Shown here in pieces: positions 1 through 48,311 of a stretch of DNA of 48,311 nucleotides (position 1 is the first letter of the stretch; each line of letters opens with the position of its first letter). Origin of the DNA: a virus. A program made the translations under genes and the position numbers. The DNA is taken from positions 1 to 48,311 of IMG/VR virus record IMGVR_UViG_3300037635_001647. One strand, written 5' to 3'. The notes below the pieces were generated by a model. That model was given only the letters and a program-made list of their open reading frames with translations. It ran no database searches and was not told the DNA's origin.

Positions 1-6
1 AACGAT

Positions 7-126
7 ATGGAAATTCTGGAGGTAAGTTTAAATGGAATGGACATAACAGATTTTTATTGGGATTGGTTAGACGATTCCATACATACAAAAGTCTGGGAAT
101 ATGCACAAGAAAATAAAAATAATTAA
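7..126 (+). CDS. Small hypothetical protein (39 aa, possibly 5'-truncated)
   Basis: The frame reads from ATG at 7 to TAA at 124-126 and gives an acidic, aromatic-rich 39-residue peptide with a DFYWDWLDD stretch and the end AQENKNN. The frame is also open from base 1, so the true start may lie upstream of the window. Its stop is four bases before the next ATG at 131, the same tight spacing as in the rest of this + strand operon, which is the main argument that it is real. No family is recognised. Confidence 0.5.
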   Translation: MEILEVSLNGMDITDFYWDWLDDSIHTKVWEYAQENKNN

Positions 127-130
127 AACT

Positions 131-406
131 ATGGCGAAAACAGAAATTAAACACAATGCTATTGAAAACGAAGTATTTGATACTTGGCGAAAAATAGAAG
201 AGGCGAAAACAACACTTAAAAACAACGGATATTTCGTTGACAATCTATGGAGTACAGAAGATGTTTTCAGGGATTTTAAATGCACAGAGGAAGAGGCACA
301 AGAAGTCCTGGAAATGGCTTTGACAAACGAAGCAACTATGGAACAAATATGGTTTGCAATTGATTTTCACGGAGAAGATAATAAATTAACAAAAATAAAT
401 AAATAG
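131..406 (+). CDS. Hypothetical protein (91 aa)
   Basis: This is a charged, mostly helical 91-residue protein with no recognised domain. An in-frame ATG at 101 would add ten residues (MHKKIKIIKT), but that start overlaps the upstream small gene. The ATG at 131 follows an A/T-rich leader and sits directly after the upstream stop, so it is preferred. The C-terminal part contains an acidic helix with TEEEAQEVLEMAL followed by a lysine-rich end. The next gene starts six bases downstream. The role is unknown; the context is an early/replication operon. Confidence 0.65.
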   Translation: MAKTEIKHNAIENEVFDTWRKIEEAKTTLKNNGYFVDNLWSTEDVFRDFKCTEEEAQEVLEMALTNEATMEQIWFAIDFHGEDNKLTKINK

Positions 407-411
407 AAATT

Positions 412-777
412 ATGGGTAGATATTACAACGGAGACATAGATGGTAAATTTATGTTCGCAGTACAAGGCAGTGATGCAGGAGAAAGATTTGGTGCAATAGA
501 GCAAGAGTCTGGTTACATTGATTATGTAGTTTATAAAGAAGATAGCTACAAGGCAATAGTAGAAGAGTTAAAAGAGATTGAAGAGACGGGAGTAGTAGAT
601 AGAGTTAACGAAATGTTTAAAGATGATTGGCTCTGGAATGACGAAAAGATGAAAAAGTTTGGAGTAAGTAGTCAAGATATGTCTGAATATGCTGATCATA
701 GAATGGGTAAGCAAATGAAAGATTATTTTGATAATAACCCAGAGGAGACTGAACTTTATTTTACGGCAGAAATATGA
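412..777 (+). CDS. Hypothetical acidic protein (121 aa)
   Basis: The gene begins MGRYYNGDIDGKF, a glycine- and aromatic-rich start of a type often seen in small phage proteins, and continues as an acidic helical protein rich in Glu, Asp, Met and Lys. I see no catalytic motif, signal peptide or membrane segment. Its stop overlaps the next gene's start in an ATGA junction (774-777), implying translational coupling. An acidic DNA-mimic role is conceivable from composition alone, but nothing in the sequence supports it specifically. Confidence 0.7.
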   Translation: MGRYYNGDIDGKFMFAVQGSDAGERFGAIEQESGYIDYVVYKEDSYKAIVEELKEIEETGVVDRVNEMFKDDWLWNDEKMKKFGVSSQDMSEYADHRMGKQMKDYFDNNPEETELYFTAEI

Positions 778-1145
778 AAACAATACTTTTAATTATGGCA
801 CTATTTTTATACGATTTTGAAGAACAAGGTTTTTTAGTTACTGCTACAATATACCACGCAACTCCAGAACAATGCAATGCAGATTATTTAACTACTGCAA
901 GTGGTAAGAAAATTAATGAAGACAACCCACAAGATCATAGGTGGGTTGCAGTAAGCAGAGATCTTGAGCAGTTAGGATTTAAGATGGGCGAAAAGATTCT
1001 TGTTGAAAACGCAGACGAAATGAATGGAGTCTGGACAATAGAAGATCGAATGAATAAAAGGTGGATCAGTAGAATAGACTTTTTAGTAAACAAATCTAAA
1101 AAGGGAGGTAAATGGAATAACGTAATAATAAGTTTAATAGAATGA
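774..1145 (+). CDS. RlpA-like / 3D-domain double-psi beta-barrel protein (putative cell-wall lytic enzyme)
   Basis: The 123-residue protein starts with a short hydrophobic stretch (MKTILLIMALFL), which could be a weak signal or anchor. From about residue 21 it has the layout of the RlpA/3D double-psi barrel: VTATIY, then TTASGKKIN (about 40-48), WVAVSRDLEQLGFKMGE, and a final block with GVWTIEDRMN and SRIDFLV. The Asp-containing DRMN and RID elements correspond to the acidic residues conserved in these folds. Known members bind or cleave peptidoglycan (lytic transglycosylase activity) at the cell wall, so a lysis or wall-remodelling role is inferred. It is unusual to find it in the replication arm. 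It overlaps its neighbours by 4 bp on each side (774-777 and 1142-1145). Confidence 0.6.
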   Translation: MKTILLIMALFLYDFEEQGFLVTATIYHATPEQCNADYLTTASGKKINEDNPQDHRWVAVSRDLEQLGFKMGEKILVENADEMNGVWTIEDRMNKRWISRIDFLVNKSKKGGKWNNVIISLIE

Positions 1146-1267
1146 AAAAAATAATAAAACAAATTTTATTTGAAAAATTAAAATTAAGACCAAACTTTAA
1201 TTTAATTAGAAAATTACAACAAAAATTAGATCAATTTAAATATGAAAAAAATAAAGAAAAAAATTAG
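1142..1267 (+). CDS. Small basic hypothetical protein (41 aa)
   Basis: The ATG at 1142 overlaps the upstream TGA in an ATGA junction, and the frame ends at TAG 1265-1267. The product is a 41-residue, very lysine-rich, amphipathic helical peptide. Coupling to the upstream RlpA-like gene and the lack of any other gene in this stretch favour it being translated. With this AT-rich composition a chance ORF cannot be excluded, and no family is recognised. Confidence 0.45.
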   Translation: MKKIIKQILFEKLKLRPNFNLIRKLQQKLDQFKYEKNKEKN

Positions 1268-1382
1268 ACAATACAGAAGCAATCAGGGGCGAAGTCCTGA
1301 AAAAATGGAAGAATCATATAAGGTAATGTTTATATCTATTGTAATGATATTAATAATTACTTGCATATTAATTTTAAAATAG
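1242..1382 (+). CDS. Small single-pass membrane protein (46 aa)
   Basis: The frame starts inside the end of the preceding small gene, in another frame, and encodes 46 residues. The N-terminal half is strongly basic (MKKIKKKIRQYR). The C-terminal half, residues about 28-45, is an uninterrupted hydrophobic segment, VMFISIVMILIITCILIL, that fits one transmembrane helix. Topology would be N-in by the positive-inside rule. Its place right after an RlpA/3D cell-wall protein makes a small holin-like or accessory lysis peptide possible, but that is inference from context only. Confidence 0.55.
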   Translation: MKKIKKKIRQYRSNQGRSPEKMEESYKVMFISIVMILIITCILILK

Positions 1383-1415
1383 TTACTTTTACATACACAA
1401 ATTAATTCAAATCAA

Positions 1416-1586
1416 ATGGGAAGATCAAGCGAAAAATTTATCGAAATTAGAGAGCAAGAGCAAGATTCTAAGCCTCTATCAAAACCACCAACAGAATTCT
1501 TATGGAAAGAATATTTTACAATGTTGGGAGAATGTTATAATTATAAACCAAATACACAAAAAAACAATGAAGAAAGGAATATTTAA
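1416..1586 (+). CDS. Small hypothetical protein (56 aa)
   Basis: This 56-residue protein starts MGRSSEKFIEIREQEQ and has a proline-containing centre (SKPPTEFLW) with a YNYKPN stretch. It begins after an A/T-rich 33-base gap and its end overlaps the next ORF by 20 bp in another frame. The non-random composition (charged N-terminus, aromatic centre) supports a true gene. Function is unknown. Confidence 0.55.
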   Translation: MGRSSEKFIEIREQEQDSKPLSKPPTEFLWKEYFTMLGECYNYKPNTQKNNEERNI

Positions 1587-1881
1587 TATGTATGTCAAAC
1601 TTATCTGTGATGGATTAGATCTAACTGAAGAAGAATTATTTTCTTCATCAAGGAAGAGAGAGTTGGCAAAAGCAAGACAGATACTTTACAACTTATGTTA
1701 CCAGAGACCAATGACAATAAATCAAATCATTTCTCTTATGGATAATAAAGGATATAGTACTACTTATGAGACTGTAAGAAATGGAATCAATAAAATTAAA
1801 GAAGATATTATATCTAGTAAGGATAAAGATTTCCAGGTTTTTATATCTAAATGTTTAGAAAAAGCAGAACAATGTTGTTAA
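1567..1881 (+). CDS. DnaA domain IV-like helix-turn-helix protein (divergent)
   Basis: The 104-residue product may start at 1567 or at the in-frame ATG at 1588 (97 aa), which avoids the overlap with the preceding gene. The core (residues about 28-80) reads SRKRELAKARQILYNL, then MTINQIISLMDNKGY and a final helix around TVRNGINKIK. This matches the helix spacing of DnaA domain IV, which recognises DnaA boxes through a helix-turn-helix. It shares SRKR-x4-AR(Q/R)I with the clearer DnaA-like protein at 8985-9431. The GGRDHTT-type signature itself is degenerate here, so DNA binding is inferred. No AAA+ domain is present, so it cannot be an ATP-driven initiator. It may bind origin DNA or act as a regulator. 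Confidence 0.5.
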   Translation: MKKGIFNMYVKLICDGLDLTEEELFSSSRKRELAKARQILYNLCYQRPMTINQIISLMDNKGYSTTYETVRNGINKIKEDIISSKDKDFQVFISKCLEKAEQCC

Positions 1882-2276
1882 GTCCATTAGATAGTTTGTA
1901 TAAAGTATGGGAAGAGGCTAACTCAGATTCTAAAACCATAAAACTAACAACTAAAAATGATGATGCTATATTGTTCAAAGGTATAAAGATCGTCAACTCA
2001 TCTAAAGGAATAAAAATATACAATACAAAAAAAGCAGGACTAGATTATAAGGAGATTAGTTACGATGACTATATTTATTTTATAAATAGAGGTTTTAGAA
2101 GTGGTGTTTATCATATACTTAAAAGAACTTACAAAGAACAGATTGATGCCATCACGCAAAAAATTCAAAACGAGGTAAACCAAAGAAACAATAAAAAGCA
2201 TTACGATTACCTAAAACAAAAGAGGGATAACATTATAAAAAAATACACACAAATTATTAAAAAAGAGAAATTATGA
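1872..2276 (+). CDS. Hypothetical basic protein (134 aa)
   Basis: The ATG at 1872 is preferred over an in-frame ATG at 1851, because it overlaps the preceding gene by only 10 bp. The N-terminal half looks like a small beta-rich domain (KTIKLTTKNDD, ILFKGIKIVNSSKGIKIYNT) and the C-terminal half is a long, very basic helix with coiled-coil character ending KKYTQIIKKEKL. No family is recognised. It lies between the DnaA-like gene and the annealing protein and overlaps the latter by 4 bp, so a nucleic-acid-associated role is plausible but unproven. Confidence 0.65.
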   Translation: MLLSPLDSLYKVWEEANSDSKTIKLTTKNDDAILFKGIKIVNSSKGIKIYNTKKAGLDYKEISYDDYIYFINRGFRSGVYHILKRTYKEQIDAITQKIQNEVNQRNNKKHYDYLKQKRDNIIKKYTQIIKKEKL

Positions 2277-2866
2277 CAAAAACTACGACTACATTCAAAG
2301 CATTAGCATCTATCAATGTTAAGGATAAAATTGAAAAAAAGGGAAGATTTGATTATTTGTCTTGGGCATATGCTTGGGCAATTATAAAAGACAAGTACCC
2401 AGATGCAAACAGAAAAGTATATGAATCAGATCACACGGGTTTAAATTATTTTACAGACGGAAATACTGCCTATGTAAAGGTTGGTGTAACTGTTGGTGGA
2501 GTAGAACACATTGATTACTTACCGATTATGAATCATCAGAACAGATCTATAAAGGTAGAAAACGTAACATCTTTTGATGTAAACAAAGCTATTCAAAGAT
2601 CAATGGTAAAAGCTATTGGAATGCACGGATTAGGATTGTCTTTATGGGCAGGCGAAGACCTGGTTGATGTTTCAGAAGAAAAGCCACCTGTAAAGAAAAG
2701 TGTTAAGCCATCTTTAAAGAAGACTCATAAAAATTGGGCAGATTGTGTATCATACATAAAGAACAACAAGTCAGTTCCGTTTGCACAATTAATAAAAAAT
2801 CTAGAAGATAGATTTACAATTCCTGCATCTAATAAGAAAGAATTAAATTCTTACTATGCTAACTAA
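2273..2866 (+). CDS. Single-strand annealing protein, Sak family (DUF1071-type)
   Basis: The 197-residue protein carries the conserved blocks of the Sak/DUF1071 recombinase group: FDYLSWAYAW near residues 26-35, the LPIMNHQNRSIKV stretch, and FDVNKAIQRSMVKAIGMHGL near 100-122 followed by LWAGEDL. These proteins form rings on ssDNA and anneal complementary strands in phage homologous recombination, working with a 5'-3' exonuclease. The residues after about 135 form a lysine-rich linker and a small C-terminal region, possibly for partner contacts. It overlaps the exonuclease gene by 11 bp, which is the expected Red-like pair. Confidence in the family is high; the exact subfamily name is less certain. 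Confidence 0.85.
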   Translation: MTKTTTTFKALASINVKDKIEKKGRFDYLSWAYAWAIIKDKYPDANRKVYESDHTGLNYFTDGNTAYVKVGVTVGGVEHIDYLPIMNHQNRSIKVENVTSFDVNKAIQRSMVKAIGMHGLGLSLWAGEDLVDVSEEKPPVKKSVKPSLKKTHKNWADCVSYIKNNKSVPFAQLIKNLEDRFTIPASNKKELNSYYAN

Positions 2867-3593
2867 AAAGGAGATACTAGATAAACTAAAGGACGATAAG
2901 GAATACTATGGGAAGTTTGGTAAACAATATATGTCAAACTCTGATATATGGACTTTATTAAAAGAGCCACACAAGTATGGTCAAGGAAAGGAAGAAACTG
3001 TACCAATGGTTGCAGGAAGATATTTTCACGTTTCAATATTAGAGCCTGAAAAAGTAGGTATGTTTAATATTATAGACTCTTCAACGAGATCTACAAAAGC
3101 ATACAAGGAGGCATCAGCTGAAGAGGGTAAGATTTTACTACTGAAAAAAGAGCAGGATCATTTAGATTTTTTAATTAACAAAGTAAGATCAAACTTTAGG
3201 TTTCATTCTGATATATTTAACCCATTAAATCAATATGAAGTACCAGGAATTACTGAACTATTTGGATTGAAGTGGAAAGGTAAAGCAGACATCATCACTC
3301 CTGACATATTAATTGACATCAAGACTACCTCAAACATAGATAAATTTAAGTGGAGTTCTCGTGACTATAATTACGACAGTCAAGCATATATTTATCAGCA
3401 AATATTCGGTAAACCTGTAATATTTTATGTAGTTTGCAAGGTTTCTGGTCGACTAGGTATTTTTACACCAACTGAAGATTTTTTAATTGGTGGTAGAGCA
3501 AAGGTGCAAAAGGCGATTGAAGTTTATAATAATTTCTTTACCGAAAATGCAGTGATGGAAATATCTCAACATATTACAATACAAGATTTATAA
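2856..3593 (+). CDS. PD-(D/E)XK exonuclease (RecE/lambda-exo-like partner of the annealing protein)
   Basis: The nuclease core is visible as GKADIITPDILIDIKTT, with metal ligands D145 and D154-x-K156, followed by the SQAYIYQ helix near residue 173 that this group uses for DNA end handling. The N-terminal half (NSDIWTLLKEPHKY and the AGRYFHVSILEP block) matches the PDDEXK exonucleases of the RecE/DUF3799 type. It is expected to resect dsDNA ends and hand ssDNA to the annealing protein encoded just upstream, in the cytoplasm during replication and recombination. Length (245 aa) fits the lambda-exo class. The start at 2856 lies inside the upstream gene, giving tight coupling. Confidence 0.85.
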   Translation: MLTKKEILDKLKDDKEYYGKFGKQYMSNSDIWTLLKEPHKYGQGKEETVPMVAGRYFHVSILEPEKVGMFNIIDSSTRSTKAYKEASAEEGKILLLKKEQDHLDFLINKVRSNFRFHSDIFNPLNQYEVPGITELFGLKWKGKADIITPDILIDIKTTSNIDKFKWSSRDYNYDSQAYIYQQIFGKPVIFYVVCKVSGRLGIFTPTEDFLIGGRAKVQKAIEVYNNFFTENAVMEISQHITIQDL

Positions 3594-3596
3594 AAA

Positions 3597-3627
3597 AGGA
3601 GTCAGATGTGCTTCTCCTACTAAGCAC
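3597..3627 (+). promoter_or_regulatory. Two competing hairpins in the leader of the SSB-like gene
   Basis: Between the exonuclease stop and the next start, AGGAG (3597-3601) can pair with CTCCT (3614-3618). Alternatively GTGCTT (3608-3613) can pair with AAGCAC (3622-3627). The two pairings overlap in space and exclude each other. The AGGAG is also the only clear Shine-Dalgarno-like string nearby. This could be an attenuator or translational switch, but both stems are short. Confidence 0.3.
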
Positions 3628-3648
3628 TCAAAATTAATACTTTATATT

Positions 3649-3912
3649 ATGTCACAAGACAAAATTTTTGCAGACGGATTTCTTTTCAAAAGAAGAGAAA
3701 ACGCACCAGAGTTCGTAATCGGTAACATCAGCGTAAAAGTTGAAGAAGCTATTACATTTTTAAAAGCTAATCATAAAAATGGTTGGGTAAATTTAAATGT
3801 ATTAACGGCAAAGTCTGGAAAGCCTTATGTTGAACTAGATACTTTCGTACCTAAAAAACAAGAGGATCAACCTGCAAAGGAAGAAGAAAAAACTGCAGAC
3901 TTACCTTTTTAA
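3649..3912 (+). CDS. Small SSB-like protein with acidic DLPF C-terminal tip
   Basis: The 87-residue protein has a compact beta-rich body (FLFKRRENAPEFVIGNISVKV, then GWVNLNVLTAKSGKPYVELD) and a charged tail KKQEDQPAKEEEKTADLPF. An acidic flexible tail ending in D-(L/I)-P-F is the hallmark by which bacterial and phage SSBs recruit partner proteins. The position directly after the annealing protein and exonuclease supports a single-strand-binding role. The body is shorter than a typical SSB OB-fold (about 110 aa), so it may be a minimal or different ssDNA-binding fold. It is closed by a terminator at 3935. Confidence 0.55.
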   Translation: MSQDKIFADGFLFKRRENAPEFVIGNISVKVEEAITFLKANHKNGWVNLNVLTAKSGKPYVELDTFVPKKQEDQPAKEEEKTADLPF

Positions 3913-3934
3913 TTAGAGGTAAAGTATTAAGTAT

Positions 3935-3956
3935 AGGGGAGGCAACTCCCCTTTTC
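3935..3956 (+). terminator. Rho-independent terminator with GNRA-type tetraloop
   Basis: AGGGGAG (3935-3941) pairs perfectly with CTCCCCT (3946-3952) around the loop GCAA, and is followed by a T-rich run. It lies 22 bases after the SSB-like gene and closes the first + strand transcription unit. Confidence 0.85.
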
Positions 3957-3965
3957 TTTTATCTT

Positions 3966-4000
3966 GTCTATGTCGGAAATGTTAATTTTTTCCCTTAGAC
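3966..4000. repeat. Imperfect inverted repeat in the intergenic region before the primase gene
   Basis: GTCTA (3966-3970) and TAGAC (3996-4000) form outer arms. An inner pair, GGAAA (3975-3979) with TTTCC (3988-3992), sits around an AT-rich centre. It follows the terminator and precedes a purine-rich, AT-rich stretch. It could be an operator, a cruciform at an origin, or an RNA hairpin at the start of the primase transcript. Function is unproven. Confidence 0.4.
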
Positions 4001-4031
4001 GTGGCAAACAAAAAAATATAATAAAAAAAAC

Positions 4032-4047
4032 TATATATATATATATA
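4032..4047. repeat. (TA)8 dinucleotide run, possible DNA-unwinding element or promoter region
   Basis: Eight TA repeats lie 19 bases upstream of the primase-helicase start, after a run rich in A. The 154-base gap 3913-4066 (terminator, inverted repeat, A-tract, TA run) is the largest non-coding stretch of the + strand arm, so it is the best candidate here for a promoter and/or a replication origin. No TAnnTTTG box was found in it. Confidence 0.4.
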
Positions 4048-4066
4048 GGATCACAAAATCAACATA

Positions 4067-6493
4067 ATGGAAGAAAGTAAAATAACGATATTTAGAAATA
4101 TCAAGGACACCTCAACTCCTTTTTATAGAGACTTAGACTCTATCTTAGATAGAATTAAAGATGGTAAGTCAAAAGAACTTATAAAGCAAATAAGAAAAGA
4201 AAAGGATAAAAAAGTACGGCAAGAACTTAAAAAAAATCTACCTGCAATTTGTTTTTCAGGAACATTTAAAAAGAGAGCAGACGATTCAATACTTGAGCAT
4301 AGTGGTTTTATATGCCTGGATTTTGATGGCTACAACACAAAGAAAGATATGATTTCTGAAAAGGAAAGATTATCAAAGGATAGATATGTCTATTCTGTTT
4401 TTGTTTCTCCTAGTGGTAATGGTTTGAAAGCTTTGGTTAAAATACCAAAAGAGCCTGACAATCATAAATTATTTTTTTTATCTCTTGAGAAATATTTTAA
4501 ATCAGACTACTTTGATAAAACATCAAAGAATATTTCAAGGGTATGTTATGAATCATATGACCCTCTGCTTCACTTAAATGCAAACTCACAGGTTTGGAAA
4601 AAAATAGAAGAGCAAGAATATAAACCCGTAGATAAGTACACTGCAAGACCTACAATACCAGTCACAGACGAAAATAAAATTGTAGATATACTTATGAAAT
4701 GGTGGAATAAAAAATATGGATTAAAAAGTGGCGAAAGAAACAATAATGTTTATGTACTTGCGGCTGCTTTTAACGACTATGGAGTTAATAAATCTTTAGC
4801 TGAATACATTATGTCATCTTTTGAATCAAGTGACTTCTCAGCCTCTGAAATTAAGACCACAATAAACTCTGCGTACCTACATACTCAAAACTTTGGATCT
4901 AAATACTATGAAGATGAGGACAAGGTAAATCAAGTAAGAATGAAACTCAAACGTGGAGTATCAAAAAAAGAGATCCGTCTTCAATTATCTGAATCAAATA
5001 TTGAAGATGCAGTTATTGACTCTGTGATTCACACAATCGAGGAAGATGAAAGCGATAAAAGATTTTGGACTAAGAATGAGAAAGGTGTAATAAATATAAT
5101 ACATTATCTTTTTAGACAATTCCTGGAGGACAATGGTTTTTATAAGTATGCTCCAGAGGGTAGTAAGAACTTTATATTTGTAAGAGTAACCAATAATTTA
5201 ATTGATCACACAAACGAAGAGGAGATAAAGGATTTTGTTTTGGGATATTTAGAGGTATTAGATGATATGTCTGTTTATAATTACTTTGCAGACAAGACAA
5301 GATTTTTTAGAGAGGAGTTTTTATCTCTACTTGGAACAGTAGATGTTTATTTTATAGAAGATGATAAACATACTGCCTACTTATATTACAGAAACTGTGC
5401 AGTAAAAGTTCAAAAAGATAGCAAGACTGCCATTGATTATTTAGATCTAGGTGGTTACGTTTGGAAAGACCAGGTAATAGATAGAGACTTTGATCTTTGC
5501 GATACATATGAATGTGACTACAAAACATTCATCAGTAATATTGCAGGAGGCGACAAACTAACTATAAGATCTATGGAAAGCACTATAGGTTACTTATTAC
5601 ACGCATACAAAAATTTTTCATATTGTCCTGCCGTAATTTTAAATGATGAGGTTATATCTGAGAATCCTGAAGGAGGAACAGGAAAAGGTTTGTTTATGAA
5701 TGCCATCAATCAAATGAAAAAATTAGTTGTAATAGATGGTAAGGCTTTTAATTTTGAGAAATCATTTGCATATCAATTAGTATCTGCTGACACACAAGTA
5801 TTATGTTTTGATGATGTAAAAAAACATTTTGATTTTGAAAGATTATTTAGTGTGGTTACGGAAGGACTAACACTTGAAAAGAAAAATAAAGATGCAATCA
5901 AGATACCATTTAATAAATCTCCAAAGGTTGCAATCACAACTAACTACGCAATTAAAGGTAAGGGTAATTCATTTGAAAGAAGAAAATGGGAGTTAGAGTT
6001 TAAACAATTCTATACAAAAGACTTTACACCATTAGTAGAGTTTGGTAAACTTTTATTCTCAGAGTGGTCTCAAGAAGAATGGTGTATATTTGATAATTAT
6101 ATGGTAGAAAATTTAATGTTCTATCTTAAAAACGGTTTATTAAAATCTAAGTTTAAGAATTTATCTATTAGAAAGCTATCAGCAGAAACTTGTCACGAGT
6201 TTATAGAATGGTGTGGGTTAATTGATGGGATTGCAAAACACGATTCTTTAAAATTTGATCAAAAAATTTATAAAAATGAACTATATTTAGAATTCATTCA
6301 AGACAATCCTGATTATGCTCCAAAAGCTAAGATGACAATATCCAGGACTGCGTTTTATAAATGGTTAAAAGCTTTCGCTATTTTTCAAACAGGTTTAGAG
6401 CCAATGGAGGACAGAGATATGAATGGAAAGTGGATGATAATATACACGGACAAAAACAAAAAAGTAAAACCTAAAGATGAATTGGAGTTCTGA
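4067..6493 (+). CDS. Primase-helicase: BT4734-like primase N-domain fused to SF3 (D5-like) helicase
   Basis: The 808-residue protein has an N-terminal BT4734/VirE-type domain. Residues 59-90 contain the GFICLDFDGY motif (D85, D87 as metal ligands), followed by SPSGNGLKALVKI at 114-126, as in archaeo-eukaryotic-type primases. The C-terminal half holds a superfamily 3 helicase: Walker A NPEGGTGKG (533-541, K540), Walker B VLCFDDV (D582, D583) and a VAITTNY sensor region near 625. Such fusions prime and unwind DNA at the phage fork. The BT4734 domain is strongly associated with Bacteroidetes elements. The gene begins a new transcription unit after the terminator and overlaps the next gene by 17 bp. 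Confidence 0.85.
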   Translation: MEESKITIFRNIKDTSTPFYRDLDSILDRIKDGKSKELIKQIRKEKDKKVRQELKKNLPAICFSGTFKKRADDSILEHSGFICLDFDGYNTKKDMISEKERLSKDRYVYSVFVSPSGNGLKALVKIPKEPDNHKLFFLSLEKYFKSDYFDKTSKNISRVCYESYDPLLHLNANSQVWKKIEEQEYKPVDKYTARPTIPVTDENKIVDILMKWWNKKYGLKSGERNNNVYVLAAAFNDYGVNKSLAEYIMSSFESSDFSASEIKTTINSAYLHTQNFGSKYYEDEDKVNQVRMKLKRGVSKKEIRLQLSESNIEDAVIDSVIHTIEEDESDKRFWTKNEKGVINIIHYLFRQFLEDNGFYKYAPEGSKNFIFVRVTNNLIDHTNEEEIKDFVLGYLEVLDDMSVYNYFADKTRFFREEFLSLLGTVDVYFIEDDKHTAYLYYRNCAVKVQKDSKTAIDYLDLGGYVWKDQVIDRDFDLCDTYECDYKTFISNIAGGDKLTIRSMESTIGYLLHAYKNFSYCPAVILNDEVISENPEGGTGKGLFMNAINQMKKLVVIDGKAFNFEKSFAYQLVSADTQVLCFDDVKKHFDFERLFSVVTEGLTLEKKNKDAIKIPFNKSPKVAITTNYAIKGKGNSFERRKWELEFKQFYTKDFTPLVEFGKLLFSEWSQEEWCIFDNYMVENLMFYLKNGLLKSKFKNLSIRKLSAETCHEFIEWCGLIDGIAKHDSLKFDQKIYKNELYLEFIQDNPDYAPKAKMTISRTAFYKWLKAFAIFQTGLEPMEDRDMNGKWMIIYTDKNKKVKPKDELEF

Positions 6494-6737
6494 TTTCAAA
6501 TGGTGCATTGATAATGATTGGCAAGTTTATATAAAGCCAATAAATACAATGTACTTTAAAATAGCAATCAGAAAAGGAGGTATATCTACAAATGGTAAGG
6601 ATAGGTTTTATGATACTAAAAAAAATATTACATTATACAGTAAAGAACATTTAGGAAAAATAGAATATAAAACTCAGAAAAAAGCAATGGAAAAATTGCC
6701 TGAAGTTTACAAATACCTCCGAGAAACCTATGGATAA
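6477..6737 (+). CDS. Hypothetical protein (86 aa)
   Basis: The start at 6477 lies inside the end of the primase-helicase gene. The product is a small basic protein with aromatic residues (WCIDNDWQVYIKP near the N-terminus), a central beta-like region and a C-terminal helix KKAMEKLPEVYKYLRETYG. No family is recognised. It overlaps the next gene by 8 bp, so it is co-translated in the replication operon. Confidence 0.65.
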   Translation: MNWSSDFKWCIDNDWQVYIKPINTMYFKIAIRKGGISTNGKDRFYDTKKNITLYSKEHLGKIEYKTQKKAMEKLPEVYKYLRETYG

Positions 6738-6996
6738 ATACGACCCTTTTGAGGGTGTTTTTGATGAATATGATGAAGAAGAATTACATTGGGCTATGTT
6801 GAATTCATACGATGTTATTGTAAATGACATCAAGATTGAAGATATAGTAATTACAGATGTAGAGTTTTTTATTCACGACATAAGTTCAAAAGTTAAAAAA
6901 TCATCTATAGATATTTTGATAGCTTATTTTGAAGAAACAGAAGAGTACGAAAGGTGTGCTGTATTATTAAAAATAAAAAACAATTTAGATGATTGA
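6730..6996 (+). CDS. Hypothetical acidic protein (88 aa)
   Basis: This is a strongly acidic protein: DKYDPFEGVFDEYDEEEL at the start, then IEDIVITDVEFFIHDISS, ending in a helical segment YFEETEEYERCAVLLKIKN. The C-terminal helix resembles the short helical pairs that many phage proteins use for dimerisation. There is no catalytic motif. It overlaps both neighbours by 8 bp. Function is unknown. Confidence 0.65.
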   Translation: MDKYDPFEGVFDEYDEEELHWAMLNSYDVIVNDIKIEDIVITDVEFFIHDISSKVKKSSIDILIAYFEETEEYERCAVLLKIKNNLDD

Positions 6997-7423
6997 CAAG
7001 ATTCATAAAAAAGAAATAGCTATTATAAATTTCCTAAACGAAATCTATGATTGGAATTTATCTCACGCAGGTATGGACTACGAGCATTATGATGCTATAG
7101 GTTACACCAGAAAAGGTAACGGTTGTATTATGGAAATGAAATTCAGAACAACACATTATGAAGATATGATGTTGGAGAAAAAAAAATATCAATGGCTTAT
7201 GGAAACCACGTTCCCAAAATACGAGCATAAGTTTTATCTAGTACAAGACCCAACAGGAATTTATATATTCTGGTTAAACGACATAGATATAAATGTATTG
7301 ACTACAGAAGATATGAACTGTCCACCAACAACATATTTTACTGAATCTCCAAAAATAAATAAGGAGGTTTATTTACTGCCAAAGCAATGGGCATCAGTAA
7401 AAATTTTAAATTATGGAATTTAG
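6989..7423 (+). CDS. PD-(D/E)XK-fold protein, putative nuclease
   Basis: The 144-residue protein has a probable restriction-endonuclease-like core: a helix with E9, then HYDAIGY with D35, then GCIMEMKFR with E49-x-K51. This gives the D-x(13)-E-x-K layout of PD-(D/E)XK enzymes. The rest (YQWLMETTFPKYEHKFYLV, then IYIFWLND) supplies the expected alternating helix and strand. Substrate is unknown; resolvase-like or structure-specific activity is possible. It overlaps the SF2 helicase gene by 11 bp, and the pair may act together on branched DNA. Confidence 0.55.
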   Translation: MIDKIHKKEIAIINFLNEIYDWNLSHAGMDYEHYDAIGYTRKGNGCIMEMKFRTTHYEDMMLEKKKYQWLMETTFPKYEHKFYLVQDPTGIYIFWLNDIDINVLTTEDMNCPPTTYFTESPKINKEVYLLPKQWASVKILNYGI

Positions 7424-8648
7424 AGAATACCAGGAACAAATTATTGACAAAGCTTTAAAGATAATAGATATAAGAAAATTTATATACTTATCAATGGAGG
7501 TTAGAACAGGTAAAACACTTACATCACTAGGCATCCTGGACAAAATAAAAAACATAAACAAAGTGTTATTTATTACTAAGAAAAAAGCAATCAGTAGTAT
7601 TTATGATGATTATAAAATGCTAAAACCAACCTATGAACTGCTTGTAATAAACTATGAATCACTACATAAGATAGACGAACGGGGATGGGACGCTATAGTT
7701 TGTGATGAGTCGCATAGTATGGGTGCTTTTCCAAAGCCAAGTAAAAGAGCAAAACAAGTAAAGCAGTTAATAATAAATAACAATCCTTATGTAATATTTT
7801 TATCTGGAACTCCTACTCCAGAATCATTTAGTCAAATGTACCACCAGGTTTATGGTTTAAAAAACAATCCATTTAGAAAATATTCTAATTTCTACAAGTT
7901 CTCCAAAGACTATGTTTTAGTAAAACAAAAACGAATAGGATCTTTTATGGTAAATGATTACTCTTTAGGCAAACAAGAAATTCTTGACAAAATGAAACCA
8001 TTTACTATATCATATACGCAGAGAGAAGCAGGGTTCAGATCAAAAATAAATGAAGATATAATTTATGTTGATGCACCTGATATGATTATGAATCTTTGTA
8101 GTAAACTAAAAAAAGATTTAGTTATTGAAGGCAAGGAAGATGTTATACTTGCTGACACTGGGGTAAAACTAATGCAAAAACTACATCAAATGTATAGTGG
8201 AACTGTGAAGTTTGAAAGTGGTAAGTCTATGGTTTTAGATACGTTTAAAGCTCAGTTTATCTATGATAATTTTTGTACTCAAAAAATAGGAATATTTTAT
8301 AAGTTCAAAGAAGAACTTAATGCTATAAAAAAAGTGTATGGTAAGAATATATGCACTGATCTTGAAACATTTGACAGTACAGATAAATCTATAGCATTGC
8401 AAATTGTTTCTGGTAGAGAAGGAATAAGTTTAAAGAAAGCCGATATATTATTGTACTATAATATAGATTTTAGTGCGACCAGTTATTGGCAATCAAGAGA
8501 CAGGATGACAACTAAAAATAGATTAGAGAATAAAGTTGTTTGGGTTTTTACAAAGGGAGGAATCGAACCAGATATTTATAAGGCAGTAAGTAAAAAAAAG
8601 GATTATACTTTAAAACATTTTAAAAGAGATTTATTAACTTTAAATTAA
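7413..8648 (+). CDS. SF2 DNA helicase (SNF2/DEAD-like)
   Basis: All core helicase motifs are visible in the 411 residues. Motif I is EVRTGKT at 29-35 (K34), motif II is DESH at 98-101 and motif III is SGTP at 131-134. Motif V is SGREGISL at about 333-340, and motif VI is around Q360-x-R-D-R. The Q-like REYQEQII region stands before motif I. The protein is near the minimum size for two RecA domains, as in phage SNF2-type helicases. It probably remodels or unwinds DNA in replication or recombination. It is flanked by PD-(D/E)XK and VRR-NUC nuclease genes, a common phage trio. Confidence 0.85.
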   Translation: MEFREYQEQIIDKALKIIDIRKFIYLSMEVRTGKTLTSLGILDKIKNINKVLFITKKKAISSIYDDYKMLKPTYELLVINYESLHKIDERGWDAIVCDESHSMGAFPKPSKRAKQVKQLIINNNPYVIFLSGTPTPESFSQMYHQVYGLKNNPFRKYSNFYKFSKDYVLVKQKRIGSFMVNDYSLGKQEILDKMKPFTISYTQREAGFRSKINEDIIYVDAPDMIMNLCSKLKKDLVIEGKEDVILADTGVKLMQKLHQMYSGTVKFESGKSMVLDTFKAQFIYDNFCTQKIGIFYKFKEELNAIKKVYGKNICTDLETFDSTDKSIALQIVSGREGISLKKADILLYYNIDFSATSYWQSRDRMTTKNRLENKVVWVFTKGGIEPDIYKAVSKKKDYTLKHFKRDLLTLN

Positions 8649-8653
8649 ATACA

Positions 8654-8749
8654 ATGATAAACGCAATTGGTTGGCTAATAGTAGCCTGGGTAGTAATGGT
8701 GGTAGGAAAGGCAATAGCTAAAATAATATTTCCTGAAGACTGGGAGTAA
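8654..8749 (+). CDS. 31-aa single-helix membrane peptide
   Basis: ATG at 8654 to TAA at 8747-8749 encodes 31 residues, mostly one hydrophobic helix (INAIGWLIVAWVVMVVGKAI) followed by a short tail KIIFPEDWE. The stop overlaps the next start by one base (TAATG), as elsewhere in this operon, and it fills the gap between helicase and VRR-NUC genes exactly. It would insert in the inner membrane. Role unknown; it could be a small host-interaction or exclusion peptide. Confidence 0.6.
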   Translation: MINAIGWLIVAWVVMVVGKAIAKIIFPEDWE

Positions 8750-8988
8750 TGACAGAACAACAAATACAAGCAAAAAGAATCAAGCAGTTAGAGGCTGAAG
8801 GATATTATGTTATCAAGCTTATAAAAACAAATAAAAATGGTATACCTGATCTTGTAGCTATACCACCTAACTGCAAGGTTTTGTTTTCTGAAATTAAAAA
8901 ACCCAATGGAGTTCTTTCTGTTATACAGAAATATAGATTAAAAGAATTAGAAAAACACGGTGTAATAACCGAAATATATAAAGGATGA
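8749..8988 (+). CDS. VRR-NUC domain nuclease
   Basis: The 79-residue protein is a stand-alone VRR-NUC domain: an N-terminal helix with conserved Glu/Gln, then GIPDLVAI with D34, then LFSEIKKPNG with E48-x-K50, then a helix VIQKYRLKELEKHG. This family belongs to the PD-(D/E)XK fold and includes structure-specific and flap nucleases. Phage versions of about 80-100 aa sit beside SNF2-type helicases, as here. It is expected to process branched intermediates. It overlaps the next gene in an ATGA junction. Confidence 0.85.
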   Translation: MTEQQIQAKRIKQLEAEGYYVIKLIKTNKNGIPDLVAIPPNCKVLFSEIKKPNGVLSVIQKYRLKELEKHGVITEIYKG

Positions 8989-9431
8989 AATATACTGAAA
9001 TAAACTATAATTTTGTTCTTGGATATTATGTTGTCCCTGAACCTAAAAAAGAAGTAAAAACTAATATTGATACTATAAAAAAAATTATCCAGGACGAAAG
9101 CGGAATAGATAATATTTTAAAAAATAGTAGAAAGAGAAGCTATGTTGATGCCAGAAGAATATTTTATCACATACTACGAAACTATCACTATTTAAGTTTA
9201 GATAAAATTGGTAAACTATGTGGAAATAGAAACCACGCAACAATATTACATAGTCTAAGAGATATTGATTTTTTAATTAAATCAGATCCAGACATAGCAA
9301 GTTTGTTTAATCGTGTGAGCGACAGGGTTTTAAATTTAAAGACAGAAAAACAGTTGTTATTAGAAAAAATAGAAAGATTAGAAAAAGAGTTATTAACATT
9401 AAAAAAAGAGAAAAATGGAATATACATTTAA
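8985..9431 (+). CDS. DnaA domain IV-like DNA-binding protein with C-terminal coiled coil
   Basis: Residues about 48-95 match DnaA domain IV well: SRKRSYVDARRIFYHIL, LSLDKIGKLCGNRNHATILH (signature at 80-89, equivalent to GGRDHTTVLH) and LRDIDFLI. In DnaA this helix-turn-helix reads DnaA boxes. No ATPase domain is present. Residues about 115-145 form a leucine-rich coiled coil (LEKIERLEKELLTLKKEK), suggesting dimerisation, so it could bind paired DnaA boxes. Roles could be marking the phage origin, recruiting the host or phage helicase, or blocking host DnaA. It is the better conserved of two such proteins in the window. Confidence 0.75.
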   Translation: MKYTEINYNFVLGYYVVPEPKKEVKTNIDTIKKIIQDESGIDNILKNSRKRSYVDARRIFYHILRNYHYLSLDKIGKLCGNRNHATILHSLRDIDFLIKSDPDIASLFNRVSDRVLNLKTEKQLLLEKIERLEKELLTLKKEKNGIYI

Positions 9432-9645
9432 AGATTTAGAAAAAATTATTGAGTTTAGTTCTTGGTCTGACGATAAAAAAATAAATGAATTATTCAGGAT
9501 AGATTGTTATATGTACACAAATCTAGGTAAAGACTCAACTAAAAAAGAAGTTGAAGAGACTAAAAGAAAGTCTAAGGTAATTTACAGAGCTATTTCTAAG
9601 ATAGATAAAAAAATAGGAAAAAGCTTGATCACGGCACTTGATTAG
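9415..9645 (+). CDS. Hypothetical protein (76 aa)
   Basis: The gene starts inside the end of the DnaA-like gene. The 76 residues are charged and mostly helical (TFKDLEKIIEFSSWSDDKKINEL, then KKEVEETKRKSKVIYRAISKIDKKIG). No domain is recognised. It is likely co-translated with its neighbour. A 59-base gap follows, without a visible terminator or promoter box. Confidence 0.6.
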   Translation: MEYTFKDLEKIIEFSSWSDDKKINELFRIDCYMYTNLGKDSTKKEVEETKRKSKVIYRAISKIDKKIGKSLITALD

Positions 9646-9704
9646 TTAATAACTTTTTATTTAGAAAATTTAAATTTTTTGTAGATTGAGAGAACCTATA
9701 AAAA

Positions 9705-9893
9705 ATGCCACTAAATAAAAATAGTCAGAACGCAATAAATTACATTAATATGTTGATGTCAAATATTAATGAATTGACTGACGAAATTTATGAATCTCTA
9801 ATGGATGAAGATAATCAATCTTTAAATTCCAACATAAAAGAACTTATATCTGTTCTTAGAGAAACTCAAAAACTAACTGAAGATGAGTTCTGA
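9705..9893 (+). CDS. Small acidic helical protein (62 aa)
   Basis: A short acidic protein made of two probable helices, NAINYINMLMSNINELTDEIYESL and NIKELISVLRETQKLTEDEF. The pattern is that of a small antiparallel helical hairpin. It overlaps the HNH gene by 11 bp. Function is unknown. Confidence 0.55.
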   Translation: MPLNKNSQNAINYINMLMSNINELTDEIYESLMDEDNQSLNSNIKELISVLRETQKLTEDEF

Positions 9894-10266
9894 TGAACAA
9901 GTTAGAATATGCAAGCAGTGTAAAGTTTCTAAACCAATAACAGAATTTAATAAAGACGGTAAGTATTTTAGAACTGAATGTAAAAAATGTACTCTTGTTG
10001 TAAAAAAACAAAGGAGGCGAAACAAAAGAATTTGGTTAAGAGAATACAAAGAGAAACTTGCTTGTAGTGTTTGTGGGTATTCAAAAAAAACAAACAAAAG
10101 CTTTCAAAGTCGAGCGTTAGAATTTCACCATAAAAATAATGATAAAAGTTTTTCAGTCAGCAATGGTATTGCTCAAGGTAAAGGACTTGAAACTATTAAA
10201 AAAGAAATAGAAAAATGTATTGTTGTTTGTTCCAGGTGTCACGCTGAGATTCATTCATCAAAATAA
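9883..10266 (+). CDS. HNH endonuclease with two Cys4 zinc ribbons
   Basis: The 127-residue protein has a first zinc ribbon (C10, C13, C33, C36), a very basic linker with VKKQRRRNKR, then the HNH core. That core has C61-x2-C64 and C116-x2-C119 as structural zinc ligands, LEFHH (H82, H83) as the catalytic beta-hairpin, and CHAEIH (H120, H124) as the metal site. Stand-alone phage HNH proteins cut or nick DNA as homing nucleases or packaging helpers. Here it is the last gene of the replication arm and overlaps the opposing gene's 3' end by 9 bp. A mobile homing origin is possible. Confidence 0.75.
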   Translation: MSSDEQVRICKQCKVSKPITEFNKDGKYFRTECKKCTLVVKKQRRRNKRIWLREYKEKLACSVCGYSKKTNKSFQSRALEFHHKNNDKSFSVSNGIAQGKGLETIKKEIEKCIVVCSRCHAEIHSSK

Positions 10267-13200
10267 ACTCCCTCCTGATTTTTTCTTACCACCTAATAAT
10301 GGTCCACCACTAGATCTTCTCTTCTTAGTTTTCTTTTTTGGCTTTGTCTTTCTTTTTATAGGAATTCCTGAACCACCTTTACTTTTCTTTCCGCTTTTCT
10401 TATAGGACTTTACATTATACTTAATAATAGAACCTGCTTCAGAAGGAAGAATACCGAGACTATATAGAAAAAAGGCTAAACCATTAAGATTCATTGCTCC
10501 TTTTAATGATGGATCAATTTCTCTTTCTTTACCATAATTATCCGTGTAAGTTCCAGTAGACCCCATACCTATCATCTCAAATAACTCACCAGCAGTCCCA
10601 AATGGTATACCTAAAACACCTGCCTGCTCTATAAATGTTTTTTTATCTTTTGCAAAAAATTGAAAAGGATCATCTCCGTCACTTGCAGTTTTTATAACCT
10701 TATTAACCATCATTAAAGTTAAGTCATCTAATGGGGGTATAGGTGATAAAATATCTTTAACTACGTTACCAGCTCTACCTTTTTTTCTATTTTCAAATGC
10801 TTTTTCTTTATCCTCCTCGTCATCATCACCAGTTAATCCTTGTGATACAGCAGCTAAACCTTGAGTAACAGCCAACCCTAATAAATTAAACACAGCCGTT
10901 TCTACTCCAAGACCAGCTAAAGAACGATACGCATTTCTTTTATCATCTTTTGTAGCTGTTTTACTAAGTGCTATATTAAAATCAGTATACATTCTTGTTT
11001 TTTGATTTAATAAAAAGTTGGCGAATGGAAAAAATATTTTACGAGCAACCTGTGATGTAGCGTTTTTACTATTAAATAAATCACCCTGCAAGTCTGTGTC
11101 AGAAACATTTTGTTGTCTTCCAACTTGTTGCTCTGCAAAAGCACCAGCTTGTTTATTTACCTTATGATTCGACCAGTCTATGTTAGAAGGATCTATACCT
11201 TGTTTTTTTAAGTCATTCATATAGTATGCTATCCAGGAAGCTTGAGCCGCAAACCTATCTGGATTAACTAAAAACTTTTCTAAATAAAATTTATTAGCTT
11301 CTATTACTGCTCTTCCAAGTTTCTCTCTTCTTCCTTCAGCAGACTTATCTAGTTTTGTATTAGTACCTTCTAAGTTCGTTATAGACTGCAACCCACGATT
11401 AGCAATTTCATATCCAGAATTTGCTAGCCATTTTTGAGCATCAGGATTAGATGTTATTAACTGAATACCCTTACCTACAGATCCAAGATCAAACATTAAA
11501 TTTGTAGCTGTGTTTACTAATGGAGTTAACTGCTTTAAAAACTGTGTTGGTCCACCTAAAACTCTAGAAACACCAATTCCAGCTATCTGATTAAGCAACT
11601 TTATAGTCTCTTTATCTTGAATTTTTTGGCTTGCTCCTCTTTTAGAATTTACATAATTCTGAAACTTACTGAAAATAAGATTCCTATTATCTACATCAGG
11701 AATTAAACTTTTAAAAGCAGGATTCATATTTTTTGAAGTACCTAAAAAACCTTTCATTATTTGTATACTTTCTGCTGTTTCAAGATCAGTTAAAGCATCT
11801 TTTAAATTACTTATATTTGAAGAGTCGAAACCAAGGTTTACAACCCTTCCTGCTGGCAATTTTTTAGGTCTGACAATATCCATTAAAACACCTGATTCTT
11901 TATCGTAAATTTTCTGAGAAGTACCTTGGAATTGTGGGCTACCAATCTCTTGATCAACACTACTTACTTGGTCCTTTAATGAACTAAATGAGTCTGGAGT
12001 ATAGTTTATGTCTTTACCTAAAACTTTGTTATATACATTTAACGATACGTTTTCTAATTCAGGTCTAACTTTTGACCACTCAGAAGTCATCCATTCAACA
12101 GCCTCTTTATTTATAGGATCAACTTTATCTTCAATGTCTTGTATACTATTAGACCCTGAAAGTATTTTATCAAAAGATTCTTTAATAAGTTGAGATTTTT
12201 TTGTTTCTCCTGAATCATTCAAAGTTGTAATAGTTTCTTCAATTAAATCTTTACGTCTTTTAAATTCATTTTTCTGCTCCTCTTTAGTTCCATCTACAGT
12301 TCTTCTCATAAAAGCAAATACACCTCTTTCAGTGTCATTAGCTGCTGTATTGAAATCTGTACCGTTAGGCTGTGTTTTTGTAGTACCTTTTATTGCATTC
12401 TTTCTACTAGTTGGCTTTATAAATTTATCTACATAAGCTTCTGCAATATCGTTAGATAGTTTTTCAGCTTTTGCTACTCCGTTTCTAAATCCATCAAAAC
12501 CAGATAACTTATTAAAAACTCTAGCTGTAGATGTTCCTTTAAATAAATTTTCAATTATTCTAGGAGTTGCACCTAGTTTTTTATACCAAAAATCAGCAAC
12601 TTTTTCAGAACCAAAAAGCTTTAATTTTCTTGCTGGCTTTAATTTCTTATTAGCTTCAATAACGTTCTTCATCCCTTCATTACGCTTAGTTGTAGCTACT
12701 ACACCACCAGTCCCTTGGTTGACAATAAAATTAACCATAGCATCTAAAGCTTCTAGTTTTTCTTTAGCGGTAGTCATCAAGTCAATATCAACTTCCATAA
12801 AGTCTTTTATAACTTTTTGATCAGCCTTACTTATAACTAAAGGTTCACCACTAATAGGATCAATTCTATTTTTTATTATATCATTAATAGCTCCCTTATA
12901 TGCTTCAAATGCTCTTTTAACACCTTTAGTTATTACATCGTCTTTATCATTAGCCATTTGCTCATTAGCTTCGGTTAATTTTTCTGAGTCTGATTTTTCT
13001 AAAATAGATCTCATCTCATCAATAGTAAACTCACTAGAGTCAAGCCCTGTTAAATCACTAAATGCCTGTGCTTCTGCTTTTCTTATAAGATCAACCTCGT
13101 TCTTTAATACTTTAGAGGTATAATTGTCTAATCCTTTTATATCTATAGTTCCAGCAAAAATTAAATTACCTTCTTTATCTGTCTTGGTTTTAGTCAAACC

Positions 13201-16200
13201 ATTAACAACTTTCTGTGCATTTTCTAAATATAAATCTAAGTCCTCAACTAGGTTAGGATCTATCTTATTAAATTGCTTTGCAGCTATAGCAACCTCTGCG
13301 TCTAATGAATCACTTTTTAAAAGTCTTTTTATTTTTTTATTAAAATTCTTAGCATCGTCAAACTTTTGAGCATTCACAGCATCAATGTTTACCTTGGTTA
13401 TATATTCAAGCACTTGATTTACTAATCGTGGATTATTGAGATTTACACCAGAAATTTTTTTAATTAAAGATTTTGCTTTTTTTGTTGATATAATTTTTGA
13501 TTCTAATAAATCCTGGATAGCATCTGAAAGTTGTTTTCTTCTAGTGGTCTGATCTTTTTTAGACTCTCTGTATGCTTTGTTCCAGCTTCTCCAAAACTTT
13601 TTTCTGTTTACATTCTCGCCCTCTTGTTTTGTTTTATCTGAAGACGTTTTCTTTTTACCTAATATTTTATCTGGAGAAGGACCTTTCTTTTTTCCAAAAA
13701 CACCAGGTTCAGAAGCTTCTTTCTGTAATAAATCTTTACTTTTCTTTTGAGTCTCACTAATAGGTTCTCTGTTAGGGTCAATATTATTTACAGTTCTAAT
13801 ATTCACTGGCGTTGGCTTTAAACCAGTTAACTGTTCAAACTTAGCCTCTAAATCTTTTTCAACTTGAGAAAGACCTAATTCAATATCTAATTTACCAGTA
13901 GGGTTAGCAGTTATAAAATCTATAACATCCTGTATATATTGACTTTCGTTTTCAATAGTATACCCATCTAAGCCTTGAACTCTTGTATCTAAATCAGATA
14001 CTGGGTTTTGCCCAAATTTATTTTTGTTTTTAAACCAGAACCTTTTCATTGCTGAAGTAATGTTATTTCTGTCACCATACTTAACATAGTCTGCTTCAGT
14101 AATTTTACCTATCTTTCCTTTTATGTCTAAAGGGTCTACTAATCTTTCTTTCTCTTCTTTTGTTTTAGACTTTCTCTTTTTTCTTTCAGCGTCAAGTGTT
14201 TCAGCAACCTCTTTTATATTGTTAGATCTATCGGCAACAGCTTCAGAATATTGCTCTTCAGTTAAACTGGTATCACCTTCTAAATCTAATTTATCTCCAG
14301 CATTAACATCAATAACATTTTCTAATATCATTTTATTAGCCTTAGCCTGACTAGATCTATTCACTGGCTTATCTGTATTTTCTTTTACAGCAACTGGATT
14401 AGCAGTACCATCTGCGTTCATTTGTACCTGAATCTTTGTTCCAGGAACTACAAACCTACGAGACTCTTGATCTATTTTTTCGTCTCTTTTTTTATTTAAC
14501 TCATCAGATTTTACTTGTTGTTCTGGAGTTAGCGTTTTCTCATCAGTGACGGTAGTTTGACGTGTGTCTCCTTTTCCCACTCCTTGCAGTTCCACTTTAT
14601 CGGTTTCCCCTGTTTCTTTGCTTCCGCCATCATCTGATAGCACTTGCTCCTCTGTTTTTGACTCTTGAATGGCATCTTGTTTTTCTTTTATTAGTTTATC
14701 TTGTTCTTTTAAAATGTTCTCTTCAGACTCTATAATAGCAGGTAGGTTTGCTTTTAACCTTACCTCATTCTCAGCTTTTAAAGAAGCTAAAGCATCGTCT
14801 TTAGTTACATTAACATCTATAGTTGTTTCTCCTCCAGAAGCTTCTATAGCTTGAGCAGTGTCTTCTGCTTTTAAAATCTCTATTTGCTTATCAACATCTT
14901 CAATTTTTTTATCTATATCTTCTTTTAATGGACCTTCTAAATTGCTTCTCTGATCCATCAACTTTCTTCTTTGATTCAAAAGAGCAGCAGCTTCTTCTTG
15001 ATTCCCACTCATAACAACCGAACCTTGTGTTTGGTTTAAAGCAGTTTGCATACTGTAAATTTCTTGGTAAACTGACTTAGCATCAGCTACAGACATTTGA
15101 CCAGAGTTAACCAAGTTGGCAATATCTTTTTCTATATTACTACTTAATGATGCAGCTCTTATTAAGTCCTTTCTTTTGTTATTAGATAAAAGTCTTTTAG
15201 ATCCCACCCCAGTTGTAGCAAGAACAGTTAGTATAGCTGTCTCAACAATATCCCTGTTTGATGTAGATTCATTTAAAATTTGTTTACCTACAGAATCATT
15301 AGCTAATCCATTTAGGATGTTACCTGTAAAAAGCACTGGTAACTCTTCTATAAAAAGTTCTTTACCGTTTTCTTTAACTAAGTCTTTTACTTTATCCTGA
15401 AACACTTTACTACTAACAACTGTTTTAGGTTTTAAAGCTAAGTCTTTTAGTATTTTTGGAAAGCTTTTTGTAGCTTCAAGTAGTTTTGTGTTTCCACCTG
15501 CTAGTCCTGAAAATATTCCATCTAAGCTAGCTCTACCATTACCATACATTATAGCTCTAGACATAGCTTCCTCTTCAGGAACACCAGCCTCCATAAGTTG
15601 ACTCTTAATATCATTAACTTCTCCAGCAACAGTAGACATATATGAAACAGAACCCATACCTATACCACCTGGAACAGTGGTTTTTAAACCAACCTTTTTA
15701 AGTCCCTTTTGAATAGTTTTGGTTGCCCATTTTCCACCTTTTATTAGCCCCACTAAATTAACTAAAGTACCTACTGTACCTTGAGTAATTGATCCAGCTG
15801 ACCATTCATACTCGTAGTTGGGAACTTTTTTTGCTAATTCATTTACTTCTTTAACCTCATCATTGGTTAAGATACCACCCATAGATACCATTGTATTTAT
15901 ATCTACAATATCTCCTTCTGGGGTAACACCTACTTGCAAAGGTTTTCCTTTCCAGTTAATAGTAACAGGCTTTAATTTTTCTACAGTTCTTCTCTCAATA
16001 GTAGAGGTGTCTAATGCACCATCAACAGTTCCTACTTCATTAGAAAGCATAGAGTCTAAGCTTTCATTTAAAGCTCTCAATCCTTCCATTTCAAAACCAG
16101 CTAAATTACCTCCTTGTTCTACCCAAGATGGTATAGCTGAAAAAATACCACCAATAAATCTTATTGCAGAGTCTGCTGCAGGTAATAAAACCGCATCTCC

Positions 16201-17535
16201 AAATCCTCCAGAAACATCTCCGTTTCGTTGATCTATTATGTATTGCTCTCTTCTGTTTTTCTTAGCATCTTCAGATGCTTCAAGAGCAGGAAATAAACTT
16301 ATAATATTATACTGTCTTGATATGTTTTTAATCTGTTGAGCTTTTAATTTAGACTGAGTGTTTAGTAACTGTCTTCTTGTTTCTTGGTTAGTTTCAAACA
16401 ATAGTTTATTCTCAATAACAGATAAGTCATTTTCTATTTCATCACCCATACTATTAACGTATGCAGATAATTTCTTAAAATTTCTTTTATCGTTTAGGTA
16501 GTCATTGTCAGAGTCTGAGTTTATTAGATCTTGTACTTGTTGGTATACAAAACCATCTTCCTTTGTGTTTTCTGCTTCCCAAGCCTGATAATCAGAAACA
16601 TCAATATCCATTTTAGATAGCAGTTCTGGATTTACGGTTTTAGCTTCTTCTATTTCATTATACTCTTCTGGAGACATTATAAGTTTTTGAAACCAGTTTA
16701 AATTCTCATCTTTAACTTTTGGAGTAGTTCCAATAACACCTTTTGGTATTGTTCTATTCCCAACTATTTTACCGTCTTCAGTAAAAGATAAGTTAGTATT
16801 GTTTTTAGATTTTTGGAATTTTTTTAATAAGTCAACTCTATTAGCTGATACTATTTTTTCTGTATCTTCAACACCTTCAACAAGTTTAGAAAAATCTGTA
16901 GGCGCATTTTTTTTATTATACAACTCTTGAGCAGCAGAAACAATAGGATCTTTTTCTATATTAAGACCTTCAATTTCCAAAGGTTTAAACTTTTCATCCA
17001 CTCTTATACCATAAGGATTATCGGCTGCAGCTTTGTTTAGCTTTTCAGCTTTCTCCAGCCTCTCAATCTCTTCGTAAAAAGTTTGTTGTTCTTGAGCAGA
17101 TAGTTGTGAGAAAGGAACTTCTCCAACCATAATAGAATTTAATTCTGTGTTATTATTTAACAGACCTCCAGATTCCAATAAGGTATCTGGTGTTTCTTGA
17201 ATTGGTGTAGTGCCAACCATATTTGCCTCTCCCCCAGTGGAAACGACAGACGGGTCTTTTTTTTTTAATGTGCCGTCATCAACTAAAGACTGTGAACGGT
17301 TTCCATATTTTTTAACAACATCCGTTCCTTTTATCTCACTACCATTAGGACTAATATAAAATGCCTCAACATCAAAATCAATTTTAACTTCTTCTTTTTT
17401 ATCAGCAGTTTTACCTGTTTCTTTAAAAGCTCCGCTATCTAACAACCCTTTAAATCTATCTCCATACTTAGATTTAGCTTCACTCTCCGTAATTACAGAC
17501 CCATTGGGGGTTTCAAATAATAATTCGTCTTCCAT
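10258..17535 (-). CDS. Giant internal virion / DNA-ejection protein candidate (2,425 aa, T7 gp16 position)
   Basis: This is the largest gene in the window. The N-terminus holds a duplicated 33-residue unit (residues 8-39 and 61-93) of the form PNGS-I-x-YG-x-R-L-x-G-x-K. The middle is long, helical, charged and Gln/Lys/Glu-rich. Hydrophobic patches near residues 590-660 (GSITQGTVGTLVNLVGLI) and near the C-terminus (VETAVFNLLGLAVTQGLAAV) could contact membrane. The end is extremely basic (KRKTKPKKKTKKRRSSGG). It follows genes of 298 and 756 aa in the order of T7 gp14-gp15-gp16, so I infer an ejectosome protein. I see no transglycosylase motif and no DxDxD polymerase motif. It may instead be a crAss-like cargo protein. 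Confidence 0.5.
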   Translation of the reverse strand: MEDELLFETPNGSVITESEAKSKYGDRFKGLLDSGAFKETGKTADKKEEVKIDFDVEAFYISPNGSEIKGTDVVKKYGNRSQSLVDDGTLKKKDPSVVSTGGEANMVGTTPIQETPDTLLESGGLLNNNTELNSIMVGEVPFSQLSAQEQQTFYEEIERLEKAEKLNKAAADNPYGIRVDEKFKPLEIEGLNIEKDPIVSAAQELYNKKNAPTDFSKLVEGVEDTEKIVSANRVDLLKKFQKSKNNTNLSFTEDGKIVGNRTIPKGVIGTTPKVKDENLNWFQKLIMSPEEYNEIEEAKTVNPELLSKMDIDVSDYQAWEAENTKEDGFVYQQVQDLINSDSDNDYLNDKRNFKKLSAYVNSMGDEIENDLSVIENKLLFETNQETRRQLLNTQSKLKAQQIKNISRQYNIISLFPALEASEDAKKNRREQYIIDQRNGDVSGGFGDAVLLPAADSAIRFIGGIFSAIPSWVEQGGNLAGFEMEGLRALNESLDSMLSNEVGTVDGALDTSTIERRTVEKLKPVTINWKGKPLQVGVTPEGDIVDINTMVSMGGILTNDEVKEVNELAKKVPNYEYEWSAGSITQGTVGTLVNLVGLIKGGKWATKTIQKGLKKVGLKTTVPGGIGMGSVSYMSTVAGEVNDIKSQLMEAGVPEEEAMSRAIMYGNGRASLDGIFSGLAGGNTKLLEATKSFPKILKDLALKPKTVVSSKVFQDKVKDLVKENGKELFIEELPVLFTGNILNGLANDSVGKQILNESTSNRDIVETAILTVLATTGVGSKRLLSNNKRKDLIRAASLSSNIEKDIANLVNSGQMSVADAKSVYQEIYSMQTALNQTQGSVVMSGNQEEAAALLNQRRKLMDQRSNLEGPLKEDIDKKIEDVDKQIEILKAEDTAQAIEASGGETTIDVNVTKDDALASLKAENEVRLKANLPAIIESEENILKEQDKLIKEKQDAIQESKTEEQVLSDDGGSKETGETDKVELQGVGKGDTRQTTVTDEKTLTPEQQVKSDELNKKRDEKIDQESRRFVVPGTKIQVQMNADGTANPVAVKENTDKPVNRSSQAKANKMILENVIDVNAGDKLDLEGDTSLTEEQYSEAVADRSNNIKEVAETLDAERKKRKSKTKEEKERLVDPLDIKGKIGKITEADYVKYGDRNNITSAMKRFWFKNKNKFGQNPVSDLDTRVQGLDGYTIENESQYIQDVIDFITANPTGKLDIELGLSQVEKDLEAKFEQLTGLKPTPVNIRTVNNIDPNREPISETQKKSKDLLQKEASEPGVFGKKKGPSPDKILGKKKTSSDKTKQEGENVNRKKFWRSWNKAYRESKKDQTTRRKQLSDAIQDLLESKIISTKKAKSLIKKISGVNLNNPRLVNQVLEYITKVNIDAVNAQKFDDAKNFNKKIKRLLKSDSLDAEVAIAAKQFNKIDPNLVEDLDLYLENAQKVVNGLTKTKTDKEGNLIFAGTIDIKGLDNYTSKVLKNEVDLIRKAEAQAFSDLTGLDSSEFTIDEMRSILEKSDSEKLTEANEQMANDKDDVITKGVKRAFEAYKGAINDIIKNRIDPISGEPLVISKADQKVIKDFMEVDIDLMTTAKEKLEALDAMVNFIVNQGTGGVVATTKRNEGMKNVIEANKKLKPARKLKLFGSEKVADFWYKKLGATPRIIENLFKGTSTARVFNKLSGFDGFRNGVAKAEKLSNDIAEAYVDKFIKPTSRKNAIKGTTKTQPNGTDFNTAANDTERGVFAFMRRTVDGTKEEQKNEFKRRKDLIEETITTLNDSGETKKSQLIKESFDKILSGSNSIQDIEDKVDPINKEAVEWMTSEWSKVRPELENVSLNVYNKVLGKDINYTPDSFSSLKDQVSSVDQEIGSPQFQGTSQKIYDKESGVLMDIVRPKKLPAGRVVNLGFDSSNISNLKDALTDLETAESIQIMKGFLGTSKNMNPAFKSLIPDVDNRNLIFSKFQNYVNSKRGASQKIQDKETIKLLNQIAGIGVSRVLGGPTQFLKQLTPLVNTATNLMFDLGSVGKGIQLITSNPDAQKWLANSGYEIANRGLQSITNLEGTNTKLDKSAEGRREKLGRAVIEANKFYLEKFLVNPDRFAAQASWIAYYMNDLKKQGIDPSNIDWSNHKVNKQAGAFAEQQVGRQQNVSDTDLQGDLFNSKNATSQVARKIFFPFANFLLNQKTRMYTDFNIALSKTATKDDKRNAYRSLAGLGVETAVFNLLGLAVTQGLAAVSQGLTGDDDEEDKEKAFENRKKGRAGNVVKDILSPIPPLDDLTLMMVNKVIKTASDGDDPFQFFAKDKKTFIEQAGVLGIPFGTAGELFEMIGMGSTGTYTDNYGKEREIDPSLKGAMNLNGLAFFLYSLGILPSEAGSIIKYNVKSYKKSGKKSKGGSGIPIKRKTKPKKKTKKRRSSGGPLLGGKKKSGGSLF

Positions 17536-17547
17536 TCTTGTTTGTTA

Positions 17548-19818
17548 TTATTCTATTGGTATTCCAAATTCATCTACCTCAACTCCTTGTGCATTTACAA
17601 ATACTTCATTTCCTCCTACAGTTGTTTTCTTTCTAGTTCCTTCTGCTCTTCCAGGTAAACCTGCTTTTGCTGCAGCATCTAAGGCTGTTTGAACATTTTG
17701 CTTTAAATCTTCATCATTAACATTATATGCTATTGTTTTAATAACATTTTTACCTTGTTTTACTTCTATGTTTTTACCATTTCTTACAAAAGAAATATCA
17801 TCCCCTTGATTAGCTCCTTGTGCTTTCGCAAGCTCTCGGAATGCACTATCAAGAGAGTTTGCAAATGCATCTCCCTCACTAGTACTAGCGCCTCCCGTAG
17901 TCCAATTTCTTTTTAAGTCTTGAAACCCTTCAGAACTAACCACAAAATCAACAGCAGATACTGCATCTTTACCTTCACCTATTGCACTATTTGCAGTAAC
18001 TTCAGGAATCTCTGTAACCTCTACATTTTCTGTAGTCTTAACAGACATATTTCTATCGCCTGCAGCATTAAAAGTACCTGTTGGTGAATACTTATTAGCT
18101 TTAATTGAGCTATAGTTTTGTCTAGCCTCTGAAACAGAACTATTATCGTCACTTCCTTTAAATAACTCGTACATTTTATCTTCGTACTCTGCTTTAGATA
18201 CAGGAAGATACTTAGGTACATAACCCGCATCACCTTCTTTCAATCCTTTTTGTTTATCTTCATCCCATTTAGGGTTTTTAGTTTGTAAGCTAACCTTAAA
18301 TGACTTAAATACTCCATCTCCTTTATCTACTTGATATGTTTGAGAAACCACAGTATCCTCGTCTTTTTCAGATATTGTTTCATTAAATTTAAATCCACTA
18401 CTAATCATAAGGTTCTCTACTGCATTTTTAACATCATCAGATGTACCATCATAACTTCTAGTGATTTGCTTAAACAGGTCTACGCCTTTATTTTTTCTAT
18501 CTTGAGATTTTACTTTACTATCTCTATAAGGATCCCATTGTTCTATAGCTTCTCCTTCAACTACCTTAACACCTAACTGCCCGTCAATAGTAGCTCTTAC
18601 AATTCCTGATGCTGCTGCTTTATGTTTGTCTGTTGTCTGAACAACAATACCATCACCCTCTACTTTTGACCCTATATATTTAGGAGCTTCAATATTTTCA
18701 TATATTGGTTTTCCATTAGAATCATATCCAGTTAAAACACTAACTGATACAGTTTCATTCATATCAATTTTTACTCCGTCAACTATTCCGCTTGCAGTTT
18801 GACTAGGATCTAATTGATAAAATTCACCACCATAATTATCGGTCAAAGTACTTGAAACCGCTCTATTATTTGGTATTGTTTTAGCTATAAAAGTATCTTG
18901 GTATCTAGTAAAACTAGGATTACGTCTAATATTATCCTCCCTGCTACTTCCCTTTATATAACCTGGATGGTTTGTAGAAACTTCATAAGAAGCTATAACG
19001 TCCTTACCAAAGGCTTTTTCTACAGAACTAATTACGTCTGTTTTCTGCCATCTTGAATTTTGTTTATTCAACAAAGCCATTACACTTGTTCCACTAATAT
19101 TTTTATTTATTACTGGATTACCATCTCCATCTAATACTCTTTTTTGAACACCTGTATCTTTATCAAACACCGTTTCGTAAACCTCAACAACACCCATACC
19201 ATCTTCACCAGATCTTACCCTAGTGTTGTTTAAGTCTCCTATAATACTTTGGTATCTTTGAAAGGCAGCTTCTCCTGCTCCAGCAACTGGTGGAATAAAA
19301 ACGCCTTTATCATTAGTATAACCTTCTGCTCTTCTTATTGTTTCTTCTAACTCTGCTGCTGCTGAATCAGCTCTACCCTTTACAGCTTGCCAAGTTTGTT
19401 TTTGATTGTTTTTAAATATATTGTAATCTCTTACAGCAAACTGCCCTCCTAAACCAGAGGTTACTATTTCTTGCTTATCGTAAGAGTCTTGTATAAATCC
19501 ATCTAACTGACTAAGAGTCCAGTTGGCTAGTGTAGTGCTAGTTGGTATATCACCCAACTTAATACCTTGCCCTGAAGAACTTTTGTCTTTTGTAGCTCCA
19601 GCTGCTTCTGCCTCTGCTCTTAAAGCTCTAAGGTCTCTTATGTCTGAGGCGCTTTCTTCTTTAAACTTTTGACGAGCTTCTCTTTTAGCTTGTACGTCAG
19701 CATCAATACCACTAAAAAGTCCTTGAAGACCTGTAGCTAAATCTTGACTCGGTACTCCTTTATTGCTTAATAAACCTTTCTCTAGTTTTAATTTTGCAAT
19801 ATCTAATCTATCCGCCAT
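17548..19818 (-). CDS. Putative internal virion protein (756 aa, T7 gp15 position)
   Basis: No family is recognised from sequence. The protein begins with a helical region (LDIAKLKLEKGLLSNKG, then a Lys/Arg/Glu/Ala coiled coil with KEESASDIRDLRALRAEAEAAG). It continues with mixed beta-rich segments containing YNIFKNNQKQTWQAVK and several DGxG-type turns, and ends in an acidic tail. Its size is close to that of T7 gp15 (about 750 aa). It lies between a gp14-like gene and the giant protein gene, with gaps of 4 and 12 bases. An ejected inner-core or tail-extension protein is inferred from synteny only. Confidence 0.45.
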   Translation of the reverse strand: MADRLDIAKLKLEKGLLSNKGVPSQDLATGLQGLFSGIDADVQAKREARQKFKEESASDIRDLRALRAEAEAAGATKDKSSSGQGIKLGDIPTSTTLANWTLSQLDGFIQDSYDKQEIVTSGLGGQFAVRDYNIFKNNQKQTWQAVKGRADSAAAELEETIRRAEGYTNDKGVFIPPVAGAGEAAFQRYQSIIGDLNNTRVRSGEDGMGVVEVYETVFDKDTGVQKRVLDGDGNPVINKNISGTSVMALLNKQNSRWQKTDVISSVEKAFGKDVIASYEVSTNHPGYIKGSSREDNIRRNPSFTRYQDTFIAKTIPNNRAVSSTLTDNYGGEFYQLDPSQTASGIVDGVKIDMNETVSVSVLTGYDSNGKPIYENIEAPKYIGSKVEGDGIVVQTTDKHKAAASGIVRATIDGQLGVKVVEGEAIEQWDPYRDSKVKSQDRKNKGVDLFKQITRSYDGTSDDVKNAVENLMISSGFKFNETISEKDEDTVVSQTYQVDKGDGVFKSFKVSLQTKNPKWDEDKQKGLKEGDAGYVPKYLPVSKAEYEDKMYELFKGSDDNSSVSEARQNYSSIKANKYSPTGTFNAAGDRNMSVKTTENVEVTEIPEVTANSAIGEGKDAVSAVDFVVSSEGFQDLKRNWTTGGASTSEGDAFANSLDSAFRELAKAQGANQGDDISFVRNGKNIEVKQGKNVIKTIAYNVNDEDLKQNVQTALDAAAKAGLPGRAEGTRKKTTVGGNEVFVNAQGVEVDEFGIPIE

Positions 19819-19822
19819 ATAA

Positions 19823-20719
19823 TTAGTTTTTCTTTTTAAACAAATTACCTATAAATTCTGAAATAGATACTCCAGCTGCCTTAGCTTGTTTTTCTAACTC
19901 TGCCATATTTTCAGCAGAAAATATATCACTTGTTAATTTACCAGCTCCAGATTCATCAAAGTCTTTACCGTCTCCAATACCTGTAAAAGAAGATAATCCA
20001 CTTGCTATATTTTTACCTACATCTCCTAAAGAACTCAAAACTTTTCCAACTCCAGTTTTCGGAGCTGTTCCATCTTTAATCATTATTTTAGCTTTAGCCA
20101 AAGCATCTGTTTCGGTTAGGGTAGGATCATCTTTCATAAGCTGTTTAGCAACGCCTCCTTCTTTTGATTTGAAAACAGGAGATAAAGCGCTAAAAGCTTG
20201 TACACCTGCTCCAACTAAATCTTGCGTACCAGATGCTGATAGAGCATCTGCATTTGCTTGCATTGCATCTGCTTCAAGTGATTTCTCTATAGCTCTTTCG
20301 TCTTTCATTCCCGAAACTAACTCACCCTTTCTGTTACCTTCTTTAGCGGTTTGTAAGTCTAAATCCATTTGAATTTTAGCCATAGTATCTCTCGCCTCTG
20401 TTCTAGCTGCATCTTGCGTGGCTTTTATTTTACCTGCCGTAGCAGCTACTCCTCTTTGGTCTCCCTCAGCAGCAGCTTCTAATATTGTTGAACCATCTAG
20501 TGTTTGTAATTCGTTAGCTGTATCAAATATTTGCATAGGTACTTGAACAGCCTCTAATCTGTTTTGCTCTAAATCTGCAAGAGCTTGTCTTTCTAATTCC
20601 AGAGCTTCTTCCTCCAGTCTCCCCGCCTCTCTACTCTGGCTTTTTGCAGCGTCAATAGCTGAAAAACCTTTGTAAGCCGCTGATCCTACTGCTAAAACCG
20701 CTGATGTTATTGCTGCCAT
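19823..20719 (-). CDS. Putative internal virion protein (298 aa, T7 gp14-like)
   Basis: The N-terminus MAAITSAVLAVGSAAYKGFSA is a hydrophobic Ala/Gly segment, then AKSQSREAGRLEEEALELERQ starts a long amphipathic helical region. This Ala-rich hydrophobic start followed by an AKSQ coiled coil is characteristic of gp14-type ejection proteins, which insert in the outer membrane. The rest is Ala/Gly/Asp-rich with predicted helices and ends ISEFIGNLFKKKN. It is the first of three genes with gp14-15-16 order. Confidence is moderate, because low-complexity Ala-rich sequence can mislead. Confidence 0.5.
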   Translation of the reverse strand: MAAITSAVLAVGSAAYKGFSAIDAAKSQSREAGRLEEEALELERQALADLEQNRLEAVQVPMQIFDTANELQTLDGSTILEAAAEGDQRGVAATAGKIKATQDAARTEARDTMAKIQMDLDLQTAKEGNRKGELVSGMKDERAIEKSLEADAMQANADALSASGTQDLVGAGVQAFSALSPVFKSKEGGVAKQLMKDDPTLTETDALAKAKIMIKDGTAPKTGVGKVLSSLGDVGKNIASGLSSFTGIGDGKDFDESGAGKLTSDIFSAENMAELEKQAKAAGVSISEFIGNLFKKKN

Positions 20720-20720
20720 A

Positions 20721-21131
20721 CTATAATATTTTAATCATTTCTTTGTTATATTTACCAGCCTCTAAGTAACCCTCTTCTTTATATACTTTTATAAGACTGT
20801 CCGACTTAATTAATGCGTAAGCATACTTACATTTACTTTTCTTTAACACCTCTGTTAAAGAGTTTATAAGCTTCTTCAGACTTTCTTTTCTTTTAACTTT
20901 ATCCTTATAGTTAAAGTTAGATATAATCCAGTCACACCACCCTACCTTGGAGTTGGTAACATAAACAAATCCTGCGCAAACAGGGGTTTCGCCATCATAA
21001 ACCATATAACCACCCATTCCATTTTCTGGTAAAAAATCTTTAGGTGGAGCATCCCATCTCCAATCTGCCCACCAATTTACTAAAATTTCTTCGTAATCAG
21101 TTGAGCTTAATTTTTTTATTGTAAATCCCAT
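20721..21131 (-). CDS. GNAT-like acetyltransferase protein
   Basis: The 136 residues resemble the compact phage GNAT proteins. A first strand-helix TIKKLSSTDYEEILVNWW is followed by GGYMVYDGETPVCAGFVYV (the beta4-like strand), TNSKVGWCDWIISN, a basic helix KRKESLKKLINSLTEVLK where the acetyl-CoA pyrophosphate loop is expected, and the final AYALIKSDSLIKVYKEEGY typical of the GNAT C-terminus. The target is unknown; a virion protein or a host protein is possible. It sits between structural genes and has its own promoter-like box at 21137, so it may be expressed separately. Confidence 0.65.
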   Translation of the reverse strand: MGFTIKKLSSTDYEEILVNWWADWRWDAPPKDFLPENGMGGYMVYDGETPVCAGFVYVTNSKVGWCDWIISNFNYKDKVKRKESLKKLINSLTEVLKKSKCKYAYALIKSDSLIKVYKEEGYLEAGKYNKEMIKIL

Positions 21132-21136
21132 TTAAG

Positions 21137-21144
21137 CAAAGATA
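21137..21144 (-). promoter_or_regulatory. Bacteroidetes-type -7 promoter box (TATCTTTG)
   Basis: The reverse complement reads TTTTGTATCTTTGCTTAAATG, a perfect TAnnTTTG box just upstream of the GNAT-like gene start at 21131. The GTATCTTTG(C/T)TTAAAT context recurs at 29591. No good -33 TTTG lies at the usual spacing, and the leader would be very short. Confidence 0.5.
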
Positions 21145-21150
21145 CAAAAT

Positions 21151-21900
21151 CTATGGATAACTTTTAAAGACCTGACTATTGACAGAAAATAATTCTGTTG
21201 CAGTAGTGTCAGAGTTTGTTAAAGTAAATTCTAAATAATACCCCAACATACCAAAAGACTCTGCTACTGGGTCTTTAAGATAGACAATGTTATCTCCAGC
21301 AGATGCGTTATTCACAGGATTTAAAACTGTAACAACCCTTCTGTCTTCCGATATTGATGTTACAGGACCTAACTCAACTAAAACTCCAGAATCAATTTTA
21401 TAAGCTGTTGCCCCTATATTAAGTATGGAGTCAACAGAGAAATTAAATTCAATAGCTAAAGGAGGCGCAGCAACACTACCAGTTACATTTGCACAAGTAC
21501 CAACTCCTTGAGTTGATCTAAGATTTAAGTTTTCTTGATTTTGATTATATCTTATAAAACTAAAATAAGAACCTTCCTTTAAAGAAAAATAACCACTTGC
21601 TATACTTCCTTCTTGTAAATCAGTTTGAAATGTAGCGTCCCAGCTAGAATCAGATTCTAGTTCTATAGTTTTAAAAACTTTTGTTTGAATTGGTTGTTCA
21701 TTAAATACACTTGTTATAGATGAATCATATTGAACACCATAGTAGTTATTTCTAATAGGGTTTGTGTTATGTCTATACATATCACCACCTTTAAATGTGT
21801 AAAGGTATTGATTCATACCCATAATAAAATCAGGGTAATAGCTATAGAATGACGCCCATCCTTGTACGTCTTGACTGTGTGTTAGTGTATAGTTTGGCAT
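21151..21900 (-). CDS. Virion structural protein (249 aa), tail-associated candidate
   Basis: The N-terminus has the stretch GWASFYSYYPDFIMGMNQYLY, followed by TFKGGDMYRHN and RNNYYGVQYDSSITSVFN. I recognise this as a conserved start of structural proteins in marine Bacteroidetes podoviruses and crAss-like phages. The rest is beta-rich and Ser/Thr/Asn-rich, as in tail or appendage proteins. It lies between the Cys-repeat protein and the GNAT gene, downstream of the nozzle. The exact position in the particle is not known. Confidence 0.6.
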   Translation of the reverse strand: MPNYTLTHSQDVQGWASFYSYYPDFIMGMNQYLYTFKGGDMYRHNTNPIRNNYYGVQYDSSITSVFNEQPIQTKVFKTIELESDSSWDATFQTDLQEGSIASGYFSLKEGSYFSFIRYNQNQENLNLRSTQGVGTCANVTGSVAAPPLAIEFNFSVDSILNIGATAYKIDSGVLVELGPVTSISEDRRVVTVLNPVNNASAGDNIVYLKDPVAESFGMLGYYLEFTLTNSDTTATELFSVNSQVFKSYP

Positions 21901-21909
21901 ATTTTTATT

Positions 21910-22833
21910 TTAAGGTATTGAACAAGAACTACAATTACTATAAGGTCCGTTTCCACTATTAGCTCCCTCGTCTATTTTAGAGTTTGGAGGAGTTGAAGAT
22001 ATACTTACTATTGTAGCACAAGCAACAGCTCCTGATGGAGATTGTCTTACCCAAACAACATCTCCAACACTATATCCATATTGTAAAACAATTAAGTTGT
22101 TGTTTAAGTAACCGTCTTGTTGATCTAAATAATAAAATACAGCAGAAGAGTTACAATCTTGAGCTTTCCAAGAGTTAGTTCCACCACAAGGAGAGCAAGG
22201 ATTTTGAGCTGCTAACACACTAGATGACATTTCTCTGTATGTATTTCCAGTTGGGTCTTTATAAAAACCATCAGCTGCAATTGTTCCTGAAGTATCTGAA
22301 TATATACTGCTAGTAGTTAAAAGAGTTGTGCCATAATCCACATAATATGTGCCACTTGAAGGCAAATTACAACATACGTCTACTGCTGAAATAGAACTAA
22401 AGGCTAATGTTCTAGATGTATAACAACTTGAACAAGATTGCAAAGATCCTAAAACGCTACTACTTATCTGTCTAAACTGACTACCACCTGGCTCACTATA
22501 AAATCCATCTGGAGCAACGTTTGTTAAGTTTACATCCGTATAAATATTTGTAGTATTTGCGAAAGTAGATCCAGTTGGATAGTAATATTGTGATGGTGTT
22601 TGTGTTAAACAGCATAAATCGCTAGAACTACTAGCTGCATAATCTAAAGAATCAAAAGTAAAACAATCAGAACATACATTAGAACTTAATAAAGCTCCAG
22701 AAACCTGTTGCCTGTATTGACCACCAGATTGATAATAACCATCAGCAGATTTTACTGTTAAATTCACGTCATCATAAACCGCAGTTGCAGTTAGAAAACT
22801 TACAGAATCAATATATTTATTTACTAAACTCAT
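21910..22833 (-). CDS. Cys-motif repeat virion protein (307 aa)
   Basis: Three units of about 78 residues follow each other. Each has a Y-x-D strand, a DG(Y/F)Y turn with a YR- or FR-like strand (DGYYQSGGQYRQ, DGFYSEPGGSQFRQ, DGFYKDPTGNTYRE), then CSDC, CSSC or CSPC. The first two end with a CC pair (DLCCL, DVCCN). A C-terminal region ends NSGNGPYSNCSSCSIP. The same unit appears in the 103-aa protein at 40385. Cys pairs suggest disulfide or metal stabilisation of an exposed tail decoration or receptor-binding module. The family is not known to me. Confidence 0.6.
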   Translation of the reverse strand: MSLVNKYIDSVSFLTATAVYDDVNLTVKSADGYYQSGGQYRQQVSGALLSSNVCSDCFTFDSLDYAASSSSDLCCLTQTPSQYYYPTGSTFANTTNIYTDVNLTNVAPDGFYSEPGGSQFRQISSSVLGSLQSCSSCYTSRTLAFSSISAVDVCCNLPSSGTYYVDYGTTLLTTSSIYSDTSGTIAADGFYKDPTGNTYREMSSSVLAAQNPCSPCGGTNSWKAQDCNSSAVFYYLDQQDGYLNNNLIVLQYGYSVGDVVWVRQSPSGAVACATIVSISSTPPNSKIDEGANSGNGPYSNCSSCSIP

Positions 22834-22845
22834 ATTATTTATTAT

Positions 22846-25800
22846 TTATGGACAACATTCGTCATAACTAAAATTAAATGTAAAACTTTGACCTGAACCT
22901 CCAGAATAAACTAAATCAGTTACCACGCAAGGACTAGATAAATTATTGCCCGTTGTAAGGTAATTTCTCATACCGATAGAACCGTAGTTACCATTATTAT
23001 TGTTTTGAGTATTTCTAAGTTCTAAAGTATTTGCTCCACCTACTACAAAGTTAGGGTCAAATCTGTATGTTACCATATTGTTTAAAGGACATACAAAATC
23101 TGAACTTGTAATTGTTGCAGAAGTATTTGTAGTCGCAATAAATACAGAACCAACTTGAGAGTTAGCATTTAAGTCTAACGCTCCTATATAATTATTATTC
23201 AAATAAACATCAAAGTTATCATCTTTAGCTGAATTACTATTACATACCTGGAACACTAAAGTTCTATCTGGACAAACAGGAGCATCAGTACCACAATCAC
23301 AACAAGACCCTTCAGAACTTGTAGCGTTGTAACAAAGTTCAATTGGTGTAGCTACTCTATAATCCCAAACTAAATATAAATAATCATCATTAGATGGATT
23401 AGTGTATGTAAAGCTTGATTGATAAGTGTTGCTACCAACATTGGTAATTGGTGTTGCAGTACTTAATAAAGGTATTAATGTATTTACATCAGCCTCGTTA
23501 TAGTTTGTATTTGAAACTAAATACTTTAATTTATCAGATAATGGATCAAACGGAAATGTATCTCCGCTTAACTGTCTGTTTTGCATAGTAACTGTTGCTC
23601 CATCAGGTGGTATAGTACCAAATGAAGAAGGACCAGTTTGTGATTCAAATAAAGAAACACCATCCTCTTCCAAAATAACATTGTCACTTTGATAAGGGCT
23701 TATTGTAGTTCCGTCAGACCACTTGTATCTTACACTTGAACTTAAAGCAGCATCTCCTGAAGAATTTATTACTATTCTTTTTACTGTTAAATTTTCTGTT
23801 TGAGGACATCCTATCTGTAAAGAATAAGTTGCCGCTGTTGGTGTTACAGTAACCTGTGCAGTCGTTGGAAAAGATTGACCTTTATTCCAGGTAACAGTTC
23901 CAGAACCGCTAATTGTTTGATTAACAACACTTACCCCATTGTAATTAACAAGAAGTGTTGCGCTTCCAGAATCAAAATTATAAACACAAGCAATATCACC
24001 TATTGTTGAAGTACAATCTAAATTAAAAGACACAGCCTCACTTGAATTGTTCTGTCTAAGTTCATATCCACAATCTCTATCTACAGGAGGTACAGGAACA
24101 GGCTCATTGTTATTTGTTAAAACAAACTCATTCATATAAGGATCATACCCACCCAACTTTTGTGTATTAAAGTTTTCTGTAAACAAGTCTCTAAACCAGC
24201 TACGCATACCCAAAGAAGATATTACCTGAAGCTTGTCTGACTTTGCGCCTACACCACCTCTAATGTTTATCACAGAGCTTCTTTTTGCATCTGTAAAATA
24301 CACGTCATAACCATAAGATGTAAAACTCTCAGGATTATTACTTATACCATACTCCTCTATTCTAGCTAGCTGAGTTCCTAAAACCTCTGGAACAGATGTT
24401 ATAGCTCCACCAGCAGCAGCATCAGATAATAAGTTTTTTCCTACAAGTACATAAGATATTTTGTCCTCCTGTAAAGTAAGTATGTCAGTTTGTCTAGAAT
24501 GTAATTTTCTAATAGGACCATAAGAACTTTCTAATGTTTTAAAATTAGATAACCCTAAATTAAATTCATTAAGCTTATTTATATTAGACTCTTTATTGTA
24601 GTTTCCACTATATGTTATGTCACTGAATCGTAAAGTTTCTTTGTATTGTTCTTCAGAAACTGAAGTAACTTTTTCTCCAATAGTAAAACTAGGAGTTGCT
24701 AATGCATCTAAAACTCTATTTGATTCTACTCCATTTCCAAAAGTAAAGCAATTGCTAAAAGTTAAATTTACTACAGCAGGTAAACTTACTGTTTGGTCTT
24801 GATCAGTGTCATTAGTTCCTGATTGATGATACCCTCCAGATATATTAAATACTTGTTCGTTTTCATAATAAAGCTCTGTATTAGCATCTTTTGCTTCAGT
24901 CTCAAAAACCATAAGAGTAGTTGCTCTTTGAACCACAATCTCTATGTTACCATAAGAATTTCTTTTGTCTGGTGGGTTACATTGAGGTGTTCCGTTCTGT
25001 CCAACTAAATACATTTTACCATTAGAAGCGTCTGTTTGAAAAGAGTAATAAGACTGACCACCGCTTGCTAAAGAAGTGAAGTAAGGGTATAAAGTACTAG
25101 GTTGGTTTATATTGTTTATAGTGCTATCAGATCCAGCTGATTGACCATTTGTTAAATCAATATTATCTCCTTCAACAAAAGCATACATACTGTCATAATC
25201 TTGACTAGCTGTAAAGGTTTTATCATATAAGTACTGTCTACTACCACACTTGCTACCTCTTTTATATCTTTGCTCTCTTAATTTTATTTGAACAATACTA
25301 CCTGCTGGTATAGTGTATGGAATAAATTCATCCGTAGGTCCTGTTGTATCTGGGTTAGGAATAGAAACATCATATCTAACAGCACAATAAGAACCTTTAC
25401 ATCCTTTTTCTCCGTAATTTATAAAAGCATTTTCTGGTGAAGCAGCAGAAAAATTACTTGGTCTAAGTTGCATATAAACTCCTGTTGGCTGACCACAAGT
25501 GTCATCAACTAGAGTTCCATCACTATTCCTGTCACATAACCAATCTTCTACTTGACTACCATAGTCAAGAACTTTTGTACTAACACATCTTAAAACAGGT
25601 CCATTAGTATCTGACTTAACTTTTAAGTTTTCATTTAAAACAACTTTAGTTTTATTATCTCCCTCTAATTTAAACCACACATTACCTGTTTCTTCTTCTT
25701 GAAAAAATATGTTTGAGTATACTGTTCTATATTCATCTTTAGATGGTTTCAAAACAAACTTATATTTAGTAGCCCAATAAGGTGGGTAACTATTTAAGGT

Positions 25801-27669
25801 AACTTTTATTGTATTTTTTGTAATAGAATTATCACAAGGAACATATATTGTGTTGTTTGTGTCAACTAAAGCTGTACTTGCTCTTCCGTAATCGTCTTCA
25901 TATACAATACCTACTTCGTAATCTCTATCACTATGTAAACTACTTTTAGATGAACTTAAACTATATAAAAATTCTGATTGAAGAACAGTAAAATACTCAT
26001 ATGCAAATATTCCTAAAGGAACAGCAGGAGACACACTTACATCATATTTTTCATACTTGATAGCTTGAGCTGTCAAAGAAAATGTGTTACTTCCTGGTGT
26101 AGAACCTATAGACATTCCTTGGTTTGTTCCTGATAAACCAAAACCTACTTTGTACCAGCTTGTTTTTGGCACTACAGCACAGTTAATTAAATCTGTAATA
26201 GATGTTCCACTTGTACATCCTGATGTACAGAATGGAGGAAAACAATTTGAGTCTGAGGGTGCAACAAATTCAGATATTGCAGCAATAAAACCTGGTGAAG
26301 TTACTAGGTCGTGTGCATTTGCATAGTCTTCTTGTAAATTATATAAAAATGTATTTTCAAATTGATTTAAAGGCTCTGTTCCATCAACATATTCTGATGC
26401 ACCTGAAAATTGAGAATGACCTAAATTAAAGTCAATACCTATTTGAGCGCCTGCTTTTAAATCATATCCAGATATATCATAACTAGCAGTACCATTTATA
26501 ACATTTACTGAACCATTTATAGAATAGTTAAAATCACTATTTACAGATGATGTTTGATCAGATGATAAGTTTTCTGTAACTAAATCTAATTCATAATCTA
26601 AGTAAACATCTTGACCATCAGAATTAGTTATATCATATCCATCAACATAATTTCCATACATTAGCCTATTACCCATTAATGTTTGTGCTTGAGCTATTCT
26701 TGGAACATTGTCAAACAACCTAATCATTTGAGCTTCAGGAAGTACTGTGTATATTTTTTGATTTGTAAATTGAAAAGTTTGTTCTACATTATCTAACCAC
26801 CCTTGATCAAGTTTATTAAATCTTTCTATTACATTTACTGTTGTAAAGTTTGTTGATTTAAATAATAAATCTATTCCTTTAACATTTTTAGTTCCTGTAT
26901 TAAATTTTACAATAACACTATTGTATACGTTTTCCATACCTATATTGTCATAGGTAGAATAATCTAATTGAAAAGGACCAGGTGAAAATGATATGGGTGA
27001 AAATGGAGACATAGCCGAATATTCATTATCCTCATATTGGTATCGGTATGCAAAAGAAATCATAATTTCTTTCATATAATTTTCTCCACCACCCTGTTGA
27101 GTTGGTGTTAATGTAGGCGCAAATAATGGAGGCGCAACAATAACCCCTATATCCTGTTCTGTAATTTGATCAACGTCACTTATAGGGTATTGATATGTTC
27201 TACTAACATTTATTTTTCTAGGCGGATTTAAATTATCTGTAAAAAACAATAAACCATCTATAAGATTAACTCCTGTTATTAATTTTTTGTCATTAAAATT
27301 TAAAACACTAGTAGATATTACGTGATAAAAAAGAGAATCATTTTTTGTGTCATAAGAAACAATCATATCTACAACTCCAGTACTAGAAGTTGTATTAGCT
27401 GGATCATTTACAAACCAATACATAGTTTCATTACCTCCATCTTCATAAGCACCTATACACTTTGCTTCACTACTTAGTGATTGACCTTCATAAGTTAAAG
27501 TCGTTAACCTAGTATTTCCTAAAGAGTTTTCTACAGCGCCTATTTCTGTGTTTTCTGTAGAACCAAGTCTACAATTTTGAGCATCAATATATTCACCTTG
27601 AGGAACTAATCGTTCATCAACGCTTTTATTCATTCTCCCTTTTATAAAATTTCTTGTAAACTGTGGCAT
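22846..27669 (-). CDS. Tail nozzle / stabilization protein (P22 gp10-like, 1,607 aa)
   Basis: The N-terminus carries FIKGRMNKSVDERLVPQGEY, then DAQNCRLGSTENTEIGAVEN and IGAYEDGGNETMYWFV. These blocks define the stabilization proteins of crAss-like and related podoviruses, equivalent to the P22 gp10 / T7 gp12 nozzle. The family folds as a beta-propeller-like nozzle that closes the tail. Here it is roughly twice the usual size and ends in a Cys-rich extension (CCDCGTDAPVCP and a final YDECCP) with Fn3-like beta sequence, suggesting added receptor-facing domains. It starts one base after the tail-tube gene stop. Confidence 0.75.
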   Translation of the reverse strand: MPQFTRNFIKGRMNKSVDERLVPQGEYIDAQNCRLGSTENTEIGAVENSLGNTRLTTLTYEGQSLSSEAKCIGAYEDGGNETMYWFVNDPANTTSSTGVVDMIVSYDTKNDSLFYHVISTSVLNFNDKKLITGVNLIDGLLFFTDNLNPPRKINVSRTYQYPISDVDQITEQDIGVIVAPPLFAPTLTPTQQGGGENYMKEIMISFAYRYQYEDNEYSAMSPFSPISFSPGPFQLDYSTYDNIGMENVYNSVIVKFNTGTKNVKGIDLLFKSTNFTTVNVIERFNKLDQGWLDNVEQTFQFTNQKIYTVLPEAQMIRLFDNVPRIAQAQTLMGNRLMYGNYVDGYDITNSDGQDVYLDYELDLVTENLSSDQTSSVNSDFNYSINGSVNVINGTASYDISGYDLKAGAQIGIDFNLGHSQFSGASEYVDGTEPLNQFENTFLYNLQEDYANAHDLVTSPGFIAAISEFVAPSDSNCFPPFCTSGCTSGTSITDLINCAVVPKTSWYKVGFGLSGTNQGMSIGSTPGSNTFSLTAQAIKYEKYDVSVSPAVPLGIFAYEYFTVLQSEFLYSLSSSKSSLHSDRDYEVGIVYEDDYGRASTALVDTNNTIYVPCDNSITKNTIKVTLNSYPPYWATKYKFVLKPSKDEYRTVYSNIFFQEEETGNVWFKLEGDNKTKVVLNENLKVKSDTNGPVLRCVSTKVLDYGSQVEDWLCDRNSDGTLVDDTCGQPTGVYMQLRPSNFSAASPENAFINYGEKGCKGSYCAVRYDVSIPNPDTTGPTDEFIPYTIPAGSIVQIKLREQRYKRGSKCGSRQYLYDKTFTASQDYDSMYAFVEGDNIDLTNGQSAGSDSTINNINQPSTLYPYFTSLASGGQSYYSFQTDASNGKMYLVGQNGTPQCNPPDKRNSYGNIEIVVQRATTLMVFETEAKDANTELYYENEQVFNISGGYHQSGTNDTDQDQTVSLPAVVNLTFSNCFTFGNGVESNRVLDALATPSFTIGEKVTSVSEEQYKETLRFSDITYSGNYNKESNINKLNEFNLGLSNFKTLESSYGPIRKLHSRQTDILTLQEDKISYVLVGKNLLSDAAAGGAITSVPEVLGTQLARIEEYGISNNPESFTSYGYDVYFTDAKRSSVINIRGGVGAKSDKLQVISSLGMRSWFRDLFTENFNTQKLGGYDPYMNEFVLTNNNEPVPVPPVDRDCGYELRQNNSSEAVSFNLDCTSTIGDIACVYNFDSGSATLLVNYNGVSVVNQTISGSGTVTWNKGQSFPTTAQVTVTPTAATYSLQIGCPQTENLTVKRIVINSSGDAALSSSVRYKWSDGTTISPYQSDNVILEEDGVSLFESQTGPSSFGTIPPDGATVTMQNRQLSGDTFPFDPLSDKLKYLVSNTNYNEADVNTLIPLLSTATPITNVGSNTYQSSFTYTNPSNDDYLYLVWDYRVATPIELCYNATSSEGSCCDCGTDAPVCPDRTLVFQVCNSNSAKDDNFDVYLNNNYIGALDLNANSQVGSVFIATTNTSATITSSDFVCPLNNMVTYRFDPNFVVGGANTLELRNTQNNNNGNYGSIGMRNYLTTGNNLSSPCVVTDLVYSGGSGQSFTFNFSYDECCP

Positions 27670-27670
27670 A

Positions 27671-28594
27671 TTATTTCAACCATTTATCTTGACCTCTTAG
27701 ATTCATTAACAATCTTCCTGGATGTATGTTACTTAATCGTATTTTTGCATTTCTTAATAAAGCTGTCTTTTCTTTTTTAGCTCTATTTATAATATACTCT
27801 TGCACCCCGTATTTGCTTGTTAATATAGCATATTTTATGTATGCGTAAATAAAATCTTCAAATAGTTTGTTTAAATTTATTTCAGAATCTACTCCATTCT
27901 CCATACCATCTGAAACATATTCTAAAATAACTAGCTTATCTGCTGCTCCAGAACTAAAGTTTATAACTCCAGAAGCTTTGTTAATTTTAAAAGTAGGGTT
28001 TGAGTTAGCTGTTTCTGTATTAAGACCATAACGTTGTCCAACACTATAATCAAAATACCAAGACCCGTCTATGTTATAACCCATATTACCATCCTGACTA
28101 CTGTTGGCATTTAAGTAAAGACTTTTCTTTCCACCAGATATTCTATCCATATCTATAGTAGAGTTTTCTGGTTTTAATATATTTCCATATTCATCAAACA
28201 ATATCTTACAGTCGTTTGCTTGTAAGTAAGCATTACTCCAGTTAGTTTGAATATTCTCTGTTAATGGCATAAGAACACCATTTTGATATATTGATACTCT
28301 AACCCAATTTACATAGTCAGGAGGAAGTACATATCTTAATTGATCACAAACGCTTAGTTCTAAAACCTTTATCTCTTTCATAGCATCGTAATTCAATTCT
28401 TGAATACCTCGCTTTGCGTGAAATAAAATATTATATTTTTCTACATTGTTTATTAGCTTGTCATTACCAACATACATTAGCATAAAATTATTTACTATAT
28501 CGTCTAATGATACAAATTGGTATGACCCCCAGTTTGAATTCGTAGGATTAACTCCTCCGTTTTCATAATATTGATAGTCTGTTATATATGCCAT
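27671..28594 (-). CDS. Tail tubular / head-tail adaptor protein (P22 gp4-like)
   Basis: The 307 residues contain the conserved blocks YNILFHAKRGIQELNYDAMK, then QLRYVLPPDYVNWVRVSIYQ and NDCKILFDEYGN, which typify the gp4-like tail-tube/adaptor proteins of crAss-like and marine podoviruses. A helical C-terminal region LFEDFIYAYIKYAILTSKYG ends in a basic tail that faces the portal side in family members. The protein would form a ring under the portal to which the nozzle attaches. It sits between the ring gene and the nozzle gene, the expected order. Confidence 0.75.
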   Translation of the reverse strand: MAYITDYQYYENGGVNPTNSNWGSYQFVSLDDIVNNFMLMYVGNDKLINNVEKYNILFHAKRGIQELNYDAMKEIKVLELSVCDQLRYVLPPDYVNWVRVSIYQNGVLMPLTENIQTNWSNAYLQANDCKILFDEYGNILKPENSTIDMDRISGGKKSLYLNANSSQDGNMGYNIDGSWYFDYSVGQRYGLNTETANSNPTFKINKASGVINFSSGAADKLVILEYVSDGMENGVDSEINLNKLFEDFIYAYIKYAILTSKYGVQEYIINRAKKEKTALLRNAKIRLSNIHPGRLLMNLRGQDKWLK

Positions 28595-28597
28595 TTC

Positions 28598-29572
28598 TTA
28601 TGATTGTTGTTGATTATCTTCTTGTTCTTGAATATTTCCAAAAGTAGCTATATCATTTTCTCTTATTGATACACCTGCATATTGCAATATCTTGTTTACT
28701 AAATTAGGTTCATCAGAATCAGGAAGTTCAAAGTCTTGATAATCTGCCGCACCTTCATCAAAAACAGGCTCTCCACCTGTTAGTGTACTATATGTCCAGT
28801 TAGGATCTAACGGGTATCTTATATATTGTGATAAAATCTTACCAGCTCCAGTTATACTTTCAGGATATACAGTTATGGTATTCCCAATAGCCGTACTAGT
28901 ACCACCTCCTAAAACATAAGCAGGATATGAAACGCTTGGCGATGTTAAACTAGAAGAGTTTAAATAAAATATTTTATTTTGAGAAACTCTTTCTATTTCT
29001 CTTATACCTGCTGTTGTTACAATAGTGTATGAATTACCTATTGTACTTGCAGTACCAAATGGATTTCCAGATAATGTTAATTGAGTCTCTGAATCCACAC
29101 TAACTACATATGCACCAAATCCAGCGTATATGCTATTTGCTGAAGTGTTTGATACAAATTGTCCAGGAACAACAGTTCCTGTTGTTATAAACGCTGCATT
29201 AGCATCAGTAAGTGTATTTAATCCAGCTGCTGTGGTGGTAGACGAAAATATAACGTTAGGATAATAGTTTACTTTATTTATTAAGTAGTAGTTTTCAGGA
29301 AGATTATATAAGTTTATACCATTATTAATCAACCCTCTTGTTTCAGAAAAACTATCAATAACCTCTACTAATCCTTTTAGTATATCTGCATATTCACTAC
29401 CAGAAACTCTGGCGTTTTGCTTTATAATCCAACTATTATATTGATAAAAATAGTCTTCAAAAATATCTAATTGAGCTTGCTTTGCGTATAAATTAAAATC
29501 ACTAGGAGTTATATATCCGTAATTGTTTTTATTCGCAATCGACAATACTGTTGCTCTTACCGTGTTAATCAT
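28598..29572 (-). CDS. Ring / head-tail connector protein (324 aa)
   Basis: The start MINTVRATVLSIANKNNYGY with ITPSDFNLYAKQAQLDIFED is a helical block found in connector/ring proteins of this phage group. The middle is beta-rich with a glycine/serine/threonine-rich insert (residues about 110-170) and the end is acidic with Gln. It is encoded directly before the gp4-like tube gene, as expected for a neck protein. It begins a transcription unit: a terminator at 29601-29636 and a TATCTTTG box at 29591 lie just upstream. Confidence 0.65.
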   Translation of the reverse strand: MINTVRATVLSIANKNNYGYITPSDFNLYAKQAQLDIFEDYFYQYNSWIIKQNARVSGSEYADILKGLVEVIDSFSETRGLINNGINLYNLPENYYLINKVNYYPNVIFSSTTTAAGLNTLTDANAAFITTGTVVPGQFVSNTSANSIYAGFGAYVVSVDSETQLTLSGNPFGTASTIGNSYTIVTTAGIREIERVSQNKIFYLNSSSLTSPSVSYPAYVLGGGTSTAIGNTITVYPESITGAGKILSQYIRYPLDPNWTYSTLTGGEPVFDEGAADYQDFELPDSDEPNLVNKILQYAGVSIRENDIATFGNIQEQEDNQQQS

Positions 29573-29590
29573 TTCAAATTGTTATTTAAA

Positions 29591-29598
29591 CAAAGATA
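29591..29598 (-). promoter_or_regulatory. Bacteroidetes-type -7 promoter box (TATCTTTG)
   Basis: The reverse complement reads CGTATCTTTGTTTAAATAAC, a perfect TAnnTTTG box immediately after the terminator and 18 bases before the ring-protein start at 29572. It shares GTATCTTTG(C/T)TTAAAT with the site at 21137. No TTTG was seen at the -33 position. Confidence 0.55.
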
Positions 29599-29600
29599 CG

Positions 29601-29636
29601 AAAAAAAAAAGAGGCTTCATTTTAGTGAAACCTCTA
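29601..29636 (-). terminator. Strong Rho-independent terminator
   Basis: On the - strand AGAGGTTTCA pairs with TGAAGCCTCT (one G-T wobble) around a six-base loop, followed by ten T. It lies about 38 bases after the 253-aa gene and separates it from the neck/tail operon. Confidence 0.9.
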
Positions 29637-29673
29637 TAACATTTAAAGAATTAATTGCATTATTATGCAACAC

Positions 29674-30435
29674 TTATTCGTCTAGTTTTTTTAATCTATT
29701 ACTTAATAAAGTAAATACTGCCTGCCCTTCATCGCTTTGAAAGAATGATGCCAATATAAATAAAGGATCTTCTCCATAAGGAACTGTTAGTAGTTTTTTC
29801 TTGTTTTGTTTTAAATTATAATAAACATCTTTTTCATTTTTCATTATAATTAAATTGTTAGACAAAAATTGAGAACATTTATTCTGTAAAATTAATAAAG
29901 GATCATTAAGAGATTCTAAAAAATCTTGAGGGTATCTTTTTGCAAATAACCTTATATCTCTTTTTAATTCTGCCGAACTAAGTTTGTCCACATTTAATCC
30001 AATCACAACCCTACCAATGGTTTCCATAAGCTCTAAGCTTAATCCTTTAGCAGATACTTGAGCTTCAAGTTCCATATCTAAAGTGTCAACATCAGCAGTA
30101 GCATCAACCTCCTTATCTACTTCCATAAATAAATGTCCGTTAGATGGATGTAATGATAAAAACTGTTGTAATACTGGATTTGTTTTAGGAACAAATAAAA
30201 ACCCATCTTCAAATACGATAGGCTCTAGGATGGCGTTACCATCTTGTTCATCCTCGAAAGGACTCTTTTGATTTCTTGCATAACGAAGCGCTCTGTTTAC
30301 TCCTTTGTCTTCGTCAAAATACATTAAAGGTGATCTTCTGCTATTTCTAGCTGGTATCATTAAACTTAAAGGAGCAACATCTCCTTTTAATTTGTAAGTT
30401 TTATTAACTAAAACTATTTTTTTTGTGTTTTTCAT
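29674..30435 (-). CDS. Conserved structural-cluster protein of unknown function (253 aa)
   Basis: The N-terminal half has the blocks PLSLMIPARNSRRSPLMYFD, then ALRYARNQKSPFEDEQDGNA and ILEPIVFEDGFLFVP. I recognise these as conserved among marine phages but without a known role. The C-terminal half is helical (LSSAELKRDIRLFAKRYPQ, then DVYYNLKQNKKKLLTVPYGE and a final LASFFQSDEGQAVFTLLSN). It sits right after the capsid gene and is bracketed by a hairpin upstream (30468) and a strong terminator downstream (29601), so it may be expressed at its own level. Capsid vertex, decoration or maturation roles are guesses. Confidence 0.7.
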   Translation of the reverse strand: MKNTKKIVLVNKTYKLKGDVAPLSLMIPARNSRRSPLMYFDEDKGVNRALRYARNQKSPFEDEQDGNAILEPIVFEDGFLFVPKTNPVLQQFLSLHPSNGHLFMEVDKEVDATADVDTLDMELEAQVSAKGLSLELMETIGRVVIGLNVDKLSSAELKRDIRLFAKRYPQDFLESLNDPLLILQNKCSQFLSNNLIIMKNEKDVYYNLKQNKKKLLTVPYGEDPLFILASFFQSDEGQAVFTLLSNRLKKLDE

Positions 30436-30467
30436 TTGATTTAAATTAAAGTTTATAAAAGTAATAA

Positions 30468-30494
30468 TTACCCCCGTCTTTATAACGAGGGTAA
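30468..30494 (-). terminator. Hairpin after the major capsid gene (leaky terminator or mRNA 3' end)
   Basis: On the - strand TTACCCTCGT pairs with ACGGGGGTAA (10 bp, one G-T wobble) around a seven-base loop, about 20 bases after the capsid stop. The following T-run is weak (TTATTAC), so partial termination or 3'-end protection of the abundant capsid mRNA is more likely than full termination. Confidence 0.65.
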
Positions 30495-30513
30495 AAATTA
30501 CAAATTGTTATTC

Positions 30514-31941
30514 TTATTGCTTAAACAAGAAGAAGTTATTAGCACCTAAAGTACATAAAGCTCTTTCTGATAAGAAGTTTACTTCCATTGCATCTAAGCT
30601 AGAAGTAGCTGCTCCACCAGCTGAACCTGTAATCCAAGTTTTATAACGTCTGTCTTCAGTTTCTGAAGCTCTGTATCGCACGTGTAAGAATGGTCTCTTA
30701 GCGTTTTTACCAAGTACTTGGTCATAAACTGTAGTTGAACCAGCTGGTACTAAAATACCGTTGATTTTTCCACCTTCTAATCCACCTCTCATTGTTGGGT
30801 CATTTAAGTATTTCCAGTCAGACTTGTAAAAGTCATATCCTCTACGGAATCCTGTAAATCCTAAATTCAATGCCATATCTTTGTCATTGTCAAATAATCC
30901 GTAAGACGTACCATTTGCTCCATAAGAGTTCTGAGAAGCTAACATATCATCAATATCAAATCCAAACTCTCTGTTTAAGAAAATAACATTTTCTTCAATA
31001 GATCCTTGTTTGTCTAATCTTTGGATGATAGAATCGAATTCAGCTAATGTACTTGGGTTTCCACCTGACCATACATTACCTCTATTGTTTACTACATAGA
31101 ATAAACCTTCAGATCCTTTGTTACCAACTCCTGAAGCTACACCTGCTGCGATTGCTGCAACACCACTTCCTGCGATTGCTGGAACTGCTTCCACCATTGC
31201 TGTCTCTAAGTAGTCTTCAAATCTTAGTCTTGTTTCGTGTTCAGACTTTAAGTACCATAAGAAACCAGTTGCTCCGTTTTCTGTAGTTACCTCAATCCAT
31301 CCAATTTGAGCCATATCAGATCCTGATACTGCGTATTTATCTTTTATGATAATTGGTGAATTGCTGTAGATGTCATCATCAGCTTCTAATTGACCTTGCA
31401 TTCCGCTTGTTCCTTTTTGGAATTCAGAACCATATACAAATAAAGAAGTAGCAACATCTGCCGCTACTTGCTGTCCAGCTGCTTCATAATAAGCTACAGT
31501 AATTTGAGCGTTAGCTAAATCTACCGCAGTAATTAATGCTTTGTTAGTTAAAACTGAAGCTGCTGTGTTATCAGAGATCATAATTGTTTGACCTACTCTT
31601 AAAGCGATTGATCCGCTTCCTGGTACTAATACGTCACCAACAGTTAATACTGCTGTGTCCGATCCTGCAGCTGCTGCTGAAGTTACGTCTACATATTTAG
31701 TGTGTAATCTTCCTTGCTCAGCCCATTTGATAAGGTCAGAGTTAGAAGGCATTTCAGCACCTACCATTCTTAAAAATGATGCTACTGTTCTGTTTCCATA
31801 TCTTTCAAATTCTTTTTCGTAAGTATCTGGTAAATATTGATTTAAGAAATCAAAATTAGTGATATAGTTTGTTTGTAATACTACTTGCTCTGCACTAGGT
31901 TGTAATGCAAAAGTAGGATTTGCTGCAATTTGTCCTGCCAT
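30514..31941 (-). CDS. Major capsid protein (HK97-fold, crAss-like type)
   Basis: The 475-residue protein starts MAGQIAANPTFALQPSAEQV and contains NYITNFDFLNQYLPDTYEKE, then WYLKSEHETRLRFEDYLETA. Later it has IIQRLDKQGSIEENVIFLNR, GLFDNDKDMALNLGFTGFRR and the end ALCTLGANNFFLFKQ. These blocks match the capsid proteins of crAss-like and related marine podoviruses. A beta-rich insert with many Ala/Val/Thr lies near residues 85-170 (AAAAGSDTAVLTVGDVLVPG). No N-terminal prohead delta domain is obvious; a separate scaffold gene precedes it. It is the principal shell subunit. Confidence 0.85.
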   Translation of the reverse strand: MAGQIAANPTFALQPSAEQVVLQTNYITNFDFLNQYLPDTYEKEFERYGNRTVASFLRMVGAEMPSNSDLIKWAEQGRLHTKYVDVTSAAAAGSDTAVLTVGDVLVPGSGSIALRVGQTIMISDNTAASVLTNKALITAVDLANAQITVAYYEAAGQQVAADVATSLFVYGSEFQKGTSGMQGQLEADDDIYSNSPIIIKDKYAVSGSDMAQIGWIEVTTENGATGFLWYLKSEHETRLRFEDYLETAMVEAVPAIAGSGVAAIAAGVASGVGNKGSEGLFYVVNNRGNVWSGGNPSTLAEFDSIIQRLDKQGSIEENVIFLNREFGFDIDDMLASQNSYGANGTSYGLFDNDKDMALNLGFTGFRRGYDFYKSDWKYLNDPTMRGGLEGGKINGILVPAGSTTVYDQVLGKNAKRPFLHVRYRASETEDRRYKTWITGSAGGAATSSLDAMEVNFLSERALCTLGANNFFLFKQ

Positions 31942-31959
31942 TTTAAAATTTTTTAATTG

Positions 31960-33093
31960 TTAATTATTTTTGTTTTTACTCCTTATTCGCAAACCTCTTC
32001 CTGAGTCTGTACTAACCGCTCTTGCTTGAAACCCTTTCTGTGGAGATGATTGAGGTGTTTGCCTCAAATTCATATTAATGTTTTTACTTTTCTTCGAAAC
32101 ATCTCCTATGGCGTCTGCCTTTCCTTGCTCATAAAAATACTGAGCTAGTTTATCTGGGTTCATTGCTGCGTTTAATGCTTTGTGCCAACCTTGTGCATCA
32201 TTAACTAAACCATCTTCACCTATGTACTGATTTATAAAGCTCTGTACATTGACTTGTTTTGACTTAATCTCATTTGCATCACCAGACGAATAAATTACAT
32301 TCTTATCTCCAACCTTGAACTCAAAACCTTTGAACTCGGAGTTAAAAACCTCATCTGTTTTTTTCTGAAAGTACTCAGACTTTCTTTTGTTGGACTCTAC
32401 TTCAGTTTGAGCCTTTTGAACATATTCCTTGTAAGCATTGATTTCTTTAAGTTGTTCTTCCGAATACGAACCCCCACTTGACTCAAGAGGAGTTTTATAT
32501 GTTTCCGATAGCTTACTTAAATATTTCTTAGCTATTGCAAGTTCTCTTTTTTTAGATATATTTTTTTTCTTTATATCTCTATCATCATCCACTTCTTCAT
32601 CATAACCAAACTTATCTTCCATAAGATATTCAATATCTTCAGAATCTAAATCTGATTCAGTTAATGAGTAATATTCTTTTAGTATTTGATCATCTTCTAA
32701 ATTATCATAGCTTTTATTGGCTTTGATAAAATCTTCAAACCCTCTACCTGTTTCTTTCTTAAAGTCTAAATACTTAGAAACCTCATCAGGCAATGGACTG
32801 TTTTTTTCTTGTTCAGAAAACAATTCATCTACTGAAGAAATATCCTTGTTATATCTTTCTTTAATATAAGAAAGTACATCCTCATCTTTTATCTCTGGCA
32901 AATCAGCAACATCCTGTTCTGCCTTATTTTTTTCTACTGTTGTTTCTTCTACAACATTACTTGTTTCTGAAACATTTTCATTGACATCAGATACTTTTAG
33001 ACTTTCTTCGTGTTTATCTAAAAGATTCTGTTCAACTTCTTGTGTTGATTTCTCTTCTATAGGAGAAACCTCTTTTACTTGTTTGAATTCCAT
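31960..33093 (-). CDS. Scaffolding protein
   Basis: This is a very acidic, largely helical 377-residue protein encoded directly upstream of the capsid gene. The N-terminal 80 residues are Glu/Val/Asn-rich and probably disordered. The middle contains a coiled coil (EINAYKEYVQKAQTEVESNK) and the C-terminus is basic with low complexity (FQARAVSTDSGRGLRIRSKN), which in scaffolds binds the capsid inner surface. Sequence family is not recognised; composition, charge polarity and position support the call. Confidence 0.75.
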   Translation of the reverse strand: MEFKQVKEVSPIEEKSTQEVEQNLLDKHEESLKVSDVNENVSETSNVVEETTVEKNKAEQDVADLPEIKDEDVLSYIKERYNKDISSVDELFSEQEKNSPLPDEVSKYLDFKKETGRGFEDFIKANKSYDNLEDDQILKEYYSLTESDLDSEDIEYLMEDKFGYDEEVDDDRDIKKKNISKKRELAIAKKYLSKLSETYKTPLESSGGSYSEEQLKEINAYKEYVQKAQTEVESNKRKSEYFQKKTDEVFNSEFKGFEFKVGDKNVIYSSGDANEIKSKQVNVQSFINQYIGEDGLVNDAQGWHKALNAAMNPDKLAQYFYEQGKADAIGDVSKKSKNINMNLRQTPQSSPQKGFQARAVSTDSGRGLRIRSKNKNN

Positions 33094-33145
33094 TTGATTT
33101 TATTTTTGTAAAGTTAACATTTATTTAAATATATTATTTTAGGAT

Positions 33146-33277
33146 CTATATGTTACCGTATCTACGTTTATAAGTCCATATAATTTTTTTACTTCTACCT
33201 AAAACACTTTTCTTTTCAACCCTGTTATTAAAATCATCACGAGCTTGATTTAATTGAGGACCACTTAATTTTTGCAT
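33146..33277 (-). CDS. Small basic protein between portal and scaffold (43 aa)
   Basis: Eight bases after the portal stop an ATG opens a 43-residue frame: MQKLSGPQLNQARDDFNN at the start, then a Lys/Arg-rich region with VLGRSKKIIWTYKRRYG. Clean spacing, a clear charge pattern and the absence of any other gene in this 190-base gap support it. The remaining 33094-33145 is AT-rich with nothing recognised. It may be a head-completion or DNA-binding peptide, but function is unknown. Confidence 0.65.
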   Translation of the reverse strand: MQKLSGPQLNQARDDFNNRVEKKSVLGRSKKIIWTYKRRYGNI

Positions 33278-33284
33278 AACATTA

Positions 33285-35720
33285 TCACCTTGGTTCAAAC
33301 TCCGCTAAATCAAAACCATCTAAACTATCTTCCTTAGATTCGAAATTAACTGGAGCTAAATTATTTTTACGTTGTTGTATTAATTTTGATTGTTCAGTAT
33401 TTGCTTGACTTATTCTTTCAGCTTTTGCAGTTTCTCTCTGATTTTCTCTTTTAGACATTGCCTCTACTTCAACTCCTTTAAGTTTCATTTGTAGATCAAA
33501 CTCTAACTTCATTAACTCTGATTTTATAGAAGCCTCGCCTTGCATTTTCTGTACTTGAAATTGCATATCGCTCTGCTGTAATTGAACCTTAGCTTGTGTT
33601 TCTGCTTGTAGTTTTTGCATAGCTGCTTGAGCTGCCATTTGCTGAGACTGTTGATTTATTTGAGCCTGCTGTTGAGCTGCTGCTGCTTTTGCTTTTTCCT
33701 CTGCTTCTTGTTTTCTTTTTCTTTTTAATTTAAGAACTTGATTTGCAACCTTTAAGTTTTTAATCTCTCTAATATCAATAGCATCTTCTAAATTTATAGA
33801 ATCTCTTTGCAATGCCATTTGAATATTTTTTTCAAGCATTGCTTTTTCTTCTTCATCAGGAGTTACCTCAATAAAAATACCAAAGTCACTTAAATATAAA
33901 TTTGTTATTTCATTTAATACAGAAACATTGTATTTACCAATTTGGTTTATAAACTCTTCTTTAAAGTCAGCATACTCTAAAACATCAGCTATTCTTGATG
34001 ACAACGCAGTTGCTAAATTTTGAGTAATACTTAAACCTGCTTGTAATATATGTCTTGTAGCTGTATTACTATTTAATGCAGCCATTTTTTGTAATCCTAC
34101 TAATGAATTTTCATTAGGTAAAGATCCATCCCTAGCTTCGTTTAGACCAGTCACATCTCTCATCATATTTAAATAATGATTATATGTACCTATTAAACTT
34201 TGTATTTTAGATTGACCAGAACTAGCTGTTAATTGTTGAATTGGAACTTTAGCTTGATTGTAATCTCCATCTTGAGTATAACTTCTACCTATAACAGAAC
34301 CTGTTTGAAAATACATTCTTAATGCATCTTCTGGATTATAAGCAGCTCCAGTACCAAGGTCAACCTCGTTTAATCCATCTGCATCTATAAATACACCATC
34401 AGGTACAACCTTAGAAAGTACTTGCTGTAATTTTAAATGTGTAATCTGAATTAAATCAGCAAACGTAATCATACGTCTTACTAAAGATTCAACAACACCT
34501 TTATACATTCTAGGTGCGCAAGCTATATATTCTGGATATACATTTTGACTAGCTGATTGTGGTCGTGCCATATTTTCTGCCATTTCCCACTTCAGCATAA
34601 TGTTAGTACCCATAATCATAACTCCCTCGTACCATACATCAATAGTTTTAGAAACTTTTTTAAACTTACCCTCTTCCATCATTTCAACAGAAGGATTAAA
34701 ATCATCTGTTTTTTCAATAACCTTTTCAGCACCTACATTATTAATTTTCTTTTTATAAGTAAATGTGTTTGTGGTTTTGTAATTAAAAAATAAAACTGTA
34801 GCGCTATCTTTACTAAATAAACTATTATTATAAAACTGAGATGTATTGTGATAATCATACCAGCTTTGACTGTATTTAGAAATTTCTTCCATATCCTCTT
34901 TAGTAAGAGTTGGATCTATTTTCTTTAACTCAATTATTGGTAGTGTTTTAATTTCACCCCAATAAAAACAATCTTTAAAGTGAGGATCTTCAGTATAGCT
35001 ATAAACTAAATTAGCTGGATCTACATAATCTATTTTTATTCCATCACCAGGTAAAAAAGAATGTCTAGCTACAGATATACCTAAAACTGTTTGATCGTAA
35101 TCTAAACGTCTTTTTATTTCTAAGTATTTATTTTCTTCAAATACAGTATTTATAGCTTCTTCTTCTGCCACTTCTATTGATGGCTTATATTTCATTTGCA
35201 TATGTAGAGCCAATTCCTCACTATCGTTAGGCAACTCATCTACATTACTAGAAAAAGCATTAACATCAAAATCTTTATTAACTTGTGTAATTAATTCTTT
35301 AGAAGCCATATCAGCAGCTATCATACGCTGATATTCATTTCTTCTATCCATAGACATAGCATCTTGTGCATATGCTTTTACTTGAAATATCCTATCTGAC
35401 ATTCCATTAACAACAATATCTACAAACTTTGGAATTATAGGAACAGGAGTCCAGTCAAGGTTTAGGTAACTTAAATCGCCATCTACCGCCAACTCGTTCT
35501 TGTATTTAGATACAGACTGTTCGCCTCTAGCATAAAGTCTTAATCTATGAAAGTCTCCCCATTGATTGTAAAACCTATTTGTATTTCCGTCTTTTCTAAA
35601 CCACTCGTATTGTATGGCTTGCCCTATTTGTAATCCAAACTCTAGAGTCTTCTTTGTTGAATCAGAAACAAACTGACTTGGAAAACCCATAGGATTAATG
35701 TCTATTTTTACATCTTGCAT
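33285..35720 (-). CDS. Portal protein
   Basis: The 811-residue protein has blocks typical of portals of crAss-like and related podoviruses: LEFGLQIGQAIQYEWFRKDG, FHRLRLYARGEQSVSKYK and LSYLNLDWTPVPIIPKFVDI followed by VNGMSDRIFQVKA. A helical stem region contains GLNEARDGSLPNENSLVG. The last 130 residues form a long Gln/Ala/Lys-rich coiled coil (AQQQAQINQQSQQMAAQAAM), as in portals with an extended internal barrel. It makes the dodecameric DNA channel at one vertex. Its start is one base from the TerL stop. Confidence 0.85.
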   Translation of the reverse strand: MQDVKIDINPMGFPSQFVSDSTKKTLEFGLQIGQAIQYEWFRKDGNTNRFYNQWGDFHRLRLYARGEQSVSKYKNELAVDGDLSYLNLDWTPVPIIPKFVDIVVNGMSDRIFQVKAYAQDAMSMDRRNEYQRMIAADMASKELITQVNKDFDVNAFSSNVDELPNDSEELALHMQMKYKPSIEVAEEEAINTVFEENKYLEIKRRLDYDQTVLGISVARHSFLPGDGIKIDYVDPANLVYSYTEDPHFKDCFYWGEIKTLPIIELKKIDPTLTKEDMEEISKYSQSWYDYHNTSQFYNNSLFSKDSATVLFFNYKTTNTFTYKKKINNVGAEKVIEKTDDFNPSVEMMEEGKFKKVSKTIDVWYEGVMIMGTNIMLKWEMAENMARPQSASQNVYPEYIACAPRMYKGVVESLVRRMITFADLIQITHLKLQQVLSKVVPDGVFIDADGLNEVDLGTGAAYNPEDALRMYFQTGSVIGRSYTQDGDYNQAKVPIQQLTASSGQSKIQSLIGTYNHYLNMMRDVTGLNEARDGSLPNENSLVGLQKMAALNSNTATRHILQAGLSITQNLATALSSRIADVLEYADFKEEFINQIGKYNVSVLNEITNLYLSDFGIFIEVTPDEEEKAMLEKNIQMALQRDSINLEDAIDIREIKNLKVANQVLKLKRKRKQEAEEKAKAAAAQQQAQINQQSQQMAAQAAMQKLQAETQAKVQLQQSDMQFQVQKMQGEASIKSELMKLEFDLQMKLKGVEVEAMSKRENQRETAKAERISQANTEQSKLIQQRKNNLAPVNFESKEDSLDGFDLAEFEPR

Positions 35721-37967
35721 TTACCTTATAATTTTGCTGTAACTTCCCTTATTGTCATATCTTGCAAAGTTAAACTTTATTTTTGACTCTTTTTTAACGG
35801 CTTGATACAAATGCTTTTGTATAGCCATTAATGCTAACCCAGAACTAATTGTTGCATCAAACTTAGTTCTATTGTTAATATCAAACCTAGCCCAATCCTC
35901 TAAAGTACGACTAAAATACATATTTCCAATTAAATCAGGGTCTCTATAATCTCCACTAAAATCAATTCCTACATATTTTTCTATATAAGATTCTATAGCA
36001 GCAGCGTGAGACTGCTTAACATCTTCACTTGAATTTGGTATACCTCCTAGTTCTTTTTCAGTTCTAGATAATTTATTATATGCTTTATCAGGTCTATTAA
36101 TACTATACCCTCTATAACCTCTGTTTTTAAAATGATATAATAATCTAGGTTTATTATTCTCAACTAAAATAGGCATACCATAAAATACACAAGCCATTAA
36201 TACTTCTTCAAAAAATATTTCAGCAGTTTGTGGACGAGCTACATATTCTAAAAAAAACTCATTACTAGGAGCATCATCCATATTAAACCTAGTAACTCCG
36301 TGAAGAGCGCCATTAGATCCTCCACCTCCAACAGTTCCTGATATATCATAACTATCACAACCAAATGCACCTATATGATCATTGCCTGGGTATTTTCTGC
36401 CGTTCTTAATATAACTATTATTTTGCAATTGTTTTTTAGGTGTCCAGGAAATTAAAAACCTACCTCTAGTGTCTGGACTCCATAAAACCTCTCCATCTTT
36501 AATACCATTCTTCCAACTAAAATTACCTCTAGTTAAAAATCTGTCTTTTATTAAAGAATCATTGTAGTCTATTTGCTGATATATTTTTGTTAAGTTAAAC
36601 AAAGATTGTTTACTCTCATCTCTAAATGCGTGTGACTCTGTTCTTGGGAATTGTCTATAAAATTCATTTAATGCATCTGCATCATTTTTTAAAGAGTCTA
36701 CCTCATTTTGCCAATAGTTAATAGCTCCTTTAGTAATCATTTCCCCATCAATACCCAGCTTGGGTAATTTCGGGTTTTCTAAAACTGGCATACCATAAAT
36801 ATCAATAAACCCCTCCATATTATACTCCATTGGGACGAAAAGGGAATATAACCCGCTTTTAGTTTGACCATTTGAGTTTCTTTGATTTGTTGAAGAATCG
36901 TTATATAATTTTTTAAAGTTGTTACCTCCCTTGTCTAATGCATTAGATGTAGATCCCATCATACACTTTCCAATAATTTTACTACCTAATCGTAAACAAG
37001 TTTTAGTTACCCTCCAGTTATTTAAAATATTACTTGGTTTTTCCCATTTACCACTTTCATCGTGAACAAGTAGTTTTAGTTTTTCACCATCATAAGAGTT
37101 GTCTCCTGTATTTTTCCAGTCAATAGTTGTATCTAGTCCCTCTATCTGTTCTTCATCCTCTTCATACATATTTTTTTTAGTAATCTTGGAGGCTGGCACA
37201 CGATAAGCTAATTCTGTTTTAGGCTTATCCATACCATCTTGAACTGGTTTAAAAAAGAAAGGGTAATTGTTAGATATTGGAACTACTTTATCAGTAAACA
37301 TTTTTTTTGCATCAGCTCCTGTTTTAGATAAAATACCTATCCTAGAATCTTTAGATATTGTAGCTATATTAGCACATTCCTCACTACCCATATATGAGAA
37401 TCCAGAACGTCTAATTTTTAAATAGCATATACCAAAGCTTCTTTTATCTGCTTTACAAGCTTCCCAATAAATATAAAAAATTCTATTTGCTTCCCTAAAA
37501 TCTGGTAATCCAATATCAATTTTAGTCCACTGCAAATACATATAATGAGAGCCAGTAATATAAGTAGGCTTACCATTATTCATAAACCAAAAACCTTCAT
37601 CTCTTTTATCAAACTCCGACTCAATATATTCTACCCACTGATTTTTAAAATTAGGTGAGGTTTGATTCCATTGAAAGATTGTTGGTATTTTTTTAAGCAA
37701 AGAAGGAACTTCAAATGATTCCCAGTATTGTTCTGATTTAGTTTCAGATCTTTTGTATATTTTCTTTGGTCTCTCAGGTAAAGCAATTGCTAAACCATTT
37801 ATAGAAATAACATCTGATATTTTTCCAGTTTTAGATATTACAACAACATTATATTTTTCATTATACCCGTACTCCCAGTTTTTAGCTTTGTTTTTATTTG
37901 TAACAATACTTTTTGGTATGTAGTTTGGTAACTTTACATATAAGCTATTTTGATCTTCTTTCTGCAA
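35721..37967 (-). CDS. terL: Terminase large subunit (TerL)
   Basis: The 748-residue packaging motor shows a Walker A-like YLKIRRSGFSYMGSE (core near 186-192), Walker B LLVHDESGK with D303-E304, and a C-terminal RNase H-like nuclease beginning GAFGCDSYDISG with D538. The nuclease continues with PILVENNK and a late SSEDVKQSHAAAIES region. The RRSGFS form of Walker A is typical of crAss-like and related terminases. ATP hydrolysis in the N-domain drives DNA into the prohead and the C-domain cuts the concatemer. It overlaps the small upstream gene by 23 bp and directly precedes the portal gene. Confidence 0.9.
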   Translation of the reverse strand: MQKEDQNSLYVKLPNYIPKSIVTNKNKAKNWEYGYNEKYNVVVISKTGKISDVISINGLAIALPERPKKIYKRSETKSEQYWESFEVPSLLKKIPTIFQWNQTSPNFKNQWVEYIESEFDKRDEGFWFMNNGKPTYITGSHYMYLQWTKIDIGLPDFREANRIFYIYWEACKADKRSFGICYLKIRRSGFSYMGSEECANIATISKDSRIGILSKTGADAKKMFTDKVVPISNNYPFFFKPVQDGMDKPKTELAYRVPASKITKKNMYEEDEEQIEGLDTTIDWKNTGDNSYDGEKLKLLVHDESGKWEKPSNILNNWRVTKTCLRLGSKIIGKCMMGSTSNALDKGGNNFKKLYNDSSTNQRNSNGQTKSGLYSLFVPMEYNMEGFIDIYGMPVLENPKLPKLGIDGEMITKGAINYWQNEVDSLKNDADALNEFYRQFPRTESHAFRDESKQSLFNLTKIYQQIDYNDSLIKDRFLTRGNFSWKNGIKDGEVLWSPDTRGRFLISWTPKKQLQNNSYIKNGRKYPGNDHIGAFGCDSYDISGTVGGGGSNGALHGVTRFNMDDAPSNEFFLEYVARPQTAEIFFEEVLMACVFYGMPILVENNKPRLLYHFKNRGYRGYSINRPDKAYNKLSRTEKELGGIPNSSEDVKQSHAAAIESYIEKYVGIDFSGDYRDPDLIGNMYFSRTLEDWARFDINNRTKFDATISSGLALMAIQKHLYQAVKKESKIKFNFARYDNKGSYSKIIR

Positions 37968-38220
37968 ATCCTTGAGACGTATTATTATTTGGTTTAGTTA
38001 CTCCTTCTATTAAATTTTTTTCTTCCTCTATTCTAGTTAATATTTCAAAAGCATCAAATATTGCTAATTTTTTTGTAGCTGCTGCATTTTTTAATTTATC
38101 AGCGGCTAACTCATCATCTTCTCCATACTTTATAATATGCTCTTCAGCAACCTTAATAAGTTGCATAACAGCTTTTTCACCAGCCTTTATTATTTGTAAC
38201 TTTATTTCTTTTACGTCCAT
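37945..38220 (-). CDS. Small helical protein upstream of TerL (candidate small terminase subunit)
   Basis: The 91 residues are almost entirely helical (IKLQIIKAGEKAVMQLIKVA, then LAADKLKNAAATKKLAIFDA) and end in a short basic motif SQGFAERRSK. The gene overlaps terL by 23 bp, the usual place for terS. It is shorter than typical TerS proteins and no helix-turn-helix is obvious, so the identity rests on position. The GFAERRSK end looks conserved in related phages as I recall them, and could contact TerL. Confidence 0.45.
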   Translation of the reverse strand: MDVKEIKLQIIKAGEKAVMQLIKVAEEHIIKYGEDDELAADKLKNAAATKKLAIFDAFEILTRIEEEKNLIEGVTKPNNNTSQGFAERRSK

Positions 38221-38221
38221 A

Positions 38222-38785
38222 TTATAAAACCATAGTTATATTGTTTGTAAACATCCTATATAGTTTTTCTTCTTCTACAATAAAAGGATATTCGCTTTCA
38301 GGCTCAAAACAAATAGTATCACCTTCTTTTAATCCTTTTTCTAATAGCTCAGAATTTATATATTTTATAATACCAGTTAATGGTTCTTCAGTATTAGAAC
38401 CTTTAATATAAGAATCTTTTTTTAATATTGGTTTTATCATTACATATTTAGAATGACATTTCCATTTATCATTATGCTTAAACATAAAAAACTGATCCTC
38501 TTCTATAAAAAATAAATCGTCTTTAAAAAAACTTTTACCGCTTTTTTGACGACCTTTCATATCATTATAAAATTTAAAAACATTATGGTGAACTAGTAAA
38601 ATATCACCTGGAGTAATTTCTCCCTTGTAATTTATTGGAGTACTGACAACTTTTGCAAACCTGTTGGAAACGGTATGATCTTCTTTGGACGAACTCATTA
38701 TTAAGTTCACATCCCCTATCTTCTTTACATTATCATACCTTCTTCCATTGTAAGGTTTTACAATGAAATAAAAAGGTGACTTCAT
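38222..38785 (-). CDS. Duplicated GroES-like cochaperonin-fold protein (187 aa)
   Basis: Two halves each show a GroES-like barrel pattern. The first has RFAKVVSTPINYKGEITPGD, then ILLVHHNVFKFY and DLFFIEEDQFFMF. The second has LTGIIKYINSELLEKGLKEG, then DTICFEPESEYPFIVEEEKL and YRMFTNNITMVL. This repeats the GroES order of a glycine turn (x-GD), a strand, the acidic E-E/D-(K/Q) hairpin and a final V-(L/V) strand. A loop with KGRQKSGKSFFKDD in the first half may be the chaperonin-contacting mobile loop. T4 gp31 is a precedent for a phage cochaperonin used for capsid folding. It lies in the packaging/morphogenesis cluster. Similarity is by eye only. Confidence 0.6.
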   Translation of the reverse strand: MKSPFYFIVKPYNGRRYDNVKKIGDVNLIMSSSKEDHTVSNRFAKVVSTPINYKGEITPGDILLVHHNVFKFYNDMKGRQKSGKSFFKDDLFFIEEDQFFMFKHNDKWKCHSKYVMIKPILKKDSYIKGSNTEEPLTGIIKYINSELLEKGLKEGDTICFEPESEYPFIVEEEKLYRMFTNNITMVL

Positions 38786-39009
38786 TAGAAATTTATATTA
38801 TATTCAATTGAAATAGGAATATTAGAATTAAATTCTTTCCACAAAAAAACTTCATTAGATTTTTCAATCCAAATTTTATAAGAATTTATATTTGCTTCTT
38901 TTTGAATTAAATGAATTTTATAATTTCCGCCAAGAACTTCTTGTCCAGCTATGTAATGCATAGCACTAGACTTATAGTCTGCTCCTATAGAAATTTTTCT
39001 AATATCCAT
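38785..39009 (-). CDS. Hypothetical protein (74 aa)
   Basis: A small beta-rich protein with MDIRKISIGADYKSSAMHYI at the start, a GGNYKIHLIQ strand and the end SIEYNINF. Its stop overlaps the GroES-like gene's start by one base, so the two are coupled. The pattern of short strands with ISIGxDYK resembles small conserved phage proteins from morphogenesis clusters, but no function is known. Confidence 0.65.
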   Translation of the reverse strand: MDIRKISIGADYKSSAMHYIAGQEVLGGNYKIHLIQKEANINSYKIWIEKSNEVFLWKEFNSNIPISIEYNINF

Positions 39010-39013
39010 TTAA

Positions 39014-39526
39014 TTAAAATGTAGAATCTAATTTTAATTTTCTGTAAGTAATATTTATGTAAAGAGTACCATCTCCAGTTGTAGCATTTCCACCTGATAA
39101 AGTTATAGGTGTATCAGCAGCTAATATGCCACTAACAGGTTGTATTTTATACACTACATCTGATGTTGAATTTAATATTGATTGAGGTATTGTACCAGCA
39201 ACATAAGATCCTATTTTTAAACTAGCATCCGAAGAAAAATCAAAAACAGTAGTGTTAAAATCCATAAACACAGAAACATTTGTAATGTCATATGTATATC
39301 CTTCACCAGGTGAGGCTATAATTGTATATGGAGTTGATAAAACTTGCAAGTTAGCTGGTGAAATTGAAACACTAACTTTTACTGTATCTACTCCTAAGTA
39401 AGACTGTAAGTTACTTATAGAACAGTTTTTTGTTGCGTTGTCATTTTCAGCATCTGTCAATATAAAATAATCTGCACCGTCTGGAGTTATTATTGGATAT
39501 GATGATGTGTTGCTAATTCTTGCCAT
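39014..39526 (-). CDS. Virion appendage protein (170 aa)
   Basis: The N-terminus ISNTSSYPIITPDGADYFIL followed by TDAENDNATKNCSISNLQSYL is a motif I associate with the attachment region of phage head-fiber or tail-fiber proteins (a YP-x-DYxxxTD strand pair then a TKN-x-S-x-L helix). The rest is beta-rich with a glycine-rich C-terminal part and no membrane segment. It is encoded with other appendage genes. A trimeric decoration or fiber adaptor is the most likely role. Confidence 0.55.
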   Translation of the reverse strand: MARISNTSSYPIITPDGADYFILTDAENDNATKNCSISNLQSYLGVDTVKVSVSISPANLQVLSTPYTIIASPGEGYTYDITNVSVFMDFNTTVFDFSSDASLKIGSYVAGTIPQSILNSTSDVVYKIQPVSGILAADTPITLSGGNATTGDGTLYINITYRKLKLDSTF

Positions 39527-39536
39527 AAATATTTTT

Positions 39537-39794
39537 TTATTTTACAACCTCTGCTGTTTCAGCTGGTTTATTCTCTTTTACTTCTCCAGTTGCTAAATCA
39601 ATAACAGAATTAGCTCCGTACTTTTCTGACAACTCTTTTTCAACAGATGAAAACTTTTCTCTTATTGTGTCCAAGTCTTTAGTATATAAAACTTGTTGAT
39701 AAACTGAATCAGCTAATTTTAGTTTTACCTGAGTAAATTCTTGATTAAGAGCTTGTAAATTTTGTAACTCTTCTGGTGTTAAATTTTTTGACAT
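39537..39794 (-). CDS. Small coiled-coil protein (85 aa)
   Basis: The sequence is a long coiled coil: LTPEELQNLQALNQEFTQVK, then LDTIREKFSSVEKELSEKYG, followed by a short strand-turn SVIDLATGEVKENKP and an acidic end. The helix-plus-IDLATGE layout recurs in small marine phage proteins near appendage and morphogenesis genes. Its role is unknown; a chaperone or trimerisation factor is possible. A promoter-like TATATTTG box lies about 30 bases upstream of its start. Confidence 0.65.
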   Translation of the reverse strand: MSKNLTPEELQNLQALNQEFTQVKLKLADSVYQQVLYTKDLDTIREKFSSVEKELSEKYGANSVIDLATGEVKENKPAETAEVVK

Positions 39795-39823
39795 TTTAGA
39801 TTATTTTAGATTAAATTTATATA

Positions 39824-39859
39824 CAAATATAATAAATATTATTTATTCATCGTCAACAA
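39824..39859 (-). promoter_or_regulatory. Candidate Bacteroidetes promoter (TTG-22 nt-TATATTTG)
   Basis: The - strand has TATATTTG (39824-39831) preceded at 22 bases by TTG (39854-39856, within GTTGTTGAC). This fits the -33/-7 layout of Bacteroidetes promoters and drives toward the coiled-coil gene and the packaging cluster. The 48-base gap is long for this operon. Confidence 0.5.
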
Positions 39860-40334
39860 CTTCCTCTTCATCTTCTAAACCATCGTTAATAGTATTATCC
39901 CATAATCCCATTTCTTGGTCATTATCAATTATAGTTTGTAGATGTTCTTCCGTTTCTGGTTCTGGCTCTGTAGTAGGAGGTGGTGTAGGTGGTTGTGGAT
40001 TCATCCAGGTAAAATACAAATCTTCATTTACAGGTGTGATTTGAGACTCTATATTTGCAGCTATACTTGACTGCATTGCAGGAACATCTAATGATCCTTC
40101 TAACCATCCAATAACTACGTTTTCAAAAGCTTCAGTATCTTCATACGGAGTAAAAGGATCGCCTGCTACATACGTGTAACTTTGCGTTCCAATATTAGTT
40201 GACGAGTATGTTTTACCTCCAGACTCTTCAGACCCTGTGTACCTATAATGTACTGTGTAGATTACGTTGTCTTGTCCCTCTGATTGAATGTGAGCGTTCA
40301 TCGCTGGTATCTCCCACTTGTAAATAATTGCCAT
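39843..40334 (-). CDS. Conserved phage protein with acidic tail (163 aa)
   Basis: The ATG at 40334 (MAIIYKWEIPAMNAHI) is preferred over an upstream in-frame ATG that would add 12 residues overlapping a promoter-like box. The first 110 residues form a beta-rich domain with VIYTVHYRYTGSE, GTQSYTYVAGDPFTPYEDTE and VVIGWLEGSLDVPAMQSSI. I recognise this domain from marine phages. A proline-rich linker (NPQPPTPPPTTEPEPE) leads to a strongly acidic tail ending EEEVVDDE. It is probably virion-associated; function is unknown. Confidence 0.7.
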   Translation of the reverse strand: MAIIYKWEIPAMNAHIQSEGQDNVIYTVHYRYTGSEESGGKTYSSTNIGTQSYTYVAGDPFTPYEDTEAFENVVIGWLEGSLDVPAMQSSIAANIESQITPVNEDLYFTWMNPQPPTPPPTTEPEPETEEHLQTIIDNDQEMGLWDNTINDGLEDEEEVVDDE

Positions 40335-40359
40335 TGATTTTTTTATTAATTCATTTGTA

Positions 40360-40367
40360 CAAATATA
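40360..40367 (-). promoter_or_regulatory. Possible promoter -7 box (TATATTTG)
   Basis: The reverse complement gives TATATTTGTAC, a TAnnTTTG box 26 bases upstream of the start at 40334. No TTTG at the proper -33 distance was found, so the call is weak. Confidence 0.35.
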
Positions 40368-40384
40368 CAAATTTTAATTATATA

Positions 40385-40696
40385 TTATGGAGCGCACAAT
40401 CCAACAGATGTGCAAACACCGCTTACTACTCTATAATAAGAAAATACATTGCTACCGCTTCCAACCGTATAAAATCCATTTGAAGTTGCTGTTGTTCCTG
40501 CAGCATTATCATAAACATTATCATTTACTTGAGGGCTTGTACCTGAACCATCGTGATACTTAGTTGTATTCACAATTTGCGTACATATAAACTTTACATC
40601 GGTTTGTCCTGAACCAGAACTAAATGATGTTAATGTTGCACAGTCTTTATCGTAACCGTACCAATCTGAAAATCTATATGGATAAGCTATAGGCAT
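40385..40696 (-). CDS. Small appendage protein with Cys-motif repeat unit (103 aa)
   Basis: The start MPIAYPYRFSDWYGYDKDC is an attachment-type N-terminus, followed by a beta-rich region. Its second half (VNDNVYDNAAGTTATSNGFY, then TVGSGSNVFSYYRVVSGVC) matches one unit of the repeat in the 21910-22833 protein: a Y-x-D strand, an NGFY turn, a Y-Y-R strand and terminal Cys residues. Short length and position beside the fiber gene suggest a tail-tip or baseplate-like appendage. Confidence 0.6.
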   Translation of the reverse strand: MPIAYPYRFSDWYGYDKDCATLTSFSSGSGQTDVKFICTQIVNTTKYHDGSGTSPQVNDNVYDNAAGTTATSNGFYTVGSGSNVFSYYRVVSGVCTSVGLCAP

Positions 40697-40706
40697 AATT
40701 TAAATT

Positions 40707-41171
40707 TTAAGGACAAGAACAACCAGCGGAAGTTATTACCCCAGATGAATTAACTGTAATATTTGGACAATTGTCTGTACAATTAAAGAACGTTCCTTGA
40801 CTCCATATCCAATATGAATTAGTTTGTGAAGCACCTGTCCAGGCTGTATATGATCCATTTACATAATCATATAAAACATCATTTGTCGTTAAACCTGTAA
40901 TAGGGTTTCTTGTTGTGTAAACAGTAACATTTGGGGTAGAAGGATAAGTAGCTTCTGTTAGAGTAATTTGGTAATAAGATCTATCAACTGGATTAGGTGT
41001 ACAGTCATCGTTTACTGTAGGATAAGAATTACCAGATCCGTGTGAGTTTCCACCATTTATCATATCATACATAGATATTGGTCCAGTTATAGTTCCTGAA
41101 CCCCAAGTGCCATATAACGCTTCTTGCGCTATAGATTCCATAGATAATGCTCCTGACGTTGGTACTGCCAT
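40707..41171 (-). CDS. Small appendage protein (154 aa)
   Basis: The N-terminus MAVPTSGALSMESIAQEALY followed by GPISMYDMINGG is a recurrent virion-protein start in marine phages. The remainder is beta-rich, Thr/Asn/Tyr-rich and ends in Cys-containing turns (FFNCTDNCPNITV and SAGCSCP). Its start overlaps the fiber stop by one base (TAATG), so it is coupled to the fiber. It could be a fiber adaptor or cap. Confidence 0.6.
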   Translation of the reverse strand: MAVPTSGALSMESIAQEALYGTWGSGTITGPISMYDMINGGNSHGSGNSYPTVNDDCTPNPVDRSYYQITLTEATYPSTPNVTVYTTRNPITGLTTNDVLYDYVNGSYTAWTGASQTNSYWIWSQGTFFNCTDNCPNITVNSSGVITSAGCSCP

Positions 41172-44100
41172 TATTTAATTTGTTTTTTAAGTTCTTCTAT
41201 TTCCGCTTTTAATTCTTTTATTGCTTCTAAAAGTATAGGTGTTATTCCTTGATACCTTAAAGATAAGTTTCCTTTACCACTATCTCTAACAAGTTCTGGT
41301 AAAACTTTTTCAACATCTTGAGCTATAAAACCTATATCTTCTTTTATATCTAATATACTATCAGCTTCTTTCCAATCAAATGTAACACCTTGAAGCTGCA
41401 TTGCTTTATCTAAAGCACTTTCAATTGGCTTAATGTTTTCTTTATATTTTCTATCAGATGGTGATCCATAAGCTATTACATCTCCTTTCACTGTTAAGTC
41501 TCCCCCGCCTGTAGTACTCGTATCAAGTGTCATATAACTAACTTCACTTGCACCAGCAGCATCATTACTCCATCTAAAATTATAACCATTCCCAGCTGTT
41601 ACCTTAAAATGACCAGATTTAGTACCTGTTGTATTTGGTTTTAAATGTAAAACAGCAGCTCCTGCTGTACTTGATTCAATTATAACGTGAGGATTAATAG
41701 CAGCAAACCTTGCAATTGCACCACTCGAAGTTCCGTCTCTAACATCTAATAAATATGATGGAGTATTTACTCCAATTCCAACGTTACCTGTTGTTTCTTC
41801 AATAATAAATCTTATGTTGTCACCTGATTCTCCACCAATAGTTTCTGATATATAAAAACCTGTGCCTTCATCAGTAATTAAGTCAAATGCAAGATTAGCG
41901 CTATCTGAATCTTCAAGTCTTATACCTGCGGTTCCACTATTTTTAATATGTATCTGTTGCAATGCCGTATTACCAGTGCTTGCATTACCAGCCATAATTG
42001 ACCCAACAACTCTTGTCTGTCCATTAACCTCTAATTTGTTAACACTGTTCATAGTAGTGGTGTTAACAGCAACCCTTTCATTTAAACTAATTTGACTGGA
42101 TGTTATAACCATAGATTGGACAGTGCTTCCATTAGCTTTAAAAGCTATTTGACCAGTTGTATTATCAATAGTAAAAGCACCTGAGCCATTGCCCGACATA
42201 ACCACATCTGTAGAACTACTTTCTAAATATAGATCACCAGTAAGCGGAACTGTTGACCCAGCTGTAAGTGGTAAGTAAGGACCACCTGAACCACCGCCAC
42301 TTGATACGGATATGTTACCATTAGCATCAGTTACTAATGTTCCAGCTCCTAAATCACTAAATTGTATTGTTCCATTTGAATTTACATCAAGTATTGGTAC
42401 ACCAGATATATCCGATACTGCAAATATAGATCCACTAAGATCATCTGTAACTGAGAATAACTGACCTTGTGTTCCTTGTACGTCAAGTTTAGCGTTAGGC
42501 GTTGATGTCCCGATACCTACTTTGCCTCTATCTAAAACTAAATTATTTGTATAATAAGTTCCTGCATATCTTGTAAAAAACTCTAATACATTAGAAGAAC
42601 TTAACCAACGCATTGAACCTCTATAATTCGTATCAGTATCACTAACTGTTACCACAGGATCTGAATTATTTAGCACGGTAAGAGAAGTTCCTGTAACTTG
42701 TACTTTTCCTGCAACATCTAATTTTTCATCAGGACTTGTCGTTCCGATACCTAAATCTCCTGAAAAATAACCATTACCATCAACAGATAATTTCATAGTT
42801 GATAAAGGAGTAGAGTCAGGACTTGTAAATCCAATTCCAACATTACCGTTTGATGCAATTCTCATTTTTTCTGTAGCAGCAACACTTGTATCAGTTCCAT
42901 CTGTGTTGTTGGTTTTGAAAACTATATCCCCTTTATACCAAGTTGTTTGATTTGTTACAAAATCAATAGACTGCATAGCAGATCCATTATTAGAGTAACC
43001 TCTTGCTTGACCTATAATTCTTGATATAGTTAAATTAGCAACTCCATCAGCGGCTGTATTTGTTAATACTATATCCTGCTGCCCTCCTTGTAAATGTAAA
43101 TCCCCATAAACATCAGCACCAGTTCCTATACCTAAATTACCTCCATTTGTAATACGAACTCTTTCTTCTTGAGCAGCGTTGTATGGCGAGGTATAAAAAG
43201 CTAATCCCGAACTAAACGTTGTTGTTGAGGTTCCATTTCCAGTTTCACAAACTGCTAAAATACTTGCCGCTGTTCTTACTCCAACACCTGAAGAATCTGC
43301 ACCATAAAACTCAATTTTACCTAATTGATCATCTGGACCCCAACCTGTTTTAGCTCCTGCTCTAATTTGCAAATACCCAGAAATGACGGGATTATTTCCA
43401 GAAGCCTCAGATGAATATGTGTCTATATATACTCGGTCAGAAACGTCTAAAAGTGCAGCAGGACTTTCGCTTGCAATTCCAACTTTACCATCGTGTGATA
43501 TTCTCATTGATTCAGCTGAGTCAGCTGATCCAGTTCCAGAACCGTGTGTAAAAAACACTAATCCTTGTCTATCTGCATCAGAACTTCCTTGAACACTTGA
43601 TATTGCTGCTCTACCAGATCCATTAGCGCCAAAAGAAATTGCAGCACCAAAATCACCCAAACCTATTGCAGCGTTAGTTTTTAAATCAATACCTCCTCTT
43701 GCTTGACCTGAATTGGTTTTTACATAAGGATCACCTTCAACAACTAATTTTCCAGTCGTAGGGGTTGTGGTCCCGATCCCAACGTTACCTGTATTTTTAA
43801 ATATAGTATTAGTAGTTAAAGAACTTGAACCTATCTCCAATATATTTGAAGAGTTTAACTTTAATACATCTCTAAATGCTCCTGAAGTATCTTTAGTAAT
43901 AATACCTATGTTATTATTCATAGCTAAATCACCAGTAAGTATCTCACCAGAACCAGCTGTTAACGGTAAGTAGTTCCCAATAGGAACCGCTGCTGCTGCT
44001 GCGTCTGCATAAGCAGTTGTTGCTATTAATGTAGAGTTATTAGCAGCGGTTTGTGTTGCTGCGGTCACTCCGTCAGCTAAAGAAGATGTAGCAGTTACAA

Positions 44101-46609
44101 TACCTGTTAAATCACCTGCAAAAGCTGTTGCTGTAATAGTGCCTACTGTGTTAATATCTACAGTATCTAAAGCTCCATCGTGTGAGTAGCTTACCGATCT
44201 ACCATTTCTTGATACATCATAAAACGCACGAGTTCTATATACCTCATTCGAATCGTCTATATCAACAATTTTATAGTCTGTGCCAAAAACTTTACTGGAT
44301 GCGTCAAGCGCTCCAAGAGCAACAAAAACGTGATGTGGTCCAGCAGGTGTACACGTCCAAAGTAGTTTGTCATCATATGATTGACCAGAACCAGAACCTA
44401 CACCATCCCATAATTCAGCAAGTGTTGGTAAACGAGCTTTATGACCCTCTACAGCTTGCCACGCCTCTAAATAAGTAAACGTAGCGTCGTTATCTATTCC
44501 TGACAAATCAGCTTCACCATAAACGTCAGTATACGCAGAATTACCAGTTGTTCCTATACTACCTGCTTCAGAGTAAGTTTGTATTGATAGTGGTCTATGT
44601 GTTGCCTCTACAAACGACCAAGGCTCACTACTGTATTCTTTTCTAACAACACCCGTCATTGTTCCACCTGTCAATGGCAAGTAAGGACCACCTATTACTG
44701 TTGAGGCGTCTACCCAAGTTGGTGAAGCATCAGAATTTGATTTAAGTATTTGACCAGCGGTTCCGTAAGCAGTTCCTGTAGATCCAAATGATATACCTCC
44801 AGCAGAAGTAATAGTCATTTTTTCTGAATTGTTAGTTGCAAAACGCATATCTGCATCTTCAAATAAATACATTTGAGCAACTGTTCCATTCCAACCTACT
44901 CTAAATCCGTCACTCGTACCCGTGCCTGTGGCTGCAGTTGTAAAATTCATTTGAGCATCTACCGCTCCTGTAGCTGAATTGTGTATATCTAATAAATCAT
45001 TAGGTGTTTTTACTCCAATACCAAGTGCTTTTGTAATGTATACGTTTGTCTTTGGATCAATTATAATAGAGCTTGGGTCTACGATCGCAGCAGCGTCTAA
45101 ACCTAAATAACCACCGTAAGTACTACCAGCATCAGTTGAAATAATAAAATCAGAGGTTGATGTTACATCAGCAGTATAACCTAAACCAATAGTATTTCCA
45201 GCAGTATTGGAATATATTATTTTACCAGAAGCACCACCGCCACCACCATTTCCAGAATCACGTAATGTTAATTGTGGTACACCACCATTACTTACTGTTA
45301 TATTGCCACTGCTTAATGCACCTGCAAAAGTTGTATCACTACCTGAAACAGTTATTGGTGCATTACCTAAAGTTTCTGAATCTGTAACTGAAGCTGGACC
45401 TTCCCATAAAGCTACAGTTTGCCCTGTACCTACACCTGATAATACAGACGAGTTATCTATCTTTTGCCAACCACCTGTGCCTGTGCCTGCACAATCAACT
45501 ATATCATCATTCCAAATAACCCAGTCTCCTGTTTCCCAAGAGTCAGGTTCACAACCTGTTCCGTTAGGCTCAGCAGTACCAGCGGCACTACAGATATAAT
45601 AGTAACCAGATGTTTGAGTTACACCGCTTAAATCAGGTGAGCCATATCCACCGCCGCTTGGATCCCAAGCACCTCTATATATTGTAGCACCAGTAATTAA
45701 ACCGTCTACATAACCTTTTGTTGTTAGGGTTGACGACGCGTCTCCTGAAGATGTAGCGGTAGTTGCGAATGCTTGATTTCCAAAAGTTGCGTTTTGATCT
45801 TTAGCTAATGTTAGTGCAGTTGCTAAGCCTCCAGTTGTGTTTCTTGTTTGTAATAGTAATTGCCCTGGGTAAGCATTAGAACTCCAACTACCATCTGCTT
45901 TTCCAAAAATAGCAGCACCATTGTTAAAAGTACCATCTGTTGGATCATCGCCTTGAAACGCAATAGAACCCAAAGTATTTGTTCCAGATATTGATGTATC
46001 GTCTCTTCTAAGGTTTAAGCCAGCACCTCCTGCTGTTTGTGATGTTATATTCCCTTTTGCAACAAGAGTATTCTGAAATACAGAGTTTCCTTCAGGACTA
46101 ATGCTAAATGTTTCTGTTGTTGTTCCAGTACTATCATCATAAAATTGAAACGCTAATTTAGCACCAGACGTACCTCTAATTAAATAAATATCATTTGGAT
46201 CTGGAAAAGAATTAGTATCTGTAAATCCTAATGATGGTCTTGATGAATTAATGTATATGCTTGCAGATCCCAGATTTTCAGTTGATATTAATGATCCAGT
46301 TAATGTTCCACCAGCTAATGGCAAAAAAGGTCCTGTACCACCACCTGATCCATCTACATATGCTTTAGTTACAAAGTTAGCTGCATCAACAGGGGTTATA
46401 CCAGATACTAAGCCTGTAAACAAAGAAGTACCACTTGAGTTGACATCAAGTATTGGTACACCAGATATATCTGACACAGCGAATATAGATCCGCTTAAGT
46501 CATCGGTTACTGAAAACAATTGTCCTTGTGAACCCTGTATATCTACAACAGTTCCACCTGATGCTCCTGTGACAATTAAGCCTTTTTTTATTTTAAATTC
46601 GTTTGCCAT
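41171..46609 (-). CDS. Large tail fiber with C-terminal S74 self-cleaving chaperone domain (1,812 aa)
   Basis: The protein is a long trimeric-fiber type with many NVGIGTTTP- and NLGIGTGAD-like repeats typical of beta-helical trimer segments. The last about 95 residues are an S74 intramolecular chaperone: SDRKYKENIKP with the Ser1718-Lys1723 dyad, then DIGFIAQDVEKVLPELV and a coiled coil ELKAEIEELKKQIK. Autocleavage before Ser1718 is predicted. A 39-residue unit near the N-terminus (23-61) recurs near residue 1376. Around residues 700-800 is a different globular region (YLEAWQAVEGHKARLPTLAE, then LLWTCTPAGPHHVFVAL) that resembles lectin-like/DUF1566 folds. It is probably the main receptor-binding fiber. 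Confidence 0.85.
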   Translation of the reverse strand: MANEFKIKKGLIVTGASGGTVVDIQGSQGQLFSVTDDLSGSIFAVSDISGVPILDVNSSGTSLFTGLVSGITPVDAANFVTKAYVDGSGGGTGPFLPLAGGTLTGSLISTENLGSASIYINSSRPSLGFTDTNSFPDPNDIYLIRGTSGAKLAFQFYDDSTGTTTETFSISPEGNSVFQNTLVAKGNITSQTAGGAGLNLRRDDTSISGTNTLGSIAFQGDDPTDGTFNNGAAIFGKADGSWSSNAYPGQLLLQTRNTTGGLATALTLAKDQNATFGNQAFATTATSSGDASSTLTTKGYVDGLITGATIYRGAWDPSGGGYGSPDLSGVTQTSGYYYICSAAGTAEPNGTGCEPDSWETGDWVIWNDDIVDCAGTGTGGWQKIDNSSVLSGVGTGQTVALWEGPASVTDSETLGNAPITVSGSDTTFAGALSSGNITVSNGGVPQLTLRDSGNGGGGGASGKIIYSNTAGNTIGLGYTADVTSTSDFIISTDAGSTYGGYLGLDAAAIVDPSSIIIDPKTNVYITKALGIGVKTPNDLLDIHNSATGAVDAQMNFTTAATGTGTSDGFRVGWNGTVAQMYLFEDADMRFATNNSEKMTITSAGGISFGSTGTAYGTAGQILKSNSDASPTWVDASTVIGGPYLPLTGGTMTGVVRKEYSSEPWSFVEATHRPLSIQTYSEAGSIGTTGNSAYTDVYGEADLSGIDNDATFTYLEAWQAVEGHKARLPTLAELWDGVGSGSGQSYDDKLLWTCTPAGPHHVFVALGALDASSKVFGTDYKIVDIDDSNEVYRTRAFYDVSRNGRSVSYSHDGALDTVDINTVGTITATAFAGDLTGIVTATSSLADGVTAATQTAANNSTLIATTAYADAAAAAVPIGNYLPLTAGSGEILTGDLAMNNNIGIITKDTSGAFRDVLKLNSSNILEIGSSSLTTNTIFKNTGNVGIGTTTPTTGKLVVEGDPYVKTNSGQARGGIDLKTNAAIGLGDFGAAISFGANGSGRAAISSVQGSSDADRQGLVFFTHGSGTGSADSAESMRISHDGKVGIASESPAALLDVSDRVYIDTYSSEASGNNPVISGYLQIRAGAKTGWGPDDQLGKIEFYGADSSGVGVRTAASILAVCETGNGTSTTTFSSGLAFYTSPYNAAQEERVRITNGGNLGIGTGADVYGDLHLQGGQQDIVLTNTAADGVANLTISRIIGQARGYSNNGSAMQSIDFVTNQTTWYKGDIVFKTNNTDGTDTSVAATEKMRIASNGNVGIGFTSPDSTPLSTMKLSVDGNGYFSGDLGIGTTSPDEKLDVAGKVQVTGTSLTVLNNSDPVVTVSDTDTNYRGSMRWLSSSNVLEFFTRYAGTYYTNNLVLDRGKVGIGTSTPNAKLDVQGTQGQLFSVTDDLSGSIFAVSDISGVPILDVNSNGTIQFSDLGAGTLVTDANGNISVSSGGGSGGPYLPLTAGSTVPLTGDLYLESSSTDVVMSGNGSGAFTIDNTTGQIAFKANGSTVQSMVITSSQISLNERVAVNTTTMNSVNKLEVNGQTRVVGSIMAGNASTGNTALQQIHIKNSGTAGIRLEDSDSANLAFDLITDEGTGFYISETIGGESGDNIRFIIEETTGNVGIGVNTPSYLLDVRDGTSSGAIARFAAINPHVIIESSTAGAAVLHLKPNTTGTKSGHFKVTAGNGYNFRWSNDAAGASEVSYMTLDTSTTGGGDLTVKGDVIAYGSPSDRKYKENIKPIESALDKAMQLQGVTFDWKEADSILDIKEDIGFIAQDVEKVLPELVRDSGKGNLSLRYQGITPILLEAIKELKAEIEELKKQIK
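42368..42484 (-). repeat. Second copy of a 39-codon direct repeat in the tail fiber
   Basis: Encodes the unit from DVQGTQGQLF to DVNSNGT, differing from the N-terminal copy (46427-46543) at only three residues. The two copies differ at scattered, mostly silent third-codon positions, so the duplication is not recent or has been diversified under protein-level constraint. Confidence 0.85.
46427..46543 (-). repeat. First copy of the 39-codon direct repeat in the tail fiber
   Basis: Encodes DIQGSQGQLF to DVNSSGT (residues 23-61), just after the N-terminal attachment segment. It pairs with the copy at 42368-42484 and could allow recombination that deletes the fiber middle. Confidence 0.85.
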
Positions 46610-46644
46610 AATTTTTACCTTTCATTTTCCAGGTTATTTTTTAG

Positions 46645-47313
46645 TTATAAGAATCTTGATTTTTGTGCGTTATAATTTTGTTCTATTTCTGTAGCGGTTA
46701 AAGCTTTATTATAAAGTCTAACTGTATAAATAGTTCCAGGAGCTTCAGAACCACCATTAAATGAAGCAATAAAATTACTTGAAGTAGCCCCTACTTTGTT
46801 ATCTGACACAGAGGCACCATCTGCTACACCATTTATATATGTTTGATAAGAAGTTCCATTAAATGTAACGGCTACGTGAGTGTTTTCAGCATCTGGAACA
46901 ACGTTAGTAGATTGTACGTCAACCCTTGGATTAACTCCATCATAGCCGTGCATAACAAGACGATTTCCTAATCCTGATCTGTGTTTTAAAAACCAAATAC
47001 CTGTACTTGAACCATTACCTGCTGAAAATATTGTTTTGTTGTTATTTCCAGTGCTTGTAATATTTACCACAGCTTCTACAGTAAATGCATCAACATTTAA
47101 AATTGAACTACTAATAGAAATATTATCGTCTGTGCCATCAAAAGTAAACCCTCCACCAAAAGAACTTGTAAATCCAACTCCGTTATTTAATGTACCAGTT
47201 GCTGATCCTACTAAACTCGTAGTGGTTGTTCCTGATCCAGGATAACTTCTTGTGCTACCTGCGTCAACCGCGAATACTAATCCGTCTGTTACTATGTCTG
47301 GTCCTACGTACAT
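46645..47313 (-). CDS. LamG/concanavalin-like jelly-roll protein (222 aa), paralogue 1
   Basis: The start MYVGPDIVTDGLVFAVDAGS, then RSYPGSGTTTTSLVG, is followed by a LamG-like jelly-roll: GGGFTFDGTDDNISIS, then FTVEAVVNI, THVAVTFNGTSYQTYINGVA and the last strand IYTVRLYNKALTATEIEQNYN ending AQKSRFL. These folds bind carbohydrates or serve as phage appendage domains. The FDG-x-DD and final RLYN-x-ALT-x-EI elements define the family. It is the first of three tandem paralogues and its start overlaps the next gene's stop by one base. A glycan-binding appendage is likely. Confidence 0.75.
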   Translation of the reverse strand: MYVGPDIVTDGLVFAVDAGSTRSYPGSGTTTTSLVGSATGTLNNGVGFTSSFGGGFTFDGTDDNISISSSILNVDAFTVEAVVNITSTGNNNKTIFSAGNGSSTGIWFLKHRSGLGNRLVMHGYDGVNPRVDVQSTNVVPDAENTHVAVTFNGTSYQTYINGVADGASVSDNKVGATSSNFIASFNGGSEAPGTIYTVRLYNKALTATEIEQNYNAQKSRFL

Positions 47314-48020
47314 TATATAAATCTGTTTTTTTGTGCGTTATAATTTTGTAATACTTCAGCATCTGTAAGCGCTTGATTGTATATTCTGGAAATTGCAATT
47401 TTACCAGGGAAAGGAGACAGTCCTGTTGTTAATCCTGATTTTATACTTGCAGTAGAACTTGCGTTTAAAGATGAGTATACCCCAGAAGTTCTTGTAAAAT
47501 CCGTAACTCCATTAATATATATTTTAACAAAACTACCAGCTGAAAACACCGCTGTAATATAATACCATACATTAGCTGAAGGATTCCAATCAGTGCGGTA
47601 GTTATCTTGCTGTGTGTATGAGGAATTATACAAGTAAAAAGATATTCCTTTTTGACTTCCACTACTTCTATATCCTAAAATAAAATTTCTTGATGAAGTT
47701 GGAGAAGCGCTCCATTTAGTTAAAACAGGAAAATCACTACCTGATGGATTAGTATTTGATAAATTAATCCAAGCACTACAAGAAAAAGAAGATACAGGGG
47801 TTATACTATTTGTATAATCTATGTAATCATCCACCCCGTCAAAAATAAAAGTTCCACCATTAGAGCTACTAAATCCCACTCCATTAGTTAAAGTGCCATT
47901 AATCAAACCTTCTAAACTACTTACTGACGTTCCTGATCCTGGATAACTTCTTATGCTTCCAGCATCTATAGCAAGTTGTAATCCATCTGTTATTATGTCT
48001 GGTCCTCCAAATGCTCCCAT
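47313..48020 (-). CDS. LamG/concanavalin-like jelly-roll protein (235 aa), paralogue 2
   Basis: It shares the layout of paralogue 1: GPDIITDGLQLAIDAGSIRS, then YPGSGTSVSSLEG, TFIFDGVDDYIDY, a Trp-containing strand FSCSAWINL and the final ISRIYNQALTDAEVLQNYN with AQKNRFI. Core strands differ strongly between the copies (the middle has SRNFILGYRSSGSQKGISFY), while both ends are kept, as expected for receptor-facing diversification of one scaffold. It lies between a short gene and paralogue 1. It is probably surface-exposed on the tail or head. Confidence 0.75.
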   Translation of the reverse strand: MGAFGGPDIITDGLQLAIDAGSIRSYPGSGTSVSSLEGLINGTLTNGVGFSSSNGGTFIFDGVDDYIDYTNSITPVSSFSCSAWINLSNTNPSGSDFPVLTKWSASPTSSRNFILGYRSSGSQKGISFYLYNSSYTQQDNYRTDWNPSANVWYYITAVFSAGSFVKIYINGVTDFTRTSGVYSSLNASSTASIKSGLTTGLSPFPGKIAISRIYNQALTDAEVLQNYNAQKNRFI

Positions 48021-48021
48021 A

Positions 48022-48264
48022 TTATCCTTGTGGGTTTGGGTCAGTCCATTCTGGAGTAGCCATTATTGCTAATATCTCTTCGTGGGTGTAAGGTCCTTCA
48101 TATGAACTTAATGTTGATACAAATGCAGGTTCATCACCCTCCCACTTTAATACTGTTTGTAAACCATCAACTGATAGTCTAACTGTATCTATTGATGTTT
48201 CCATAACTTCGTTGAAATCAACTAAAGATAATTCGTCTGTTTTTATTGTAATGTATGTTATCAT
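48022..48264 (-). CDS. Hypothetical protein (80 aa) within the LamG cluster
   Basis: A small acidic protein beginning MITYITIKTDELSLVDFNEV and containing a tryptophan-rich C-terminal part (VLKWEGDEPAFVS, then EEILAIMATPEWTDPNPQG). The EIL-x-IMATPEW helix with prolines resembles small appendage-assembly proteins, but no family is assigned. It is inserted between two LamG paralogues and overlaps the upstream one's stop by four bases. Confidence 0.6.
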   Translation of the reverse strand: MITYITIKTDELSLVDFNEVMETSIDTVRLSVDGLQTVLKWEGDEPAFVSTLSSYEGPYTHEEILAIMATPEWTDPNPQG

Positions 48265-48311
48265 AATCCAAATCTTGATTTTTGTGCGTTAAAATTTTGC
48301 AGTACTTCTGC
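48261..48311 (-). CDS. C-terminal fragment of a third LamG paralogue (cut by the window edge)
   Basis: The - strand reads AEVLQNFNAQKSRFGL then TGA at the right edge, matching the last residues of paralogues 1 and 2 (IEQNYNAQKSRFL and VLQNYNAQKNRFI). Most of the gene lies outside the window. Its stop overlaps the following ATG (ATGA). Confidence 0.7.
   Translation of the reverse strand, partial: AEVLQNFNAQKSRFGL

Follow-up and report, generated by a model that had tools for sequence, protein, structure and literature searches.

A probable three-slot module of slot-tagged LamG lectin genes with exchangeable cores in a podovirus-like Bacteroidota phage

The right end of a viral contig, an IMG/VR record of 48,311 bases taken here as a whole (the window), probably carries a three-slot adhesin module of a podovirus-like Bacteroidota phage, in which slot-tagged LamG lectins exchange their receptor-binding cores by homologous recombination; we assign this reading a probability of roughly 0.7. 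In the proposed arrangement, each slot protein would consist of a slot-specific N-terminal tag of ~12 residues, a variable core that is predicted to bind the receptor, and a common C-terminal helix. Through its tag, each protein would dock at a particular site of the tail fibre or tail tip, and the cores would be replaced through conserved DNA at gene ends and junctions, both between phages and between slots. This recombination would probably be carried out by the phage's own Sak-type annealing protein together with an exonuclease, and anchor80, a small gene within the module, may encode an assembly factor or connector.

The window is a complete IMG/VR record and its right edge is the contig end; what lies beyond that edge was therefore judged only from relatives. 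The terminase, portal, and structural genes match phage PHROG families, and the portal is 68% identical to that of MW202828.1 (a 60.9-kb podovirus genome, Manatee Spring) and ~45–50% identical to those of Flavobacterium and Maribacter phages. Along the minus strand at the right end lie the 3' end of a LamG gene (slot A), anchor80, two complete LamG genes (slots B and C), and an S74-type tail fibre gene (Table 1), the slots being named by their position in gene order. The earlier note had described two complete LamG proteins and the end of a third, with the motifs GPDI(V/I)TDGL and RSYPGSG and ends of the form QN(Y/F)NAQK(S/N)RF, all of which we found in place. It had set the LamG genes simply in a row and overlooked anchor80, an 80-aa gene that sits between the truncated copy and slot B and whose start is overlapped by the slot A stop codon. 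A nucleotide search of the LamG block against named phages gave no match. Elsewhere in the window, the S74 fibre is modular, with its first ~60 residues 92–98% identical in several relatives and its middle matching piecewise only; a GroES-like co-chaperonin is encoded at 38222–38785 (phrog_13932, E 1.8e-21) and near the same place in relatives; and the 2,425-aa product of 10258–17535 matches no PHROG at 1e-3.

Table 1. Positions of the module, its junction islands, and the candidate recombination genes in the window
Feature	Position	Strand	Evidence or remark
Slot A LamG gene, 3' end, cut by contig end	48261..48311	-	Translation AEVLQNFNAQKSRFGL*; whole LamG gene there in relatives
anchor80, 80 aa, conserved small gene between slots A and B	48022..48264	-	Kept in relatives; alignments A1, A3; model
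Slot B LamG protein, 235 aa	47313..48020	-	Laminin_G_3 E 5.6e-20; model pLDDT 83.5, concanavalin-type lectin fold
Slot C LamG protein, 222 aa	46645..47313	-	Laminin_G_3 E 6.3e-22; core 74% identical to L029 slot C
Tail fibre, 1,812 aa, C-terminal Peptidase_S74 chaperone domain, downstream of slot C	41171..46609	-	PF13884 E 1.2e-19; tail-fibre PHROGs
Junction island: slot A end, anchor80, slot B start	47979..48311	-	91.0% DNA identity to G001; G002 47947-48299 at 87.6%
Junction island: slot B end, slot C start	47225..47346	-	84.7% to G001; 47278-47357 97.5% to G031
Junction island: slot C end, spacer, S74 fibre start	46431..46680	-	87.2% to G001; G002 46426-46691 at 86.8%
Common 20-mer, slot A 3' end, exact	48271..48290	-	
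Common 20-mer, slot B 3' end, 3 mismatches	47320..47339	-	
Common 20-mer, slot C 3' end, exact	46652..46671	-	
Sak-like (Rad52-type) ssDNA annealing protein, candidate recombinase	2273..2866	+	phrog_659 E 3e-54
Exonuclease VIII-like protein, adjoins Sak-like gene	2856..3593	+	phrog_412 E 1e-26

Slots B and C of the window are paralogues (44% identity, E 3.4e-39) and score 72.4 and 78.8 bits, respectively, with Laminin_G_3 (PF13385), against a curated cut-off of 27.6. Scores fall below that cut-off in some of the relatives' slot proteins (23.5 in slot B of L029), and slot B of L015 has no Laminin_G_3 match at 0.01. The structure model of slot B is a concanavalin-type beta-sandwich with 571 PDB matches at E ≤ 0.001, lectin-type domains foremost; its relatives include carbohydrate-binding domains, for example, AbnA domain 4 (5hon, target-normalised TM 0.78) and sialidase lectin domains. 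Matches to clostridial-toxin and trans-sialidase structures reflect the common lectin fold and imply no toxin gene. The C-terminal end forms a helix in the model, and the end residues are structurally constrained. At the DNA level, the 20-mer common to the LamG 3' ends has a chance expectation of 0.01 at ≤3 mismatches. Core variability, by a crude measure, is equal at strand (0.34) and loop (0.33) positions, and core variation therefore singles out no one loop set. The position beside fibre genes and the annotation of homologous LamG genes of Flavobacterium phage immuto as 'structural protein' suggest that the LamG proteins sit on the tail, where they may bind receptors.

Relatives of anchor80 were found at 20 loci in IMG/VR, and the near clade was defined as the 16 dereplicated contigs, window included, whose anchor80 is at least 79% identical; the near relatives are all metagenomic contigs. 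L016 and L023, whose blocks are the same as those of L015 and L022, respectively, and the divergent L032, L033, and L034 were dropped before the counts, and L040, L043, L045, L046, and L056 were dropped as well (slot-A tag, other layout, no anchor in the stretch fetched). The relatives' order is a large fibre-type gene, LamG slot A, the anchor, LamG slot B, LamG slot C, and an S74-type fibre, and the complete A-anchor-B-C set is present in 12 of the 16 (L015, L017–L022, L024, L026, L027, L029, and L030). Two contigs, the window and L028, are cut by contig ends, and two depart from the three-slot layout: L025, in which the frame of slot B is broken and an intact slot C is missing, and L031, in which slot B is 101 aa long, the genes are longer, and a second gene resembles the anchor. 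In the near clade, the block is fixed at three slots instead of growing as an array. The growing array with more copies past the edge that the earlier note had expected is not what the near clade has there, namely one further LamG gene (slot A) and then the large fibre-type gene; variation in copy number does hold for other phages, whose LamG runs comprise 1 to 11 genes. Nor is a 'store' of silent cassettes supported, each copy being an intact gene with its own start. The same note had held that fixed copy number together with invariant cores in close relatives would speak against it; copy number proved nearly fixed, and the cores proved variable.

Some members of the full sets have peculiarities of their own. 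Slots B and C of L018 lie in a single frame. We considered a real gene fusion, but a possible indel error or sequencing artefact is the better reading, because the frames of the portal and TerL genes of the same contig (G001, IMGVR_UViG_3300050343_000144; 40663–45324) are broken at many points, and there the abundance of stops and frame changes suggests assembly indel errors. L021 has a 71-aa ORF ahead of the anchor, and in slot A of L024 (L024:6508-8004) a glycine-rich domain (PF21722) separates the tag from LamG.

The slot proteins begin with MGF(Y/F)RGP in slot A, mostly with MG(A/T)(Y/F)GGP in slot B, and with MY(T/V)GP in slot C. When the slot was predicted from the nearest neighbour in other genomes, residues 1–12 gave the correct slot in 46/46 cases, two of these entries (L057 slot A and L018 slot C) having been found or cut by their own tag. 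Residues 13–32 were correct in 38/46 and the last 12 residues in 28/44. Slot B of L025, an ORF without a start, was dropped from this test, and slot B of L031 from the core set. In slot C of L027 (8934–9584) and L057 (9154–9804), an MYVGPN start is joined to a remainder without LamG or Pfam match, and the PHROG matches of these genes include virion structural protein. Judged by eye, this remainder resembles a fibrinogen-like domain.

Core identities are bimodal: among the 1,035 pairs formed by 46 cores, 13 stand at about 70–99% identity and all others at ≤38%. Five of the 13 high-identity pairs, amounting to ~four moves, are cross-slot, namely L018 A with L019 C (92%), L057 A with L026 C (88%), L022 A with L015 C (82%), and L025 B with both L030 A and L021 A (72% each). 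In DNA profiles of three cross-slot pairs, the partner switches just inside the gene: the first 30 nt are 97–100% identical to the same-slot gene, and most core windows are ~80–100% identical to the other-slot gene. The cores are not freely mixed and show a preference for their own slot, as the nearest core neighbour is in the same slot in 30/43 cases, against 13.6 in shuffles (sd 3.8). L015 and L017 share slot B (99%) and the anchor (100% DNA), with different slots A and C, and the window and L029 have slot C only in common. The fixed ends, variable cores, and exchange of cores that had been proposed for these genes are supported by the bimodal identities, the cross-slot pairs, and a sister contig that aligns at the gene junctions only. 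A change of receptor range through core exchange, also part of that proposal, is plausible.

The sister contig G001 aligns with the window at 94.6% over 15.6 kb and 95.2% over 10.1 kb of DNA, and a further 9.3 kb, within the part of G001 rich in broken frames, aligns at 83.5%. Within the LamG block, the alignment is restricted to the gene junctions and the anchor (Table 1), with a weaker overlapping piece at window 47169–47305 (76%). For G002 (the contig of L022), the backbone is 70–77% identical in most pieces (up to 83%) and the junctions are 86–88% identical. At residues shared by cross-slot pairs between genomes, synonymous identity is 0.79 over GP..GL and 0.48 over the next 15 codons, and from 0.44 ahead of the tail it rises to 0.78 within it; the rise at the head is as strong in cross-slot as in same-slot LamG pairs. 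The first 14 codons are also raised in three of four control genes (0.81, 0.94, and 0.79 vs 0.64–0.75, a rise of about 0.15–0.2), the fourth having 0.70 vs 0.68–0.75, and the LamG gene-head rise is partly a general gene-start effect. The raised synonymous ends look like recombination arms, a resemblance that the control genes temper. Tail conservation reaches 0.92 in slot A and 0.81 in slot B and is weak in slot C (0.72 vs a background of 0.64); since it peaks where the tail and the following start overlap, constraint from translation may account for some of it. Among 15 LamG runs of other phages, conserved ends of the kind expected of recombination arms formed no consistent pattern: tails are clearly raised in two (L134 and L135), and L097 has no usable columns.

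The anchor gene appears to move too, as its tree contradicts the terminase tree. Anchor80 is 80–96% identical in close relatives, and in 14 genomes (91 pairs) the DNA identity of the anchor does not track the protein identity of TerL (Spearman 0.04, p 0.70); the window and L028 have 98% identical TerL and 85% identical anchors, and the window and L015 have 67% and 95%, respectively. The anchor data reject a clade of the window with L028 (AU p 2.7e-58), a pair that was chosen for the test after the identity comparison had been seen, and a five-member TerL clade (5.3e-63), and the TerL data reject an anchor-based group (9.7e-49). Because L028 is a 16-kb contig, chimerism is possible for the pair of the window and L028; the discordance pattern rests on more than this pair.

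Several other explanations were weighed against homologous exchange of slot-tagged cores. If the ends were conserved for translation, through stop/start overlap and start-proximal codon bias, and the cores replaced by illegitimate recombination and selection, then raised synonymous identity in the first 14 codons of control genes and tail conservation that is highest in A and B would both follow. However, the head-to-middle gap of the LamG genes is larger than that of the controls and equal for cross-slot and same-slot pairs, and the junctions stand above most of the G002 backbone matches, so that we consider this explanation unlikely. Ordinary divergence after an ancient triplication, with fast point mutation under receptor selection and ends conserved by protein constraint only, is decidedly unlikely and already disfavoured: the same-slot preference of nearest core neighbours and the structurally constrained C-terminal helix are in its favour, but it has to contend with the gap in core identity between 38% and about 70%, the cross-slot share of the high pairs, the change of DNA partner inside the gene, and the MYVGP start that L027 and L057 keep in slot C on sequence without LamG match.

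The discordance between the anchor gene and TerL could also mean that the whole block was transferred between lineages as one unit, with cores drifting within it; this we regard as very unlikely, given that slot histories differ within one block, L015 and L017 sharing slot B and the anchor and the window and L029 only slot C. A diversity-generating retroelement, or an inverting or shuffling site-specific system, has a probability close to negligible, even though a lectin-type fold with a hypervariable middle recalls the former. The variation consists of whole cores with indels rather than point changes at set positions, no recombinase of the inverting or shuffling kind was present among the subset of window ORFs scanned, and the retroelement was rejected on the absence of a reverse transcriptase (RVT_1) from all 11 records searched, which are fragments.

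The T-even distal adhesin gp38 is a single adhesin at a single fibre tip, in which glycine-rich motifs separate the variable loops. Unlike gp38, the present system has three lectin-fold genes that appear to exchange entire cores, the window copies being LamG by profile and model. A likeness is offered by the branched tail-spike complex (TSP1–4) of Ackermannviridae, for which exchange by homologous recombination has been reported, including a tsp4/tsp5 recombination that swapped a receptor-binding domain (PMC11414711). As described there, several receptor-binding proteins per virion have conserved N-termini that set their place and a variable receptor-binding part (PMC11414711), an arrangement that the proteins encoded here would share. 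The Ackermannviridae proteins are trimeric tail spikes of large size that possess XD and TD domains (PMC11414711), whereas the present ones are of ~200–240 aa with a fixed N-terminus of ~12 residues, a fixed C-terminus too, and a conserved small partner gene; none of the Pfam matches of the window pointed to XD/TD domains.

In jumbo phages, Laminin G3 and other concanavalin-fold domains occur in connection with tail fibres and further parts of the virion (PMC7824862), and the fold is the same here. That account, in the portions on these domains, covers domain presence, with no mention of arrays, slot tags, or a small partner protein (PMC7824862). In Flavobacterium phage immuto and Synechococcus phages S-SKS1 and S-PM2, LamG genes adjoin fibre genes, as they do here, and immuto and S-SKS1 also carry an anchor relative. 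These phages differ in that sequence identity is 32–36% and three-slot tags were not seen in them, and in S-SKS1 and S-PM2 LamG is fused into large proteins. As for the exchange itself, Rad52-like recombinases favour exchange at short, diverged homology, according to work in temperate phages that tested Red-beta, RecT, and Erf and cites Sak as a RecA cofactor (PMC3945230). The window encodes a Sak-like protein and an exonuclease and may resemble such mosaicism systems in this respect.

Core swapping could let a phage change its attachment target without rebuilding its tail. Phages with large tail spikes and fibres are known to exchange receptor-binding domains; here the exchange would take place in miniature and with natural replicates, as about 16 near-clade contigs allow tags, cores, and junctions to be read one by one and a given core is found in different slots. 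It can therefore be tested whether a short N-terminal tag suffices for the placing of an adhesin and whether the host range of marine Bacteroidota phages is determined by the identity of the core.

The anchor80 model (pLDDT 89.9) has nine structural matches at E ≤ 0.001, all unnamed or uncharacterised viral proteins, and no PDB match at that threshold; sequence comparison with PDB gave no match at E ≤ 1. Among 22 family members, the best PHROG match (E 0.01) was found in one, and the best Pfam match was at 0.097. An alignment-based scan confirmed at least 527 anchor relatives, of which the best 80 were kept. Among these best 80 of at least 527, 64 of the 65 loci outside the near clade have LamG genes in the stretch fetched, as do 44 of the 45 distinct anchors (1 to 11 genes). 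When 19 anchor-bearing contigs were searched whole, 73/82 above-cut-off LamG domains lay within 10 kb of an anchor, in zones making up 16.8% of the bases, a nearness for which a binomial p is too small because LamG genes cluster. In the same contigs, LamG lies within 3 kb of 20/21 anchors. Exceptions are G020, with an anchor and no LamG, and G005, with three slots and no anchor. One anchor relative was confirmed in bacterial and archaeal genomes, in a Planctomycetota MAG, and paper listings yielded no description of phage LamG arrays or of a small LamG partner.

We tentatively suggest, at less than even odds, that anchor80 marks a widespread phage lectin-display platform, in which a small virus-borne protein would assemble on tails, or present there, interchangeable LamG adhesins and now and then other folds. 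Such a platform would range from the three fixed slots of this clade to runs of 11 elsewhere, with the cores as a shared gene pool. As an uncharacterised family beside LamG genes in many phages, the anchor offers a handle for adhesin loci in viral contigs. A distant anchor relative (35%) at L034:2267-2515 lies beside a GroES gene, with no LamG within the 3.8-kb stretch. Runs of 9 to 11 LamG genes surround an anchor relative in L123, L122, L139, and L137, and in L139 two LamG genes lie between neighbours that are 91–92% identical to adjacent genes of L137.
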